61,450 bases of DNA from assembly GCA_001791645.1 (NCBI GenBank), contig MGFA01000021.1, positions 1 through 61,450 of the forward strand, read 5' to 3'. Origin of the DNA: Candidatus Uhrbacteria bacterium RIFOXYB12_FULL_58_10. GTDB lineage: Bacteria > Patescibacteriota > Patescibacteriia > UBA9934 > GWF2-40-263. The translations under genes were made by a program, and so were the position numbers. The notes under the pieces are model-generated. The model did not search any database. It saw only the letters and a list, made by a program, of their open reading frames with translations, and had not been told where the DNA came from. This document shows positions 1 through 61,450 of this stretch, one piece after another (positions within the stretch are counted from its first letter, which is position 1; each line of letters opens with the position of its first letter).

Positions 1-160
1 GGCATACAAGGCGTAAATACGGAAAAATGGTACCACGGAGGAACAGATGAGGGAAAGGAGGATGAGGGAGGGGAGCTAATCAATAATTAAGCGTGTCCAC
101 ATGGTGCTGACTGGTGGAAAATCACTTTCGTAGCTAGGGCGCACACAGGACAGGTCTACA

Positions 161-1009
161 TCAATGTCCTTGCCGCAACATAACGGCAACATATGACCAT
201 ACGCGCTGCTCCAGCTCCATGGTCACTCCACCGCGAAGTTTTCGGTGGGTATACCACCAGCGTCCGCTCGGACCGTACGTCCGGTCTTTCAGGAACGCGT
301 CATGTTTGCGTTCCCAGGAATGGAAGGCTCGGATCCATCGCCGCTTCTGTCGTTTGGTACGGACGTACGGGAGCCCGCGGACAAGGGAGAGCAGATGCAA
401 TCCAGCAAGCGTCTTTGGGTTCTGTGTCAGCCACAAGGATGCCTGGCGCACGACGTGCACGAGACAGCGTTGGATCCGCGCCTTTGGCCAGACGTCGTGA
501 ATGGCGTTCAAAAGGCCTCTTTGTCCGTCACAGACGACCACGTCCGGCTCCGTGTCATGCCACATGAGGTTTCGCAGGAAGTCCAACCAGGACGCGTGGC
601 ACTCCCGGGAAGTCGGCGCCCACGAGACCGGATGCCTGCGTATGCCATCCCCGGCGATGAGGAGCATGCATCGTCTTGGAACTACGGAAGTTGCGTCCAA
701 TACCAACACGCGGGGATTGGGAACCAATTGTGGTTTGGGCGGGTTCTGCCAGAAGGCGCAAAACCATGCAGAGACTGACTGCACGCTCACGCCTTTCTCG
801 GATGCGACTTCCGTAAGCGTCGATTTTCCGTTGAGCCATCGGACGAACGAAAACAACCGGGCGCGAACCTGGTTGTCCTTGCGTTTCCGCACGGCGTTCT
901 TGCCGCACTCGGGACATCTCCACCGCTTCGTCCCCGACGGGTGTGTTCCCCAACGCTGCATCTGTTTTCCGCACGACGGACACCGTTTCCTTGGTCCACT
1001 TAGGGTCAT
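161..1009 (-). pseudogene. Truncated IS256/IS1249-like transposase
   Basis: The ORF encodes 282 residues. It has an N-terminal zinc ribbon (CPSCGK and CPECGK around residues 10-36), a helix-turn-helix around 60-90 and the first part of a DDE domain. The first two catalytic aspartates are likely in VLVLDAT (about 105) and VVVCDGQRG (about 160). Transposases of this group are usually near 380-400 residues, and the third acidic residue lies in the missing C-terminal third. The frame stops after MLRQGH and I could not find the rest in another frame before the window edge. The element is therefore probably a dead remnant. No clear terminal inverted repeats were found. The family is well supported; the exact subgroup is inferred. 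Confidence 0.75.
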
Positions 1010-1111
1010 ATGTCCCTAAGTTTCCCAGAACGGAGCTAATGCTAGAAGAAAACGGACGGTTTTACCAACTCGAAAGTTTAATTACCTCTTTATTTTCAAC
1101 AAATTCGAGCC

Positions 1112-1140
1112 ATGAGCCATTGACAAAAGGCTCATTTTTT
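1112..1140 (+). terminator. Terminator hairpin with a -35 box in its loop
   Basis: ATGAGCC (1112-1118) pairs with GGCTCAT (1129-1135) and a T run follows. The loop contains TTGACA, the -35 element of the next promoter. Read-through from upstream would end here, while a new start uses the same DNA. Confidence 0.6.
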
Positions 1141-1148
1141 CCTATAGT
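1120..1148 (+). promoter_or_regulatory. Promoter of the 1310 gene
   Basis: TTGACA (1120-1125), a 17-bp spacer and TATAGT (1143-1148) form a near-consensus sigma-70 promoter. Transcription should start near 1155 and give a leader of about 155 nt before the ATG at 1310. Confidence 0.75.
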
Positions 1149-1154
1149 TAGCCA

Positions 1155-1309
1155 GTTCTGGGGCCGGTTTGAAACCTGGCTTAGGGACACGAACAGCGCG
1201 TTGTTGGATGGTGGGGTGAATTCCGACAGTTTCGTCGGATAAGCCCTGCCTGCCAAAGCGTGCCGATTCTTTGCAGCTGCCTCTTGGAGGAGCTGCATAG
1301 GAGTTCAAC
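1155..1309 (+). promoter_or_regulatory. Structured 5' leader with a sequestered Shine-Dalgarno
   Basis: The leader can form a small hairpin (CCGACAGTTTCGTCGG) and, just before the gene, a longer one in which GCAGCT (1273-1278) pairs with AGCTGC (1291-1296) and CCTC pairs with GAGG. This folds one GGAGG into the stem. A second AGGAG at 1299-1303, 6 nt before the ATG, stays free. Such a long folded leader is unusual in this compact window. A regulatory role is inferred. Confidence 0.4.
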
Positions 1310-2218
1310 ATGTGGTGGATCATCATAGGGCTCGTTGCCCTCCTCGTCATCACTGCCATCATTGCCACGACCAAGGTATGGAACCTCCAGGAGAAGGTCG
1401 CCGGGCTCGAGCGCGAGCAGAAGCAGTCGGCGAACACGACGTCCGAGACGCTCAGGCAGAAGGATCGGCTCATCGAGACGTTCGAACGCGACCTGCGCGT
1501 ACTCAACGACCACGACGCCGCGCTCCAGGCGAAGCTCGAAGCGATGCATTTGGCTGCGATGCGCTTCTGCGCCAGCGCCAAGGACATCTACTACGCCAAC
1601 GAGCATGACCCCGAGGGCTGGCAGGCGAAGCGTGGGTACGGAGTGCAAAAAGACTCCGGAGCACTCTGGTACTGGAACACGACCAAGCCGACCAGTGCGA
1701 CCGCCGAGGAGATCCTCTCCTGGAAGCCGACGGTGGACGAGTGGATCGAGTTCGCCAACAGCATTTCGGCTCACGCGGAAATGAACAAGAAGCAGTGGTG
1801 GGAAAAGGTGGAGGAACGTCGGGCGCGTCAAGCTGCACGTCGCGACCTCAACATCAAGTTCCTCCAGAACCTCCTGAGCCCGCACCGGGACATTCTCTCC
1901 GGACACGGGGGAGGCTTGAGCAGCGTGACTATCGACAAGGATCAGGATCTGCGGCTTCTGCAATTCCTCGAGGGTCTCCGGCGACTGATCGAGCTCGACC
2001 ACAAGGAGAATCCAGCTGACCCCTGGGGGCCGCAGGGGGTCGAGCACCACCTGCTGCATAAGACCTCGTTCACGGGCGCACTGCTTCGTCGTAAGCTCAT
2101 GGACCTCGTGACGCACCACAACCAGGAGTATATGGCCATCCTCGACAGGCTCCCGTCCGACATTGCGCAGTACTTCCTGCGCCAGACAGTCGCGGAACCG
2201 GTCGCAGCGGCTGGCTGA
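1310..2218 (+). CDS. Membrane-anchored coiled-coil protein, unknown function
   Basis: This 302-residue protein starts with one strong membrane helix (about residues 3-20, WWIIIGLVALLVITAIIA). A charged coiled coil follows (about 22-80), then a mixed soluble region without a motif I recognise. The topology suggests a single-pass protein with a large domain on one side of the membrane. The start is fixed by AGGAG 6 nt before the ATG, and the gene has its own near-consensus promoter and a long leader. It stands alone between a dead transposase and a recombinase remnant. The coding sequence is GC-rich like the backbone, so it does not look like part of the mobile debris. Function unknown. Confidence 0.75.
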   Translation: MWWIIIGLVALLVITAIIATTKVWNLQEKVAGLEREQKQSANTTSETLRQKDRLIETFERDLRVLNDHDAALQAKLEAMHLAAMRFCASAKDIYYANEHDPEGWQAKRGYGVQKDSGALWYWNTTKPTSATAEEILSWKPTVDEWIEFANSISAHAEMNKKQWWEKVEERRARQAARRDLNIKFLQNLLSPHRDILSGHGGGLSSVTIDKDQDLRLLQFLEGLRRLIELDHKENPADPWGPQGVEHHLLHKTSFTGALLRRKLMDLVTHHNQEYMAILDRLPSDIAQYFLRQTVAEPVAAAG

Positions 2219-2388
2219 TAGCAGCAGATAGACTCGCGCACCCGCGCTTGTCGGCAGACGTACTCGTCGCCGCCTCCGGGTGCGTTTTGCTTTCTTTGTT
2301 CTTATTACCCATATTTACCTCCTTCCCAGGACTAGGCACCCAGGACAGATGTGGCATTATTGTTCATGCCACATAACAAGGCAAACAT

Positions 2389-2762
2389 ATGGAGAATACA
2401 GGGAGCTTCGTAATTCACAGCTCGCAGGAGCTATTCGATCATGTGCAGGAGAATCTTGGCTTGATCCCCAAATGTCACATGGATCAAAGGGATTCTCGTT
2501 CACCAGATTATTCTCATGTGACGCATGCAATGCAGGAATCACCGCCGAGGAGAAAGTAAAGAATCTCAGAGATGGAACGGTAAGACGCTACGTCTATTAT
2601 CACTGCACAAGGCAGTTAGAAAAGCTCCAGCGATTACTGGCCGTAGTATCCAAGCTGGATTCGAACCAACAAAATGCCTTCATCATGCCTCTCGAACAGC
2701 TCAAAAGCCGCATCATCTTGAAGGACGACCGTCTGATCGTTGAAAAGACTAGGAAAACCTAA
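2389..2762 (+). pseudogene. Large serine recombinase C-terminal remnant, frameshifted
   Basis: Two overlapping frames together resemble the middle of a large serine recombinase. The first, from the ATG at 2389, reads HSSQELFDHVQENLG, like the recombinase domain. After a frameshift near 2480 the second reads GFSFTRLFSCDACNAGITAEEK and then RRYVYYHCTR. That is the zinc beta-ribbon with its CxxC pair, followed by a short helical tail. The N-terminal catalytic resolvase domain is absent. The fragment is more AT-rich than its neighbours and lies just before tRNA-Gln, which fits an old integration event. The ORF-track start at 2280 is not meaningful. It cannot be active as it stands. Confidence 0.65.
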
Positions 2763-2789
2763 GGGTCGCCAAACGATCAACCTCAATCG

Positions 2790-2825
2790 AAAACCCGCAC
2801 TCAATGAAGAATGCGGGTTTTCTTG
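2790..2825 (+). terminator. Intrinsic terminator
   Basis: AAAACCCGCA (2790-2799) pairs with TGCGGGTTTT (2812-2821) and a short T-rich stretch follows. It sits between the recombinase remnant and the 3' end of tRNA-Gln and could serve both strands. Confidence 0.65.
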
Positions 2826-2862
2826 GTCACCCCCTGTCCCGGTCTGTAGGAACAGGTCGTGA

Positions 2863-2936
2863 TGGTTCCGGGACATGGATTCGAACCATGATTAAGGGAT
2901 TCAGAGTCCCTCGTCCTGCCGTTAGACGATCCCGGA
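2863..2936 (-). tRNA. tRNA-Gln(CUG)
   Basis: The minus strand folds into a full cloverleaf. Acceptor TCCGGGA pairs with TCCCGGA, and the anticodon stem AGGGA/TCCCT encloses loop CTCTGAA with anticodon CTG. The T-arm is ATGGT-TCGAAT-CCATG, the discriminator is A, and CCA is encoded. Confidence 0.93.
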
Positions 2937-2955
2937 ATGGTCAGATTGTGCGGGC

Positions 2956-2984
2956 AGAATATCAACGTTTCTGGAATATGTCAA
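2956..2984 (-). promoter_or_regulatory. tRNA-Gln promoter
   Basis: On the minus strand, TTGACA (2979-2984), a 17-bp spacer and TATTCT (2956-2961) lie about 20 bp upstream of the tRNA 5' end. Confidence 0.7.
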
Positions 2985-3008
2985 CGAGCGCGAGGTGTTG
3001 AAAACAAA

Positions 3009-3066
3009 GAGACGACCGCGGGCATCGCCTCCTTGCTCCGAGTGGAGGGGGCGTCTCCTGGTCGTC
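3009..3066 (-). terminator. Possible terminator of the 3065 gene
   Basis: On the minus strand GACGACC and GGTCGTC form the base of a stem-loop that overlaps the stop codon. TCTTTGTTTT follows. The inner part is imperfect, so confidence is limited. Confidence 0.35.
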
Positions 3067-3274
3067 AGTCGCGGAGAAACCGGACAAAGAATCCGGTCGC
3101 CATGGCGATCCCGGGGATTGCCAGGTAGAGGGCCATGGTGGCCAGGTTCCACTCCGGAGGGGTGGAGAACATGGTGTCGCCGCCGAAGCGGACGTCCCAG
3201 ATCCTGATTCCCAGGAGGGTGACGGCCCCGGCGGCGTAGAAAATAAGGAACCAGCGCAGCAGGTTGGACATCAT
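3065..3274 (-). CDS. Small two-helix membrane protein, unknown function
   Basis: The product is 69 residues with two hydrophobic segments, roughly LLRWFLIFYAAGAVTLLGI and MALYLAIPGIAMATGFFV, joined by a short polar loop. The ORF track begins further upstream, but GGAGG 8 nt before the ATGATG at 3274 fixes this start. The gene has its own promoter and is monocistronic. It belongs to the Shine-Dalgarno class of starts described in the findings. No family recognised. Confidence 0.6.
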   Translation of the reverse strand: MMSNLLRWFLIFYAAGAVTLLGIRIWDVRFGGDTMFSTPPEWNLATMALYLAIPGIAMATGFFVRFLRD

Positions 3275-3320
3275 CAGCATTACCTCCATTGGCCAGCGGG
3301 ATGCGGGCCAAAGTAGACAC

Positions 3321-3360
3321 AGAATAGCACAAAAACACGGTTTTGTCAACCGTGTTTTCA
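3321..3360 (-). promoter_or_regulatory. Promoter of the 3274 gene inside a hairpin
   Basis: On the minus strand TTGACA (3344-3349), a 17-bp spacer and TATTCT (3321-3326) form the promoter. The -35 is inside an inverted repeat, AACACGGTT-GACAA-AACCGTGTT, followed by T residues. The same DNA can thus be a terminator stem for transcripts arriving from the dus gene. Confidence 0.65.
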
Positions 3361-3394
3361 TGTAATTTGCTTACCATTATCATCCCAATCATCC

Positions 3395-4411
3395 TCACTT
3401 CGCTCCGGTGGACGGGGACCTCGGCGCTCCGTTCCCCATTGTCGCGACCAATGCGTCCAGTAATTGATTCAACTGAACGCGGGAAGAGGCGGTGTGAAGG
3501 GCGTCGCGGAACCGTTTGGCGCCGGGGATGCCCTTGAAGTACCAGGAGAGATGTTTGCGGAACGTGACGACTCCTCGCTCGCCGTATTGTGCGACGTGCA
3601 GGTCGAGGTGACGCTTGACGGTCGCGACGCGCTCCTCCATGGAAACGACGCGCGGCGGTCGGCCCGCGAGAACATCATCGATTTGCGCGAAGATCCACGG
3701 GTTGCCGAGTGCGCCGCGCGCGACGAGAATTCCGTCGCAGCCTGAGACCGCGAGCGCCTCCTGGACAAGTTCGGCCCTGTGCACGTCGCCGTTGCACAGC
3801 ACGGGAATCGATACGGCTTCCTTTGCGCGACGGATCGCGGTCCAGTCCGCGATGCCGGCGTATCCTTGCGTTTTGGTTCTGCCGTGGATCGTGATGAGGT
3901 CCGCGCCAGCGGCCTCGAGGACCTTCGAAAACTCGATGCACTCGGCCGGGTCGGACCAGCCAAGGCGAATCTTGATCGACAACGGAACCGATATGACACT
4001 CTTCATCGCGCGGACGATTTTCGCCGCGAGCTCCGGTTCCTTCATGAGCGCCGCCCCATTGAAGTTGTGTACGATCTTATAGACGGGGCAGCCCATGTTC
4101 ACGTCAAAGCCCTCGGGCGCATGCCGTTGCGCGATGACGCGCGCGGCCTCGGCCATGGTCGCCGGATCAGACCCAAAGATTTGCTGGATGAGCGGCCGTT
4201 CCTCCGGGTGGATATCCGTCATCCCGAGCGTCTTGTCATTTCCGCGCATCACGGCCTCCGAGGACACCATTTCACGGAAGACGACCCACGACTCTCCAGT
4301 TTCCTTGACAATGCGACAAAACGCCGAGTCGGTCATGTCAGCCATCGGCGAGAGTGCTATAATCGGTTTAGGGAGCGCGGACCAGTCCAATTTCATAAGT
4401 CGCGTCATCAT
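3395..4411 (-). CDS. tRNA-dihydrouridine synthase, DusB-like
   Basis: Dus enzymes reduce uridines in the tRNA D-loop to dihydrouridine using FMN and NADPH. The protein is a TIM barrel opening with LSPMADMTDSAFC. It has the characteristic DVNMGCPV with the catalytic cysteine, then the FMN/tRNA-contact segments IKIRLGW and ITIHGRT, and the phosphate-binding end VARGALGNPWIF. About 338 residues is normal for the family. The ORF-track start at 4435 is a TTG; I prefer ATGATG at 4411/4408, which lies 9 nt after a weak TACGTT -10 and has no Shine-Dalgarno. The gene is divergent from the small 4447 gene. Which tRNA positions it modifies cannot be read from the sequence. Confidence 0.9.
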   Translation of the reverse strand: MMTRLMKLDWSALPKPIIALSPMADMTDSAFCRIVKETGESWVVFREMVSSEAVMRGNDKTLGMTDIHPEERPLIQQIFGSDPATMAEAARVIAQRHAPEGFDVNMGCPVYKIVHNFNGAALMKEPELAAKIVRAMKSVISVPLSIKIRLGWSDPAECIEFSKVLEAAGADLITIHGRTKTQGYAGIADWTAIRRAKEAVSIPVLCNGDVHRAELVQEALAVSGCDGILVARGALGNPWIFAQIDDVLAGRPPRVVSMEERVATVKRHLDLHVAQYGERGVVTFRKHLSWYFKGIPGAKRFRDALHTASSRVQLNQLLDALVATMGNGAPRSPSTGAK

Positions 4412-4446
4412 AGACGATAAAACGTAACGATTCAAGGCCGGGCGGG

Positions 4447-4728
4447 ATGGAAACGTCTTCGCCAGTCAATAACCTTTCGCATATGGCCGAGTATTTCAAC
4501 GTAGATCGAGAGGCAATTTTTGAGGAAATCGTGGAAAGGGGACGGGCACAGGGGGTGACCACCCAGGAAACGTACAATGACTTGGTCGAGGAAGTGATCG
4601 AAAGCCACCGTGCGGTCGGAGAAATCCATGATGATTCGCCGACCGAGGACATGGAAGAACAGCTGCGGGGTCGGTGGACGGATTATAAGGAGTCGCTCGG
4701 CCTTGACGACGCACAGCCGCAACTATGA
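4447..4728 (+). CDS. Small acidic protein, unknown function
   Basis: This 93-residue protein is strongly acidic and predicted mostly helical, with many Glu and Asp and no membrane segment. It overlaps the start of the beta-CASP nuclease gene by 4 nt (ATGA), so the two are probably translationally coupled and in one operon. That suggests, without proving it, a role linked to the nuclease. No Shine-Dalgarno is evident before the ATG. I do not recognise the family. Confidence 0.65.
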   Translation: METSSPVNNLSHMAEYFNVDREAIFEEIVERGRAQGVTTQETYNDLVEEVIESHRAVGEIHDDSPTEDMEEQLRGRWTDYKESLGLDDAQPQL

Positions 4729-6089
4729 AGATTTCGTTTCATGGGGCCAACAACGAGGTGACGGGATCCTGTTTCCTGCTGACGGCAAACGACGCGCATG
4801 GCAAGGAACACCGCCTGCTCGTAGACTGCGGCATGTTTCAGGGCGAGCGCATGTGCGGGGATAAAAATATGTCGCCCTTCGGATTTGATCCAAGCTCGCT
4901 TGACGCGGTGTATGTGACGCATCCGCACGCCGACCACACCGGCCGTTTGCCAAAGCTGATCAAGGAAGGGTACGCGGGGCCGATTACCATGACCCACCCG
5001 TGCAAGGCGCTCACCAAGGTGGTGCTCGACGACGCCTATCACATCATGTCGGAGAACGCCAAAAAGTGCGGCGACAGGGTGCTGTATGAGCGCGAGGACC
5101 TTGAGACGCTTGAGGCACGGACGACCGGAATTGGATATCACGAGGAGATCGAAGTCGCTCCTGGAATCACGGTGATGTTTCATGATGCCGGGCATGTGCT
5201 TGGGTCCGCGTTTATTTCGTTTGAGGCGGAAGGGAGACGCGTGGTGTTTTCGGGCGACGTCGGCAACGACTACGTGCCGATTTTGCCGGATACGGAGCCT
5301 ATTTCAAGGGCGGACGTCGTGGTGTGCGAGGCGACCTACGGGCACCGCGTGCACGAGCCGCCGACGGAACGCGCTTCCAAGCTGCGCGCGGCCATCGAGG
5401 AAACGATTCACGCGGGAGGCGTGTTGCTGATCCCCGCATTTTCGATCGAGCGCACCCAGGAGCTTCTGTACGAGATTGACATAATGCTCCGCACGCTCAA
5501 GACGAGCGTCCCCATGTACCTCGATTCGCCGATGGCCATTCGTGCCACGGAAATTTATCGTCACTTCAAGGAGTATCTCCGGTTTGACACGCCGATCCTT
5601 TCCGAGCCGGACCGCGACTTTTTCTCGTTCCCAAATTTGCACGAAACTCTGCTTGTCGACGAGTCCAAGGCGATCAACGACGTGAAAGCCCCAAAGGTCA
5701 TTATCGCGGGATCCGGAATGATGTCCGGCGGGCGCATCATGCACCACCTCATGCGGTATCTTCCGGATCCGAAATCGCGCGTGCTGATCATCGGCTATCA
5801 GGCCGCCGGGACGCTCGGTCGAAAAATCTACGAGGGCGCGAAGACCGTGCGAATCTACGGGAAGGAAATCGAGGTGCACGCGGGCGTGGCTGCCATCGGC
5901 GCGTTTTCCGCGCATGCGGACATGAACAAGCTGACGCGCTGGCTGCAACCGGAGGACGGAAATGTTCCGAAAAAAATTTTTTTGGTGCACGGTGACCCGG
6001 AGGCAAAGGAGGTATTCGCCACGCACCTGCGCCATGAGCTGAAAACGAACGTGGTGATTCCGGCGTTCCAGTCGAGTCACGAGATATAG
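4725..6089 (+). CDS. Beta-CASP metallo-beta-lactamase RNA nuclease
   Basis: The 454-residue protein has the layout of a CPSF73/YSH1-like nuclease: a metallo-beta-lactamase core, an inserted beta-CASP domain and a C-terminal return to the core. The zinc-binding HPHADH motif is at about residues 66-71. The later metal ligands fit HDAGHVLGSA (about 150) and FSGDVG. The beta-CASP signature SGMMSGGR is near residue 330 and the last histidine motif is in VHGDPEA. The family cleaves RNA endo- or exonucleolytically in the cytoplasm. It lacks the C-terminal domain of bacterial RNase J, so it is closer to the archaeal/eukaryotic-like short form. It is coupled to the small acidic gene upstream. Confidence 0.9.
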   Translation: MKISFHGANNEVTGSCFLLTANDAHGKEHRLLVDCGMFQGERMCGDKNMSPFGFDPSSLDAVYVTHPHADHTGRLPKLIKEGYAGPITMTHPCKALTKVVLDDAYHIMSENAKKCGDRVLYEREDLETLEARTTGIGYHEEIEVAPGITVMFHDAGHVLGSAFISFEAEGRRVVFSGDVGNDYVPILPDTEPISRADVVVCEATYGHRVHEPPTERASKLRAAIEETIHAGGVLLIPAFSIERTQELLYEIDIMLRTLKTSVPMYLDSPMAIRATEIYRHFKEYLRFDTPILSEPDRDFFSFPNLHETLLVDESKAINDVKAPKVIIAGSGMMSGGRIMHHLMRYLPDPKSRVLIIGYQAAGTLGRKIYEGAKTVRIYGKEIEVHAGVAAIGAFSAHADMNKLTRWLQPEDGNVPKKIFLVHGDPEAKEVFATHLRHELKTNVVIPAFQSSHEI

Positions 6090-6110
6090 TCGTGACACTC
6101 GGCTGTCCGT

Positions 6111-6139
6111 TTGACACGCGTTTTGCTATTGCGTACGGT
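6111..6139 (+). promoter_or_regulatory. Promoter of the 6186 gene
   Basis: TTGACA (6111-6116), a 17-bp spacer and TACGGT (6134-6139). Transcription should begin about 40 nt before the ATG, and the leader includes CTGGAGGGAG. Confidence 0.65.
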
Positions 6140-6185
6140 ATTGTTCTGTCGCGAATGGACGCGACGTAAAATGACTGGAGGGAGC

Positions 6186-6578
6186 ATGCGAGTTTCCCAA
6201 GAAGGCGCCCGCCGGATGGACTGGGACGAGCTCCTGTGGGAAATCCCGGTCATTGGACGAGACTTCGAGGTTTTGCTTCCCATCGAGAACCTCGAACTTC
6301 TGCGCGGACCCATGGGGTCGATCACGCGCGCGGGAGACGACGTGCGCGTGCAGCCCGAGCTGCTTGTTCGCCAGTGGGTTGGGCACGCGCCCGAGTTCAT
6401 GGAGATCCGAGAGGGGTCGGGCTTCGTTCGCGTGGGTCTCGTCGATCATCATGCGCTGCTGCTTCCGGACACATCTATCGTGATCGTCGATCGCGCGATG
6501 TCTCCGGTGCATCGTCTCTGCGTTCCGGGCGACAACGTGCTCGCTTCATCCCGCTTCGGTCACATCGCCTCGGACTGA
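6186..6578 (+). CDS. Hypothetical soluble protein
   Basis: The track ORF begins at 6111, but GGAGGGAG just before the ATG at 6186 (MRVSQEG) and the promoter at 6111-6139 place the start here, giving 130 residues. The protein has no membrane segment or signal peptide and looks like a small beta-rich domain. No known motif was found. It is a single-gene unit with its own promoter, Shine-Dalgarno and terminator, between the nuclease and lepA. Function unknown. Confidence 0.65.
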   Translation: MRVSQEGARRMDWDELLWEIPVIGRDFEVLLPIENLELLRGPMGSITRAGDDVRVQPELLVRQWVGHAPEFMEIREGSGFVRVGLVDHHALLLPDTSIVIVDRAMSPVHRLCVPGDNVLASSRFGHIASD

Positions 6579-6600
6579 CGGTCCGGGCTTTTTCTTTCCA
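6569..6600 (+). terminator. Terminator overlapping the stop codon of the 6186 gene
   Basis: CGGAC-TGA-C-GGTCCG forms a short GC stem containing the stop codon, followed by GGCTTTTTCTTT. Confidence 0.5.
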
Positions 6601-6643
6601 ATGGATGGACGAAACGACCGGTTTCCGCTAGGATACTCACGAT

Positions 6644-8434
6644 ATGATCGACCAGAAGCACATCAGAAACTTTTGCATCATCGCGCACATCGATCACGGA
6701 AAATCCACGCTCGCGGACCGTCTCTTGGAAGTGACCGGGACCGTGGAAAAACGAAAGATGAAGGAACAGATGCTCGACTCGATGGAACTTGAGCGCGAAA
6801 AGGGGATTACCATCAAGCTCGCGCCGGCGCGCATGGGACACAAGGGCCATACGCTCAACCTCATTGACACGCCCGGACACGTGGACTTCACCTACGAGGT
6901 GTCGCGCTCGCTCGCGGCCGTGGAGGGCGCGGTACTGCTCGTGGATGCCACGCAAGGCGTGCAGGCGCAGACCATCGGTAACCTGTATCTCGCGATGGGC
7001 GAGGATCTCACCATCATTCCTGTCCTCAACAAAATCGATCTTCCGGCCGCGGACATTCCGCGACGCACGGAAGAACTCGTGAAGTTGCTCGGGTGCGATC
7101 CTTCGGAGATCTTGCACGCGTCCGGAAAAACCGGCGCGGGCGTGCCGGAGCTGCTTGATGCCATCGTCGACCGCATTCCGTCGCCGACCGGCCAGGTGGA
7201 CGCCCCAGCGCGCGCGCTTGTTTTCGATTCCAAGTACGACGATTACAAGGGCGTGGTCGCATATGTCCGCGTGGTCGACGGCGCGTTCAAGCGGGCCGAG
7301 AACATCATCATGATGGCGACGCGCGCCGAGGGCGAGATCTTAGAGTTGGGCGCGCTGACTCCGGGGTATGCGCCGATGCCCCTTCTTGAAACGGGACAGA
7401 TCGGCTACATCGTCACCGGGCTGAAGGACATTCACGCGTGCGGCGTGGGCGATTCCATCACGGTCGCTAGCCAGCCGACGCGCGAGCCACTTCCGGGCTA
7501 CAAGCAGGTGCGGCCGATGGTGTACGCGGGGATCTTTCCAAAGGAGGGAAATGATTTCGAGCATTTACGCGAGGGCATGGAACGGTTGAAACTCAATGAC
7601 GCGGCGCTCACCTATGAACCGGAACATTCTCCCGCGCTCGGCTACGGGTTCCGCTGTGGGTTGCTCGGCATGTTGCATTTGGAAATCTTGAAGGAGCGCC
7701 TGCGTCGCGAGTTCAATCTCGATCTGATCGTCACGGTCCCTTCCGTCGCGTATCGCGTGAACGTGAAAGGGAAGGAATCGATGGTCATCAAGAGCCCCGT
7801 GGAATTGCCGGATCCATCCTCCATCGACTCCATTGAGGAACCGTGGGCAAAGGTGGATCTTGTGACCCCGTCCGAGTATGTCGGTGCCATCATGCAGTTT
7901 TGTCAGGAACGGCGCGGCGCGTACAAAGACACCGAATATCTTTCGACGCGACAGACGATCCTCCATTACGAGATGCCGCTTTCCATGCTCATCGTTGATT
8001 TTTATGACAAGCTAAAGAGCATCACGTCGGGATACGCGTCCATGAACTACGAGCTGCTCGATTATCGCGTCGCGGACGTGGTGCGGCTTGACATTCTCGT
8101 TGCGGAGGAGCCGGTGGAAGCGCTCTCAACGCTCACGTATCGTGACGACGCGGAGCGCGTGGGACGACGCGTGCTCTCCTCGTTGAAAAATGATATCCCG
8201 CAGGAATGGTTCGTCATCAAGTTGCAGGCGGCCGTGGGCGGGAAGATCGTGGCCTCGGAGCGTATCAGCGCGATGCGCAAGGATGTGACGGGATACCTGT
8301 ACGGCGGCGACGTGACACGCAAGAAAAAACTGCTTGAAAAGCAAAAGAAGGGGAAAAAGAAAATGGCCGAGCTCGGCAAGGGGAGCGTTGACATCCCAAC
8401 GAACGCGTATTTGAACGTGTTGAAACGCGGGTAA
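6644..8434 (+). CDS. lepA: Elongation factor 4 (LepA)
   Basis: LepA is a ribosome-bound translational GTPase that promotes back-translocation or relieves stalled complexes. The 596-residue length is typical. The G domain shows AHIDHGKST (G1), DTPGHVD (G3) and NKIDLP (G4). EF-G-like domains II, III and V follow, and then the LepA-specific C-terminal domain, rich in lysine near KKKLLEKQKK. The ATG lies 9 nt after TAGGAT with no Shine-Dalgarno, consistent with a leaderless transcript. It heads a run lepA-recJ-RNase H with 1-nt spacing or overlap. Confidence 0.97.
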   Translation: MIDQKHIRNFCIIAHIDHGKSTLADRLLEVTGTVEKRKMKEQMLDSMELEREKGITIKLAPARMGHKGHTLNLIDTPGHVDFTYEVSRSLAAVEGAVLLVDATQGVQAQTIGNLYLAMGEDLTIIPVLNKIDLPAADIPRRTEELVKLLGCDPSEILHASGKTGAGVPELLDAIVDRIPSPTGQVDAPARALVFDSKYDDYKGVVAYVRVVDGAFKRAENIIMMATRAEGEILELGALTPGYAPMPLLETGQIGYIVTGLKDIHACGVGDSITVASQPTREPLPGYKQVRPMVYAGIFPKEGNDFEHLREGMERLKLNDAALTYEPEHSPALGYGFRCGLLGMLHLEILKERLRREFNLDLIVTVPSVAYRVNVKGKESMVIKSPVELPDPSSIDSIEEPWAKVDLVTPSEYVGAIMQFCQERRGAYKDTEYLSTRQTILHYEMPLSMLIVDFYDKLKSITSGYASMNYELLDYRVADVVRLDILVAEEPVEALSTLTYRDDAERVGRRVLSSLKNDIPQEWFVIKLQAAVGGKIVASERISAMRKDVTGYLYGGDVTRKKKLLEKQKKGKKKMAELGKGSVDIPTNAYLNVLKRG

Positions 8435-8435
8435 C

Positions 8436-10172
8436 ATGGAAAAGCGCTGGGACATTGCCGAGCCGGTGACGGATTCGTTTCGGAAGCAGTTCGCGGAAAT
8501 GCATCCTGGACTTTTGCAGTTGATCTGGAATCGCGGGTTGCGCACGCAGGAGGAGGTCGATTTGTTTTTGAGTCCGGACTGGAGCCGCGACGTGCATGCG
8601 CCCGCGCTGTTTTCGCAGATGTCCGCGGCCGTTGCGCGGACGTTTCAGGCGCTCGAACGCGGCGAAGTGATTACCGTGCACGGGGATTACGACGCGGACG
8701 GCGTGTGCGGATCCGCGGTGATCATGGTGACGCTGCGCGACCTGTGCCGAGCCTTCGGGTTTGACGAGTCAAAGATCACGTCATTTATCCCGGATCGGGA
8801 AAAAGATGGATACGGCATGTCGGTCGCGACCATGGAGCATTTGCACGCGCATGAGCGCACCGGCCTCGTGATGACGGTCGACTGCGGGATTTCAAACAAG
8901 CCGGCGATCGAGCGCGGAAGAGAACTTGGCATCGATACCATCGTGTGCGATCACCACGTGATGCCCTTTGCGTTGCCGGAGTCCGCCATTCTGATTCATC
9001 CGCTGGTTCCCGGAGAAACATATCCGAACAAATCGCTCTGTGGAACGGGCGTGGCGTTTAAGCTCGCGTGCGGATTGCTTGAGGAAGCGCGACGGCGCGG
9101 CGCGGCGCTGCCGGAAGGCCATGAGAAGTGGCTGCTCGACCTGGTCGCGATCGCGACCGTCACGGACGTCATGCCGCTTCTGGGCGAGAACAGGCTTTTG
9201 GAAACGTTCGGGCTTCTCGTCTTGAACAAGACGCGGCGCGTGGGTCTCAGAAAGCTCATTGAAATCGCGGGAGGGAAGTTTGGGACGCTTGATACGTATG
9301 CGATCGGGTTTCAAATCGGGCCGCGTATCAATGCCGCCGGTCGCATGCGGCACGCGAGCGCCGCGCTCAAGGTGCTCCTGGAGGAGGATGACATGCGCGC
9401 GGCCGTGCTTGCTGACGAATTGAACGACGCCAACGTGGCGCGGCAACGCGCGTCCGACGCCATGTACAAGGAAGCGCTCGCGCAGGTCGGGGAGATCGGG
9501 GACCGCAAGATGGTCGTGGCCGTGGCAGACGGGTGGCCGGCCGGGCTCGTGGGGCTTGTCGCGGGAAAGCTCGTGACAACGTACGGGTGCCCCGCATACG
9601 TGGTCGGGATTCGGGACGGCAAGTACGTGGGGTCCGGCAGAAGCGTGGAGGGATTCGACGTGACGGATTGCCTGCGCGCGGCCGCGGAGCATTTTGATAA
9701 GTTTGGGGGGCATCCGCAGGCGTGTGGATTTTCCGTGACTGGCGCGGACCGGTTCGCGCGGGCCGTGGGGGCAATGAACGCATATGCCGAGCGCGCGCTT
9801 GCCGGCCGGTCGCTCCTGCCGACCGTGAAGGTGGATGCTGAAATCGACCTGGGCGACGTCACATGGGACTTTCAAGATGCCCTGGAAAAATTCGCGCCGT
9901 TTGGCGAGGGAAATCGCAAACCGGTCTTCGTTTCGCGCGGAGTCTCGGTTTCCGGCATCAACGCCATGGGCGCCGACGGCAAGCACCTGCGCCTGTCCGT
10001 GACGTCGCCGCGTGGTAAAATGGCAAAGATGGTTGGCTTCGGGTTTGGCGAGTGGGCCCGGAAGGCGCGCCTTGGCGATCGGCTCGATGCCGCGTTCGAG
10101 GTCGGCGTGAACGAATGGAACGGCAACCGAGAGTTGCAGTTGAGAATCGTTGATTTACGAATGGCGTTATGA
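8436..10172 (+). CDS. recJ: Single-stranded-DNA exonuclease RecJ
   Basis: RecJ degrades single-stranded DNA 5'-3' in recombination and mismatch repair. The 578-residue protein has the DHH phosphoesterase motifs: GDYDADG near 85 (motif I), TVDCGIS (II) and CDHHVMP near 170 (III). The DHHA1 nucleic-acid-binding segment carries the GG(H/R) signature GRSVEGFDV and KFGGHPQACGF, and an OB-like C-terminus follows. It starts 1 nt after the lepA stop and overlaps the RNase H gene by 4 nt, so the three are clearly cotranscribed. Confidence 0.95.
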   Translation: MEKRWDIAEPVTDSFRKQFAEMHPGLLQLIWNRGLRTQEEVDLFLSPDWSRDVHAPALFSQMSAAVARTFQALERGEVITVHGDYDADGVCGSAVIMVTLRDLCRAFGFDESKITSFIPDREKDGYGMSVATMEHLHAHERTGLVMTVDCGISNKPAIERGRELGIDTIVCDHHVMPFALPESAILIHPLVPGETYPNKSLCGTGVAFKLACGLLEEARRRGAALPEGHEKWLLDLVAIATVTDVMPLLGENRLLETFGLLVLNKTRRVGLRKLIEIAGGKFGTLDTYAIGFQIGPRINAAGRMRHASAALKVLLEEDDMRAAVLADELNDANVARQRASDAMYKEALAQVGEIGDRKMVVAVADGWPAGLVGLVAGKLVTTYGCPAYVVGIRDGKYVGSGRSVEGFDVTDCLRAAAEHFDKFGGHPQACGFSVTGADRFARAVGAMNAYAERALAGRSLLPTVKVDAEIDLGDVTWDFQDALEKFAPFGEGNRKPVFVSRGVSVSGINAMGADGKHLRLSVTSPRGKMAKMVGFGFGEWARKARLGDRLDAAFEVGVNEWNGNRELQLRIVDLRMAL

Positions 10173-10597
10173 AAGTGCGTATTTATACGGACGGAGGATC
10201 CCGGGGAAATCCCGGTCCCGCGGCATCCGGGGCCGTGATCAAAAAGCTGACAGGCGATCTTGGGCCGCACGGCGAGGAGGGAGAACTCATTGCCCGCGTT
10301 TCGCGCTGGCTTGGGAAGGACACGAACAACCAGGCGGAATACGCCGCGATCATCATCGGTCTTGAGCGCGCGCGCGCGCTTGGCGCGACCGAGGTGGATA
10401 TGGTGATGGATTCGGAGCTGGCGGTGAAACAGCTGAACGGCATTTACAAGGTGAAGAATCCGGAAATCGCCAAACGCTTCGTCGAGGTGCACAATCTGAT
10501 TCAGGATTTTCGAAAAGTCACCTTTCGTCACGTTCGTCGGGCATATAACAAGGACGCCGACGCTCTCGTGAACGAATGCATTGACGCGCACATGTAG
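10169..10597 (+). CDS. Ribonuclease H-like protein (RNase HI type)
   Basis: RNase HI removes RNA from RNA-DNA hybrids. This 142-residue protein has the full acidic set: D in YTDGGSRGNPG (about 8), E in NNQAEYAA (about 57), D in VMDSELAVKQ (about 80) and the last D in NKDADALVN (about 131). The layout matches the bacterial/archaeal RNase HI-like group found next to other domains in some proteins; here it stands alone. The start overlaps the recJ stop (ATGA). Substrate preference within the family is not visible from sequence. Confidence 0.9.
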   Translation: MKVRIYTDGGSRGNPGPAASGAVIKKLTGDLGPHGEEGELIARVSRWLGKDTNNQAEYAAIIIGLERARALGATEVDMVMDSELAVKQLNGIYKVKNPEIAKRFVEVHNLIQDFRKVTFRHVRRAYNKDADALVNECIDAHM

Positions 10598-10625
10598 TCC
10601 CCTACGACCTTTTTTCGCCGCGTGC

Positions 10626-10643
10626 TATACTATGTCTACTATG
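10626..10643 (+). promoter_or_regulatory. -10 element placing pilM as leaderless
   Basis: TATACT (10626-10631) is followed by 9 nt and the ATG at 10641. Transcription would begin at or within a base or two of the start codon. A second ATG at 10632 lies too close to the -10 to be in the message. Confidence 0.6.
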
Positions 10644-11768
10644 GCGTTTTTTGGACTTGGTCACAAGGCACCGCACACGTTTCTCGGCGTCGACATCGGC
10701 TCGTCCGGATTCAAGCTGGTCGAACTCGCGAATGAAAAGGGTCGCGCAAAGCTGATGACGTACGGATATACCGAACGCAAGCCGGGACAAACGGCTTTGT
10801 CGCCGTTTGAGAACACGAAGGCGAGCGGAGAGTTGCTCGCGAAGCTGTGCAAGCAGTCCGGGACGAAAGGGACCAAGGTCATGGCCGCGCTTCCGCTTTC
10901 AAGCGTTTTCTCCGCGATCGTGAGCGTCCCGCGCAAAAAAACAGAACGAGAAATGCAGCCGCTTGTAGACGCGCAAATCGCAAAGCTTACCCCGATTCCG
11001 CTGACGGAGATGGTGACGTACTCGACGTTCATTGACGGCATCAGGGGGGAGAAGGCCGAAAAGAAAAAGAAAAACGAGCCGAAGGCGGAAGAGCCGAAAG
11101 AGGCGAAACCGTCGGATCATGTGCGCGTGCTCGTGACGGGCGCGGCAAAGTCGCTCGTGCAAAAATACATTGAGATTTTTCGCGTCGCAAAGTTGGAGCT
11201 CCAAGCCATTGACACGGAGGCGTTCGCGCTCGTGCGTTCCCTCATCGGAAAAGACAAGAGTCCCATTGCCATTCTGGACGTCGGCGGCGTGCGCACGAAC
11301 ATTAGCATCGTTGAAAATGGCGTTCCGTTGCTGACGCGTTCCGTGAACATCGGCGGCGTCGCGGTCACGCGGCGCATCATGGACCAGATGCACGTTCCCG
11401 AATCCGAGGCCGAGCAGATGAAAATGGACCTCGGCAACATGGCCGGGGCTTCGGGAGGCGTTGGCGGACTTCCGCCCGTGCTCGACGCAGTGATGCAGCC
11501 GCTTCTCAATGAGATCCGTTACGCGTTTCAGCTGTACGCGGGAATGGAACTCGCGGAATTCAAGAAGGTGGAAAAGATCGTGCTGACCGGCGGGTCATCG
11601 CATTTGCCTCGCATCGTCGAGTTTTTGAAGGAGTCCTTGAACATGAACGTCTATCGGGGAGATCCGTGGGCGCGCGTCGTGTTCCCGGAAGACCTGCGGC
11701 CCGTGCTTGATGAGATCGGCTCGCGCATGGCGATTGCCATCGGGCTTGGGATGCGAGAGATCGAATGA
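10641..11768 (+). CDS. pilM: Type IV pilus assembly protein PilM
   Basis: PilM is a cytoplasmic actin-like ATPase that binds the PilN N-terminus and links the pilus platform to the membrane. The 375-residue protein has FLGVDIGSSGFKLVEL (phosphate 1), AILDVGGVRTNISIV (phosphate 2) and IVLTGGSSHLP (adenosine motif). A lysine-rich insert (KAEKKKKNEPKAEEPKEAK) around residues 145-165 is unusual. The track ORF starts at 10581, inside the RNase H gene; the position of TATACT argues for 10641. A small ORF, a prepilin and a prepilin peptidase follow. PilN, PilO and the pilus ATPases are not in the window. Confidence 0.9.
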   Translation: MAFFGLGHKAPHTFLGVDIGSSGFKLVELANEKGRAKLMTYGYTERKPGQTALSPFENTKASGELLAKLCKQSGTKGTKVMAALPLSSVFSAIVSVPRKKTEREMQPLVDAQIAKLTPIPLTEMVTYSTFIDGIRGEKAEKKKKNEPKAEEPKEAKPSDHVRVLVTGAAKSLVQKYIEIFRVAKLELQAIDTEAFALVRSLIGKDKSPIAILDVGGVRTNISIVENGVPLLTRSVNIGGVAVTRRIMDQMHVPESEAEQMKMDLGNMAGASGGVGGLPPVLDAVMQPLLNEIRYAFQLYAGMELAEFKKVEKIVLTGGSSHLPRIVEFLKESLNMNVYRGDPWARVVFPEDLRPVLDEIGSRMAIAIGLGMREIE

Positions 11769-11769
11769 T

Positions 11770-11874
11770 ATGCCGCCAAGGACGCACAGGATTTCGATCG
11801 TGGATCCTGACGCGTTTCTGCGCGAGTTGCGCGCGAGGGTAGAACGTCTGGTTGCCGACAAAAACGGCGAGTGA
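11770..11874 (+). CDS. Possible 34-residue peptide after pilM
   Basis: Too short for the ORF track. It begins 1 nt after the pilM stop and ends just before the -10 of the prepilin gene. The peptide is charged and helical (LRELRARVERLVADK). Its tight fit between two real genes is the only support. It could also be untranslated spacer. Confidence 0.35.
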   Translation: MPPRTHRISIVDPDAFLRELRARVERLVADKNGE

Positions 11875-11888
11875 TAACATACGCGCAT

Positions 11889-12383
11889 ATGAAACGTGGA
11901 TTTACTATCGTCGAGCTGCTGGTCGTCGTCCTGATCATCGGTCTTGTCGGGACGCTTGCGGCGATTGCAGTGAATTCGGCTCGCTCGAAGCAACGCGACG
12001 CATCGCGTCTTTCAAACGTTCGTCAGGTACAATCCGCGCTTGAGAATTATTTCAACCAGTCAAACGCCTACCCGTCCGAGGAGAGCCTTCCGCTTGGAGA
12101 CAGCACGGAGAGTCTGTGTCTTGGCTCCGGCGGGTTCGCGGCGAGCTGTTCGGGTGACGATAACGTGTTTTTGCGCGTGGTGGTCGGAACGCTCGACAAG
12201 GGACTGGACGGCGCGGTCGCCTGCGGAACTCCGTCGCGTAACGCCTTTTGCTACTCCTCGCTCGAGGACGGCTCCGCGTACGCGGTCGGATTCGAGTTAG
12301 AAAATGCGCTTCCGCAGGTCGGTTTGGTCGCTGGGGCCAACTGTGCCACGCCCGAAGGGATGAAGGCCGGGTCCTGCGAGTAA
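11889..12383 (+). CDS. Type IV prepilin (major or minor pilin)
   Basis: The protein begins MKRGFTIVELLVVVLIIGLVG, a textbook class III signal. A short basic leader ends in Gly, cleavage falls before Phe, Glu sits at +5 of the mature protein, and a hydrophobic helix follows. The mature part, about 160 residues in total with four cysteines, looks like a small globular pilin head. The track start at 11871 is too early; TAACAT at 11875-11880 lies 8 nt before the ATG at 11889. The prepilin peptidase gene starts 1 nt after its stop, so enzyme and substrate are made together. Confidence 0.9.
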   Translation: MKRGFTIVELLVVVLIIGLVGTLAAIAVNSARSKQRDASRLSNVRQVQSALENYFNQSNAYPSEESLPLGDSTESLCLGSGGFAASCSGDDNVFLRVVVGTLDKGLDGAVACGTPSRNAFCYSSLEDGSAYAVGFELENALPQVGLVAGANCATPEGMKAGSCE

Positions 12384-12384
12384 T

Positions 12385-15218
<2,834 letters not shown>

Positions 15219-15219
15219 T

Positions 15220-15525
15220 ATGTCTCTCACGAACGAAGAAATCCTGCATATCGCGACGCTGGCCCGTCTTCGGGTCGAACCCGAGGACTTACCGCGGTAT
15301 GCCGAGCAATTGGGATCCATTTTGGAATATGTGGCAAAACTCGACGAGCTTGAAATTGACGGCGTGACAGAACTCGCCCACGGCGCCGGACTCACGAACG
15401 TCTTTCGTCAGGATACGATCGCGCCAGTGGAGGCCGACGTTCGGCATCGTGTCATTGCGGCATTCCCGCATCGCGAGGGAGACTTGTTGGAGGTTCCGGC
15501 GGTATTTGTCGATCGAACTGAATAA
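15220..15525 (+). CDS. gatC: Asp/Glu-tRNA amidotransferase subunit C
   Basis: GatC clamps GatA and GatB in the complex that converts Glu-tRNA(Gln) or Asp-tRNA(Asn) to the amidated form. The 101-residue protein shows the family start LTNEEILHIATLARL and the later FRQD segment. It starts 1 nt after the ligA stop and precedes gatA by 2 nt. GatB is not in the window. Confidence 0.93.
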   Translation: MSLTNEEILHIATLARLRVEPEDLPRYAEQLGSILEYVAKLDELEIDGVTELAHGAGLTNVFRQDTIAPVEADVRHRVIAAFPHREGDLLEVPAVFVDRTE

Positions 15526-15527
15526 GT

Positions 15528-16961
15528 ATGGACACGGCTATTGAAATGGCGCGCGACGTTCGCGAGGGAAAACGATCGAGCGAAGAGATCGTTCAGGAGT
15601 GCCTCGACCGCATCGAGGGTGGGAACGAGAAGCTGAACGCGCTTCTTGGCACGTTTGACGACGCGCTCGAGCGCGCGCGCGGCATTGACGAGCGACGCAC
15701 GGCCGGAGAAGACGTTGGTCCGCTCGGGGGCGTACCGGTCATTTTGAAGGACAACATGCTGGTGAAGGGGGAACGGTGCACGGCCGGATCACGCATTTTG
15801 GAAAACTATGACGCGCCGTATGACGCCACCGTGACCAAGAGGCTTCGCGCCGCGGGTGCCGTGTTGATCGGGCGCTCCAATTGTGACGAGTTCGCCATGG
15901 GATCCTCCACGGAGAACTCCCATTATGGGCCGACGCGCAACCCATGGGACACGGACCGCGTTCCCGGTGGCTCCTCCGGCGGTTCCGCGGTTGCGGTTGC
16001 CACGGGGTTCGCGCCGCTCGCGTTTGGGTCTGACACGGGTGGTTCCATCCGCCAACCGGCGTCGCTCTGCGGCGTCGTGGGATTGAAGCCAACGTATGGC
16101 CGCGTGTCCCGACACGGGTTGGTGGCGCTCGCGTCGAGTCTCGACCAGATCGGCCCGTTCGCGCGCACGGTGGAAGACGCCGCGCTCGCGCTTGAGGTCA
16201 TCCAGGGCGACGACCCGCTCGACGCGACGACCGTCGCTGGCGCGGACGCAAGCATTCCCGAGCTTCTCGAAAGGGACGTGAAGGGAATGCGCGTCGGCGT
16301 GCCGAAGGAGTATTTTCTGGAGGGCATGGATGAGGACGTGCGCCGGACGGTCATGGACGCGATTGCCGTGTACGAAAAGGCGGGCGCGAACATCGTGGAA
16401 ATCTCTTTGCCGAACGCGCCGTATGCGCTCGCTTCCTATTACGTCGTGATGCCGAGCGAGGCCTGTTCGAACCTTGGTCGGTTCGACGGCATTCGTTTCG
16501 GATATTCCTCGGAGGGAAGCACGTTGCTGGAAACGTACGAGCGTTCGCGCGGGGAAGGGTTCGGACCGGAAGTGCGGCGTCGCATCATGCTTGGGACCTT
16601 TGCGCTTTCGAAAGGATATGCGGACGCGTTTTACCGCAAGGCGCTCAAGGCCCGCACGCTCATCAAGCGCGATTTTGACGACGCGTTCAAGGATGTCGAC
16701 GTCATTGCCACGCCGACCTCGCCGTCGGTTGCCTGGCCCATCGGCGAGAAGTTCAACGACCCGCTTGCCATGTACCTCGCGGATATCTACACGGTTTCGG
16801 CAAACATGGCGACCATTCCCGGAATGTCGATTCCGTGCGGATTCGTCAACGAGCTTCCGGTCGGCCTCCAGCTGCTTGGCAGGACGTTTGACGAGTACGC
16901 GCTTTTCCGTGCCGGCGCGTATTACCAATCCGTTACGGATTGGCACACGCGGACTCCATGA
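15528..16961 (+). CDS. gatA: Asp/Glu-tRNA amidotransferase subunit A
   Basis: GatA is the amidase that releases ammonia from glutamine for tRNA amidation. The 477-residue protein has the amidase-signature triad: Lys in VILKDNM (about 73), the cis-Ser in SDTGGSIRQ (about 168) and the Ser of the conserved GGSSGGSAVA glycine-rich loop (about 148). The length matches the family. It overlaps lgt by 4 nt (ATGA). Confidence 0.96.
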   Translation: MDTAIEMARDVREGKRSSEEIVQECLDRIEGGNEKLNALLGTFDDALERARGIDERRTAGEDVGPLGGVPVILKDNMLVKGERCTAGSRILENYDAPYDATVTKRLRAAGAVLIGRSNCDEFAMGSSTENSHYGPTRNPWDTDRVPGGSSGGSAVAVATGFAPLAFGSDTGGSIRQPASLCGVVGLKPTYGRVSRHGLVALASSLDQIGPFARTVEDAALALEVIQGDDPLDATTVAGADASIPELLERDVKGMRVGVPKEYFLEGMDEDVRRTVMDAIAVYEKAGANIVEISLPNAPYALASYYVVMPSEACSNLGRFDGIRFGYSSEGSTLLETYERSRGEGFGPEVRRRIMLGTFALSKGYADAFYRKALKARTLIKRDFDDAFKDVDVIATPTSPSVAWPIGEKFNDPLAMYLADIYTVSANMATIPGMSIPCGFVNELPVGLQLLGRTFDEYALFRAGAYYQSVTDWHTRTP

Positions 16962-17713
16962 TCCCTTACCTCGAAATCAAAACGATTCAGCTCGGCCCTC
17001 TCACCATCCAGGCGTGGGGGTTATTTGTGGCGATCGGGATTTTTGTCGGCGCGTGGATGGGCGCGCGCATGGCGAAGCGCCGCGGGCTCGATGGCGGAGC
17101 GGTGTGGGATGCGTCGGCGTGGATCGTGGTCGGCGCCATGGTGATGGCGCGCGTTTTTCACGTGGCGCTATACGACCTCGCGACGTATCTTGCGGATCCG
17201 CTTTCGGTGATCGCGGTTTGGCGCGGAGGAATGTCGATGTTCGGCGGGCTGGTCGGTGCAACGCTCGCGGGAGTTTGGTTCATGCGTCGCCGCAAGCTCG
17301 ATTTTTGGAAATACGCTGACGCCATGATCTATGGCCTGCCGTTTGGCATTGGCATCGGGCGCATCGGGTGCTTTCTTATCCACGACCATCCCGGAACGCT
17401 CACGCGTTTCATTTTGGGCGTGCGTTACCCGGACGGTTCGATTCGCCACGACCTCGGTTTTTACGAGTCCATCTACGGCTTCGCGATCGCGATCGGTTTT
17501 CTCGTCCTCGCGCGTCGCAACGCCAAGCCGCCGGCGTACATCGTGACATTTCTCGTTACCTACGGCATCTTCCGTTTTTTCTCCGACTTTCTCCGCGTGG
17601 TCGACGCGCGGTATCTTGGTTTGACTCCCGCGCAGTACCTTTCCCTTGTCATGGTCGTTGCCGGAGGGTTGGTCTGGTACCGGTCACGCTTTCGCGCGGA
17701 TGCCCGTTGGTAA
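16958..17713 (+). CDS. lgt: Prolipoprotein diacylglyceryl transferase
   Basis: Lgt moves diacylglycerol from phosphatidylglycerol to the lipobox cysteine of prelipoproteins in the cytoplasmic membrane. The 251-residue protein has about seven membrane helices. The signature arginine region reads GIGIGRIGCFLIHDHPG, a variant of GRxGNFxNxE. The aromatic N-terminus (PYLEI) and the last helices also fit. The start is the ATG overlapping the gatA stop; the track start at 16940 is a TTG. A putative lipoprotein substrate is encoded at 22101-22427. Confidence 0.92.
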   Translation: MIPYLEIKTIQLGPLTIQAWGLFVAIGIFVGAWMGARMAKRRGLDGGAVWDASAWIVVGAMVMARVFHVALYDLATYLADPLSVIAVWRGGMSMFGGLVGATLAGVWFMRRRKLDFWKYADAMIYGLPFGIGIGRIGCFLIHDHPGTLTRFILGVRYPDGSIRHDLGFYESIYGFAIAIGFLVLARRNAKPPAYIVTFLVTYGIFRFFSDFLRVVDARYLGLTPAQYLSLVMVVAGGLVWYRSRFRADARW

Positions 17714-17754
17714 AAAAAGAACCCTTGCGTGAGGGCAGGGTGTGAGAAGGGGTG

Positions 17755-18543
17755 TCAGTTCGTCTGACGACCTTCACTGGCAGTCCGGACGTTCTCGATG
17801 TGCTTCCGCCACGCCTGGATCGGCGTGTATGGAACCCAGGTCCCTGGAGACCGCCAGGCGCGATCGTGCGCAGCATGGAAGTCGAGGTACGTCCTGTACC
17901 ATTCGGCCATCTGGCGGAAGGTCTGGCGTTCGCGGCGCGCCAGGAAGAGGACATCGAGGGAACGCCCGAGCATCGTGCCGCTCATCCAGCCACTGGTCGC
18001 GGCCGCGAACACGACGGCGGCCAGCAGAAACGTCTCGGTCGTGATGGCGTAGAGGAAGAGGCCGAAGGCCGCGAGGGAGAGAAGCGAGCCCAATGGTCGG
18101 AACAAGCCTCTCCAAATCGTCAGCAAGCCAAGAAGTTGGTCGGTCATGGGGGGTCTCCTTTGAGTGGGTGCGGCGGCCTGGGTCGGTGCCGCCGCGCAGC
18201 CGAGCGCGGCCAGCGCCTCGTATACCGAGCGGCTCCAGGTGGAGCGGTTCCACGGGCGGAATTTCCGCCAGTATTGCTCCATGTGCGCGCCGTATAGCGC
18301 AGTGACCTCCTCGAACGGCGTGCCAGTTCGCTCGGAGAAGCGCCGCAGCTGGCGGTACTTCCTCCAGGGACGGAACAGGACCGATCCGTTGAGGATGATG
18401 GAAACGACGTGCATTGGCGCGCTCACGCTGGACGAGCTGTACCACGCCAGTCCGGTGATCGCGAGCGCGATTGCCACGGTCAGCATCCCGCCCGCGGGTC
18501 CGTGTACTCCGTTCCAGACAATCCACAGGTTTTTCTCTTTCAT
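17755..18543 (-). CDS. Membrane protein with internal Shine-Dalgarno, unknown function
   Basis: The 262-residue ORF has membrane helices near residues 18-35 and, in the second half, about 150-190 (LLSLAAFGLFLYAITTE and FLLAAVVFAAATSGWMSG). Aromatic, basic cytoplasmic-looking segments follow each half. The start has GGAGG 4 nt upstream and its own TTGACA-N17-TATGTT promoter. In the middle, after an Ala/Pro/Thr/Gln linker, an in-frame ATG (MTDQLLGLL) is preceded by AAAGGAG at ideal spacing. A shorter second product is therefore possible, or the gene arose by fusion of two. No family recognised. Confidence 0.65.
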   Translation of the reverse strand: MKEKNLWIVWNGVHGPAGGMLTVAIALAITGLAWYSSSSVSAPMHVVSIILNGSVLFRPWRKYRQLRRFSERTGTPFEEVTALYGAHMEQYWRKFRPWNRSTWSRSVYEALAALGCAAAPTQAAAPTQRRPPMTDQLLGLLTIWRGLFRPLGSLLSLAAFGLFLYAITTETFLLAAVVFAAATSGWMSGTMLGRSLDVLFLARRERQTFRQMAEWYRTYLDFHAAHDRAWRSPGTWVPYTPIQAWRKHIENVRTASEGRQTN

Positions 18544-18567
18544 TCTGCCTCCAGGAGTTGCTAAAGA

Positions 18568-18596
18568 AACATAGCCGGATTTCGATGTTTTGTCAA
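18568..18596 (-). promoter_or_regulatory. Promoter of the 18543 gene
   Basis: On the minus strand TTGACA (18591-18596), a 17-bp spacer and TATGTT (18568-18573). The core reads GTTGACAAAAC, like the promoters at 3344 and 22472. Confidence 0.65.
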
Positions 18597-18660
18597 CTCA
18601 ATTCTGGAACAGGACTGAATTTGAAACAAAGCTGTCGGCAGAAAAATGACAGAAAATTAT

Positions 18661-18690
18661 TTGACAAATGCGCTGAATGAAGCGTATTTT
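18661..18690 (+). promoter_or_regulatory. Promoter and possible operator of the TrmB-like gene
   Basis: TTGACA (18661-18666), an 18-bp spacer and TATTTT (18685-18690). The -35 lies in ATTTGACAAAT, an almost perfect inverted repeat that could be an operator. The leader is about 35-40 nt and AT-rich. Confidence 0.5.
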
Positions 18691-18730
18691 TATATTCATA
18701 TTCATTTGTGCCGTTTCAAAATAGTCATAT

Positions 18731-19492
18731 ATGAAAAATAAGGATATCTTGTCTCCTGAAGTGCTTGAGCTTCTTGGGCTCGCTCGAAAGGATCTCGACG
18801 TGTACCAGGCGTTGCTTCGGCTCGGAAGCGCCCCGCTGCGACGTATCGCGGAGGAGGCGAACCTGAACCGAGGCACGACCTATGACGCGCTGAAACGGCT
18901 CCTCGACGCGGGGATCGCGTCTTATGTGGACGCGAAGACCCACAGGTATTTCACGGCGGAGGACCCGCATAAGCTCCGAGGGCTCGCGACGCGGCGCGAA
19001 GTGGCAATGCGCGAGGCCGCGCTTGATCTAGACGGGATGATTCCAGGGCTCGACGCGCTGCGAGGAGAATCGAGCTACCGCCCGGCCGTTCGCTATTACG
19101 AGGGCGACGCCGGGGTTCACGACATCCTTGAGGACATGATCGATGTCACGGAACGCTCGGAAACGAAAACATATCGCGTCTATTCGACCGCGGCGATTCG
19201 TGATCGCAAGGATGCGGCATGGCCCACGTTCAGCAAGGAGCGCGTGAAGCGCGGCGTGCGCGTGCGCGCGATCGCCGTGGGCAAGGGCGGCACGCTCGCC
19301 GGCCTCGACGAGCGCCGGTGGCTTTCGCAGGGCGAGAGCGCGCCAACGTACATCGCGATTTATCCCGGCAAGACGGCGTATATTTCCATGGACGCCAACA
19401 AACGTCTGTTCGGGGTGATCATTGAGGACGCTTCCATTGCCGCGACCCAGGAACTCATCTTCGACGCCCTTTGGAAGACGCTCGCGGCATGA
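18731..19492 (+). CDS. TrmB-family transcriptional regulator
   Basis: The 253-residue protein has an N-terminal winged helix-turn-helix, about residues 12-75 (ELLGLARKDLDVYQALLRLG and IAEEANLNRGTTYDALKRLL), typical of TrmB. A short coiled linker is followed by a phospholipase-D-like/TrmB C-terminal domain (VRYYEGDAGVHDILEDMI), which in relatives binds sugars or senses metabolites. The ligand is unknown. The gene has its own promoter with an inverted repeat at the -35, consistent with autoregulation. The next gene, a YdcF-like protein, may be cotranscribed. Confidence 0.85.
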   Translation: MKNKDILSPEVLELLGLARKDLDVYQALLRLGSAPLRRIAEEANLNRGTTYDALKRLLDAGIASYVDAKTHRYFTAEDPHKLRGLATRREVAMREAALDLDGMIPGLDALRGESSYRPAVRYYEGDAGVHDILEDMIDVTERSETKTYRVYSTAAIRDRKDAAWPTFSKERVKRGVRVRAIAVGKGGTLAGLDERRWLSQGESAPTYIAIYPGKTAYISMDANKRLFGVIIEDASIAATQELIFDALWKTLAA

Positions 19493-19553
19493 CGCGTTTG
19501 GCCGTGGAGACGAATCATCGCCTCCATCCCAAACACGTTTTTCCGGAGCCAAG

Positions 19554-20123
19554 ATGTCTTTCCTCCTTCCCGGTCCGAGACCGAGTCTCGCGCTCATGTT
19601 CTGCGGTCCGCACGAGACGAACGAGTGGTCGCCGCGTTACCATCGCGTCGACCATGCCATCGCGATTGCGCGCGAAACGCGCTCGCCGCTCGTGATCGTG
19701 GGCGACGCGTTCGATGGACGCGACGTCGAGCACTTCGCCATGCGCGCGGCCAGTCGCGGCACGCGCGCGATCGGCGCATTCGATCCTGGTTCGCGCACGC
19801 TGACGGACGTTCGCGGCGCGCTCCGCCTCATCGGAAGCACCGCGGAGTTCGATGTCGTCGCCGACATCCTCGTGGTCACGGACGACTGGCACGCCCCGAG
19901 GTGCCTTGCCATGCTGTTCGGCGAGCGCCGCGTGCTCCTGCCCGATCGGGAAATCCGTTTTCATGACCGTTCCACGGACGCCGGCCCTCGCCCGCCCGCA
20001 TGGGTGAAGGAAGGGGAACTCCGCGGGATTGCGGACTATCACGCGGGGCGGGCCTACCGGCCGTTTGGTCCGCCTTTTGGCAAGCCGCACCATCCCACGG
20101 AATCCGCCTCTTCATCTTTCTGA
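19554..20123 (+). CDS. YdcF/DUF218-like protein
   Basis: The track ORF starts inside the TrmB gene; the more sensible start is the ATG at 19554 (MSFLLPGP), giving 189 residues. The order of elements resembles the DUF218 (YdcF/SanA) fold. An N-terminal strand reads LALMFCGPHE, a middle segment is SPLVIVGDAFDG, and the late element ILVVTDDWHAPRCLAML matches the conserved VT-x-x-x-H-x-x-R segment. There is no N-terminal membrane helix, unlike SanA. Catalytic role in this family is unclear. It follows the regulator by 61 nt without a clear promoter. Confidence 0.6.
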   Translation: MSFLLPGPRPSLALMFCGPHETNEWSPRYHRVDHAIAIARETRSPLVIVGDAFDGRDVEHFAMRAASRGTRAIGAFDPGSRTLTDVRGALRLIGSTAEFDVVADILVVTDDWHAPRCLAMLFGERRVLLPDREIRFHDRSTDAGPRPPAWVKEGELRGIADYHAGRAYRPFGPPFGKPHHPTESASSSF

Positions 20124-20141
20124 CGCCAACCCGGCGTTTTT

Positions 20142-20543
20142 TTACATCAGCTGGAAAAATTTGGCGATGATCCCGATGCGTTCGGATTTGATTTCTTCCC
20201 GCGGAGAAAATTCAATAGGCTCGCCGGTCGCAAGGCGGCGTTTCAGATTGTCCACGGCGAGGCAGACCCGTTTGGTTTCCTCGTCGAGTTGTGGATTCTT
20301 GTAGGCCCAAACGTATTGGTGGTTTCCGTCGCCGTTAAACGCCGCTTGGTCAAGGTGCACGTTCATGACAAAGCCGCCTTCCGGCGTTTCCGCGATGCTC
20401 GCGTGGAAACGGGGAAAGGCGGCTTCGTGGGCGCTTCTGACAAACGTAAGGCCCATGCCGGCCGTTTGATGCTCCGTATAACCGAGGTGAAGCATCAGCG
20501 TGCGAGCGTCCGTCGGAAGCGGTCCGGCGATCATGCAGCGCAT
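20142..20543 (-). CDS. Small lineage-specific protein, paralogue of the 22500 gene
   Basis: A soluble protein of about 133 residues. The core FPRFHASIAETPEGGFVMNVHLDQ parallels FPRYHAYVEDRNGGMQLNLHLDQ in the 22500 gene, and both begin with a GPL segment, so the two are paralogues. The repeated histidines and the beta-strand pattern suggest a small enzyme-like or binding fold, but no known family was recognised. TTGACA-N16-TATAGT sits 8 nt before the ATG at 20543, giving a leaderless start; the track start at 20549 is a TTG. Confidence 0.65.
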   Translation of the reverse strand: MRCMIAGPLPTDARTLMLHLGYTEHQTAGMGLTFVRSAHEAAFPRFHASIAETPEGGFVMNVHLDQAAFNGDGNHQYVWAYKNPQLDEETKRVCLAVDNLKRRLATGEPIEFSPREEIKSERIGIIAKFFQLM

Positions 20544-20587
20544 ATACAATCACTATACGGTCGCCAGGCCAACTGTCAAGAGCACCC

Positions 20588-20616
20588 TTGCGCTCATTTC
20601 GCGAATCCTGTATATT
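20588..20616 (+). promoter_or_regulatory. tRNA-Ser promoter
   Basis: TTGCGC (20588-20593), a 17-bp spacer and TATATT (20611-20616), about 24 bp before the tRNA. It resembles the tRNA-Asn promoter (TTGCGT-N17-TATACT). Confidence 0.65.
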
Positions 20617-20639
20617 TTTGCCGCTCGCGCATCGATCAC

Positions 20640-20727
20640 GGAGAGGTCGCATAGAGGTCTAGTGCGCTCGCTTGGAAAGCGAGTATACCGCAAGGTATCG
20701 GAGGTTCGAATCCTCTCCTCTCCGCCA
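20640..20727 (+). tRNA. tRNA-Ser(GGA)
   Basis: Acceptor GGAGAGG pairs with CCTCTCC, the discriminator is G and CCA is encoded. The anticodon stem CTCGC/GCGAG holds loop TTGGAAA with anticodon GGA. A long variable arm (TATACCGCAAGGTATC) is typical of serine tRNAs. The T-arm is GGAGG-TTCGAAT-CCTCT. Confidence 0.95.
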
Positions 20728-20825
20728 TCCCACTTCGCCCTTCGGGCTACGTTGGGGATTACTCACATTGCCGAAGGGTGAAGTGGGATGCCCCCAACGA
20801 AGCTCCGAAGGAGCGTAGTGGGGCG
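20727..20825. repeat. Compound palindrome after tRNA-Ser
   Basis: ATCCCACTTCGCCCTTCGG (20727-20745) is matched by its inverse at 20771-20789 with one difference. Inside and beyond it CGTTGGGG (20750-20757) pairs with CCCCAACG (20792-20799), and a small GCTCC-GAA-GGAGC hairpin follows. The unit could be a tRNA terminator region or a small non-autonomous palindromic element. No second copy was noticed in the window. Confidence 0.5.
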
Positions 20826-20889
20826 AAAAGACAGCACGCAAAACGCGTGTTGTTTTGTGTTATTCGCGTATGAAACACTTCCGCCTTCG

Positions 20890-21885
20890 CTACTTCTTCG
20901 TGCTCATTGCGTTAATGGGCGGGCGAGGGTATTCGTTTGCTCGTTCTCGTGCAGCGGGGTCAAACCTTCCTCTATTAGTTTGCCAAACCCAAGGGGCAAA
21001 ATCCTGTCGCTGCCCACTCGATACCATCGGTTCGATATGTGTGTACATCGCCTCCACAGTATATGATCCATTTCTTTTTGCTGGTACCCGCTCTCCGCCT
21101 GAGAGAACTTTCATTTTGATTTCATCTACAACAACAATCGTGGGACCTTCTTTTTCCGCTCCGAATATCTTTTCTCCCGATAAGGAGCCGTCAAAATATA
21201 CCGTGTATGCCGGATCAAATTTAATGGCAGCATGTTGAAGAACGAAATGGAGTAAGTACGCATTATCCTTACTTAGAAAAATATTCTGTACTTCGGGAGG
21301 ATACCTTACGCGCAATGAAAAATCAGCAAATACGCCACGAGTTTCCTCTTGAATATTATTAAGCGATCCAGACGGAGCAGCGAGCTTTGCCAATACGATT
21401 GCCTCATCCTTTGAAGTCGCTTTATATGACTGATAGCGCGCATCGTCTTCCGAAACTCCAAAATCGGTCAGGGTTGGAAGTCCAAGAATAAAAATGGTGT
21501 TGCAACGAAGCTTACTGCCGAGTAGATCTCTCAGGGTTGGGTCAAGTGTCCGCTCTCGCTTCCGATACAATTTGGCGGCATCGACAATACCTCGATCATG
21601 ATTCTCATCTCCTAAATTAATCGACCAGCTATATTCAGGCGGAGTTCTGGATACTGTTGGGTCTACATATCCGCCAATTGGCTTACTGAAAAAAGTGATG
21701 TCCAGAGCGTTGCTCGCAAGTACGTCCGATGCGCCGTTAATGTACGCCCTCTCATCTTCTGTCAACGCCTCATATTCGCGTCGTGCAGATTCTGTACGTA
21801 AGCCCTCCCAGACGCGAAATTCACGCCGTTCAGTTTCCGCTGTTTGTCTTTCTTGTGATTCGCCACCGGGTTCCCCGATTTTCAT
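20890..21885 (-). CDS. Hypothetical protein, 331 residues
   Basis: A soluble, charged protein without a signal peptide, membrane helix or recognisable catalytic motif. The N-terminus is Glu/Arg-rich (EPGGESQERQTAETERREF). The middle and C-terminal parts have a mixed alpha/beta pattern (NTIFILGLPTLTDFG, GPTIVVVDEIKMKVLSGG). The codon use and AT-richness differ from the GC-rich backbone on both sides, which suggests acquisition. A TATAAT (minus strand, 21909-21914) lies about 25 bp upstream of the ATG. I cannot assign a function. Confidence 0.65.
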   Translation of the reverse strand: MKIGEPGGESQERQTAETERREFRVWEGLRTESARREYEALTEDERAYINGASDVLASNALDITFFSKPIGGYVDPTVSRTPPEYSWSINLGDENHDRGIVDAAKLYRKRERTLDPTLRDLLGSKLRCNTIFILGLPTLTDFGVSEDDARYQSYKATSKDEAIVLAKLAAPSGSLNNIQEETRGVFADFSLRVRYPPEVQNIFLSKDNAYLLHFVLQHAAIKFDPAYTVYFDGSLSGEKIFGAEKEGPTIVVVDEIKMKVLSGGERVPAKRNGSYTVEAMYTHIEPMVSSGQRQDFAPWVWQTNRGRFDPAARERANEYPRPPINAMSTKK

Positions 21886-22072
21886 AAATACTCAATAATT
21901 TCGTAAATTATTATACCATGATGCCGCGATACCGTCTTTCGACTCACATGCCTCAAAACCTCCCTCCGATGAATCCCGAAGATCCCTTCAAAGGCCATCG
22001 TAAACCTGGTACTGAACCCACGGACACCGCCAGAAAGTGTCTCGGATTGTCCGGGGCGTTTTCTGTTTGTGT

Positions 22073-22100
22073 AAAAAAATCCCGCCACTGGGTGGGCGGG
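22073..22100 (-). terminator. Terminator of the lipoprotein gene
   Basis: On the minus strand CCCGCC-CACCCAGT-GGCGGG is followed by ATTTTTTT, directly after the stop codon of the gene at 22101. Confidence 0.85.
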
Positions 22101-22427
22101 TCACTGGGCCTTGGCGAGGGTAAACTCGGCCGGGCCGGTTTTGGTGAGCACGAACGCATTCCCGGGGTACAACGGATCGGGGATGCTGACCGTTTCGGTT
22201 CCGGCGATCTTCCATGTGTCGAAGGTTTCGACGCGGAAGATCCAGCTCATGAGGTGATGTTCCTGGTCTGTGTACACCAATGCGATGGCGTACCCGTCCC
22301 TTGTCGGGGCCAGGGAGACGTACGTCCCCTCCGCTACCACGGTAGGGTACGTTTCCTTGGCGGCCGGCTCTGATGCGCAGGCCAGGATGAACGCGCCGAT
22401 GAGCGCGAGGGCGAAGAACAGTCGCAT
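22101..22427 (-). CDS. Small lipoprotein, unknown function
   Basis: The 108-residue protein has a signal peptide ending in the lipobox ILAC, so Cys17 would be lipidated by Lgt and the mature part anchored outside the membrane. About 90 residues of beta-rich sequence follow (TYVSLAPTRDGYAIALVYT). GGAGG precedes the ATG by 8 nt, and a strong promoter and terminator frame the gene as a single unit. It belongs to the Shine-Dalgarno class of genes in this window. No specific family recognised. Confidence 0.75.
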   Translation of the reverse strand: MRLFFALALIGAFILACASEPAAKETYPTVVAEGTYVSLAPTRDGYAIALVYTDQEHHLMSWIFRVETFDTWKIAGTETVSIPDPLYPGNAFVLTKTGPAEFTLAKAQ

Positions 22428-22448
22428 GTTTCTTTCCTCCGGAGGGCC

Positions 22449-22477
22449 AACCTAGCGCGGATTGTTGGTTTTGTCAA
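22449..22477 (-). promoter_or_regulatory. Promoter of the lipoprotein gene
   Basis: On the minus strand TTGACA (22472-22477), a 17-bp spacer and TAGGTT (22449-22454). The -35 lies in GTTGACAAAACCAAC, an imperfect inverted repeat. It overlaps the region feeding the divergent 22500 gene, whose TAGAAT -10 is at 22486-22491. Confidence 0.65.
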
Positions 22478-22499
22478 CGGTCTGTTAGAATGTCCACGT

Positions 22500-22892
22500 A
22501 TGAACACCTTTATTCCAGGCCCTCTCGCGGATACGGCGCGCAGTTTGTTGCGCAGGGCCGGATATGGCGAACATCGCGGCCGCGAGGCGCAACTTTCGTA
22601 CGTGAAGCGAATCCAAGGCACGTCGTTTCCGCGGTATCATGCCTACGTTGAGGATCGCAATGGCGGCATGCAGCTCAACCTGCACCTCGACCAGAAGGAA
22701 GCCACCTACGGGGGCAGCCATGCGCACAGCGGGGAATACGCGGGTCCGCTCGTGGAACGCGAAAACGCAAGAATCGTCGCGTTCGTGAAATCATTAGGAT
22801 CAACGCCGGAGCGCGCGCAAACGATTCACGAAACGGAACGCACGCCGTCCAAGAAACGCGGGGGATTTTTTAGTTGGCTTATCGGGGAATAA
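22500..22892 (+). CDS. Small lineage-specific protein, paralogue of the 20142 gene
   Basis: A 130-residue soluble protein. Its middle part aligns with the gene at 20142-20543 (FPRYHAY, NLHLDQ and a following GG-x-H segment). The C-terminus ends in a basic stretch and a short hydrophobic tail, KKRGGFFSWLIGE, while the paralogue ends in IIAKFFQLM, so an amphipathic membrane-contact tail is possible in both. TAGAAT lies 8 nt before the ATG with no Shine-Dalgarno. Function unknown. Confidence 0.65.
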   Translation: MNTFIPGPLADTARSLLRRAGYGEHRGREAQLSYVKRIQGTSFPRYHAYVEDRNGGMQLNLHLDQKEATYGGSHAHSGEYAGPLVERENARIVAFVKSLGSTPERAQTIHETERTPSKKRGGFFSWLIGE

Positions 22893-22894
22893 CT

Positions 22895-23002
22895 ATGACC
22901 AATGATTATTTGGCATTTCCCCTGAAGCTTGGGATCGATTTGGGTCGTGCCAAACGCATGGCTGGGCTCGTCGGGCAATTCCTTCCGTTTATCAAACCGT
23001 GA
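22895..23002 (+). CDS. Possible 35-residue peptide
   Basis: Not in the ORF track. The ATG follows the 22500 stop by 2 nt, and the stop comes 9 nt before the CaCA gene. The peptide (FPLKLGIDLGRAKRM, ending GQFLPFIKP) is amphipathic and basic. Its neat fit in the operon is the support; it may also be spacer. Confidence 0.35.
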   Translation: MTNDYLAFPLKLGIDLGRAKRMAGLVGQFLPFIKP

Positions 23003-23011
23003 TTTCCTCCT

Positions 23012-23965
23012 ATGCTCGTTAGCTTTCTCATGCTTGCCGGAGGATTCCTCCTTCTCTTGCGTGGCGCGCATTATCTGGTGCTTGGCGCGTCTTCGCTCGC
23101 GAGACGACTCGGGGTGAGCGCGCTCGTGGTCGGACTGACCGTGGTGGCGCTTGGTACGTCGATGCCGGAACTTGTCGTGAATTTGTTTTCCGCGGCGCGC
23201 GGATCAACGGACATCGCGGTGGGAAACGTGCTTGGAAGCAACATTGCGAACATCATGTTGATTCTTGGCCTCGCGGCGATCATCGCACCGATTACCGTGC
23301 AAAAGACCACGATCTGGAAGGAAATCCCTTTTTCCATTCTCGCGGTCACGCTCGTTTTCGTGATGGGGAACGACGTGTTGTTCGACGGGCGCATGCTTGA
23401 TGCGATTACGCGTATCGATGGGTTCGTCCTCCTCTCTTTTTTTGGGATCTTTCTCTATTATGTGTACGGGGTTAGCAAAAGGTCGGGCGAGCGCGGCGAT
23501 CCGGTCGGAGAGCTCACCATGCCGATGATCGCGCTGTATATCCTCGGAGGACTGGTTGCCCTTGGGATCGGAGGATCCATTGTCGTCGAGGGCGCGACGG
23601 GTTTCGCGCGGCTTGTCGGTCTTTCGGACCATGTGATTGCCATGACCATCGTTGCCATTGGGACCTCGTTGCCGGAGATGGCCACGTCGCTCGTTGCCGC
23701 GTACAAGAAGCACACGGACATCGCGATTGGAAATATCATCGGGTCGAACATTTTTAATGTATTCTTTGTGCTCGGGAGCAGCGCGCTTGTCCGTCCGCTT
23801 CCATTTGGCGAGTTTGCCTCGCGCGATGCCGCGATGGTGATATTCGCGTCCGTCTTCCTGTTTGTCAGTATGTTTATTGGGACGCGCCACCGATTTGATC
23901 GTTGGCAGGGCGTGGCGTTTGTGCTCACATATCTTCTGTACATCGGTTACATTTTGGTCGTCTGA
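23012..23965 (+). CDS. CaCA-family sodium/calcium antiporter
   Basis: The 317-residue protein has about ten membrane helices and the two inverted alpha-repeats that form the ion path. The first is GTSMPELVVNLFSAA with GNVLGSNIAN near residue 50; the second is GTSLPEMATSLVAA with GNIIGSNIFN near 215. The glutamates in the two (M/L)PE motifs are the expected ion ligands. This matches YrbG-like exchangers. It lies 1 nt before the P-type ATPase gene, so ion transport genes are clustered here. Confidence 0.93.
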   Translation: MLVSFLMLAGGFLLLLRGAHYLVLGASSLARRLGVSALVVGLTVVALGTSMPELVVNLFSAARGSTDIAVGNVLGSNIANIMLILGLAAIIAPITVQKTTIWKEIPFSILAVTLVFVMGNDVLFDGRMLDAITRIDGFVLLSFFGIFLYYVYGVSKRSGERGDPVGELTMPMIALYILGGLVALGIGGSIVVEGATGFARLVGLSDHVIAMTIVAIGTSLPEMATSLVAAYKKHTDIAIGNIIGSNIFNVFFVLGSSALVRPLPFGEFASRDAAMVIFASVFLFVSMFIGTRHRFDRWQGVAFVLTYLLYIGYILVV

Positions 23966-23966
23966 T

Positions 23967-26474
23967 ATGAATTTTGCCCGCGCATCGACTCGTACCACCG
24001 AGGATCTGTTCCGGGAACTGGGCGTTTCGTCGGATGGATTGGAAGCATTGCAGGCGGCCAGGCGCCTCGTGGAATCCGGACCGAACGAAATCGTGCGCGG
24101 CCGCGTGCGTTGGCATCGCATCTTGCTCCGCCAGTTTCGTTCGCCATTTTTGTATCTGCTGATTGTCGCCGCGTTGATCGCGTGGGCGCTCGGGGAAACG
24201 ATTGACGCCCTGATGATCGCCGGGTTCGTGTTGATAAATGCCGGGCTTGGGTTCGCGCAGGAATATCATTCCGAGCGTGCCGTGGAGCTCTTGCGCACGT
24301 TCGTTCGCGCGAAGGCGCGCGTGCGGCGGGCCGGAAAGGAAACGTGGGTGGAGAGCCGTGATTTGGTACCGGGCGACGTCGTGGTGGTCGAAACGGGCGA
24401 CATGATCCATGCGGACGTTCGATTCATTGGGGAGAACGATTTGGCCTTGGACGAATCCGTGCTCACGGGCGAATCCGCGCCCGTAAAAAAACAGGCGTCA
24501 GCACTCTCGTTTGAGGCAACCGAGCCGTATCAGGCAATAAACGTGGGGTTTGCCGGTACCACGGTGGTTTCAGGACATGGGGTCGGCGTGGTCATCGCGA
24601 CGGGTGTTCGCTCACAAATTGGAGAGCTGGCGAGGATGACTCGCGATACGGACGGCAAGAGTAACTTTGAAAAGAATGTCGGCTCGTTCAGCGCGTTCAT
24701 TCTACGCATTATTCTCATTACCCTTGCCGCGGTCTTCGTCGCGAATCTCGTGATCAAGGGAGATCATGCCAACGTTCCGGACCTCCTAATTTTTTCGATC
24801 GCGCTTGCCGTATCGGTTATCCCGGAGGCATTGCCGCTCGTGATGACGACCACGTTGTCGCGCGGCGCGCTGCGGCTTGCGAAGTAAAAAGTAGTTGTAA
24901 AGCGTCTATCCGCTATTGAGGACCTCGGGTCCATCGAGGTCCTGTGCACGGACAAGACGGGAACCCTGACGGAAAACAAGTTGGAAGTCGCGGACGTTTT
25001 CGGACATCGGCACGAATCCGTGCTGTTCGACGCGGCGGCCGGTTCCTCGTTTCTTGGCGAGCGTCGCGCGGGCCCGAACAACGCGTTTGACATCGCGATA
25101 TGGGATCGTCTCGCGGAATCCGACCGCAGGCGCGTCCAGTCGGCCGAAAGATCGCATGAAATTCCATTTGACCCGGCCAAGCGTTGGAACAGCGTCGTCG
25201 TTGACGGCCGCCTTGTCGTTCGCGGGTCGCCGGACGAGCTTGCCGCGTTGTGCGACGACGATTGCGGAGGCATGCGGGAATGGTCCGCCGAGCAGGGGAA
25301 GAAAGGTCGTCGCGTGCTTGCGGTTGCCGCGCGTACGGCTCAGGACGGCGATTGGCACGCGGAAGACGGCCCGTTGGCCATGGTCGGGGCGATTTCGTTC
25401 GTCGATCCGTTGAAGAAAACGGCGGCGCAGGCCATTGCGCATGCCAAACGTCTTGGCGTTGCCGTCAAAATTTTAACCGGTGACAGTCGGGAAGTTGCCG
25501 CGGCCGTGTCGCGCGAGGTCGGGCTCATCTCATCGAACATGGAAGTCATGACCGGAGAGGAATGGGAAGCGCTTCCGGAAGCCGATCGCGCAACGCAGGC
25601 GGAATCGCATTCCGTGTTCGCGCGCGTGTCGCCGCGCCAAAAGTACTTGATCATCCAGACATTGCAGGAGACCGGCGAGGTCGGATTTCTTGGGGAAGGA
25701 ATTAACGACGCGCCCGCCTTGAAAATCGCGTCCGTGGGAATCGTGGTCTCCGGCGCAAGTGACATCGCGCGCGAGGCCGCGGATATCGTGCTGTTGCAGC
25801 AATCGCTCGACGTTATCATTCGAGGCATCCGCGAAGGACGTTCTGTTTTTGCAAATACGGTTAAGTACGTGAAGGCCACGCTCGCCTCGAACTTTGGAAA
25901 CTTTCTCGCGGTTGCCACGGCGACATTGCTGGTAGACTATTTGCCGATGCTTCCGGTGCAGATTCTTCTTCTGAACCTTCTCTCCGACTTTCCCATGATC
26001 GCGATTGCCACGGACGCGGTTGACGCCGATGAGCTCAGACGGCCGCGGGTATATGATCTGCGCGATATTGTCTATTCGGCCACGGTGCTCGGCGTGGTCA
26101 GTACGGTGTTCGATTTTATTTTCTTCGGCCTATTCAGTCGGATTTCGCCCGAGGTCCTCCATACCAATTGGTTTATCGGCTCGATTCTTACCGAGCTCGT
26201 GCTCATCTTTTCCATTCGTACCCGGCTTCCTTTTTGGCGGGCGGTCCATCCGGCGCGCCCGTTGTTCTGGCTTTCCGCGGTCGCGGCCGTTGCTACCATT
26301 TGGATTCCATTCACGGCATTCGGCGAACGTGTCTTTCGTTTTATCTCGCCATCGTCTGTTGACGTGTGGCTCATCCTCGGGATCGTCGTCGTTTATTTCG
26401 TGGTCACGGAAATGGTAAAACTTGCCTCATACCGGCTGGCAAGCGGCCTTGCGAAAACCGCGCAAGACAGCTAA
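23967..26474 (+). pseudogene. Cation-transporting P-type ATPase with in-frame TAA
   Basis: One reading frame encodes a P-type ATPase of about 835 codons, interrupted by a single TAA at 24885-24887. The first part (306 residues) has the N-terminal cation-ATPase domain, four membrane helices, the actuator motif LTGES and the transmembrane VIPEALP. The second part continues without frame change with VVVKRLSAIEDLGSIE, the phosphorylation motif DKTGTLTEN, the nucleotide domain, GEGINDAPALK and the last helices. Relatives carry Gln, Glu or Lys at the stop position, all one base from TAA. It could be a recent nonsense mutation, an assembly error or read-through. Ion specificity is not clear. Confidence 0.85.
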
Positions 26475-26483
26475 AGTCCGACC

Positions 26484-28304
26484 ATGGACCCCAAGGAAGA
26501 AATCAAATCACGGGTGGATATCGCCGAGCTGGTCGGCGAGTATTTGCCGCTCAAGCCGGCCGGACCTTCGCGGTTCCGGGCGCTTTGTCCGTTTCATGCC
26601 GAAAAGACCCCGTCGTTCCATGTTTCCGCGGACAAGCAGATTTGGCATTGCTTCGGTTGCAATGAGGGAGGGGACTGCTTTTCGTTCGTGATGAAAATGG
26701 AAGGGATGGATTTTCCGGAGGCGCTCATGCATTTGGGAAAGAAGGTCGGGGTTGAGGTCGTTCGTTTTTCCGCGACCGAGACGAACGAGAAACGGCGTCT
26801 TCTGGAAGCGAACGACCTTGCCGCGCGTTATTATCGCAAGGTGTTGATGGAATCCGCAGTCGGTGTGAACGCGCGCGCTTATTTGGAGCGGCGGGGGATT
26901 CCGGATACGCTCGCGGAAACATTTGGTCTGGGATTCGCGCCGGACGCCTGGGACGCATTGACCGTATTTTTGAGCAAACGTGGATTTCAGCCGGTCGAGC
27001 AGGAGAAAGCCGGTCTTGTCCTTCGTCGAAAGGACGGAAGCGGCGTGTATGACCGGTTTCGAAATCGTCTGATGATCCCGCTTTGTGACGCGCATGGGAA
27101 CGTGATCGGTTTCACTGGCCGTGTCATGCCGCAGGAAGGGTCGCAAGCGTCAGAAGACGGGCCGAAATACATGAATTCGCCGGAGACGGAGATTTATCAC
27201 AAGGGAAGAACCTTGTATGGCCTGCATCTTGCGAAACAGGCGATCAAGCGCGAGGGGCGCGTGGTGATCGTCGAGGGAAATCTCGACGTAGTGGCCTCGC
27301 ACAAGGCAGGCGTGGAGAACGTGGTCGGATCGTCCGGCACGGCGCTTACCGAGGATCAGCTCGCGATCCTGAGACGCTTTACGACGACCATAGTCTTTTC
27401 CTTTGACGCGGACGCCGCCGGTTTTAAGGCGGCGCAGCGCGGCATTGCTCTCGCTCGGCGCAGTGGATTCGACGTGCGCGTGGCCGTGCTTCCGGCAGAT
27501 GCGGGGAAGGATCCGGACGAGGCCGTTCAGAACGATCCGGAATTGTGGCGCGTCGCGTGCGCCAAGACCGTGCCCATCATGCAATATTTTATCGATCGTG
27601 CGGCCGTGGGCCGTGATCTTTCCAGCGTAGATGATAAGCGCGCGGTTGCGGCGCTTCTTATTCCCGAGTTATCTCAAATCAAGGATGTCATCGAGCGGGA
27701 ACACTGGCTACAAACCGTCTCGGATTTGCTTCGCACGAATACGGATGTCCTGCGTGATGCCATAAATGGGACGCAGATGAGCGGTTCGGTTCGTCCGGAA
27801 CGAGCAGGTGTTGGCACGGCTCGAGTCCCCGCGTCCCGTGCCGCGTCGCCGACGACGCGCGACGAACAGGCCGTTCGATCGTTGCTTGGAATGCTCGTTC
27901 AGGTGCCGTCGGTTCGTGAAATGATTGTCCTGGCTTTGGAAGCCCGTTTGTTGCCTTCGGACCGCGTTTGGGCGCTTTACAACGACATGCGGGAGGAGTA
28001 TCATTCGAGCCAGTCAATGGACCAGGCACCCCACTCATATTTTGGCCGGCTTGAAGCCCGCTTGACGGGCCGGGACCACGAACGCTCCCTGCTGCACGAA
28101 ATCGTTTTGCACGGAGAAGAGATCGTCGCCCAATTGCCGCCCGAACGGGTCGCTGACCAGGTTCATGAGCTTCTTGATTCCCTTACCGCGTCCGACCATG
28201 ACCGCCGACGGAAGGCGATCGAGGCGGATATGCGCCGTGCCGAGCAGGCCGGAGACAAGGCAACCGTGGAAAAACTCATCCGTGAATTTAATGCGCTGCG
28301 ATAG
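26484..28304 (+). CDS. dnaG: DNA primase
   Basis: DnaG makes RNA primers at the replication fork. The 606-residue protein has the CHC2 zinc finger (CPFH at 35-38, CFGC at 56-59). Then come the primase core and the TOPRIM acidic motifs VIVEGNLDVVA (about 262) and FSFDADAAG (about 308). A C-terminal helical region for helicase contact ends in KATVEKLIREFNALR. The start follows the ATPase stop by 9 nt. dnaG precedes rpoD by 27 nt, the order of the classical macromolecular-synthesis operon. Confidence 0.96.
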   Translation: MDPKEEIKSRVDIAELVGEYLPLKPAGPSRFRALCPFHAEKTPSFHVSADKQIWHCFGCNEGGDCFSFVMKMEGMDFPEALMHLGKKVGVEVVRFSATETNEKRRLLEANDLAARYYRKVLMESAVGVNARAYLERRGIPDTLAETFGLGFAPDAWDALTVFLSKRGFQPVEQEKAGLVLRRKDGSGVYDRFRNRLMIPLCDAHGNVIGFTGRVMPQEGSQASEDGPKYMNSPETEIYHKGRTLYGLHLAKQAIKREGRVVIVEGNLDVVASHKAGVENVVGSSGTALTEDQLAILRRFTTTIVFSFDADAAGFKAAQRGIALARRSGFDVRVAVLPADAGKDPDEAVQNDPELWRVACAKTVPIMQYFIDRAAVGRDLSSVDDKRAVAALLIPELSQIKDVIEREHWLQTVSDLLRTNTDVLRDAINGTQMSGSVRPERAGVGTARVPASRAASPTTRDEQAVRSLLGMLVQVPSVREMIVLALEARLLPSDRVWALYNDMREEYHSSQSMDQAPHSYFGRLEARLTGRDHERSLLHEIVLHGEEIVAQLPPERVADQVHELLDSLTASDHDRRRKAIEADMRRAEQAGDKATVEKLIREFNALR

Positions 28305-28331
28305 GCAAGTATCGCTTTTTGGCGTTTACGT

Positions 28332-29630
28332 ATGGTCAAGACGAAAAAGAAACCAGGAAAGCAAACCAAGCCCGTAAAAAAGCTGGCGGCTTCCTCAGGA
28401 AAAAAGGTCAAGCCCGCAAAAAAGAGCGCGGTTGCCAACAAGGTGGCGAAACCGTCGAAGTCCGCGTCGTCGAAGTCCGCTTCGGCACGCAAACCGTCCC
28501 GCGCTCCTGCCGCTCCCAGGGCGCGATACGTGCGCATGCCTCCGCCCACGCCGGAAGCCATCGACCGGCTGATCCGGAAAGGACAGCAGCGCGGATTCGT
28601 CACGGAAAACGAGGTCCTCTTCGCCTTTCCGGACGTCGAGGATTATTTGGGCGATTTGCGTGAGTTTCTTGAACGGCTCGACCGCATTGGCGTTCACTTC
28701 ATCGAAATGAAGGAAGGAATCCTCGGGCGCGACAAGGAACGTACCGACGTATACGACAAGATCCGAAATACGCGCTCAACGCGAAAGACCAACGAAGTTC
28801 CGGAGTTGTCGCAGGATTCCATCCAAATGTATTTGCGCGAGATCGGAAAGATTCCGCTTTTGAACGGAGAGGAAGAAGTGGCGCTTGCCAAGCGCAAGGA
28901 ACGCAATGACAAGGAAGCGGAGCGGCGCATCATTGAGGCGAATTTGCGTCTCGTGGTGTCGATCGCCAAGAAGTTCGTTGGCAAGCAGCTGTCGCTTCTC
29001 GACCTGATCCAGGAAGGGAATATCGGCTTGTTCCGAGCCGTGAAAAAGTTTGAATATCGAAAGGGATACAAGTTCTCAACCTACGCGACATGGTGGATTC
29101 GACAGGCGATCACGCGTGCGCTTGCCGACCAGAGCCGCACCATTCGCATCCCGGTCCACATGGTGGAAACCATCAACCGGTTCATGCAGGTGGAGCGCCG
29201 CCTTATCCAGGACCTCGGCCGCGAGCCGTTGCCGGAGGAGATCGCGGCGGAAATGAACGAGCCGCTCGAAAAGGTCCAACACATCATCCGCATCTCGCAG
29301 GACACCGTGTCGCTCGAAACGTCCGTCGGCGACGACGACGAAGACTCGAAGCTCGAGGACTTCATCGAGGACATCAAGACCATTTCGCCTGACCGTGCCG
29401 CGGCCCGCGAGCTTCTGCGCGACTACGTGAACAACGCCATGAAGGACTTGAGCCCACGCGAGCAGAAGATCCTTGAGATGCGTTTCGGCCTTACGGACGG
29501 CGTGAGCCACACGCTCGAGGAAGTGGGCAAGGAATTCGATGTCACGCGCGAGCGTATTCGCCAAATCGAGGCAAAGGCCCTCGAAAAGATCCAGTCGCAC
29601 CCCATGATCGAGAAGCTGAGGGATTACTAG
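28332..29630 (+). CDS. rpoD: Primary sigma factor RpoD
   Basis: The 432-residue protein begins with a lysine/alanine-rich low-complexity tail of about 60 residues, then a region 1.1-like domain. Region 1.2 is [15 protein letters not shown]. Regions 2.1-2.4 include [17 protein letters not shown] and [16 protein letters not shown], and region 3 follows. Region 4 is [17 protein letters not shown] with the recognition helix [15 protein letters not shown]. All residues for -10 and -35 recognition are present, which fits the TTGACA/TATAAT-like promoters seen here. It lies directly after dnaG and ends at a strong terminator. Confidence 0.97.
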
Positions 29631-29667
29631 GAATTAAAAAAATGCCGTACGTTTTAGTCTCCATGCG

Positions 29668-29695
29668 AAAACGAGCTGGCGGGCCAGCTCGTTTT
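29668..29695. terminator. Bidirectional terminator between rpoD and the Clp-like gene
   Basis: AAAACGAGCTGGC (29668-29680) pairs with GCCAGCTCGTTTT (29683-29695). The A and T ends allow termination on both strands, which suits the convergent genes. Confidence 0.85.
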
Positions 29696-29712
29696 GCGTT
29701 ACCAAACGGACT

Positions 29713-30858
29713 CTAGTCGTTCATCTTCCAAAGCCGCACGACGTCTGCGATGTCCTTTTCTGTAACGATCGGTCCGGTCTCGTCTGTGGAAGTTTTGTCA
29801 TGGGCCTTGAGTTGTTCAAGGTGACGCTTGAGCGCACGTTCGGCCTTCTCGATTTCGAGTTCGTCCGGGAACTCGTCATCGAGCGCATCAAGTTCAAGTA
29901 TAACCTCACTCAGACGCTTTGATTCCTTGGCGATACGCTCGGTAGAAGCCGCGGCCGCGGCCGGATCGCTCGAGAGACTCGCATGCGTATACCTTGCTTC
30001 GATTGATACCTTTGCACTTGCCTCGTCGATGAGATCAAGAGCTTTGTCAGGGAGGAAACGATCTTTGATTTTGGCGGAGAGGCGAATGGCCGAGCGGAGC
30101 GTCTCATCCGGGATTTGGACGCCGTGGAACTGCTCGTATGTTCCTTTGATACCGCGCAAGATCTCGAAGCTGTCGGCCTCGTTGGGCTCGCCCACGAAGA
30201 CCGGCTGGAAGCGCCTGTTCAGGGCGTCATCTGGTTTAATGAACTTTTCATATTCCTTCCAGGTCGTAGCACCGACGGCCTGCAGATCGCCTCGTGCCAG
30301 GGCGGGCTTCAGGATGTCCGATATGTTCATTGATCCTTCCGCGCCGGATGCCTCCTCAATCATGTGTATCTCGTCGATAAAGAGAATGACCTTCCTTCCC
30401 ATCGCCTCTATCTCAGAGGTCAGGCTCTTCATCCGTTGCTCGAATTCCCCTCGATATTTGGTTCCTGAGATGATACCGGTTAGGTCGAGGCAAAGGACTC
30501 TTTTTCCCGCGAGGGACTTTGGCACGTATCCTTTGTGGATGCGCCTGGCCAGTCCTTCGACGATTGCCGTCTTGCCCACTCCTGGCTCGCCAAGCAACAG
30601 GGGATTGTTCTTTCGGCGCCTGGAAAGGATGTGCACGACACGTTCGATTTCCTCCTCGCGGCCGATCACTGGGTCGAGGTTGTCCGTCTCGGCCTCATGG
30701 GTAAGATCGCGAGTGTATGTCTTTAAAATCGATTGTCCTCCCCCCATGCCGCGGAAAGATGAACCACCCCCCCTACGTTGCTTGGCAAGTAAGATGACAG
30801 CTCCAATAACTAACGCAATGCCGACGGAAGTGTATGGGTTGATTGATGAGAAATCCAT
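29713..30858 (-). CDS. Membrane-anchored single-domain ClpA/ClpC-type AAA+ ATPase
   Basis: The 381-residue protein starts with a membrane helix (about residues 11-26, SVGIALVIGAVILLAK) and a Gly/Ser-rich linker. A Clp/Hsp100 first AAA+ domain follows: DPVIGREEEIERVV, Walker A GEPGVGKTA (about 90-98), Walker B VILFIDEIHM, sensor 1 AVGATT and arginine finger NRRFQ. A helical C-terminus with a coiled coil (ALKRHLEQLKAHDK) ends the protein. Both the Clp N-domain and the second AAA domain with its ClpP-binding loop are absent. It may act as a membrane-bound unfoldase or remodelling ATPase without ClpP. The start is the ATG at 30858; the track start at 30876 is a TTG. Confidence 0.85.
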   Translation of the reverse strand: MDFSSINPYTSVGIALVIGAVILLAKQRRGGGSSFRGMGGGQSILKTYTRDLTHEAETDNLDPVIGREEEIERVVHILSRRRKNNPLLLGEPGVGKTAIVEGLARRIHKGYVPKSLAGKRVLCLDLTGIISGTKYRGEFEQRMKSLTSEIEAMGRKVILFIDEIHMIEEASGAEGSMNISDILKPALARGDLQAVGATTWKEYEKFIKPDDALNRRFQPVFVGEPNEADSFEILRGIKGTYEQFHGVQIPDETLRSAIRLSAKIKDRFLPDKALDLIDEASAKVSIEARYTHASLSSDPAAAAASTERIAKESKRLSEVILELDALDDEFPDELEIEKAERALKRHLEQLKAHDKTSTDETGPIVTEKDIADVVRLWKMND

Positions 30859-31033
30859 AGAAAAGTGAGTCAGCAACTGGATATTTGATAGATGATGACC
30901 AATCGGTCGAAGCTGATATTTAAAATAATCATATCATGCTTATTAATTTTGGGATAATTTGCAACGGAAATGATATCTTAGGTATATACTTTCGCAAAGG
31001 TCGAGGGAAGAAACATTAGGACGTATAAATCCT

Positions 31034-31669
31034 ATGGATAATGAGGAGGTGACGCTCATAGAACAATCCAAAACAAAACCCGATGCGTTCGGGCGGTTGT
31101 ACGATCGCTACTACCGACCCGTCTTCGGGTTTTTACTCTCGCGAACGCACAACGTTGAGGTCGCAAAGGATCTATGCAGCGAAACGTTCTTTCAGGCGCT
31201 GAAGAACATTCGCCGGTATGAGCCGCGCGGCAAGCCGTTCAAAAGTTGGTTGTTCGCCATTGCGGTCGCGCAACTTGGCACATATTTTAGAAGTCGAAAA
31301 CGCTATCTTCCTGTGGCCATCGATGAAGCGCCAGAGCTGGTGGCAAACGAAGATTATCGCCCTGACGTTGTCATGCTTGCGAGTGAGGATGACGCAGACA
31401 TGCGTCAACAAACGTATCGACTGCGAAAATATCTCAGGAAATTAAACCAAAAGCAACAGAATATCATCAGCATGCGGTTTTTCTCCAAGATGACCGTGCC
31501 TGAAATAGCTGCCACCGTAAAAATGAAGGAAGGGACGGTTAAGTCTCACATTCATCGGTCTCTTAAAAAACTACGGGTCCTAATGACCGAATCGACGGCC
31601 AACGACAGGTATGAACGAACTGACGCTCTCACAACTCGAACAGCTTTTGGAACGGATGGAGCCCGCTGA
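31034..31669 (+). CDS. ECF-like RNA polymerase sigma factor
   Basis: The 211-residue protein has sigma region 2 (FGRLYDRYYRPVFGFLLSR and AKDLCSETFFQALKNI, about 20-60) and region 4 (VPEIAATVKMKEGTVKSHIHRSLKKLR, about 155-182), with no region 3. This is the two-domain layout of extracytoplasmic-function sigma factors. A C-terminal tail past region 4 overlaps the next gene. Two possible -10 boxes lie upstream: TATACT near 30984 and TATAAA just before the start. The next gene is a likely membrane anti-sigma factor, so the pair should respond to an envelope signal. Confidence 0.88.
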   Translation: MDNEEVTLIEQSKTKPDAFGRLYDRYYRPVFGFLLSRTHNVEVAKDLCSETFFQALKNIRRYEPRGKPFKSWLFAIAVAQLGTYFRSRKRYLPVAIDEAPELVANEDYRPDVVMLASEDDADMRQQTYRLRKYLRKLNQKQQNIISMRFFSKMTVPEIAATVKMKEGTVKSHIHRSLKKLRVLMTESTANDRYERTDALTTRTAFGTDGAR

Positions 31670-31985
31670 GACGCCAGACGTTCCAGAACACCGATATGCG
31701 CTACGTCGAGCGCTGTTAAACTCGACATTATTTGAGCGTAATCGATTTTATGTTGTTTGGACGCGGTTTTTTCTTCAGACAACCTCCATCGTGGCCGGCG
31801 GGGCGGTTATCGCGGTTCTCGTGGTGAACGTGCTCACCGTGGAAATCGACCAGCAGACCCGTCGATCATCAGTGGCGGGTCGTGCGCCGGTGCCCATTGA
31901 GATCGTGTCATTTACGGAGAAACCGGAGGTGCGCCACGTGCTTGAATTCGCAAGTCCATCCATTCAGTTCGCAACAAGCCGTTAA
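31611..31985 (+). CDS. Probable membrane anti-sigma factor
   Basis: The 124-residue protein has a cytoplasmic helical N-terminus of about 55 residues, one membrane helix (about 60-77, TTSIVAGGAVIAVLVVNVL) and a short outer segment of about 45 residues. This is the usual shape of an anti-sigma factor, although no zinc motif is present. It overlaps the sigma gene by 59 nt in another frame, which implies coupled translation. The assignment rests on context and topology, not on sequence family. Confidence 0.6.
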   Translation: MNELTLSQLEQLLERMEPAETPDVPEHRYALRRALLNSTLFERNRFYVVWTRFFLQTTSIVAGGAVIAVLVVNVLTVEIDQQTRRSSVAGRAPVPIEIVSFTEKPEVRHVLEFASPSIQFATSR

Positions 31986-31991
31986 TTCAAT

Positions 31992-32031
31992 CATCGTGCC
32001 TACCGACAAGTGGGCACGATGTTTATTTTTT
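31992..32031 (+). terminator. Terminator of the sigma/anti-sigma operon
   Basis: CATCGTGCC (31992-32000) pairs with GGCACGATG (32013-32021), followed by TTTATTTTTT. Confidence 0.9.
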
Positions 32032-32055
32032 CAAACGGTATGTTATGATAGATGT

Positions 32056-32266
32056 GCTCCACGAACGAACTGATTTGGGCTAAATTTGGTACTTGGGCTT
32101 GGTAATGTTCCTCTTCCCAGGAAGAGAACTGAGAGCCACGCGGTTAAGCCGATTCTGACTCGGGTTCCCGGTGAAAACTGGCAGCACGAACAGGAAACGC
32201 GTCCCGATAAGGGAATACCCGACTGCAAGAGGACCAAATCCAGTGCGTACGTGGAGTTTTCGTTTT
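32056..32266 (+). ncRNA. Structured RNA of unidentified family (6S-like shape)
   Basis: The two ends form a long closing helix. CTCCACG (32057-32063) pairs with CGTGGAG (32250-32256), ACG pairs with CGT, and ACTGATTTGG pairs with CCAAATCCAGT with one bulge. TTTTCGTTTT follows the helix, as in an intrinsic terminator. Inside are a perfect CTCTTCC-CA-GGAAGAG hairpin and a helix of TCGGGTTCCC with GGGAATACCCGA. TATGAT lies just upstream (32044-32049) as a -10 box. The rod-like 200-nt shape recalls 6S RNA, but I cannot match the conserved parts of 6S, SRP, RNase P or tmRNA. It could also be the leader of the SanA-like gene that starts 9 nt later. Confidence 0.6.
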
Positions 32267-32274
32267 ATGTTCGT

Positions 32275-32949
32275 ATGATTCGACGTCTCATCCAAATTGC
32301 AGCCTGTTCTATCGTCGTGCCTGCCTTTTTTTGGGGCGGATGCCAATGGATCGTGCTTTCGATGGCAACGGGCGTTGTCGCGTATCCATCAGACAACATT
32401 GCGCACGCGCCAGTCGTAATTGTATTAGGCGCCAGCGTTTTGGCGAATGGACAGCCATCGGACATTCTTGCCGATCGTCTCACCGTTGCGGCAAACTTGT
32501 ATACGGCCGGTCTTGCGGATAAGGTTCTCGTATCCGGCGATAACGGACAGGACGGATACGACGAGGTAAACGCCATGCGCCGATATCTGCTCGCGGCTGG
32601 CGTTGCCGCGGAGGACCTATTTTTAGATCACGCGGGATTTGACACGTATGATTCGATGTATCGTGCCCGACACGTGTTCGGGGTTACGGACGCGATCGTC
32701 GTCACGCAGCAATATCATCTTTCCAGGGCGCTGTATCTGGCTGATGCGGTGGGCATGCATGCGCAGGGCGTTTCTTCCGATCTACAGCCATACGCAAAGC
32801 AGGCCTGGTTTTCCGCCCGGGAGTCATTGGCCCGGGTAAAGGCCGTTGTAAACGTATTATTCGGCGCGGAACCGACATATTTTGGCGAGCCAATCGATTT
32901 GGCAGGAGATGGCAGGACTACGTGGGACGAAGGTATTTCTTCCCCTTAA
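32275..32949 (+). CDS. SanA/YdcF-like envelope protein (DUF218)
   Basis: The 224-residue protein starts with a membrane helix (LIQIAACSIVVPAFFWGG) and carries the full DUF218 pattern. These elements are VVIVLGASVLANGQPSDILADRL, VLVSGDNG, DEVNAMRRYLLAAGV, LDHAGFDTYDSMYRAR and IVVTQQYHLSRALYLAD. E. coli SanA is linked to envelope barrier function and cell-wall stress; the biochemical role is unsettled. The track start at 32086 runs through the structured RNA; the ATG at 32275 is the reasonable start. The 3' end overlaps the convergent rarA gene by 32 nt. Confidence 0.85.
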   Translation: MIRRLIQIAACSIVVPAFFWGGCQWIVLSMATGVVAYPSDNIAHAPVVIVLGASVLANGQPSDILADRLTVAANLYTAGLADKVLVSGDNGQDGYDEVNAMRRYLLAAGVAAEDLFLDHAGFDTYDSMYRARHVFGVTDAIVVTQQYHLSRALYLADAVGMHAQGVSSDLQPYAKQAWFSARESLARVKAVVNVLFGAEPTYFGEPIDLAGDGRTTWDEGISSP

Positions 32950-34165
32950 GACGTTCTGGCAAATAACATTGTTCTGCCTCCTTTGGGTTTTTAAAATCTG
33001 GAGTATATTTGTATCCATCGCCGAACCCAAGGTTTTTCATGAGCGTGGTGGGGGCATTGCGAAGGTGGATTGGGACTGGTTCCGCCGGAAGGTCGCGGAT
33101 GTCGCGCTGGACGCGGCCATAGGCAACGTAGAGCGCGTTCGATTTTGGCGCCTGTGCAAGGTATGCCACGCATTGGGCTAGGATGACGTTACATTCCGGC
33201 ATGCCAATTTGGTGGCTTGCCTGGAACGCCGCGACCGCCTGGACAAGCGCGTTTGGGTCCGCGAGCCCAATGTCCTCCGAGGCAAAGCGAACGAGTCGTC
33301 GTGCCACGTATATTGGGTCCTCGCCGGCCTCGAGCATGCGTCCGAGCCAATAGAGCGCGGCGTCCGCGTCCGAGCCGCGCATTGACTTGTGAAGCGCGGA
33401 GATCACGTTGTAGTGCTCCTCGCCCGCGCGATCATAGAGCAGATGCGTTTTTTGAAGGGCGTCCGCGACGCGCGTTCGGTCGACGTGGCCGGTGCTTGCC
33501 GCGAGTTCGAGCGCGTTCAACGCCACGCGCGCGTCGCCGTTTGACATCATCGCGAGATATTCCAAGGCATCATCGGCAGGCGGGGCTGTCATGGAAAGAC
33601 CGCGTTTTGCGTCTGATAGCGCGCGCCTTAAGATCGCGACGATGTCAGGAACATCGAGCATTTCAAGGATGAACACGCGGCAGCGGGAAAGAAGGGCGGC
33701 GTTCACCTCGAATGACGGATTTTCGGTTGTCGCGCCAATCAGGATGATGGTTCCGTGTTCGACCGCGGGAAGAAACGCGTCCTGCTGCGCCTTGTTGAAA
33801 CGATGTATTTCATCGACGAACAAAATCGTTTTTTCTCCGTACAGCTTTTGACGGTCTGCCGCCCCCGCGATGACCTCACGGATGTCCTTCACCGTTCCGG
33901 AAACCGCGCTGAACGGGACGAAGTTTGCCTTTGTTTGTTCGGCAATGATTTTGGCAAGCGTTGTTTTTCCGCTTCCGGGCGGTCCCCAAAAGACCATTGA
34001 CGGGATTTCGTCGCGAACAAGCGCTTCCCGCAAAATGGTTCCTTCGCCGATGATTTTCCGCTGTCCCTCATATTCCTCAAGCGTTTTTGGCCGCATTCGC
34101 TCCGCAAGGGGTGCGCTTCGGTTTTCGGTCTCCGGAGAGTCAAAGAGGGTTTTGGGCTTGGCCAT
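32918..34165 (-). CDS. rarA: Replication-associated recombination protein A (RarA/MgsA)
   Basis: RarA is a AAA+ ATPase related to clamp loaders that acts at stalled replication forks. The 415-residue protein has Walker A GPPGSGKTTLAK (about 50-60), Walker B LFVDEIHRFNKAQQD, sensor 1 GATTENPSF and the C-terminal tetramerisation domain (GEDPIYVARRLVRFASEDIG). The track start at 34189 is a TTG. TACAGT lies 8 nt before the ATG at 34165, so the message is probably leaderless. Confidence 0.95.
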   Translation of the reverse strand: MAKPKTLFDSPETENRSAPLAERMRPKTLEEYEGQRKIIGEGTILREALVRDEIPSMVFWGPPGSGKTTLAKIIAEQTKANFVPFSAVSGTVKDIREVIAGAADRQKLYGEKTILFVDEIHRFNKAQQDAFLPAVEHGTIILIGATTENPSFEVNAALLSRCRVFILEMLDVPDIVAILRRALSDAKRGLSMTAPPADDALEYLAMMSNGDARVALNALELAASTGHVDRTRVADALQKTHLLYDRAGEEHYNVISALHKSMRGSDADAALYWLGRMLEAGEDPIYVARRLVRFASEDIGLADPNALVQAVAAFQASHQIGMPECNVILAQCVAYLAQAPKSNALYVAYGRVQRDIRDLPAEPVPIHLRNAPTTLMKNLGFGDGYKYTPDFKNPKEAEQCYLPERLKGKKYLRPT

Positions 34166-34204
34166 AGGATAATACTGTAGCACGAACACGGATCCTTTGA
34201 TTTA

Positions 34205-34233
34205 TTGACGGTTTTTCTATTTCTAGGTATGCT
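34205..34233 (+). promoter_or_regulatory. Leaderless promoter of the 34243 gene
   Basis: TTGACG (34205-34210), a 17-bp spacer and TATGCT (34228-34233), then 9 nt to the ATG. It is the clearest full promoter among the leaderless starts in this window. Confidence 0.75.
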
Positions 34234-34242
34234 GCGCGGGTT

Positions 34243-35058
34243 ATGTTTATCACTGTCATTACCGATTGTCGCGACGCCAACGCGCAGTCACGCCAGGAAA
34301 CTCGTTACGCCGAACTGTTTCCTGGAACGCACGTGTCGTTCGTGGGCGTGACTTCGGACATCGAGGCGGCGGGAAATCTCATCGACATGCTTGACGCCGC
34401 GGGCGATGCCGAGGGAGTGGTTGCCGTAAACGTGGCACCACGCCATGGCCGGGCAAAGGAAAAGTGGCCGAATGGAACGCCGTTTGGGTACCTTTGGTTC
34501 AAGAAGGTACTGATCGTGTGCACCATTGACGGCGAAACGTTGTCGCTTTTGAAAAAGTTCGATCTTGCGGACCGAGTGAACGTAACGGATATCCGCGAGG
34601 TGATGGCATTTGGCGGATATGATGCCCCGACGATTGAACGCGCGGCTACCAGCCAGTTTCGTAGCTTTGATTATCTTCCGCGTCTCGCGCGCATCGTATG
34701 GGAGCACAAGCGCGTCCCGTGCGAGGTTCTGCCATTTTCAGAAGTTCCGGACGCGGGCCTGGGCGTATGGTGGATTGATTCCTTTGGCAACTGCAAGACC
34801 ACGCTGCTCCAGAGCGATATCCAGTTCGAGGAAGGGGCAAAGCGTGAGATCGTGCTTAACAAGTTGGCGATAGAGGCCACTTGTTATGCGCAACTTCGCT
34901 CTGTGCCGGATTACTACACCGGGCTCATCGCCGGGTCATCGGGATACGGCGACAGGCGATTCATTGAGCTCGTCGTACAGGGAAGCTCCGCGGCAAAGCA
35001 TTATCAGATCAGCCAGAAGGATACGTTTGAAATCAACGTTGGCGAGAAAGCCGTATAG
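34243..35058 (+). CDS. SAM hydroxide adenosyltransferase-like protein (DUF62)
   Basis: The 271-residue protein has the two-part pattern of the SAM-dependent chlorinase/fluorinase/hydroxide adenosyltransferase family. The N-terminal domain begins FITVITDCRDANAQSR and contains GVVAVNVAPRHG. The C-terminal barrel contains WWIDSFGNCKTTLL, like the usual DxFGN motif, and GSSGYGDRRFIELVVQGSSAAKHY. Family members split SAM to adenosine and methionine. Some motif residues are changed from the usual set, so the activity is uncertain. It has its own clear promoter. Confidence 0.6.
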   Translation: MFITVITDCRDANAQSRQETRYAELFPGTHVSFVGVTSDIEAAGNLIDMLDAAGDAEGVVAVNVAPRHGRAKEKWPNGTPFGYLWFKKVLIVCTIDGETLSLLKKFDLADRVNVTDIREVMAFGGYDAPTIERAATSQFRSFDYLPRLARIVWEHKRVPCEVLPFSEVPDAGLGVWWIDSFGNCKTTLLQSDIQFEEGAKREIVLNKLAIEATCYAQLRSVPDYYTGLIAGSSGYGDRRFIELVVQGSSAAKHYQISQKDTFEINVGEKAV

Positions 35059-35114
35059 ACCCCTTATGCGTCCGCGATAGATGCGGTCCGGATACGGTTT
35101 ACATGATACCAAAA

Positions 35115-35132
35115 GACCCGCTGTCGCGGGTC
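35115..35132 (-). terminator. Terminator of the DEAD-box helicase gene
   Basis: On the minus strand GACCCGC-GACA-GCGGGTC is followed by TTTTGG, just after the helicase stop. Confidence 0.7.
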
Positions 35133-35148
35133 CATTTCTTCGATTTGT

Positions 35149-36603
35149 TTAAACGCCCATGCCTCCGAAGAATTTGCGCGGAGCCATCTTCGGCCTGCGG
35201 CTCCCGCCGCTGCGTCCGCCGGGTTTGGATCCGCCCTGTGGCCTTCGTGATGGCACTCCTTCAGCCTTTGCGCCCTTGTCGCGACGGTATTCTGAATCAT
35301 AGGAGGGGCGCGGGGCACTCGCGCCGATCACCGAGGTACTCCGCGGCCTCGAAGACGACGAAGCGCCATGGGTAGGACGTGGCGCGCCGCCCCCGTGTCC
35401 GCCATGCGGACGGCGAGAGAATGAGCGACTGTCACGGTCGCCTGCGTCGGACATGTCGAGTTTGCGCGCGGGCGGGAGATCTGGAGTTTTTGTGATGTTT
35501 AGCTGGATGCGAACGAGCTTTTCAATTTCACGCACGTCTTTGCCCTGGTCCGGCGTGGCGAACGAAATGGCCTTGCCGGCCATTCCGGCGCGGCCCGTGC
35601 GACCGATGCGGTGCACATAATCTTCAGCCTGGTCCGGAAGGTCAAAGTTTATCACGAGTTCGATGCCGGTTACGTCAATGCCGCGCGCGGCAATGTCAGT
35701 GGCGACCAACACGCGGTACTTGCCGTTTTTAAAACCTTCGAGCGCCTCGCGACGTTGGCTAAGCGAACGATTCGAGTGAATTTCCGCGGCCGTGAAATCC
35801 ATCTTTTTTAGCATACGCGAGATTTTGGTCGCTCCGTGCTTGGTGCGCGAGAACACGAGAACCGTGCCGTGATACTCGTTGAGCAGTTTTTCAAGCAAAC
35901 GGATTTTGTCGGATTTTTCGACCACGAACAATTCCTGCGCGACCCCTTCGGCCGCGGTTCCAGAGCGCGCGATTTCCACGCGCACCGGCATGGCCATGTA
36001 GTTCGCGGCAATCTTTGAAATTTCCGGCGGCATGGTCGCGCTGAACAGGAGAGTCTGGCGCTTCGGCGGAACATGCTTGAGCACGCGGTTGATTTGCGGG
36101 GCAAATCCCATGTCGAGCATACGGTCCGCTTCGTCGAGCACGAGGACCGTGACATTCGAAAGGTCGACGCTTCGTTGGTCCAAGTGGTCGTTGAGACGAC
36201 CGGGGGTGGCGACAATCACGTGCGGATTCTTTTTGATCGCCGAGATCTGGTTTCCAATGGAAGCCCCACCAATAAGCACGGCGGTGCGAAGTCCTGCCTG
36301 TTTGCCGATTTTCTGCAGTGTCTCATCGACCTGCAGCGCCAATTCGCGCGTGGGAAGCAAAACGAGGCCGCGGCCCTTGGTGGCCGCGAGCCGCATGAGC
36401 ATGGGGATGGAGAAAGCAAGGGTTTTGCCCGTTCCCGTTTGCGCGATGCCGATGACGTCCTGTCCTTGGACGGCGATCGGGATGGCTTTCTCCTGAATCG
36501 GAGTCGGCGTGACATACTTAAGTCGGGCAAGGACGTCGAGCAAGCTCGGCGCGATTCCAAGCCCGTAGAACCCACCATTTTGGGGGTTTTGGGTGTTGGT
36601 CAT
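35149..36603 (-). CDS. DEAD-box RNA helicase
   Basis: The 484-residue protein has the full set of DEAD-box motifs: the Q motif (YVTPTPIQEKAIP), AQTGTGKT (I), PTRELALQ (Ia), TPGRL (Ib), LDEADRMLD (II), SAT (III), ARGIDV (V) and HRIGRTGRAG (VI). The C-terminal tail of about 95 residues is rich in Arg, Gly, Pro and Ser, like RhlE/CsdA tails that bind RNA. These helicases remodel RNA in ribosome assembly and decay. The start is MTNTQNP at 36603; a strong hairpin lies immediately upstream in the leader, so autoregulation is possible. Confidence 0.94.
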   Translation of the reverse strand: MTNTQNPQNGGFYGLGIAPSLLDVLARLKYVTPTPIQEKAIPIAVQGQDVIGIAQTGTGKTLAFSIPMLMRLAATKGRGLVLLPTRELALQVDETLQKIGKQAGLRTAVLIGGASIGNQISAIKKNPHVIVATPGRLNDHLDQRSVDLSNVTVLVLDEADRMLDMGFAPQINRVLKHVPPKRQTLLFSATMPPEISKIAANYMAMPVRVEIARSGTAAEGVAQELFVVEKSDKIRLLEKLLNEYHGTVLVFSRTKHGATKISRMLKKMDFTAAEIHSNRSLSQRREALEGFKNGKYRVLVATDIAARGIDVTGIELVINFDLPDQAEDYVHRIGRTGRAGMAGKAISFATPDQGKDVREIEKLVRIQLNITKTPDLPPARKLDMSDAGDRDSRSFSRRPHGGHGGGAPRPTHGASSSSRPRSTSVIGASAPRPSYDSEYRRDKGAKAEGVPSRRPQGGSKPGGRSGGSRRPKMAPRKFFGGMGV

Positions 36604-36610
36604 ACGAAAT

Positions 36611-36639
36611 AAGGTGACCCGATTCCTTCGGGTCACCTT
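36611..36639 (-). promoter_or_regulatory. Hairpin before the DEAD-box gene
   Basis: AAGGTGACCCGA and TCGGGTCACCTT form a 12-bp stem only about 7 nt before the helicase start codon (minus strand). It could be a leader attenuator or translation control element, or a terminator for the plus strand. Confidence 0.5.
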
Positions 36640-36760
36640 AATCGTTGACACACGAGGTTCGAGTCCGTTGGCCCTGTCAGCAGGGTCAAATCACAAAGAA
36701 TACTACCTCATTTCTTCAGAAATGTCAAGATTTTATGGGTCTGTGCTAAAATGCTGCCAC

Positions 36761-38536
36761 ATGCGACCGCTTCTTGAGGCTACGGGCCTCGTGAAAATCT
36801 ATGGGAGGCAGAAAGTCCTTGACAAGGTCTCGTTTGTCATTTCCGAGGGGGCTCACATAGGATTAATTGGAAGAAACGGTTCCGGAAAGACAACCCTTCT
36901 CAGAATTCTGGCAGGTGACGAAGAATGCGACGGCGGGGACGTGCGCCAGATGCCTTGGGCGCGGCTTGGCGTGCTGCGACAGCACGATTTGCTTCCGGAA
37001 ACCGGCACGACGATCGCGTTTTTGGCGGACGGCAGCGGTCGGCCTGAGTGGGAATGCGCGAAACTCGCCGCGCGGTTCGGACTTTGTCCCGCGGAGCTTC
37101 AAAAGGCGCCGGCGTCGCTGTCGGGCGGCTATCAGATGCGCGTGAAAATCGTCCGCATGCTGCTCGATCGTCCGACGCTGCTGTTGCTCGACGAACCCAT
37201 GAACTATCTTGACCTTCCGACGTTGCTCCTACTCGAGGAATTCCTGAAGGATTATCCGGGCGCGTTCGTAATGACCTCGCATGATCGGGAGGCCATGCAA
37301 AACATCTGCGCGTCTACCTGGGAAATTGAGCGCGCCATGCTTTCCGAGTTTCCAGGCGACTTGGAGACATATCTGGATTGGAAGGAAGAACAGGCCGAGT
37401 TCGTGCGGCGGACGAACAAGAGACTCAGGCGTGAAATGGCGGACGCGCAGGCGTTTGTTGATCGCTTTCGCGCGAAAGCAAGCCTGGCAACTCGCGCGCA
37501 AAGCAAGATGAAACATATTGCCAAGCTCCGCACGCAGCTGCGGCAAACTGGAACGGATCTTCCAACCGCAGCGTTTCGCATCCCGTGTCCGAGAATCACA
37601 TCGGGTCCGGCCGTAGTATGCGACGGACTTTCCGTAGGGTATGGCGGCATGGCCGTGGTGCGAGATATTTCGCTCGATATTCCGCGCGGGGCAAAGGTGG
37701 GAGTGGTCGGAGAAAACGGGAGAGGGAAGTCAACGCTCCTGAAGACGCTCGCGGGGATACTTCCCGCCATCGACGGAACGTACAAATGGTGGCATCATGC
37801 GGATATCGGCTACTTCTCCCAATTGTCGGAGGACACCCTGTCTCCGGACATGACCGTGCTGCAAGCGCTCACGGCTGCCGCGCCGTCGGACGCATCCGCC
37901 GAGCAAGTGCTCGCCGCGGCCGGCGCGTTTCTTTTTCGAAACGACGACCTTGAAAAGCCCTGCCGCGTGTTATCCGGCGGCGAGCGTGCTCGCGTCCGTT
38001 TGGCCCGTCTCATCCTCCGAGCACATAATGTGCTCATCCTCGACGAGCCAACGAACCATCTGGACGTCGAAACGGTCGAGGTGCTCGCCGGAGCCTTGAA
38101 GCAGTATCCGGGAACGGTCGTCGTGGTGTCTCACGCTCGTACGTTCATGAACGCGCTCGTGGATCGTTTGTATGAGATTCGGTCCGGTTCCATCCGGCAC
38201 TATACGGGGACCTATGAGGAATACGTGTCCGACCTCACGGCGTACTCGGAGGAGGTTTCGCACGCATCGGCCGACGTGGCGGACGAACGCATTGAGGCGA
38301 ATAAGGAGCGCAAGGAGCGCACGGCCGTTCTTCGACAGCTTCGACGATCACAGGAACGGTTCGAGGCGAGGATGGCGGCCGTCGACAAGGAAAAAAGCAT
38401 GTTGCTCGCCTTCTTTTTTGAGAATCCGACCGATTATGCGCCGGACAAGGCCATGCGGCTTGCGGAGCTCAATGACGAACTTTCCAGTCTTGAAAAGGAG
38501 TGGCTCGCGGTCGAAGAAAAAATAATCCTGGCATAA
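36761..38536 (+). CDS. ABC-F family ATPase
   Basis: The 591-residue protein has two ABC ATPase domains and no membrane helices. The first has Walker A GRNGSGKTT (about 36) and signature LSGGYQMRV. The linker (about 225-285) is charged and helical. The second has GENGRGKST (about 322), LSGGERARV and DEPTNHLDV. A C-terminal coiled coil follows. ABC-F proteins bind the ribosomal E site and modulate translation. The start is set by TAAAAT 8 nt before the ATG at 36761; the earlier track start crosses the promoter. The first domain has DEPMNYLDL instead of the usual DEPTNHLD. Confidence 0.93.
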   Translation: MRPLLEATGLVKIYGRQKVLDKVSFVISEGAHIGLIGRNGSGKTTLLRILAGDEECDGGDVRQMPWARLGVLRQHDLLPETGTTIAFLADGSGRPEWECAKLAARFGLCPAELQKAPASLSGGYQMRVKIVRMLLDRPTLLLLDEPMNYLDLPTLLLLEEFLKDYPGAFVMTSHDREAMQNICASTWEIERAMLSEFPGDLETYLDWKEEQAEFVRRTNKRLRREMADAQAFVDRFRAKASLATRAQSKMKHIAKLRTQLRQTGTDLPTAAFRIPCPRITSGPAVVCDGLSVGYGGMAVVRDISLDIPRGAKVGVVGENGRGKSTLLKTLAGILPAIDGTYKWWHHADIGYFSQLSEDTLSPDMTVLQALTAAAPSDASAEQVLAAAGAFLFRNDDLEKPCRVLSGGERARVRLARLILRAHNVLILDEPTNHLDVETVEVLAGALKQYPGTVVVVSHARTFMNALVDRLYEIRSGSIRHYTGTYEEYVSDLTAYSEEVSHASADVADERIEANKERKERTAVLRQLRRSQERFEARMAAVDKEKSMLLAFFFENPTDYAPDKAMRLAELNDELSSLEKEWLAVEEKIILA

Positions 38537-38547
38537 GCCAAAGCGGT

Positions 38548-39057
38548 ATGCGCGTTCCAAAACGCCGTGGCGAACAATTGGCTCAGACGAAAAAGACACA
38601 CGATGCGTTTTTAACGCCCGCGGCCATTCAGCGCATGCGTGATGAAATCCTGCGACTTGAAAAAAAGGAGCGCCCGCCCGCGGCCGAGGAATTGCGTCGT
38701 ACGGCGGCCATGGGGGATTTGTCGGAAAATGCCGCGTATTCATATGCGAAATTGCAACTTCGGCGCATCAACAACCGCATTGATTCGCTCAAGCTTCGCG
38801 TGGCGAACGCGATTCCGATTGAATCCGGAGTGGGTGAGGATGGACGTGTTCGGATCGGAACAAGCGTGACTGTTCGCGCGGGAGGGCGTGAACAGACGTT
38901 TGAAGTCGTTGGCGCGCAGGAGACGAATCCATTGCGCGGACGCATCTCGTATTTGTCTCCCATCGGCGCCGCGCTCATGGGAAAGAAGAAAGGAGAAGGG
39001 GCAACGGTCGCCACGGCCTTCGGAGAGGTCACGTATGAAATTCTAGGGGTTCGATAA
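38548..39057 (+). CDS. greA: Transcript cleavage factor GreA/GreB
   Basis: Gre factors enter the RNA polymerase secondary channel and stimulate cleavage of backtracked RNA. The 169-residue protein has the N-terminal coiled coil with the acidic tip GDLSENAAYSYA (about 55) and the C-terminal FKBP-like domain (GRISYLSPIGAALMGKKKGE). A basic N-terminal extension of about 20 residues (VPKRRGEQLAQTKK) is atypical. It is 2 nt before the next gene, so the two are cotranscribed. Confidence 0.9.
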   Translation: MRVPKRRGEQLAQTKKTHDAFLTPAAIQRMRDEILRLEKKERPPAAEELRRTAAMGDLSENAAYSYAKLQLRRINNRIDSLKLRVANAIPIESGVGEDGRVRIGTSVTVRAGGREQTFEVVGAQETNPLRGRISYLSPIGAALMGKKKGEGATVATAFGEVTYEILGVR

Positions 39058-39059
39058 TT

Positions 39060-40304
39060 ATGCGTATCGCGATCATTGGCGGAGGGGCTGCCGGGCTCAT
39101 GTGTGCCGCAACCGCGCTCGAAGCTTATCCGGACGCCGAAGTGTTTTTGATCGAGCGCAACGATGGGCTTGGGAAAAAGGTTATCATTTCCGGCGGAGGC
39201 CGATGCAACGTTACGACCGGCATTCGCGACGTTCGGACGCTTCTCACCAAATATCCGCGCGGCGGCAAATTTTTAACGCGCGCCATGCATCGATTCTCGC
39301 CGGAAGCCGTGTATGCCTGGTTTGAAGAACACGGAGTGCCATTAAAGACGCAGGCGGATCAGCGCGTGTTTCCGCGGTCGGACGATGGGCATGATATTGT
39401 CCGGGCGTTTGAAACTTTTTTCCAAAATCCACGTGCTCATCTTTTGTTGAACACATCTTGTATTCAGGTAGAAAAACAAAAGGATGAGTTCGTCTTGACG
39501 CTAAGGGGAACAGACGAGCCATTGCGAGCCGATGCGCTTGTCCTTACGACGGGCGGACAAGCATACCGTCAAACCGGATCCACGGGCGACGGCTATGCGT
39601 TCGCCGCCGCGCTCGGCCACACCATTACCCCGCTTGCTCCGTCGCTCAACGCGTTTTATACGAGCGAGACCTGGCCCGGGGAGCTTTCCGGGCTGTCGTT
39701 TCAGAACGCGACCGTCTCCTCGCCGCGTGACAGGCGCTTTTCGTTCACGGGCCCGTTTCTGTTCACGCACAAGGGGGTGAGCGGACCGGCCGTGTTCGCC
39801 CTGTCTTCGATTGTTGCCTTTGAAACGTACGATGCCAGGCATCCGCTCGAAATTCGCATCGACCTGTTTCCCGAGCGGACGTTCGATGCGATGCGGGCCG
39901 AGATCGAACAATACGCCGCGGAAATGCCAAACAAGCAGTTCGTCAACGTACTCGGAATGACCGTTCCAAAATCCTTGTCCGAAGTGATAATTCGCGAGCT
40001 TGGCATTTCGGAAACGAAGCGCGCGAACCAGGTGGCCAAAAAAGATATTGCGCGCGCCGTCGAGTGGCTAAAAGGAATTCCATTGCATGTGGTGCAACGC
40101 GGGTCGGGGGATGAATTCGTCACGGCCGGTGGCGTGGAGTTGTCTGAGATCGACCCCGGGACTATGGAGTCGAAGGTGTGCCCAGGTTTATTTTTCGCCG
40201 GGGAAATTCTGAACGTGGACGGATTTACGGGTGGATTTAATCTCCAGGCTTCCTGGGCCACCGGACGCCTGGCAGGAGAGAACGTTGGGAAAACACACAA
40301 ATAA
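39060..40304 (+). CDS. HI0933-like NAD(P)/FAD-dependent flavoprotein
   Basis: The 414-residue protein has the dinucleotide-binding start IAIIGGGAAGLMCAATA and the family-specific GKKVIISGGGRCNVT. A middle domain contains LVLTTGGQAYRQTGSTGDGY, and the C-terminal FAD-binding end reads GLFFAGEILNVDGFTGGFNLQ. This is the HI0933/YhiN/BaiN family, whose physiological substrate is mostly unknown. The length is typical. It is in an operon with greA. Confidence 0.92.
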   Translation: MRIAIIGGGAAGLMCAATALEAYPDAEVFLIERNDGLGKKVIISGGGRCNVTTGIRDVRTLLTKYPRGGKFLTRAMHRFSPEAVYAWFEEHGVPLKTQADQRVFPRSDDGHDIVRAFETFFQNPRAHLLLNTSCIQVEKQKDEFVLTLRGTDEPLRADALVLTTGGQAYRQTGSTGDGYAFAAALGHTITPLAPSLNAFYTSETWPGELSGLSFQNATVSSPRDRRFSFTGPFLFTHKGVSGPAVFALSSIVAFETYDARHPLEIRIDLFPERTFDAMRAEIEQYAAEMPNKQFVNVLGMTVPKSLSEVIIRELGISETKRANQVAKKDIARAVEWLKGIPLHVVQRGSGDEFVTAGGVELSEIDPGTMESKVCPGLFFAGEILNVDGFTGGFNLQASWATGRLAGENVGKTHK

Positions 40305-40348
40305 AAGACTCGGACAGCTCGATAGTCAGGAGCTTTGCGGGTCTTTTT
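40303..40348. terminator. Bidirectional terminator
   Basis: AAAAGAC at 40303-40309 pairs with GTCTTTT at 40341-40347, with inner AGCTC/GAGCT pairing. It lies between convergent genes and covers the flavoprotein stop. Confidence 0.65.
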
Positions 40349-40787
40349 CCTTTCCAAACGCGACGACGATCCAGTCCTCGAGAAACCGGAGGAACTCTTC
40401 GCGACGGTCCTCGAAGCACGCCTCGGCTAAATGGTCGAACGGGCGGCTTTCCGGAGTGTATTCAAAATGGACGCGGATTTCCCGGTCCATGAAAACGCGC
40501 AAATGATACTGAAAGTGGAAGTTGGCCAGCTTTCGTAGCCCGATGATTTCGTCGCTGTCGACCCAGGCGATGCGATGGTCACAAAACCCGTGATGCGTCT
40601 TTAGGTGTTCGATGAGTCCTTGGACCGACCGGCCAGGCGCAAGGTATCCAATGAGGAAATTTTGGCGAATATTATGTCGGATGATGCCGAGCCTCAGCAA
40701 TGCGTCGCGGACATAAGGAAACACCGGGGCGAGCACGGCCCAGGCAGAAGCCTTGAATCTGTCGAATAACGAGAGGCGAATGTACAT
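40326..40787 (-). CDS. Hypothetical soluble protein, 153 residues
   Basis: A compact protein rich in aromatic, His and Arg residues, without a signal peptide; the first 30 residues are moderately hydrophobic. Segments such as HLRVFMDREIRVHFEYTPE suggest a beta-sheet domain, followed by a helical end. No known motif. TATACT lies 6 nt before the ATG, so the mRNA is probably leaderless. Convergent with the flavoprotein gene and divergent from the PRPP-synthetase-like gene. Confidence 0.7.
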   Translation of the reverse strand: MYIRLSLFDRFKASAWAVLAPVFPYVRDALLRLGIIRHNIRQNFLIGYLAPGRSVQGLIEHLKTHHGFCDHRIAWVDSDEIIGLRKLANFHFQYHLRVFMDREIRVHFEYTPESRPFDHLAEACFEDRREEFLRFLEDWIVVAFGKEKDPQSS

Positions 40788-40808
40788 GTTTCGAGTATAG
40801 CAGAGCCA

Positions 40809-40837
40809 TTGACAGGACGGAACAAATTTGGTTCAGT
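40809..40837 (+). promoter_or_regulatory. Promoter of the PRPP-synthetase-like gene
   Basis: TTGACA (40809-40814), a 17-bp spacer and TTCAGT (40832-40837). The -10 is weak. GGAGG follows 5 nt before the ATG at 40854. Confidence 0.5.
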
Positions 40838-40853
40838 GCGCGCGGAGGTGCTT

Positions 40854-41933
40854 ATGGAATCAGCAGACAAGCCCGTCGTGCCGTTCAATCCGAACGGGGG
40901 CCTTACCCTCGTCGCAATGCCCGGGTTCGAGGAACAGGCACGACGCGCGGCGCGGCGCGTGGACGAACTGAGCCGCCGTTCCGCGAACAAGCAGTATACC
41001 CCCGTGGATCTGGCGATCCCGGAGGTCGGGGAGCATCCGAGCGGCGAACCATACATGTATCTCGGGAAGCGGCACATCGGCGGGCACGACTGCGTGATCA
41101 TCACGAGCGGCCCGGGAACCCACCAGATGCAGAGCGAGCTCTTCTGGGTCCTGAACCACCTGCAGGGCAGGCACGCGGGGCGCATCACGGTGGTCACCGG
41201 CTACTTCCCCCTCGGTCGCACGGACAAGGATGAGGGCGAAAAGGGGTTCGCCATGGTGTCCTACGTGGTGGCGATGATGCAGGCGGCCGCGAACGACAGG
41301 CTGTCGCGCATCGTTTCGGTGGACATGCACGCGGCGCAGACCGTTGGCGCGGGTCGCTCCGGGAGCATCACCGAGCTGTCGATGGTGCGCGTCGTGCTCG
41401 ACCGCGCCATCCGCGACGTGTTGAACGCGGGGCAGAGACCCGTGCTGGTGTTTCCGGACGACGGGTCTGCAAAGCGCACGGGGGAGGCGATCGACCGGCT
41501 CGAGGCCGATCTTCGCATGCACCTGCCCGTGGTGTGTGGCATCAAGCGTCGCAAGTCGAGCACCCATGCGGAGCTGCGCCGGCTGTTCGGCGACGTCGAC
41601 CAGCTGCCTGGCGCGATCGCGCTCTGCGTCGACGACGAGATCGCCACCGGAGGGACCAACGTCACCGCCGCCGCCGGCATCATCGGCGAGTACCGCGCCC
41701 TCGAAGTGCGGACGGTCGTCACGCACGGCGTGTTCGGGAAGGGCTTCGCGGAACGATTTTCCGTGTCCGATTGCCCGGTGAGCCGCGTGTACGTCACCGA
41801 TACCATCCCGCCGCGCCCGTGGCTCGCAGGCTTCCTGGAGTCCGGGAGAATCGTGGTCGTCCCTTGGACGGACGAGCTTGCGGAGGCGCTGTACTTCATG
41901 CACTGGAACACGTCGATTCGTTCCATGCGCTGA
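40854..41933 (+). CDS. Divergent ribose-phosphate pyrophosphokinase-like protein
   Basis: PRPP synthetase joins ATP and ribose 5-phosphate to make PRPP for nucleotide and NAD synthesis. The 359-residue protein has the double phosphoribosyltransferase fold. GYFPLGRTDKDEGEK stands where the family has the ATP flexible loop, IVSVDMHAAQ matches the conserved VDLHA segment, CGIKRRK matches the KRR segment, and CVDDEIATGGTN is the ribose-phosphate loop. Several residues differ from the canonical enzyme, so a related phosphoribosyltransferase function is possible. The ATG is fixed by GGAGG. Confidence 0.7.
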   Translation: MESADKPVVPFNPNGGLTLVAMPGFEEQARRAARRVDELSRRSANKQYTPVDLAIPEVGEHPSGEPYMYLGKRHIGGHDCVIITSGPGTHQMQSELFWVLNHLQGRHAGRITVVTGYFPLGRTDKDEGEKGFAMVSYVVAMMQAAANDRLSRIVSVDMHAAQTVGAGRSGSITELSMVRVVLDRAIRDVLNAGQRPVLVFPDDGSAKRTGEAIDRLEADLRMHLPVVCGIKRRKSSTHAELRRLFGDVDQLPGAIALCVDDEIATGGTNVTAAAGIIGEYRALEVRTVVTHGVFGKGFAERFSVSDCPVSRVYVTDTIPPRPWLAGFLESGRIVVVPWTDELAEALYFMHWNTSIRSMR

Positions 41934-41937
41934 CTTC

Positions 41938-41963
41938 ATTGGCCAATTTCGGCCAATTTTTTT
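41938..41963 (+). terminator. Terminator after the PRPP-synthetase-like gene
   Basis: ATTGGCC-AATTTC-GGCCAAT followed by TTTTTT, immediately after the stop codon. Confidence 0.85.
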
Positions 41964-42885
41964 ATCTCCTCAGTCCGCGGCCGGTGACTAGGGTGCCGAT
42001 GAGCGAGACCACGAGCGATGCGACGATAATCGCGAATGGGATCCAAAGATGGTTTGCGAAGGGAAGCCCCTGCACGTTCATTCCGTAAAAACTCGCGATG
42101 AGCGTTGGCGGCATGAGCGAAACCGAAATGACCGTGAGCGTGCCGAGACGGTCGTTGGTGCGATGCGCCAGCACGGTTTCGTTCACCTCGAACAGGGTGT
42201 CCACGGTCGCGTGGAGATTGGCAACGTTCACGCGATAGCCGTCGAGCTTGTCCTCAAGATCCTCGAAGTACACGCGGTGCTCCTCGGGAAGGAAGTCGCG
42301 CTTCATGTCGCCGAGTTTTCGGATCACGCGGCGCTGCGGCTCGAGCGAGTGCAGGAGGTGGAGCACGTTGCGGCGAAGCGCGCCGAGGCGGATGGTGGTT
42401 TCGCGGGCGTTGTGTTCCGCGACCTCTTCCTCGAGCAGGTGTGTTTCTCGCATGAGTTCCGCGATGATGCGGCCGTATTCCTCGAACACCGCGTCAAGCA
42501 CGTGGTAGGTGAGCAGGCTGACGGGCTGGCCGGACTTTGTCGTTTCACGCCGCATGCGCGGCGACTGCCTGACGAGTTGAAAATATCGGTCGAGCGCCTC
42601 GATCGGCTCGGCCGCGGCCGTGACAAAGTAGGTGTTTTCCAGAAACATCGCGAAGTGCCTGTTGCGAAGCTCGCGTCGCACGCGGTCGTATCTTGGGACG
42701 ATAATGATCGCCATCGCGTAGTACTTGTATTCGTCGAGCTTCGGAAAGTCCGTCGCCTCCGCAATGTCCTCGTAGTCGAGCGTATGAAATTTAAATGTGG
42801 CGCGCATCGCCTCCTGCATGGGCGCGTCGCATGGCGATGCGTGCCACCAGGTGTATGCCTTTTCTTCGAGGTTTGGAATTTCCAT
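41962..42885 (-). CDS. corA: CorA-like magnesium/cobalt transporter
   Basis: The 307-residue protein has the cytoplasmic alpha/beta domain, the long stalk helix and two C-terminal membrane helices, with the signature YGMN (FYGMNVQGLPF, about 270) at the end of the first. The basic end (TGRGLRR) fits the cytoplasmic C-terminus. CorA pentamers admit Mg2+, Co2+ or Ni2+. The gene lies head to tail with the pseudouridine synthase gene, 32 nt downstream of it. Confidence 0.93.
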   Translation of the reverse strand: MEIPNLEEKAYTWWHASPCDAPMQEAMRATFKFHTLDYEDIAEATDFPKLDEYKYYAMAIIIVPRYDRVRRELRNRHFAMFLENTYFVTAAAEPIEALDRYFQLVRQSPRMRRETTKSGQPVSLLTYHVLDAVFEEYGRIIAELMRETHLLEEEVAEHNARETTIRLGALRRNVLHLLHSLEPQRRVIRKLGDMKRDFLPEEHRVYFEDLEDKLDGYRVNVANLHATVDTLFEVNETVLAHRTNDRLGTLTVISVSLMPPTLIASFYGMNVQGLPFANHLWIPFAIIVASLVVSLIGTLVTGRGLRR

Positions 42886-42917
42886 AGGACATGCGTTACG
42901 TTCCTGGCAATGATACC

Positions 42918-43718
42918 TCAGACGACCGGATTGATCGATGCGTTTGGATGCGGGCTTTTCGCAAGCGGCGTTGTCTCAATGGACGCGAGCAGGATTTTCG
43001 TTTCTTCCTTTGTGAGTTCGCGGCACGCGCCCACGGGCAGGTCGCCGAGCTCGACGTTCATGACGCGAATGCGCCTGAGCGTGTTGACCGCGTGTCCCAG
43101 CGCCTCGCACATGCGGCGGATCTGTCGGTTGCGCCCCTCCGTAAGGACTATACGGAACGTTTTTTCGTCCACGCGAGTCACGCGGGCGGGCTTGGTCATG
43201 GAACCAAGAATCATCATGCCGCTCGCCATCTTCTCTAGCGCCACATCGTCGATGGGACGCAACACGGATACGACGTATTCCTTCTCGTGGTGGTAGCGAG
43301 GGTGCGTGATGCGCTCGGAGAGCCGCCCGTCGTTGGTCAGAAGCAGCAGCCCCGACGACGCCACGTCCAGGCGGCCGATGGGGAATGCGCGGCCCGGTAG
43401 TTTCAAAAAGGTCAGAATCGAATCCCGTGCCTTCGGATCCACGCTCGTGATAATGCCGACCGGCTTGTGAAACGCGTAATACACGGGTTTCGGCTTTGCG
43501 GTCATGACCTCGTTTCCCCTCACTCGCACGTCGTCGGATTCATCTACCGTCATGCCAAGCTCCGCGACCTTTCCATTGACCAAAACCATGCCGTCCGCAA
43601 TAAGCGCGTCGGCCTTGCGACGCGAACACAGTCCGCGGTCCGCGAGATGCTTGTTGAGGCGCGTTTTCACAAACGGTTCATGATATGGTCGATGATCATT
43701 CGGTTGCGATCGCGGCAT
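42918..43718 (-). CDS. RluB/RsuA-family rRNA pseudouridine synthase
   Basis: The enzyme isomerises specific rRNA uridines. The 266-residue protein has an N-terminal S4 RNA-binding domain (TRLNKHLADRGLCSRRKADALI), then the synthase domain with catalytic Asp in GRLDVASSGLLLLTNDG (about 115), LTEGRNRQIRRMCEALGH and RRIRVMNVELGDLP. These place it with RluB/RluE/RluF/RsuA. The track start at 43835 is implausibly early; MPRSQPND at 43718 is chosen. Divergent from recQ. Confidence 0.9.
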   Translation of the reverse strand: MPRSQPNDHRPYHEPFVKTRLNKHLADRGLCSRRKADALIADGMVLVNGKVAELGMTVDESDDVRVRGNEVMTAKPKPVYYAFHKPVGIITSVDPKARDSILTFLKLPGRAFPIGRLDVASSGLLLLTNDGRLSERITHPRYHHEKEYVVSVLRPIDDVALEKMASGMMILGSMTKPARVTRVDEKTFRIVLTEGRNRQIRRMCEALGHAVNTLRRIRVMNVELGDLPVGACRELTKEETKILLASIETTPLAKSPHPNASINPVV

Positions 43719-43803
43719 GTCGTTGCGACTGAGGATTTTCCCGAGCACGACGGTCCGGAAAAGCACAGAATAGTTTTCATAATGGATTTGGATGGAGTGC
43801 GAA

Positions 43804-43832
43804 TTGACACTATCAAGAAAATGAGACAGAAT
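43804..43832 (+). promoter_or_regulatory. recQ promoter
   Basis: TTGACA (43804-43809), a 17-bp spacer and CAGAAT (43827-43832). The predicted start is only about 4-5 nt before the ATG at 43844. Confidence 0.65.
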
Positions 43833-43843
43833 CAAGTGTTTTT

Positions 43844-46015
43844 ATGCGTGAAATTCTCAAGACCCATTTTGGCTACGACGCGTTCCGGCCACTTCAAGAG
43901 GAGATCATGAATGCGGCGCTTCGTGGAGAAGACGCGCTCGTGCTGATGCCGACCGGGGGAGGGAAGTCACTCTGCTATCAGCTACCCGCGCTCCTGTTTG
44001 ACGGGGTGACTCTCGTGATTTCGCCGCTCATCGCGCTCATGAAGGACCAGGTGGACGCGCTCGTGGCAAACGGCATTGCCGCCGCATTTTTGAATAGCTC
44101 GCTCACGGACGACGAAATGGATTCCGTGCGGTTTCGCGCGCTGTCCGGGGAATTGAAAATATTGTATGTGGCTCCGGAGCGCCTCGCGTCCTATGGGTTC
44201 CAGGATTTTTTGCGCCAGTTGCGCGTGTCGCTCATTGCCGTTGACGAGGCGCATTGTATTTCCGAGTGGGGACACGACTTCCGGCCCGATTATCGCAACC
44301 TGAAGGATTTGCGCCGCGCGTTTCCGGACGTGCCGGTCATGGCGCTCACGGCCACGGCCACGCCGAAGGTGCGGGAGGACATCGTGGCGCAGCTTGGCAT
44401 GCCGTCCGCGCCGGTTTTCGTGTCGAGTTTCAACCGTCCAAACCTGAACTACGTTTTGCGCCAGAAGCAAAATGCGTTCGCGCAGCTTGCGCAACTGTTG
44501 GAAACGTATCGGGAAAAGCCGGTGATCATCTACTGTTTCTCGCGCAAAGACACCGAGTCGCTCGCCGAGAGCCTGTGCGCGGCCGGCTTTCGCGCCGCGG
44601 CATACCACGCGGGGCTCGATCGCGAGACGCGCGCGCGGACGCAGGACGAGTTCATTCGCGACGAGGTATCCATCATCGTGGCCACGATCGCGTTTGGCAT
44701 GGGAATTGACAAGCCCGACGTCCGGCTCGTCGCGCACATGGATTTACCAAAGTCGATCGAGGGCTATTACCAGGAAACCGGTCGCGCGGGACGCGACGGG
44801 CTGCCGAGCGAGTGCGTGCTGTTCTACTCGTTCGGCGACAAGCGCAAGCAGGACTTTTTTATCGGTCAGATTGCCGAAGAGGCCGAGCGCGAGCTTGCGC
44901 GGGCCAAGCTCGCGCAGGTGATCGCCTATGGCGAAACCGACCAGTGTCGGCGCAAGTTTCTGCTCGAGTATTTCGGCGAGCCGTGGGACGACGAGCGGTG
45001 CGGGTCGTGCGACAACTGCGTCGCGCAGCCGAAGGAGTCGCGCGACGTCACCGAGCTCGCGCACAAGGTGTTCGAGGCGGTCATGCGCACGGGCGAGCGA
45101 TTCGGCGCCGCGCACGTGTGCGACGTGCTGCGCGGATCGCGCAAGGAACGCATCGTGCAGAATCGCCATGATACGCTCACGGTCCACGGCACCGCGCGCG
45201 ACGTGTCCGTTGACCTGCTGCGCGAGGTTATCCGGCTCATGCAAAAACAGGGATATCTCCAAAAGAACGACGGCGATTATCCAACGCTTTGCGTGAGCCA
45301 GTACGGTCGCCAGGCGTTCGAGGATGGAGAGCGCATTCTCCTGCCGATTTCTGCGTCGGAGCCCGTGCGCGCCTTTGCGAAGCCGTCGCGTAACGCAACC
45401 GCGGGCGGTCTCGCCTTCGACCAGGACCTGTTCGACCAGCTCCGTCGCGAGCGCAAGGCAATCGCCGATGAACACAATGTGCCGCCGTTCATCATCTTTG
45501 GCGACCGCACGCTGCAAGAGATGGCGTTTTATTTTCCGCAGAGCAGGGAACGCCTCGCGACGATCTTCGGCGTGGGTGCGCGCAAACTCGACGCGTTCGG
45601 CGAGCTGTTTCTCGCGGTGATTCGCGGTTACGCGACGGAACGCGGCCTGGCCGAGCGACCGAACCCAAGGCAGCCCGTCCGACCGATGGTCGCCTCTGCG
45701 CCCAGGCGATCATCCACGATCAGCCAAACCGGCGAGCTTGTGCGGCAGGGCCTGTCGCTTGAGCAGATCATGGTCGAGCGCAAGCTCTCCGCCGGGACGA
45801 TTATCCAGCATGTGACGGCGATCCTTGGCGCAGGGGAGGACCTCGACATCGAGTCGCTCCGTCCGTCCACCGCTCGTCTAACTGCCATTGGGGACGCCTT
45901 TCGCGCCGCCAACACGTCGTTTCTTACACCGGTCAAGGAAATCCTCGGTAATGATTTCTCCTACGACGAAATTCGCCTCGCCCGCCTTTTTCTCACCAGA
46001 GACCAACAAAATTAA
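43844..46015 (+). CDS. recQ: ATP-dependent DNA helicase RecQ
   Basis: RecQ unwinds DNA 3'-5' in recombination and fork repair. The 723-residue protein has PTGGGKSLCYQ (I), DEAHCISEWGHDFRP (II and aromatic loop), TATATP (III) and QETGRAGRDG (VI). The zinc-binding region has CRRKFLLEYFGE and CGSCDNC (about 375-400). A winged helix and the HRDC domain (about 520-600) follow. The C-terminus has an extra helix-turn-helix-like region (GLSLEQIMVERKLSAGTIIQHV), as in longer RecQ forms. It ends 61 bp before tRNA-Asn. Confidence 0.96.
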   Translation: MREILKTHFGYDAFRPLQEEIMNAALRGEDALVLMPTGGGKSLCYQLPALLFDGVTLVISPLIALMKDQVDALVANGIAAAFLNSSLTDDEMDSVRFRALSGELKILYVAPERLASYGFQDFLRQLRVSLIAVDEAHCISEWGHDFRPDYRNLKDLRRAFPDVPVMALTATATPKVREDIVAQLGMPSAPVFVSSFNRPNLNYVLRQKQNAFAQLAQLLETYREKPVIIYCFSRKDTESLAESLCAAGFRAAAYHAGLDRETRARTQDEFIRDEVSIIVATIAFGMGIDKPDVRLVAHMDLPKSIEGYYQETGRAGRDGLPSECVLFYSFGDKRKQDFFIGQIAEEAERELARAKLAQVIAYGETDQCRRKFLLEYFGEPWDDERCGSCDNCVAQPKESRDVTELAHKVFEAVMRTGERFGAAHVCDVLRGSRKERIVQNRHDTLTVHGTARDVSVDLLREVIRLMQKQGYLQKNDGDYPTLCVSQYGRQAFEDGERILLPISASEPVRAFAKPSRNATAGGLAFDQDLFDQLRRERKAIADEHNVPPFIIFGDRTLQEMAFYFPQSRERLATIFGVGARKLDAFGELFLAVIRGYATERGLAERPNPRQPVRPMVASAPRRSSTISQTGELVRQGLSLEQIMVERKLSAGTIIQHVTAILGAGEDLDIESLRPSTARLTAIGDAFRAANTSFLTPVKEILGNDFSYDEIRLARLFLTRDQQN

Positions 46016-46030
46016 GCCAACCTTTATCCC

Positions 46031-46059
46031 TTGCGTCGCGGAATCGTCCTTGCTATACT
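46031..46059 (+). promoter_or_regulatory. tRNA-Asn promoter
   Basis: TTGCGT (46031-46036), a 17-bp spacer and TATACT (46054-46059), about 18 bp before the tRNA. Confidence 0.7.
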
Positions 46060-46110
46060 CTCCACGCCGGAACCATTCCGGGGTAGCTCAGCGGTAGAGC
46101 AGTGGACTGT

Positions 46111-46578
46111 GGCACGCGTTTGTCGACTTTATTGAAAAATATGGCCGACAAGCGAACCTACGCCCAACGTGCAGAAACGATAAAGCGCGCAGTCAGTAAG
46201 CGTCGGAAGAACGTTCGGACGCCGGCCATCGAGTATCTTGGTGGCAGGGGTCAGAATTGCATACTGATTTGCGCGAATTGTCATCGCGAAGCGCACGCGG
46301 GCATTACGCAGCTTCCGGCGGAGACGTCGGAATGAAACAGGGTGAATTGTCCCGCGTAAAAAGTGGGATCCCGCAACAGGCGGTGACTGGAAGCCGTCGT
46401 CGGTAACGACACGGTAATCAGCAGCCAAGCTCGATCATCGGGTCGAGAAGGTTCAGAGACTATCCTTTCGAGGAGTACCTCTCCGGCAAACGCTGGGGCG
46501 GGAAGCGCCCTGCATCCATGCTCGTTTGAGAAGGATGAAGATATAGTCCACGCTTTCGGGAAACCGAGAGACCACGTG
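46111..46578 (+). ncRNA. Group I self-splicing intron (468 nt)
   Basis: The conserved core is plain. A Q-like segment ATCAGCAGCCAAG lies near 46418, the R element GTTCAGAGACTA near 46451-46462, and the S element AAGATATAGTCC at 46538-46549. R and S pair to form P7. The intron follows a U and ends in G (46578). An internal ORF encodes a shortened HNH homing endonuclease. I did not work out P1 and the guide sequence in full. Confidence 0.93.
46141..46335 (+). pseudogene. Internally deleted HNH homing endonuclease in the intron
   Basis: The frame encodes 64 residues. The start ADKRTYAQRAETIKRAVSKR and the end NCILICANCHREAHAG match small HNH homing enzymes of bacterial introns. Those enzymes have about 35-40 more residues in the middle, with the first CxxC zinc pair and the His-His catalytic segment. 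Here EYLGGRG is joined straight to QNCILIC, so an in-frame deletion has removed them. The protein should be inactive, leaving an intron that can splice but not home. The track start at 46102 lies in the tRNA exon. Confidence 0.75.
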
Positions 46579-46613
46579 TAATCCATTGGTCATGGGTTCG
46601 AATCCCATCCCCG

Positions 46614-46718
46614 GAGCCATGAGAAGGCGTGTGAGGTGACCCACATGCCTTGTCAAAAAGTCGTCATTAAAAAATGGCGATTTTTTGTTTAATCCTTGAG
46701 CAAATAGCGACCCTTGGT
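46614..46718. repeat. Direct repeat copy 1 (left end of element A)
   Basis: The 105 bp begin with the last GAGCCA of tRNA-Asn and recur at 50596-50700 with two base differences. The unit contains a stem-loop (AAGGCGTGTG/CACATGCCTT) and the tRNA terminator (46662-46687). It is the expected form of an attachment site at a tRNA 3' end. Confidence 0.85.
46662..46687 (+). terminator. tRNA-Asn terminator
   Basis: CGTCATT (46662-46668) pairs with AATGGCG (46673-46679), followed by ATTTTTTG. The same terminator recurs in repeat copy 2 at 50644-50669. Confidence 0.8.
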
Positions 46719-46930
46719 GGCTTGCCAAGAATTCCAAAACTCCCAGAACACAAATTAATGGCCGTCGATGCCGTAGAGGCTCGTAACGGGTCTATATTAG
46801 CCGCATACAATTCCTATGTCCGAAATGCTGGTTAGTTCTTTGGTTCAACTGTGCATCTTGCACAACAGGAGTCGCGGAGGAGGCAAATAAATATCTAATA
46901 ATTCTAGTTCGTGTTACTATTTTCTACGAT
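46719..46930. other. Non-coding left margin of element A
   Basis: Between the repeat and the endonuclease gene I see no gene. The sequence turns AT-rich. TACTAT at 46915-46920, 10 nt before the ATG at 46931, may be the -10 of the endonuclease gene. Confidence 0.4.
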
Positions 46931-47602
46931 ATGCTATCAAAAACAGAATTGAAAAGATTAGAAAAGAGAGCCTGCAAGCCGACTCCACTAAACGAAAAAG
47001 GATTTAATCCAAAAGCAAACATTCCTTTCGGATGTACGACCGATGCCGTACGAAAAGCAATGCAGGACTATTTGGATTTTTTGAGCCATATAAACCTAAA
47101 GCTTCATTCGAAAAATATCGAGAGACTCGAATCTTTTGTGATGATGGCTAATTTCAGCAGTATAGTAGGTGAATTCATGGGTGCTAGCATTCCAAAGTAC
47201 TGTCAGACAATATTACGGAACGAATATCATAATGGTCATCCAGATTTGATCCCAACGAATCGCTACCCGAAAAATTCAATTTTGCATGGTGAGGACGGAA
47301 TCGAGATAAAGGCTTCAAGACACGTCAGTGGGTGGCAAGGTCACAACCCAGAGGCTTGTTGGTTACTGGTTTTCATTTTTGAAAGCAATACACCACGCGA
47401 TTCAGCAGCAGGCAGTCCTCCCATTCCATTCAAATTCAAAGAAGTACTTGGAGCGCAACTTAAAGTCGAGGACTGGACTTTTTCTGGTCGCTCAGCGACG
47501 AGTAGGCGAACTATCACCGCGAGTGTGAACAGGAGTGGGTATGAAAAGATGAAAAGGAATTGGATTTATCGAGATGACTCATCTTCAAGTGTCGTTGAGT
47601 AA
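46931..47602 (+). CDS. PD-(D/E)xK restriction endonuclease (type II, probable)
   Basis: The 223-residue protein has a clear PD-(D/E)xK centre: Asp105 in HPDLIP, then Glu125 and Lys127 in GIEIKAS. A segment (GWQGHNPEACWLLVFIFE) follows that is common after the active site in type II enzymes. The size fits a simple type II endonuclease. It converges on the methyltransferase gene, overlapping it by 18 bp tail to tail, so the two form a restriction-modification pair. Recognition sequence unknown. It is AT-rich compared with the backbone. Expression may start leaderless from TACTAT. Confidence 0.8.
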   Translation: MLSKTELKRLEKRACKPTPLNEKGFNPKANIPFGCTTDAVRKAMQDYLDFLSHINLKLHSKNIERLESFVMMANFSSIVGEFMGASIPKYCQTILRNEYHNGHPDLIPTNRYPKNSILHGEDGIEIKASRHVSGWQGHNPEACWLLVFIFESNTPRDSAAGSPPIPFKFKEVLGAQLKVEDWTFSGRSATSRRTITASVNRSGYEKMKRNWIYRDDSSSSVVE

Positions 47603-49129
47603 CGACAACTTCGGCACGGCCTTTTTTGCCAGATCAAAATACTCTGAGTTCACTTCAATTCCAATTGATTCAAGTCCACACGCGTTTGCCGCAGCGAGCG
47701 TCGATCCAGATCCCATGAATGGATCTAGTATGATTCCCTTACCCAAAGGCAAAGAGGCATAAACGATTTTTCGCAAAAACGATTGCGGTTTTAGACTTGG
47801 GTGCCCTGCGAGTTTTCGTTCATGTTGAGAAGTGCGTTCGCTAGGAATTAAATCCTCGAACGGATTGCCATTGGGAAGGCGGCGAAGTCCTCCTGTTCCA
47901 AATTTTCGCAAAGAATCTTGGACGCGCATGCCAGCGGGGAGCTTACTACGAAAGATACCCCACGGTTCATAGCATCCCCTTGGTAAGGAACAAACGTTCG
48001 TGAATTCTTCCTCAGCATTTTTTGGTCTGTCCCCACCGCGCAAAGTTCGTACTAATCGCATTGTCTGCCCCCTAAACTCAAGACCGCCGTCTTCCAGAGC
48101 TCTATAAACAAGAGGTGCAATGAAAGCATTGTTCGCAATGAACACATGCCCTCCCGGTTGAAGAATTCTGCCGGACTTCTCAGCAAGTTTTCTGAAAAAA
48201 TTGTAAATTCTAGAGCGTTCTTTTTCGTTAAGTGCTGTAAATCTAGGTAACGGTGATCGGGTATGGCCATCAAAGGAAGGCGGAACTCTCCAAACACCCC
48301 CGCTTCCGTTTTTCATTTTCTTGAGCTGATCCGTATCAAACTCTACAACACCGTAAGGCGGATCTGTAACTATTGCGTGAATGCTATGTGGAGCGGCATT
48401 ATCCATCCATTCAAAGCAATCCGCATGGAATAATCGAGACAAGCCGATCTTTTCGGACGGGTAATCGCGACGTAGTTGGTTGGTTTTTTGGTTATCCAGT
48501 AGCGATTCTTGAAAAAGTGTTTTTGGTACTTCACTGGTAAAACTTTTAATCACATCTACAACAGTTCCTTGAATTGTGAGACGGGATGGTTGAATAAAAA
48601 TTGGCTTTAAATCTGGATTGGCTGGCTGAAGTCTGACCCGATTCTTTTCTTTGTAATATTGTTTTAATGTAGTTTCTGATCCATCAATCAACGCGACGAT
48701 TTTTTGACCGTTCTCTGCTACTTGTTGATTTCGAATAATTACAACATCGCCGTCATTTATATTTTCGTCAATCATGCTATTGCCAGAGACTCGAAGAGCG
48801 TAGGTGTCTCCGGACCTTGGCAGCTTTGATCGTGGAACTGCTATTGTTTCATTCTCTGCAATCGCCTCGATTGGCTTTCCAGCGGCGATCGTTCCGAGTA
48901 ATTGTACTTGGACCAGAGAGTCGTTATCCGGCAAGGTAAGAGCTCGGGCTCTATTTTCGACCTTCTCAAGATGACCGCCATTTTTTAACTTTGAAACATG
49001 AAAATGGGCTGTCGAAACAGAAGCAAATTTAAAATGTTTCTGGATCTCCTCGAGAGATGGCGAATATCCCTTCTTTTTAGAAGAACTTCTTATGAAGTCG
49101 AGTACTTCTTTTTGACGTTTGGTTTGCAT
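47585..49129 (-). CDS. LexA-type repressor/autoprotease fused to a beta-class DNA methyltransferase
   Basis: This 514-residue protein joins two complete modules. Residues 1-65 are a LexA winged helix (RQKEVLDFIRSSSKKKGYSP). Residues 75-190 are the S24 autoprotease, with cleavage site IAAG (Ala83-Gly84), nucleophile Ser118 in SGNSM and base Lys156 in TTLKQY. These are almost the same positions as in E. coli LexA. From about residue 215 follows a methyltransferase with DPPYG (motif IV, Asp236) and, near the end, DPFMGSGS (motif I, about 469-476). Order IV then I is the beta class, giving N6-adenine or N4-cytosine methylation. The track start at 49183 is rejected because the likely -10 TATTAT overlaps the next ATG (49159) and this start gives normal LexA numbering. 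It pairs with the convergent endonuclease. Confidence 0.88.
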   Translation of the reverse strand: MQTKRQKEVLDFIRSSSKKKGYSPSLEEIQKHFKFASVSTAHFHVSKLKNGGHLEKVENRARALTLPDNDSLVQVQLLGTIAAGKPIEAIAENETIAVPRSKLPRSGDTYALRVSGNSMIDENINDGDVVIIRNQQVAENGQKIVALIDGSETTLKQYYKEKNRVRLQPANPDLKPIFIQPSRLTIQGTVVDVIKSFTSEVPKTLFQESLLDNQKTNQLRRDYPSEKIGLSRLFHADCFEWMDNAAPHSIHAIVTDPPYGVVEFDTDQLKKMKNGSGGVWRVPPSFDGHTRSPLPRFTALNEKERSRIYNFFRKLAEKSGRILQPGGHVFIANNAFIAPLVYRALEDGGLEFRGQTMRLVRTLRGGDRPKNAEEEFTNVCSLPRGCYEPWGIFRSKLPAGMRVQDSLRKFGTGGLRRLPNGNPFEDLIPSERTSQHERKLAGHPSLKPQSFLRKIVYASLPLGKGIILDPFMGSGSTLAAANACGLESIGIEVNSEYFDLAKKAVPKLSLLNDT

Positions 49130-49144
49130 AGTCTTGACGGCGTT

Positions 49145-49187
49145 AAGTTCACTCACCATAATAGAAAAAAAGTAGAAAGTCAATCAC
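49145..49187 (-). promoter_or_regulatory. LexA-methyltransferase promoter with repeated element
   Basis: On the minus strand TATTAT (49158-49163) is flanked by two similar sequences in the same orientation, GTGATTGACTT (49177-49187) and GTGAGTGAACTT (49145-49156). Their centres are about 31 bp apart, near three helical turns. They could be binding sites for the LexA domain controlling this gene and the divergent operon. No classical CTGT-N8-ACAG or GAAC-N4-GTTC box was seen. Confidence 0.4.
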
Positions 49188-49210
49188 TAACTTATTCACA
49201 CCTTTATCGT

Positions 49211-49417
49211 ATGGCAAAGTCTAACAAAAATTCCGGAAAACCATGGAGCTCCTCTGATCAGAACCAACTCGGGAAGCTAGCAAAGCAAAATACACCAACG
49301 CGGGTTATTGGTTTGAAGCTTGGTCGAACACCTGATGGTGTTCGTGGCATGGCTCAGAAGCTCGGGGTTAGCCTTAAACCTACGAATCAGGCCCCGTACA
49401 ACCGACGAAAATCGTAG
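49211..49417 (+). CDS. Small Myb/GcrA-like DNA-binding protein
   Basis: The 68-residue protein has a single helix-turn-helix region, WSSSDQNQLGKLAKQ and TRVIGLKLGRTPDGVRGMAQKLG, the pattern of short SANT/GcrA-like DNA-binding domains. The ends are basic. The track ORF begins at 48998 in the divergent gene; the ATG at 49211 fits the operon layout. It precedes the protease gene by 13 nt and is divergent from the LexA-methyltransferase gene, so it may regulate the element. Confidence 0.65.
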   Translation: MAKSNKNSGKPWSSSDQNQLGKLAKQNTPTRVIGLKLGRTPDGVRGMAQKLGVSLKPTNQAPYNRRKS

Positions 49418-49430
49418 TCAATTTTTGAAT

Positions 49431-50306
49431 ATGGCACTTTTAAACAAAAATCACATCAAATCGGTTGTTGCTGTTGGCACACTGAAGGACGACGGAAGTT
49501 TTGCGTGTGACTCCACAAGTTTCCTCGTCGGCTTCTTAATCACAAATAGTGATGATCCGAAGCAAAAGCTTTATAGAACTTTTTTGGTGACAAACAGACA
49601 TGTATTTGAGAAACGAAAAAAAGCGTGGCTACGATTCAACAAAGACGACGGCAAAGGAATGATTTTTGACATCGATCTGAATTTTGAGAATGGTGATACG
49701 CGATGGTTGGCGCATCCCGATCCAGAAGTCGATCTCGCACTACTTAGCATTAGCCCGGCCGCGCTTAAACAAAACAACGTGCAACCCACCTTCATTTCTG
49801 AGGAAATGTTTGGATACAGCGGTAAATTTGAGGAAATTGGTATCGCTGTTGGTGACGAGGTGTTTGCGATTGGATTTCCAATGGGATTCGCGGGTGAGGT
49901 ACAAAACTATCCGTGTGTTAAGGCTGGTCTTATTTCCAGGATAGACCAGGAGATAATCAAGAAACGAAAGGCATTCGTCGTCGATTCATCTATCTTCCCA
50001 GGTAATAGTGGCGGCCCAGTGATTCTAAAGCCCACCATCACATCATTAAGCGATACGAAAGCCGTCGGTCAGCCATTTTTACTTGGGGTTATTAGTGGTT
50101 ATCTCACATATAGCGAGCAGCTTTTTACGCATCAGACGAATCCTCCAACAGTGGTAAGCTCGACCCGGGAAAATTCGGGTTTAAGTTTTTGTGTCCCGAT
50201 GGATTTTGTAAGGGAAATATATGATATATGGCTGATGAACCAAAAACCGGTGGAAGAGCCACAAAAAAGTACCACACCAGAGGATCTTAAAGAAAAGGCG
50301 AGCTAG
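49431..50306 (+). CDS. Trypsin-like serine protease, cytosolic
   Basis: The 291-residue protein has a chymotrypsin/HtrA-type fold with the complete triad: His57 in VTNRHVF, Asp101 in EVDLALLS and Ser193 in FPGNSGGPV. It has no signal peptide, membrane helix or PDZ domain, so it should act in the cytoplasm. The C-terminal tail is Lys/Glu/Pro-rich. Standalone cytosolic trypsin-like proteases occur in phage-defence contexts in other bacteria. Here it lies beside a restriction-modification system, in one operon with a small DNA-binding protein. Its target is unknown. The ATG at 49431 is 13 nt after the previous stop. Confidence 0.82.
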   Translation: MALLNKNHIKSVVAVGTLKDDGSFACDSTSFLVGFLITNSDDPKQKLYRTFLVTNRHVFEKRKKAWLRFNKDDGKGMIFDIDLNFENGDTRWLAHPDPEVDLALLSISPAALKQNNVQPTFISEEMFGYSGKFEEIGIAVGDEVFAIGFPMGFAGEVQNYPCVKAGLISRIDQEIIKKRKAFVVDSSIFPGNSGGPVILKPTITSLSDTKAVGQPFLLGVISGYLTYSEQLFTHQTNPPTVVSSTRENSGLSFCVPMDFVREIYDIWLMNQKPVEEPQKSTTPEDLKEKAS

Positions 50307-50309
50307 AGC

Positions 50310-50564
50310 AATCTCATATTTTGGCCGATGGGTGTCCGAGTATTCCAACGCCTGCGCGTCGGTCAAATCCTCTCCCCGCTCCTTCTTCCAAAGCTCCTTA
50401 AACGACTGAATCCGTTCGTCATTTGTGCGCATAGGATTATTGTGAAAAGCCCTTGAAACCATCGTATCCATGATTTGAGACACAGGCCATTCTCGTGTCT
50501 CATTTGTCTCATTTCGATGAGACCCGGGTGCCAGTTTGACCCCTCTAAAAGACCCCTCAAACAT
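50310..50564 (-). pseudogene. Remnant of a small conserved protein at the right end of element A
   Basis: On the minus strand the segment NDERIQSFKELWKKERGEDLTDAQALEY resembles the short tail FkeLwkkefGeelsdeeA common in small Patescibacteria proteins. The frame around it has no sensible start and reads into the protease gene. It is probably a broken gene left beside the repeat. Confidence 0.35.
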
Positions 50565-50595
50565 TGTCGTAAAGTGAGTTCGAGACCCGTACGCC

Positions 50596-50700
50596 GAGCC
50601 ATGAGAAGGCGTGTGAGGTGACCCACATGCCTTGTCAAAAAGTCGTCATTGAAAAATGGCGATTTTTTGTTTAATCCTTGAGCAAATGGCGACCCTTGGT
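50596..50700. repeat. Direct repeat copy 2, left half (right end of element A)
   Basis: 103 of 105 bases match copy 1 at 46614-46718. Just before it, GAGTTCGAGACCCGTACGCC plus GAGCCA matches 19 of 26 bases of the tRNA-Asn 3' end, a degraded T-arm and acceptor. The terminator of the tRNA is repeated here as well. Confidence 0.85.
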
Positions 50701-50799
50701 AGACCATCAAAAAACCGAACCGCCTGGGACGCAAAGTCGTCGAATTTTTCTTAAACGCCCGAAACTGCAAATTCGCCCTATTTTTTCGGTTCGATCCCC
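50678..50799. repeat. Repeat copy 2, right half (left end of segment B)
   Basis: From TTGAGCAAAT to TTCGATCCCC these 122 bp match 55388-55510 at about 85 percent by eye. The unit ends in GGTTCGATCCCC, which looks like a tRNA T-arm. Confidence 0.75.
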
Positions 50800-50850
50800 G
50801 ACCACAGTTCTCGGTGGATTAATCACGCAATTTAAGGTACATTTTGCATC

Positions 50851-51774
50851 ATGAAATCCATCATTCTCAACACCGATGCCAAGATGCCCATTTTGGGATT
50901 AGGCACTTGGAATGCTCCGAAAGATAAAGTTGGCTTGGCTGTAAAACAAGCTTTATTAGACTTCGGGTATTCACATATCGATTGCGCCCATGTTTACGAG
51001 AACGAAAAAGAAGTCGGACAGGTTTTTCATGAAGTATTCAGTACAGGTCAGCGAACAAGAGAGGAAATCTTCGTGACGAGCAAGCTTTGGAATTACGATC
51101 ACGCGAAAGAGGATGTTGTGAATGCGTGCAAGCAGACGTTAGTCGATTTGCAACTCAATTATCTTGATTTGTATCTCATGCATTTTGGCGTCGCTTCGCC
51201 TCATGGCATGGGTATCGAGCCGCTCGATGCCAATGGCGTGCTGATAACGGCAAAAGTTTCCATTCGTGAAACATGGGAAGCGATGCAGAAGCTTGTGGGT
51301 ATGGGTCTCGTCAAAGCGATTGGTGTCTCAAACTTCACCGTACCAATGCTTGTTGATCTCCTGACGTACGCCGAGATCATCCCGGCGATGAATCAGATCG
51401 AGCTTCACCCATACAATCAACAGACCAAGTTAGTTGAATTCTGCAAACAACAGAATATCGCCGTGACCGCTTATTCTCCGCTCGGTTCTCAAGCAGAGAT
51501 GAATAATGGCAAGCTGGCTCTCCTTGAGGATGAAAAAATTAATGAAATTGCAGCCGCTCACGGAAAGACTCCGAGTCAAATATTACTTCGTTGGGGTATT
51601 CAACGAGAAACCGTTGTGATCCCAAAAAGCACGACCCTCGAGCATATCAAGGAAAATAATGAGGTGTTTGATTTTATTTTGTCGGATGACGAGCTTTTGA
51701 AGATTTCGTCTTTAGAGCGCGGTCTTCGCTATGTGGATCCGTATGAGTGGTGGAAGATTCCATATTTTGGATAG
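50851..51774 (+). CDS. Aldo/keto reductase
   Basis: NADPH-dependent reductase with the usual TIM barrel of 307 residues. The catalytic tetrad is visible: Asp44 (HIDCAHVY), Tyr49, Lys in TSKLWN (about 78) and His in LMHFG. The cofactor-binding end reads VIPKSTTLEHIKEN. The substrate cannot be told. TACATT lies 7 nt before the ATG. It opens segment B and is followed at 12 nt by a membrane protein gene. AT-richer than the backbone. Confidence 0.92.
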   Translation: MKSIILNTDAKMPILGLGTWNAPKDKVGLAVKQALLDFGYSHIDCAHVYENEKEVGQVFHEVFSTGQRTREEIFVTSKLWNYDHAKEDVVNACKQTLVDLQLNYLDLYLMHFGVASPHGMGIEPLDANGVLITAKVSIRETWEAMQKLVGMGLVKAIGVSNFTVPMLVDLLTYAEIIPAMNQIELHPYNQQTKLVEFCKQQNIAVTAYSPLGSQAEMNNGKLALLEDEKINEIAAAHGKTPSQILLRWGIQRETVVIPKSTTLEHIKENNEVFDFILSDDELLKISSLERGLRYVDPYEWWKIPYFG

Positions 51775-51785
51775 GAAATAAAGTT

Positions 51786-52373
51786 ATGAATCCTCTTATT
51801 ATTTTTGGAATCCTAGCGGGAGTTTTCAGCGCAATTTCATACCCTCCTTACATCATTGCCATTTTCAAGGGCAAGGCGAAGCCGGAGCGAGCTTCGTGGT
51901 TGATTTGGAGCGTGCTGACCGCCATGGGCTTTTTTACCCAGCTTGCCGTGGGTGCCACCAACTCACTTTGGCTACCGGGCATTCAAGGAATCGGTGTCAT
52001 AATTGTCTTTCTCTTATCCATTCGCTATGGATTCGGAGGTCTGCTAAAAAGAGACATAGCAACTCTTGTTGCGGCGGGACTAACCTTGCTGATCTGGTAT
52101 GTAACCGACAACGCCATCCTCGCTGTGTATTTAACCGTCTTAATTGACGGCATGGGCGCGTGGCTAACCATCATTAAGTCGTACGAGCACCCGGAAAGCG
52201 AGACGTTGATTACATGGGCACTTTCTGGAACGGGCGGGTTCTTTGGGCTTCTGGCGGTCGGCGCTTACAACATGCCAGTTCTCGCATATCCGTTCTATAT
52301 TTTCTTATGTAATTTTGCTGTAGTGGCGGCTATACTTCTTGGTAGGAAAAAACTTGCAAAACTCGTTGTATGA
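51786..52373 (+). CDS. Seven-helix membrane protein, unknown function
   Basis: The 195-residue protein is almost all membrane helices (about seven). It has a PQ-loop-like N-terminus (LAGVFSAISYPPYIIAIFKGKAKPERASW), a Pro/Tyr-rich first loop seen in small transporters of the SWEET/PQ-loop type. The second half repeats a similar pattern (MGAWLTIIKSYEHPESETLITW). This suggests a small-solute carrier, but the family is not certain. It overlaps the next gene by 4 nt (ATGA). Confidence 0.65.
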   Translation: MNPLIIFGILAGVFSAISYPPYIIAIFKGKAKPERASWLIWSVLTAMGFFTQLAVGATNSLWLPGIQGIGVIIVFLLSIRYGFGGLLKRDIATLVAAGLTLLIWYVTDNAILAVYLTVLIDGMGAWLTIIKSYEHPESETLITWALSGTGGFFGLLAVGAYNMPVLAYPFYIFLCNFAVVAAILLGRKKLAKLVV

Positions 52374-52951
52374 ATTCATCCGCATCTCGAATGGTAATTT
52401 TCTTCAATCGATTTCCACTTTTAGAAAAGACCCTTACTGCCCTGAACCAGGCAAATATTCCTTTCGCTATAGGTGGTAGCGGTTGCTTGTTTCTTTTTGG
52501 TAACGAACGCTTACCAGATGATGTTGATATCTATCTTCCAAACGATAGACACGACGAAGCAGATCGGCTTTTCAGCATTACATCCTTTCCATACCGCTCA
52601 GAACAGGAAGAGGTTCGAAATTCCAACGTTGACGGAGATCACTCGATTCAGCTCACGAGCAGTCTCATCCTGAAGATTGGCGGCAAGAATTACGATCTTG
52701 CGTTGACTAAGGATACAGAATCAATGCGGCTTGAGATGGAATACACAGGACAAAAAGTATTCTTGTATCCACCCGAGGACGTTCTGCTGATTAAAGCTTT
52801 GCTACAGCGTGGTCTGGATGTTGGTAAACACGACATTGAGGATATTCGGAATTTTATGAAAATCTATCCGAATCTTCGAATGGATTATCTTGAAAAACGC
52901 ATCTTGAGTCTTGATGCAAAAGATCGCGTTGGAAATATCTTTGGAGGGTAA
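52370..52951 (+). CDS. Nucleotidyltransferase-fold protein
   Basis: The 193-residue protein has the nucleotidyltransferase motif GGSGCLFLFG followed by DDVDIYL (about 33-54), with a later acidic element in YDLALTKD. This resembles MNT/AbiEii-like and DUF6036-type proteins that act on nucleotides or as toxins. The C-terminal half is helical. No partner antitoxin of the usual kind adjoins it. It is translationally coupled to the membrane protein gene upstream. Confidence 0.65.
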   Translation: MNSSASRMVIFFNRFPLLEKTLTALNQANIPFAIGGSGCLFLFGNERLPDDVDIYLPNDRHDEADRLFSITSFPYRSEQEEVRNSNVDGDHSIQLTSSLILKIGGKNYDLALTKDTESMRLEMEYTGQKVFLYPPEDVLLIKALLQRGLDVGKHDIEDIRNFMKIYPNLRMDYLEKRILSLDAKDRVGNIFGG

Positions 52952-53047
52952 ATCAAGGCTCTCTACGCTGAGAATATGTATATTTTTTCTGATAGAATCT
53001 GGTTTCCTGTAAAGGATGGCCTAGTTTTTCTTTAGTATAAAATTATT

Positions 53048-54109
53048 ATGGAAGGACGAAATAGCCCAGACGCGAGTTCATCACTTGAAAATCGAGATAA
53101 ACGCAGCGAAGTGCTACGGAGGCTGATGAAATACGCAAAGAATGTCGAAGGATTCCAAGGAAAAACCGCTGGAGAAGTTTTTGACTCAAAAAATGAACAG
53201 TCGCGTAGAGAGCTCCTGAAAGATTTATCTGCTGAACAGTACTGTCAGCTAATAGCGGGTATCAACGGTGTTTTGCGAGGAAGAGATCAGAAAGATTGGG
53301 ACATGGACGGCGTGGGAGTGACAGCCGCCGGACACGAAGTAGTTGGAAAACATATTTTTCCTCGTCACGAGGATAAAATAGAAATCATGACGAAAGTATG
53401 GGAAGCGGCACAAGCAATGAATGTCGAAGGACGTGATCTGGAAGACATCGGCATGCTCCTTGGCTCTATGCTTGTGGAGGTGCATCCATTTGCCGATGGC
53501 AATGGTCGTACGAGCCGTCTTGTTTATACCTTGGTAAAAGATGGTTACTCAGAAGAAAAGTTGAGGGCTGTTTTAGGAGAAGAGGGTCGAGAAGAAGTCG
53601 ATATGGCGCTTACGAAGGTGGACGTCAACGAGCTTTTTGAGAAAAAACATGGAAGAGGAAACGTCGTGGTAAATCCGGAGAGCATCCATGGGATTCTGCC
53701 TGACGACGGAGCTCCCCCATATAGCGGTCTAACTTTCCCCGAAGGTACCGATCAGGAGGTACATGAAAGCATCATAGAGGCGGGAAGAAACGATGAGCGT
53801 ATCTTTACGGCTGCCATTTTGGAGTTTCTTCGCACACGTGAATGGTTGAGTGCGCAGGAACTCGTAAAGTCGTACGGGCAAAGAAAAGTCCTTTTGGTTC
53901 AAAAGCTTCTCTCTGTACTTACCGCGGAGGAGACCAATGAACTCGAAAAAACCTATTGGAATCTCAAAAAGACCTATACGGAAGAGATGATCGACATCTT
54001 CGTTCACCCCGACAAGCCGGAACACAAAGTCAGGGGTGACGATTCTGAAAGACGCTTGCTTGATGTCTTCAAGCAGAGGATCGCCGAGCGAACTATGCTT
54101 ATCGAGTAG
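53048..54109 (+). CDS. Fic-domain protein
   Basis: Fic proteins transfer AMP or other nucleotide groups to target proteins. The 353-residue protein has the full catalytic motif HPFADGNGRTSR (His146), preceded by the beta-hairpin region. I see no convincing inhibitory (S/T)xxxE(G/N) motif, so control may come from another protein. The C-terminal 150 residues are helical and have no recognised domain (SAQELVKSYGQRKVLLVQKLL). TATAAA lies 6 nt before the ATG. It lies upstream of a second Fic gene. Confidence 0.88.
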   Translation: MEGRNSPDASSSLENRDKRSEVLRRLMKYAKNVEGFQGKTAGEVFDSKNEQSRRELLKDLSAEQYCQLIAGINGVLRGRDQKDWDMDGVGVTAAGHEVVGKHIFPRHEDKIEIMTKVWEAAQAMNVEGRDLEDIGMLLGSMLVEVHPFADGNGRTSRLVYTLVKDGYSEEKLRAVLGEEGREEVDMALTKVDVNELFEKKHGRGNVVVNPESIHGILPDDGAPPYSGLTFPEGTDQEVHESIIEAGRNDERIFTAAILEFLRTREWLSAQELVKSYGQRKVLLVQKLLSVLTAEETNELEKTYWNLKKTYTEEMIDIFVHPDKPEHKVRGDDSERRLLDVFKQRIAERTMLIE

Positions 54110-54278
54110 GTTTAGGCCTTAGTAGCTAATTGAAAACTGAAACTTTGGAACTTCTCCATGCTCATTTTGACCATCGGATAGATACTCAATAGTTCGGTAA
54201 GTACGTAAGAACTGGAGCCAAGTGGGGCCGACCAGAGCAATTTGGTCGGTTTTACTTTTGCTTATCAATTTCAAATGA

Positions 54279-54292
54279 AACTTTATAGAGTT
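54279..54292. promoter_or_regulatory. Upstream operator copy of the HTH-Fic gene
   Basis: AACTTTATAGAGTT differs from the palindrome at 54308-54321 by one base. The two centres are 29 bp apart. Confidence 0.6.
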
Positions 54293-54301
54293 GTGTATAT
54301 T

Positions 54302-54330
54302 TTGACTAACTTTATAAAGTTTGATAAAAT
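54302..54330 (+). promoter_or_regulatory. HTH-Fic promoter with operator palindrome
   Basis: TTGACT (54302-54307), a 17-bp spacer and TAAAAT (54325-54330). The spacer contains the perfect palindrome AACTTTATAAAGTT (54308-54321). A repressor bound there would block RNA polymerase. Confidence 0.75.
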
Positions 54331-54350
54331 CGTCGGGTAACTGAATTCAT

Positions 54351-55289
54351 ATGACGACCCGTCAAAAACTTGAGGTCATAAAAATTTCGTTGGGGGTAAC
54401 CCAAACCAAACTCGCCGAAAGATTCGGTGTGTCTTTTGCGGCATTCAACAGTTGGTGGACCGGCAAATCCGTTCCGCGCCAAAAGATGCTCGCCGCCATT
54501 GAAGATTTATTTTTGGAAGTGACTGGCGAGAAGTTAATTTCTGATGAACAGCTCCTCGCAAAAAAGAAGGAACTGCGCCAAAAGTCGGCCGCACACAAGA
54601 GCATCATCGGAGAAATTTTGGACCATCCGGACATTCGTGACCAATTCATCCTCAAGCTCACCTACCACACGAACCGAATCGAAGGGAGCACACTAACCGA
54701 ACCAGATACGGCTGCGATTTTGTTTGATAATGCTGCATTGCCTGACAAAACCTTGACCGAGCATCTTGAGGCGAAAAATCATCAGACAGCCCTAAATTAC
54801 TTGTTTGAGCACGTTCAAAAAAAAAAGAAGCTTGATGAGGACTTTGTTCTAAAAATCCACGGGATTCTCATGAACGGCGTACGACCGGACGCAGGTTTGT
54901 ACCGTCTTCATGCTGTTCGTATTGTTGGCGCTAATGTACCGACGGCCAATTATCTTCGCATCCCTGATTTGATTCCGGATGTCATGAAAGAAGTCGCGAA
55001 GTCTCAAAAAACGAGTGACATCGTCGGGGTTATAGCCACTGTTCATGCGCGATTCGAACAAATCCACCCATTTTCCGATGGTAATGGCCGAGTCGGGCGT
55101 TTACTCATGAACGCGATGCTTCTTACGGCCAATTTCGCTCCGGCCGTCATTCGTCAGGAACAAAAGCGATTGTATTATACCTATCTCCAGAAAGCTCAAA
55201 CGATAGGCGATTGCAGCCAGCTGGAGGATTATCTCTGTGATGCCGTAAAAGATGGATTTGAAATTTTAGAACGTGTGGATAGGAAATAA
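54351..55289 (+). CDS. HTH-Fic fusion protein, probably autoregulated
   Basis: The 312-residue protein starts with an XRE-like helix-turn-helix (residues 5-50, TQTKLAERFGVSFAAFNSWW). It continues with an inhibitory helix containing TNRIEG (107-112), matching (S/T)xxxE(G/N). It ends with the Fic motif HPFSDGNGRVGR (His239). This is the class II layout, in which the N-terminal helix blocks the ATP site. The HTH, together with two palindromes at its own promoter, makes self-repression likely. It is the last gene before repeat copy 3. Confidence 0.9.
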   Translation: MTTRQKLEVIKISLGVTQTKLAERFGVSFAAFNSWWTGKSVPRQKMLAAIEDLFLEVTGEKLISDEQLLAKKKELRQKSAAHKSIIGEILDHPDIRDQFILKLTYHTNRIEGSTLTEPDTAAILFDNAALPDKTLTEHLEAKNHQTALNYLFEHVQKKKKLDEDFVLKIHGILMNGVRPDAGLYRLHAVRIVGANVPTANYLRIPDLIPDVMKEVAKSQKTSDIVGVIATVHARFEQIHPFSDGNGRVGRLLMNAMLLTANFAPAVIRQEQKRLYYTYLQKAQTIGDCSQLEDYLCDAVKDGFEILERVDRK

Positions 55290-55387
55290 CAATAAGATGG
55301 TGAAATATGAAACTCTCACCCTAAAATAACCCCTCAACTATTGCTGAATTCTAGGTCGAGACAAGTTCGTCGAACCATGTTTAAAGC

Positions 55388-55510
55388 TTGAGCAAATAAC
55401 GACCCTTGGTAGTCCACCCAGAAAGCCGAAGCACCCGGGACGCAAAATCATCGAATTTTCCTCAAACGTCCGAAACTGCAAATTTGCCTTATTTTTTCGG
55501 TTCGATCCCC
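55388..55510. repeat. Repeat copy 3 (right end of segment B)
   Basis: It matches 50678-50799 at about 85 percent by eye and also ends in GGTTCGATCCCC. The left part of the unit (the tRNA-terminator portion) is missing. No gene is seen between 55290 and 55540 apart from this repeat. Confidence 0.75.
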
Positions 55511-55540
55511 ATCCTAGGCAAAATGTAGGCGAAGAACAAG

Positions 55541-56005
55541 TTATTCCGCTGTCGGAGTTGTGGGAGGAGTGCCAAGCGAAGATCCTTCTGGAAGAATCTG
55601 AATCGTACTCGCCGTCACGCTTCCATCATCGTTACTAGTTCCCGTGACCGTGATCGTCGTCCCCGTTGTAAGATCCGCTGAGGAGCCTTCCGTCATTTCG
55701 TTGATCTTGGATACATCCGAGAAGAAGACCAGCTTGGAGCCACCGTCAGGAAGCTTGATCGTCATGCTTTCAGCATCCACTGAGAGGATCTCACCACTTA
55801 CGAACCCGCCACCGGCTTGGCTTCGTGCAAAGCCGCCCATTCCGCCGGACATCCCGGATCGCTGGCTTGGATCGAAATCACCGAAACGCGATGCAAGGTC
55901 ACTCATGTCTGGGGTCTGCGATTTGGCATATTGCATGCCACCAAAGAACGCGCCTCCACCCACGATAACGGCCGTAGCGATGACACTGAGAAGAATCTTT
56001 TTCAT
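55541..56005 (-). CDS. Secreted DUF5666-like protein
   Basis: The 154-residue protein has a signal peptide or membrane anchor (MKKILLSVIATAVIVGGGAFFGG). A Gly/Met/Ser-rich spacer follows (SGMSGGMGGFARSQAGGG), then a beta-rich domain, GEILSVDAESMTIKLPDGG and TTITVTGTSNDDGSVTA, typical of DUF5666-like OB domains. It is the last gene of the MacA/MacB operon, 18 nt after the permease gene, so it may be an accessory outer subunit. Function unknown. Confidence 0.75.
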   Translation of the reverse strand: MKKILLSVIATAVIVGGGAFFGGMQYAKSQTPDMSDLASRFGDFDPSQRSGMSGGMGGFARSQAGGGFVSGEILSVDAESMTIKLPDGGSKLVFFSDVSKINEMTEGSSADLTTGTTITVTGTSNDDGSVTASTIQILPEGSSLGTPPTTPTAE

Positions 56006-56023
56006 AGAAACATTGATAAATAA

Positions 56024-57241
56024 TTATTCATAACGTAAGGCCACGATCGGGTTCAGCCCGGCGGCGCGTCGTGCCGGGTAGTATCCGAAGATGATACCGA
56101 TGGCGGCCGAGACACCGAACGCAAGGAGAACCGACGACCATGAGACGCTCGTGCTGACAATCCCCAGCGCCGAAACGACGTAGGAAATGCCAAGACCAAG
56201 CGCAATACCGATGATTCCTCCCGCGAGCGTCAACATGACGGATTCAACGAGAAACTGCTGTTCAATCTCTTTGCGCTTGGCGCCGATCGCCTTGCGCAAG
56301 CCGATTTCTTTCGTGCGTTCCGTGACGCTCGTGAGCATCATGTTCATGATGCCGATGCCTCCCACAACAAGAGAGATCCCAGCAACGGCCGCAAGAAGGG
56401 TCGTAAACGTTTCCGTGACGCTTGAGGCAGTCGCGATGATGTCGGCTTGGTTCAAGATGCTAAAGTCTGCCGACGCCGCATCAAGGTGATGTCGGCTAAG
56501 CAAAAGATTCGTGATTTCCGTTTCCAATTCATCAACCGTTTTTTCGCTCGTTGCCTGTACGGAGATGCTCGTCACGTACTCGTCGCCAGAGAAATATCGC
56601 TGTGCCGTTGAAAGCGGGATGAAGATCATGTCATCTTGGCTTGAGAACGAGCTGCCACCTTTCGCGACGGTCACTCCAACGACGGTAAACTGGCTCCCGT
56701 TGATACGAATCGTTTGTCCAACGGGGCTAACACCTTCTCCGAAGAGATCTGTACTAACCGTAGGACCAAGCACCGCCACCTTGGCAACACTTGCTTGCTG
56801 TTGATCGGTAATAAAACTCCCTTCGGCCACCTGCACGTTTCGTACTCCCGTGTAACTGGATGTCGTACCGACAATGGACGTATTCGTATTGGTTCCTTTG
56901 GCCGCCACCTGATAGCGGGAGCTGACTTCCGGCGCGACGGCTTGAGCTACCGAGATTTCATCCGCGATTGCCTGCGCATCTTCCGCGGTCAACGACTTCG
57001 CCGAACCGCGCTGCGTGGCAACGCCTCCGAATGAGCGTTGTGATCCCGGCTGAACTTGGATGAGGTTTGCTCCGATTGATTGAATGCTCGCCTGGATGGA
57101 CGCCTGCGATCCTTGCCCGATGGACACCATGGCGATCACCGAGCTAATGCCAATGATGATGCCGAGGGTCGTTAAACCCGAGCGCACCTTGTTACTGGAA
57201 AGCGCGAGAAATGTTTCTTCGAGCAAGTCAGAAATAATCAT
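56024..57241 (-). CDS. MacB-type ABC transporter permease
   Basis: The 405-residue protein has the MacB layout. An N-terminal membrane helix (SGLTTLGIIIGISSVIAMVSIGQG) is followed by an outer MacB core domain of about 220 residues. Three C-terminal membrane helices follow, with ERTKEIGLRKAIGAKRKEIEQQFL in the coupling region. Such permeases do not carry the substrate through the membrane but drive a partner by mechanotransmission. The gene overlaps the ATPase gene by 4 nt. The ATPase is a separate protein, as in Gram-positive-type systems. Confidence 0.92.
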   Translation of the reverse strand: MIISDLLEETFLALSSNKVRSGLTTLGIIIGISSVIAMVSIGQGSQASIQASIQSIGANLIQVQPGSQRSFGGVATQRGSAKSLTAEDAQAIADEISVAQAVAPEVSSRYQVAAKGTNTNTSIVGTTSSYTGVRNVQVAEGSFITDQQQASVAKVAVLGPTVSTDLFGEGVSPVGQTIRINGSQFTVVGVTVAKGGSSFSSQDDMIFIPLSTAQRYFSGDEYVTSISVQATSEKTVDELETEITNLLLSRHHLDAASADFSILNQADIIATASSVTETFTTLLAAVAGISLVVGGIGIMNMMLTSVTERTKEIGLRKAIGAKRKEIEQQFLVESVMLTLAGGIIGIALGLGISYVVSALGIVSTSVSWSSVLLAFGVSAAIGIIFGYYPARRAAGLNPIVALRYE

Positions 57242-57918
57242 ACGAGTTTGTCGCTTTCAATCTTTCCGTCCCGAATGAAGATGATCCTGTCGGCGTGCTG
57301 CGCCACATCTGGCTCGTGCGTGATGAGGATGATGGTGCGCTTCTCTTCGCGGTTAAGTTTGCGGAACGTTTCAAGGACGATTTGTCCGGTTTGGGTATCA
57401 AGGTTTCCCGTCGGTTCGTCGGCGAGAATAAGCGACGGCTGGTTGACGAGCGCACGAGCGATTGCTACGCGCTGAATCTGGCCACCTGAGAGCTGGTTGG
57501 AGAGATGATGGAAGTATTGCTCGTCGAGTCCTGCTGATTTCAAGGCTGCCTTGGCGACCTTTTCACGCTCTTCTTTAGGAATTTGTTTGTAAACGAGAGG
57601 GAGCGTCACATTGCGCAGAGCGCTTGCGCGTGGCAAGAGGTTGAACGCCTGAAAGACGAACCCGATATGCTCGCGGCGAATGTCCGCCAGCTCATCTTCG
57701 GACAACGTGGACACGTCTTTGCAGTCGAGAACGTAGGTTCCGCTCGTCGGCGTATCCAGTGCGCCCAAAATATGCATGAGCGTACTTTTGCCTGAGCCAG
57801 ACGGTCCCATGATTGCCACAAACTCCCCGTCGCGGATAGTGAAGCTCACCCCTTTGAGAGCATCAAAGGATCCTGCGCCAGTTACGTACGTTTTAGTGAC
57901 GTTCCTTACTTCAATCAT
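57238..57918 (-). CDS. MacB-type ABC transporter ATPase
   Basis: The 226-residue ATPase has Walker A GPSGSGKST (about 38-46), FVFQAFNLLP (Q loop), signature LSGGQIQRVAIARAL, Walker B LILADEPTGNLD and the switch histidine in LITHEPD. These mark the LolD/MacB group. The start is the ATG at 57918, 4 nt after the membrane fusion gene; the track start at 57969 lies inside it. Confidence 0.95.
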   Translation of the reverse strand: MIEVRNVTKTYVTGAGSFDALKGVSFTIRDGEFVAIMGPSGSGKSTLMHILGALDTPTSGTYVLDCKDVSTLSEDELADIRREHIGFVFQAFNLLPRASALRNVTLPLVYKQIPKEEREKVAKAALKSAGLDEQYFHHLSNQLSGGQIQRVAIARALVNQPSLILADEPTGNLDTQTGQIVLETFRKLNREEKRTIILITHEPDVAQHADRIIFIRDGKIESDKLV

Positions 57919-57922
57919 ACAT

Positions 57923-59902
57923 TTAGCGAGGGAACGAGCCACTGAATCCACCCGAGGGGCCGCCACCACTATTCAACAAACTTGGGGCAGATGAAGCGGA
58001 GGTTGAGGTCGCGGTATCCGTTACGGTTCTCGTGACGACATACTCGCCAGCGTTCAAGCCGGAGACGATTTCACTTTGTGTATCGTTGGAAAGACCAACT
58101 TCAACCGTTACCTGTCGTGGCAGAGTGTCTGATGTGACACCCCGCGTTCCGCCGGTTTCCGTTGCACCATCAAGAACTTCGACGTAAGAGGAATCACCGT
58201 ATGACTTCACTGCGCTACTCGAAACCACGACGACGTTTTGTCGAATGTCGGTGATGATAGAGATATTTGCGCTCATGCCGGAGAGTACTCGTTCGTCTTC
58301 GGTATCAAGGGCAATGAGTACGTTGTAGCTTACGACGCCTTGGGATACGGTGCCGATAGTATCGATTTGGATGACCTTTCCGGTCGTGGTCAGATCCTCG
58401 ATCGCATCGAACGTGAGCGTCGCGCGGTCGTCGATCGCGACTTTCGCCACATCAACTTCGTTCAGGGTCATCTGTGCCGTGAACTGGTCGGCCACAACGA
58501 TTGCGAGCGCGCTGCCCGAAGATTCCGTTTCACCAACGTGCAAACTGACGCTCGCCAACGTTCCGCTAATCGGAGCGCGAACCGTATATTCCGCCAAGTC
58601 CTCGAGCGCATCGTTATATTTGTTCTGTGCACTTTCAAGACTCAATTCTTGGGAGCGAACATCAAGACTGTCGGTATCGACCGAGAGATCCGCAAGCTGC
58701 TGTTCTCGTTCGGCGACCGTTTCCTTGGCTTCGGCAATCTCGTCTTCATCCGCGCCATCGGCAACGTCCTCGTAGTTTTCTTGTGCGGTCACGAGACTGA
58801 TCTCTGCTTCTTCAACGGTATCTTCGGCATCGGCAATTGAGTTTGGCGCGCTCAAGTCCGTTTCCTCGATGGTATTCGCTGAAGATTGTAGCGAGCTGAT
58901 AATGCCGTTCGTGGTAACGACATCCGCAGGAATAGTCGTCATCATTTCATCGATGTGGTCGGCGATAGCAGAATTCTCGTAGCCATTATCTTCGATGCGA
59001 TTCAAAAGAATCTGAGCACTGTTGAGCGCATTGGAAATATCTTCGGCGACCTGAAGCGTAAGCGTAATAACCTCCGCTTTGTCGTCCGTACTGCTGTCTC
59101 GGCATGAGTTTTGAAACGCAGACCACGCATCATCGTAAGAATCCTGCGCCGTGTCGTAATCGCTCAGCACATCGTCGGAATATGAAGAACTGGCCATCAA
59201 GTTGTAATACCCAATGTACTCCTCTTCGCTCTGTTCCGTGCCAATAAAGTCCGACAGATCTGTCATGAGACTTGTAATGTCCGCGAACGCTTCAGCCACG
59301 GCGTTGTAACCGTTCTCGGAAGCTGATTCGAGATCCTGTTCCGCCGAGGTCTGTACTTTGGTTAAGTTGCGTTCGGCTTGTTCCAAAGAACGCTGCGCGT
59401 TATCGATGTCATCCTGCGCATCGTCTAGTTCATCGTCGGTAGGGCTGTTTTCTAAATCGCTCAGCGTTCTCTGTGCTTGTGCAAGAGCATTTTCCGCCTG
59501 AAGGAGTGAGAGCGTGTCAGGATCTGCCATCAGCTTCTCGTAAGCGATCTGTGCGCTCTCAAGGCTGATTCTCGCGTCGCGTACGCTCTTTTGGGCATCC
59601 TTGGCATCAAGAACAGCAATGATGTCACCTTCCTCAAGCTGCTGCCCGTTTTTTGCGACGAGCTGTACGACTTTGCCAGACACTTCCGGCTTCACCTCGA
59701 TTTCCGCTTCGCCTTGAACCTGTCCGGTACCAGAAACATTCGTCGTAAGCGTTCCTTTCTCTGCGACTTCAAGAACATACCGCGCCTGTGCGGTATCGGT
59801 GCTGAATGCTCGAACGATGAGGATTCCTCCCCCTAACAATAAAATGCCTGCCAGTATTGCGGTTTTCTTTCGCTGACGGAGAAATTGATAAATACGTTGC
59901 AT
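57923..59902 (-). CDS. MacA/HlyD-type membrane fusion protein with an unusually long hairpin
   Basis: The 659-residue protein has an N-terminal membrane helix (KTAILAGILLLGGGILIVRAF). The first half-lipoyl motif (GQVQGEAEIEVKPEVSGKVVQL) follows, then a very long, acidic helical region (about 95-420) and the second half (YTVRAPISGTLASVSLHVGE). Beta-barrel and membrane-proximal domains and a Gly/Ser-rich tail end the protein. Typical MacA is about 370-400 residues, so the hairpin is extended by some 200. It is first in the operon with the ATPase, permease and DUF5666-like genes. Cargo is unknown. Confidence 0.88.
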   Translation of the reverse strand: MQRIYQFLRQRKKTAILAGILLLGGGILIVRAFSTDTAQARYVLEVAEKGTLTTNVSGTGQVQGEAEIEVKPEVSGKVVQLVAKNGQQLEEGDIIAVLDAKDAQKSVRDARISLESAQIAYEKLMADPDTLSLLQAENALAQAQRTLSDLENSPTDDELDDAQDDIDNAQRSLEQAERNLTKVQTSAEQDLESASENGYNAVAEAFADITSLMTDLSDFIGTEQSEEEYIGYYNLMASSSYSDDVLSDYDTAQDSYDDAWSAFQNSCRDSSTDDKAEVITLTLQVAEDISNALNSAQILLNRIEDNGYENSAIADHIDEMMTTIPADVVTTNGIISSLQSSANTIEETDLSAPNSIADAEDTVEEAEISLVTAQENYEDVADGADEDEIAEAKETVAEREQQLADLSVDTDSLDVRSQELSLESAQNKYNDALEDLAEYTVRAPISGTLASVSLHVGETESSGSALAIVVADQFTAQMTLNEVDVAKVAIDDRATLTFDAIEDLTTTGKVIQIDTIGTVSQGVVSYNVLIALDTEDERVLSGMSANISIITDIRQNVVVVSSSAVKSYGDSSYVEVLDGATETGGTRGVTSDTLPRQVTVEVGLSNDTQSEIVSGLNAGEYVVTRTVTDTATSTSASSAPSLLNSGGGPSGGFSGSFPR

Positions 59903-59970
59903 ATGATTTCTTCAGGAGTGGCAACACTATAAAAAAACGCCAGTGAAGAAAGTGTAAAGAAGCGGCTACC

Positions 59971-59996
59971 AAAAAACGCCCGCATGGGCGTTTTTT
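59971..59996 (-). terminator. Terminator of the two-component operon
   Basis: AAAAAACGCCC-GCAT-GGGCGTTTTTT is a symmetric terminator between the kinase gene (minus strand, upstream) and the MacA-type gene. Confidence 0.88.
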
Positions 59997-60018
59997 GGAA
60001 GAACACTCCCCGATGTAA

Positions 60019-61011
60019 CTAGGAAGCGCGGGAGATGGGAAGCGTAATGACGACCCTCGTTCCTTTGTCAGGAACGCTCTGTATATCAATCTTGCCACGG
60101 TGGGCGCGTATCACAGCGTTGGCAATCGACAAGCCGAGCCCGCTGCCGCCAGTTCCGCGAGAACGACTCTTTTCTGCTCGATAGAAACGATCAAATACAT
60201 GCGCAATGTCTTCAGGTTTCATGCCAATGCCCGTGTCTTCGATTTCAATAATGGCTTGTGACTGTTCTTTTGAAAGACGAAATTCGATGCTCCCACCGGA
60301 TTTGTTGTAGCAAACTGCGTTCTTGAGAATATTGGCAATGGCCTGCGAGAGCATCTGCCTGTCGCCAAAGACGGTGACACCAGCATCGGCGTTCATGAAG
60401 CAATCGATATTGATGTCGTTTTTTGCCGCAAGTTCTGTAAATCGTTCAGCGGTTTCCCGAAGGAGCGATGCGAGTTCGATCTTTTCTTTGTTTTGAATGT
60501 TGATGTTGCGCTCCGCAAAATAGGAAAGTTGCAGCAAGTCCTCCACAAGTTGGGTCATGCGGTGTACCTCTTCAAGATGACTTTTAATTTTCTTTTCTTC
60601 TTTCGTGTCTTTATTTCTTCGCAATTGGCTTTCCAGTCCTGTTTGCAAAATGGCCAATGGGGTACGAAGCTCGTGCGAAGCATCGCCTAAAAATTGGCGT
60701 TGACGCTGATAGGCAGACCGAATCGGGCGAAGTGTTAGCCCCGCAAGGCCGTAACTGAGTAGCGCGGCGACAATAAGCAGCACGCCATTCACCATGAAAA
60801 TCGTGCTTTGAAAATCCTCCTGAATGTTGCGCATGTCTGGTCCCGGTGGCGGTAGGCGTTCTGTAACTTCTTGTCCCGAAGTCGACTCGTCAAATCGTGC
60901 ACGCAGACGCTCCGAAAAAATAGAGCGACTGATTCCGCTCGAAGAAGCCAAAATACCCGCAAGAATCGCCACATACACGATGGTGAGGACGATTCTTGTT
61001 TTGACGAACAT
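60019..61011 (-). CDS. Sensor histidine kinase
   Basis: The 330-residue kinase has two membrane helices (about 8-25 and 70-95) around a short outer loop. No clear HAMP domain is present. The DHp helix carries the phosphoacceptor His in FLGDASHELRTPLA (about 126). The catalytic domain shows NAVCYN (N box), DTGIGM (G1) and GTGGSGLGLSI (G2). The start is set at MFVKTRIV (61011), 4 nt after the response regulator stop; the track start at 61065 lies inside the regulator. The pair adjoins the MacA/MacB operon in the same direction, so it likely controls it. Confidence 0.92.
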   Translation of the reverse strand: MFVKTRIVLTIVYVAILAGILASSSGISRSIFSERLRARFDESTSGQEVTERLPPPGPDMRNIQEDFQSTIFMVNGVLLIVAALLSYGLAGLTLRPIRSAYQRQRQFLGDASHELRTPLAILQTGLESQLRRNKDTKEEKKIKSHLEEVHRMTQLVEDLLQLSYFAERNINIQNKEKIELASLLRETAERFTELAAKNDINIDCFMNADAGVTVFGDRQMLSQAIANILKNAVCYNKSGGSIEFRLSKEQSQAIIEIEDTGIGMKPEDIAHVFDRFYRAEKSRSRGTGGSGLGLSIANAVIRAHRGKIDIQSVPDKGTRVVITLPISRAS

Positions 61012-61015
61012 GAGG

Positions 61016-61450
61016 CTAGACGAGTCGGTAGCCTTTGCCCCAAACGGTTTCAATACGTTGCGCATATTCTTTTGGTAATTTCTTACGCAAATTCTTTACA
61101 TGGACGTTGACGACGTTACTGAATTCGTCATGAAATCTGTCCCACACGTGGGAAAGGATATCTTCCCGCGTGACGACAGCTCCACGATTACGCAGGAGAA
61201 GTTCCAGCAAGCCGAATTCCCGAAGCGTGACATCAAGCTTTTTCTTTTTTATCCAGACTTGCTGCGAACGGGTATCTAAACGCAAGTCATCGAGCTCAAG
61301 AACGTCTCCGGTTAGCTGCGGCGTTCGTCGAAGCACGGTACGCATGCGGGCAAGGAGCTCGTCGAAAGAAAAAGGCTTTACGAGATAATCATCTCCGCCG
61401 ATGTTGAGTCCCGCGATCTTGTCCTCTGTGGTATCGCGAGCAGTAAGAAA
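61016..61450 (-). CDS. OmpR-family response regulator (5' end beyond the window)
   Basis: The window holds the C-terminal 144 codons. The end of the receiver domain is visible (FLTARDTTEDKIAG and GDDYLVKPFSFDELLARMR with the conserved Lys). The winged-helix DNA-binding domain follows (LTLREFGLLELLLRN-type segment, VNVHVKNLRKKL, VWGKGYRLV). The phosphoacceptor Asp lies outside the window. The track entry 61016-61345 is only the part after an internal Met. Cotranscribed with the kinase. Confidence 0.93.
   Translation of the reverse strand, partial: FLTARDTTEDKIAGLNIGGDDYLVKPFSFDELLARMRTVLRRTPQLTGDVLELDDLRLDTRSQQVWIKKKKLDVTLREFGLLELLLRNRGAVVTREDILSHVWDRFHDEFSNVVNVHVKNLRKKLPKEYAQRIETVWGKGYRLV

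Follow-up and report, generated by a model that had tools for sequence, protein, structure and literature searches.

A conserved stand-alone RNA of Patescibacteria with a candidate register-switching neck

The window analysed here, a stretch of 61,450 nucleotides from Candidatus Uhrbacteria bacterium RIFOXYB12_FULL_58_10 (contig MGFA01000021.1), carries, between an ECF sigma operon and a sanA (DUF218) gene, an RNA gene at 32056-32261 on the forward strand, its limits being set by matches to three covariance models (R1, R2 and R3) from the first model position to the last; the transcript probably ends a few bases further 3', within a U-run (Table 1). The original prediction placed a structured RNA at 32056-32266, and these coordinates hold: the segment folds with a minimum free energy of -75.0 kcal/mol (z -2.94), which 1 of 200 dinucleotide shuffles equalled, and covariation among its homologues goes far beyond that of shuffled and slid controls. 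The opposite strand of this segment folds as well (z -2.0), and despite this antisense fold the forward strand is identified as the RNA strand by the conserved promoter, the terminators and the wobble pairs.

Table 1. Elements of the RNA gene and its expression signals, with positions in the window
Feature	Position	Strand	Pairing or basis
Extended -10 promoter element TGTTATGAT	32041-32049	+	6 nt 5' of the RNA
P1 (closing helix), 5' strand	32056-32063	+	pairs with 32250-32257
Outer CUG (P1b) and repeat 1 AUUUGG, 5' strand of neck P2, state A	32070-32078	+	partners 32234-32239 and 32241-32243
Repeat 2 AUUUGGU, able to replace repeat 1 as partner of the neck 3' strand, state B	32084-32090	+	
P3 hairpin: base P3a GGGCUU/GAGAGCC, conserved internal loop, variable distal stem P3b	32095-32138	+	
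P4, 5' strand CGcGGU, closes the inner domain	32139-32144	+	pairs with 32217-32221
P6 hairpin with GAAA tetraloop tip and conserved G.U pair	32153-32195	+	fold and covariation
P7 hairpin	32203-32213	+	double changes in 4/4 pairs
P4, 3' strand ACCCG	32217-32221	+	pairs with the P4 5' strand
Neck 3' strand ACCAAAU-C-CAG, common to both alternative helices	32233-32243	+	
P1, 3' strand	32250-32257	+	partner of 32056-32063
U-run after P1, weak intrinsic terminator in the source genome	32257-32266	+	sequence

The full-length RNA, predicted at 190-240 nt, has its own extended -10 promoter and ends at an intrinsic terminator. The -10 box noted beforehand is such an element in the window, and a TGnTAnnnT-like sequence is kept 6-7 nt 5' of the RNA in most loci of the order. 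The predicted T-rich end is also real, but it is weaker in the source genome than the separate terminator hairpins that lie 3' of the RNA in relatives; an intrinsic terminator was found after the RNA at 28 of 41 loci, where random windows would lead one to expect 5.6. A protein-coding gene was rejected, as none of the reading frames is conserved (of 246 frames, six for each of 41 homologues, only 25 are stop-free throughout), indels do not come in threes and changes are compensatory; the conserved coding frame that had been raised as the finding to set against a structured RNA was thus absent. The locus almost certainly encodes a real, conserved, stand-alone structured non-coding RNA.

A DNA search of 60 related genomes recovered the element from each of the four congeners and from one other genus. 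With counts that are lower bounds for every search of more than 40 genomes, these having used stricter filters, the covariance model R1 (six sequences) found the RNA in 32 of the 43 genomes of the window's family, R2 (27 sequences, hand-structured) in 38 of 73 genomes of the order and R3 (41 sequences) in 49 of 380 genomes of the class. The R2 matches fall in the window's family f1 (33/43), f2 (2/2) and f3 (3/5), with none in f4 (0/23) and weak matches beyond the order in two other families of the class; R3 added many matches in f25, several in f43 and one in f36, and in a 380-genome sample of the phylum no genome outside the class was positive. Most genera of the window's family and five further families of the class carry the RNA, in one copy in nearly every positive genome; genome G024 holds two (contigs C14 and C30, 201 and 103 bits). 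A pattern scan of named genomes had a single true match, locus L091 of a Candidatus Uhrbacteria bacterium, which is identical with the locus of family member L042; its other matches were due to chance. Four near-complete genomes of the window's family (G009, G016, G015 and G029) and all of f4 lack a match, so the RNA is not indispensable everywhere.

The fold consists of the closing helix P1, a neck formed by P1b and P2, a three-way junction, the P3 hairpin and P4, which encloses P5, P6 and P7. The long closing helix of the original prediction corresponds to P1 (CUCCACG/CGUGGAG) followed by CUG-AUUUGG/CCAAAU-C-CAG. Among 41 homologues, 94% of P1 cells are paired and double changes occur in 6 of 7 pairs, and the outer P1b pairs covary most strongly in the whole alignment. 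P3a is paired in 98% of cells, with double changes in 6 of 6 pairs (9 of 9 in P3b), and its conserved internal loop reads CUUAGAACC...GUGAGAG. P4 has compensatory AU/UA changes in several homologues, and P6b and P6c have double changes in 14 of 14 pairs, the P6 tip being formed by stable tetraloops across homologues.

Covariation in homologues, one of the checks proposed for this RNA, was found. When 41 homologues were aligned to the model, double-sided compensatory change occurred in 57 of 61 pairs, with 524 double-change cells against 162 for shuffled sequences and 106-160 for slid structures, and with 88% of cells paired against 35-44% when the structure was slid, figures to be read with the R2 and R3 alignments partly fitted to the structure. 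The set of 27 sequences, aligned with MAFFT and given a structure set by hand, had double-sided change in 41 of 61 pairs (230 cells against 87.5 shuffled and 66-98 slid). The proposed pairs also came out on top of a model-free ranking of covarying columns, which is not fully independent since the alignment was fitted to the structure. No pseudoknot stood out among the top 70 column pairs of this ranking, in which the alignment of the inner domain is imperfect. Minimal variants of 131-145 nt (L062, L065 and L074) have retained P1 to P3 and the neck but little of the inner domain, which suggests that the functional core lies in the neck and P3. At locus L072 (genome G062) the RNA is about 338 nt long and has a large extra hairpin inside P5.

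The Rfam covariance searches that had likewise been proposed returned no match: cmscan against Rfam 15 (4227 families) gave nothing credible at the window locus even at E<=10, and 26 homologous loci searched against all families at E<=1, the raiA motif included, had no match. RNase P RNA and tmRNA, already doubted in the original prediction, were rejected, their models matching elsewhere in the genome (RF00010 at C14:27234-27696, 134 bits; RF00023 at C5:585-983, 133 bits). The same earlier judgement holds for SRP RNA, a role that came into question because the SRP RNA models detect nothing in these genomes: the bacterial form resembles the present RNA in being stand-alone and structured with a tetraloop hairpin, but the homologues have no conserved helix 8 motif, RF00169 and RF01854 miss them, and in 7 and 9 genomes these two models gave nothing beyond chance. 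Measured against Rfam models and literature coverage, the RNA very probably represents a new family.

The raiA motif RNA is the nearest known RNA in kind, with a similar size, a three-way junction reached through P1, a P3 and size variants of a multi-hairpin arm. It is described as a stand-alone RNA of about 200 nt with a P3 hairpin and a second multi-hairpin arm, with no expression platform and with a biochemical function that is unknown (PMC11751092). For its 7-bp core pseudoknot between the P3 loop and the inner junction, the top 70 column pairs held no counterpart under the imperfect inner-domain alignment, and a repeated neck strand is not among the raiA features described in the part of the source drawn on here (PMC11751092). 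OLE, ROOL and GOLLD are likewise stand-alone bacterial RNAs of ornate structure that comparative genomics brought to light, but the present RNA is much shorter, matches no Rfam family and belongs to another lineage.

The neighbourhood of the RNA changes between families. In the window's family the neighbours are an ECF sigma gene with a putative anti-sigma gene, mutY or rpoD, in both orientations, and in most genera no more than about 1 kb separates the RNA from the ECF sigma operon. Other genes adjoin it in f2 and f3, including rpoD in one f3 locus, and in f25, f36 and f43 a tRNA-Pro(GGG) or tRNA-Phe(GAA) gene lies within about 1.5 kb in most loci (L075-L080 and L095-L105); in the window's family, 32 loci had no tRNA nearby, and no neighbour is conserved beyond single families. 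Since neighbours vary and the RNA and the sigma orthologue occur apart, the RNA most likely acts in trans and the synteny reflects lineage history. The small protein encoded after the ECF sigma gene of the window (31611-31985) has no Pfam match, one apparent membrane-spanning stretch and counterparts conserved across the family, and is possibly a new anti-sigma family. At the other side of the RNA, 32259-32279 overlaps the likely sanA start and matches exactly, over 21 bases, a sequence beside LexA-type boxes (GTTCG/CGAAC repeats) that in relatives lie 5' of a conserved gene, probably lexA; this may indicate SOS control of sanA or be due to chance. Family-wide BLAST matches to the final 20 query bases resemble such boxes and were rejected as homologues of the RNA.

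The roles suggested by this setting and by the shape of the RNA fare poorly across homologues. A cis-regulatory leader of the downstream gene, which had been put forward for sanA, is conceivable in the window itself, where the RNA is followed after 14 nt by the likely sanA start codon (32275) and a long TTG-started frame passes through it. Among homologues, however, downstream genes and orientation vary, with many neighbours convergent, the terminators counted above separate the RNA from the next gene, and the RNA has no fixed place 5' of one gene or function that a leader or riboswitch would occupy. With its own promoter and terminator, and with neighbours that differ between families, it is therefore a stand-alone gene, and a leader is exceedingly improbable. 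Scarcely more probable is a functional part in the neighbouring ECF sigma/anti-sigma system: the operon is close by in most genera of the family, but co-occurrence largely contradicts the link, as the RNA is present without a close sigma orthologue in G010, G011, G017, G028, G037 and family f2, the orthologue is present without a detected RNA in G009 and G029, the two lie on different contigs in G006, and both orientations occur. The rod shape had also suggested 6S RNA, which is a rod with a large central bubble mimicking an open promoter and which binds RNA polymerase and templates pRNA. A divergent 6S RNA, binding RNA polymerase and serving as template for a product RNA, would match in size (about 200 nt), long closing helix, single copy and own promoter, would fit the frequent position near sigma genes within the window's family, and could have escaped RF00013, which passed its cut-off in 0 of 7 genomes (8 of 14 control genomes match). 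The conserved fold is nonetheless branched, with P3, P4 and P6 hairpins around a three-way junction and long conserved loop sequences in place of a rod and bubble; no 6S model, RF00013 included, matches at the locus at E<=10, and outside the window's family the RNA is not beside sigma genes except at the f3 locus with rpoD. A 6S RNA is thus very unlikely.

The neck of the RNA can be closed in two ways. Its 3' strand, of the type AGCCAAAU, has two complementary partners, repeat 1 (AUUUGG) and, about 10 bases further 3', repeat 2; the two helices are mutually exclusive and are therefore read as two neck states, A and B. In 37 of 42 homologues the pairing between repeat 2 and the 3' strand forms runs of 6 or more; the mean is 7.6, against 5.1 for shuffled repeat 2. 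In swap tests, in which shared ancestry is not fully removed and part of the repeat 2 signal sits in the core common to repeat 1, repeat 2 paired better with its own 3' strand than with swapped partners in 20,000 of 20,000 comparisons over all sequences (z 8.2), and within the family, with one sequence per genus, 0 of 20,000 swaps reached the observed value (z 4.36). The extension of repeat 2 that is not shared with repeat 1 gave, by itself, a weak signal within the family (z 1.1) and a significant one over all sequences (z 3.45); repeat 1, which is nearly invariant, had a within-family z of 1.74.

Individual lineages illustrate this co-change. In f25, UUUGG has become UUCGG in both repeats and the 3' strand has changed along with them; the repeat 2 pairing is AAUUCGGUUC/GAACCGAAUU at L076 and UUGACGA/UCGUCAA at L071, and it is absent at L080. 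In the related pair L065 (GAAUUGGCU/AGCCAAUUC) and L074 (GAAUUGGCG/CGCCAAUUC), U-A and G-C replace each other, and this exchange is confined to the repeat 2 helix. Modelled by folding 42 homologues with one or the other pairing penalised, state A is the lower in energy by a median of 1.9 kcal/mol, and in 25 of the 42 the states are within 3 kcal/mol. From this sequence evidence both necks are, on balance, probably used, and the two states may interconvert in the cell.

The reading favoured here, with moderate confidence and from comparative sequence data, is a new family of stand-alone, trans-acting non-coding RNAs with a register-switching neck. Transcription would start at the extended -10 element and end at the intrinsic terminator, and the closing neck of P1 and P2 would lead through the three-way junction to P3 and to an inner domain closed by P4 and bearing P5 to P7. 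The 3' strand of the neck would form state A with repeat 1 or state B with repeat 2, never both, such that a shift of register would leave only one of the repeats exposed. The neck state could be set by a bound partner, most likely a protein that sits on the conserved core of P3 and junction, and could in turn control the activity of the RNA in trans. A rather unlikely, though substantial, alternative is a stand-alone RNA that forms one neck only in the cell, repeat 2 being no switch and instead shaping the junction or pairing only during transcription or in a dimer. This would agree with the lower modelled energy of state A (a median difference of about 2 kcal/mol), with the near-invariance of repeat 1 and the strongest covariation in the adjoining P1b pairs, and, as to the dimer, with GOLLD, ROOL and OLE, large bacterial non-coding RNAs described as forming homo-oligomers (PMC12286853). 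The co-change of repeat 2 and the 3' strand, across families and among close relatives, is however hard to explain if their helix never forms.

With its covarying alternative neck the RNA presents a mechanism that is sharply defined and testable, and the presence of a single-copy, deeply conserved and strongly covarying RNA in genomes reduced to some 1 Mb points to an important function. The Candidate Phyla Radiation makes up a large share of bacterial diversity, and to our knowledge its non-coding RNAs have been little studied; a literature search found no paper naming both Candidate Phyla Radiation and 6S RNA. It is tentatively proposed that the RNA could be a near-housekeeping non-coding RNA of several Patescibacteria families, its neck acting as a strand-exchange switch with two states that a bound partner selects, with a global regulatory or ribonucleoprotein role in a lineage without detectable 6S RNA, the source genome also being without detectable SRP RNA and Ffh/FtsY.

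In the source genome neither RF00169 nor RF01854 detected an SRP RNA (1,122,946 of 1,123,060 bases searched), and phmmer at E<=0.01 found no Ffh/FtsY-type GTPase with an approximate E. coli Ffh query; the RecA control in the same search reached 2.6e-130. The genome is rated 100% complete and SRP RNA was undetected in the searched relatives too, so that loss of the SRP pathway is possible. Elsewhere in the window, 46334-46608 holds a group I intron (RF00028, 59 bits) with the T-arm and acceptor end of a tRNA after it (46591-46608), and ARAGORN reported no intact tRNA there; this is probably a tRNA gene interrupted by the intron.
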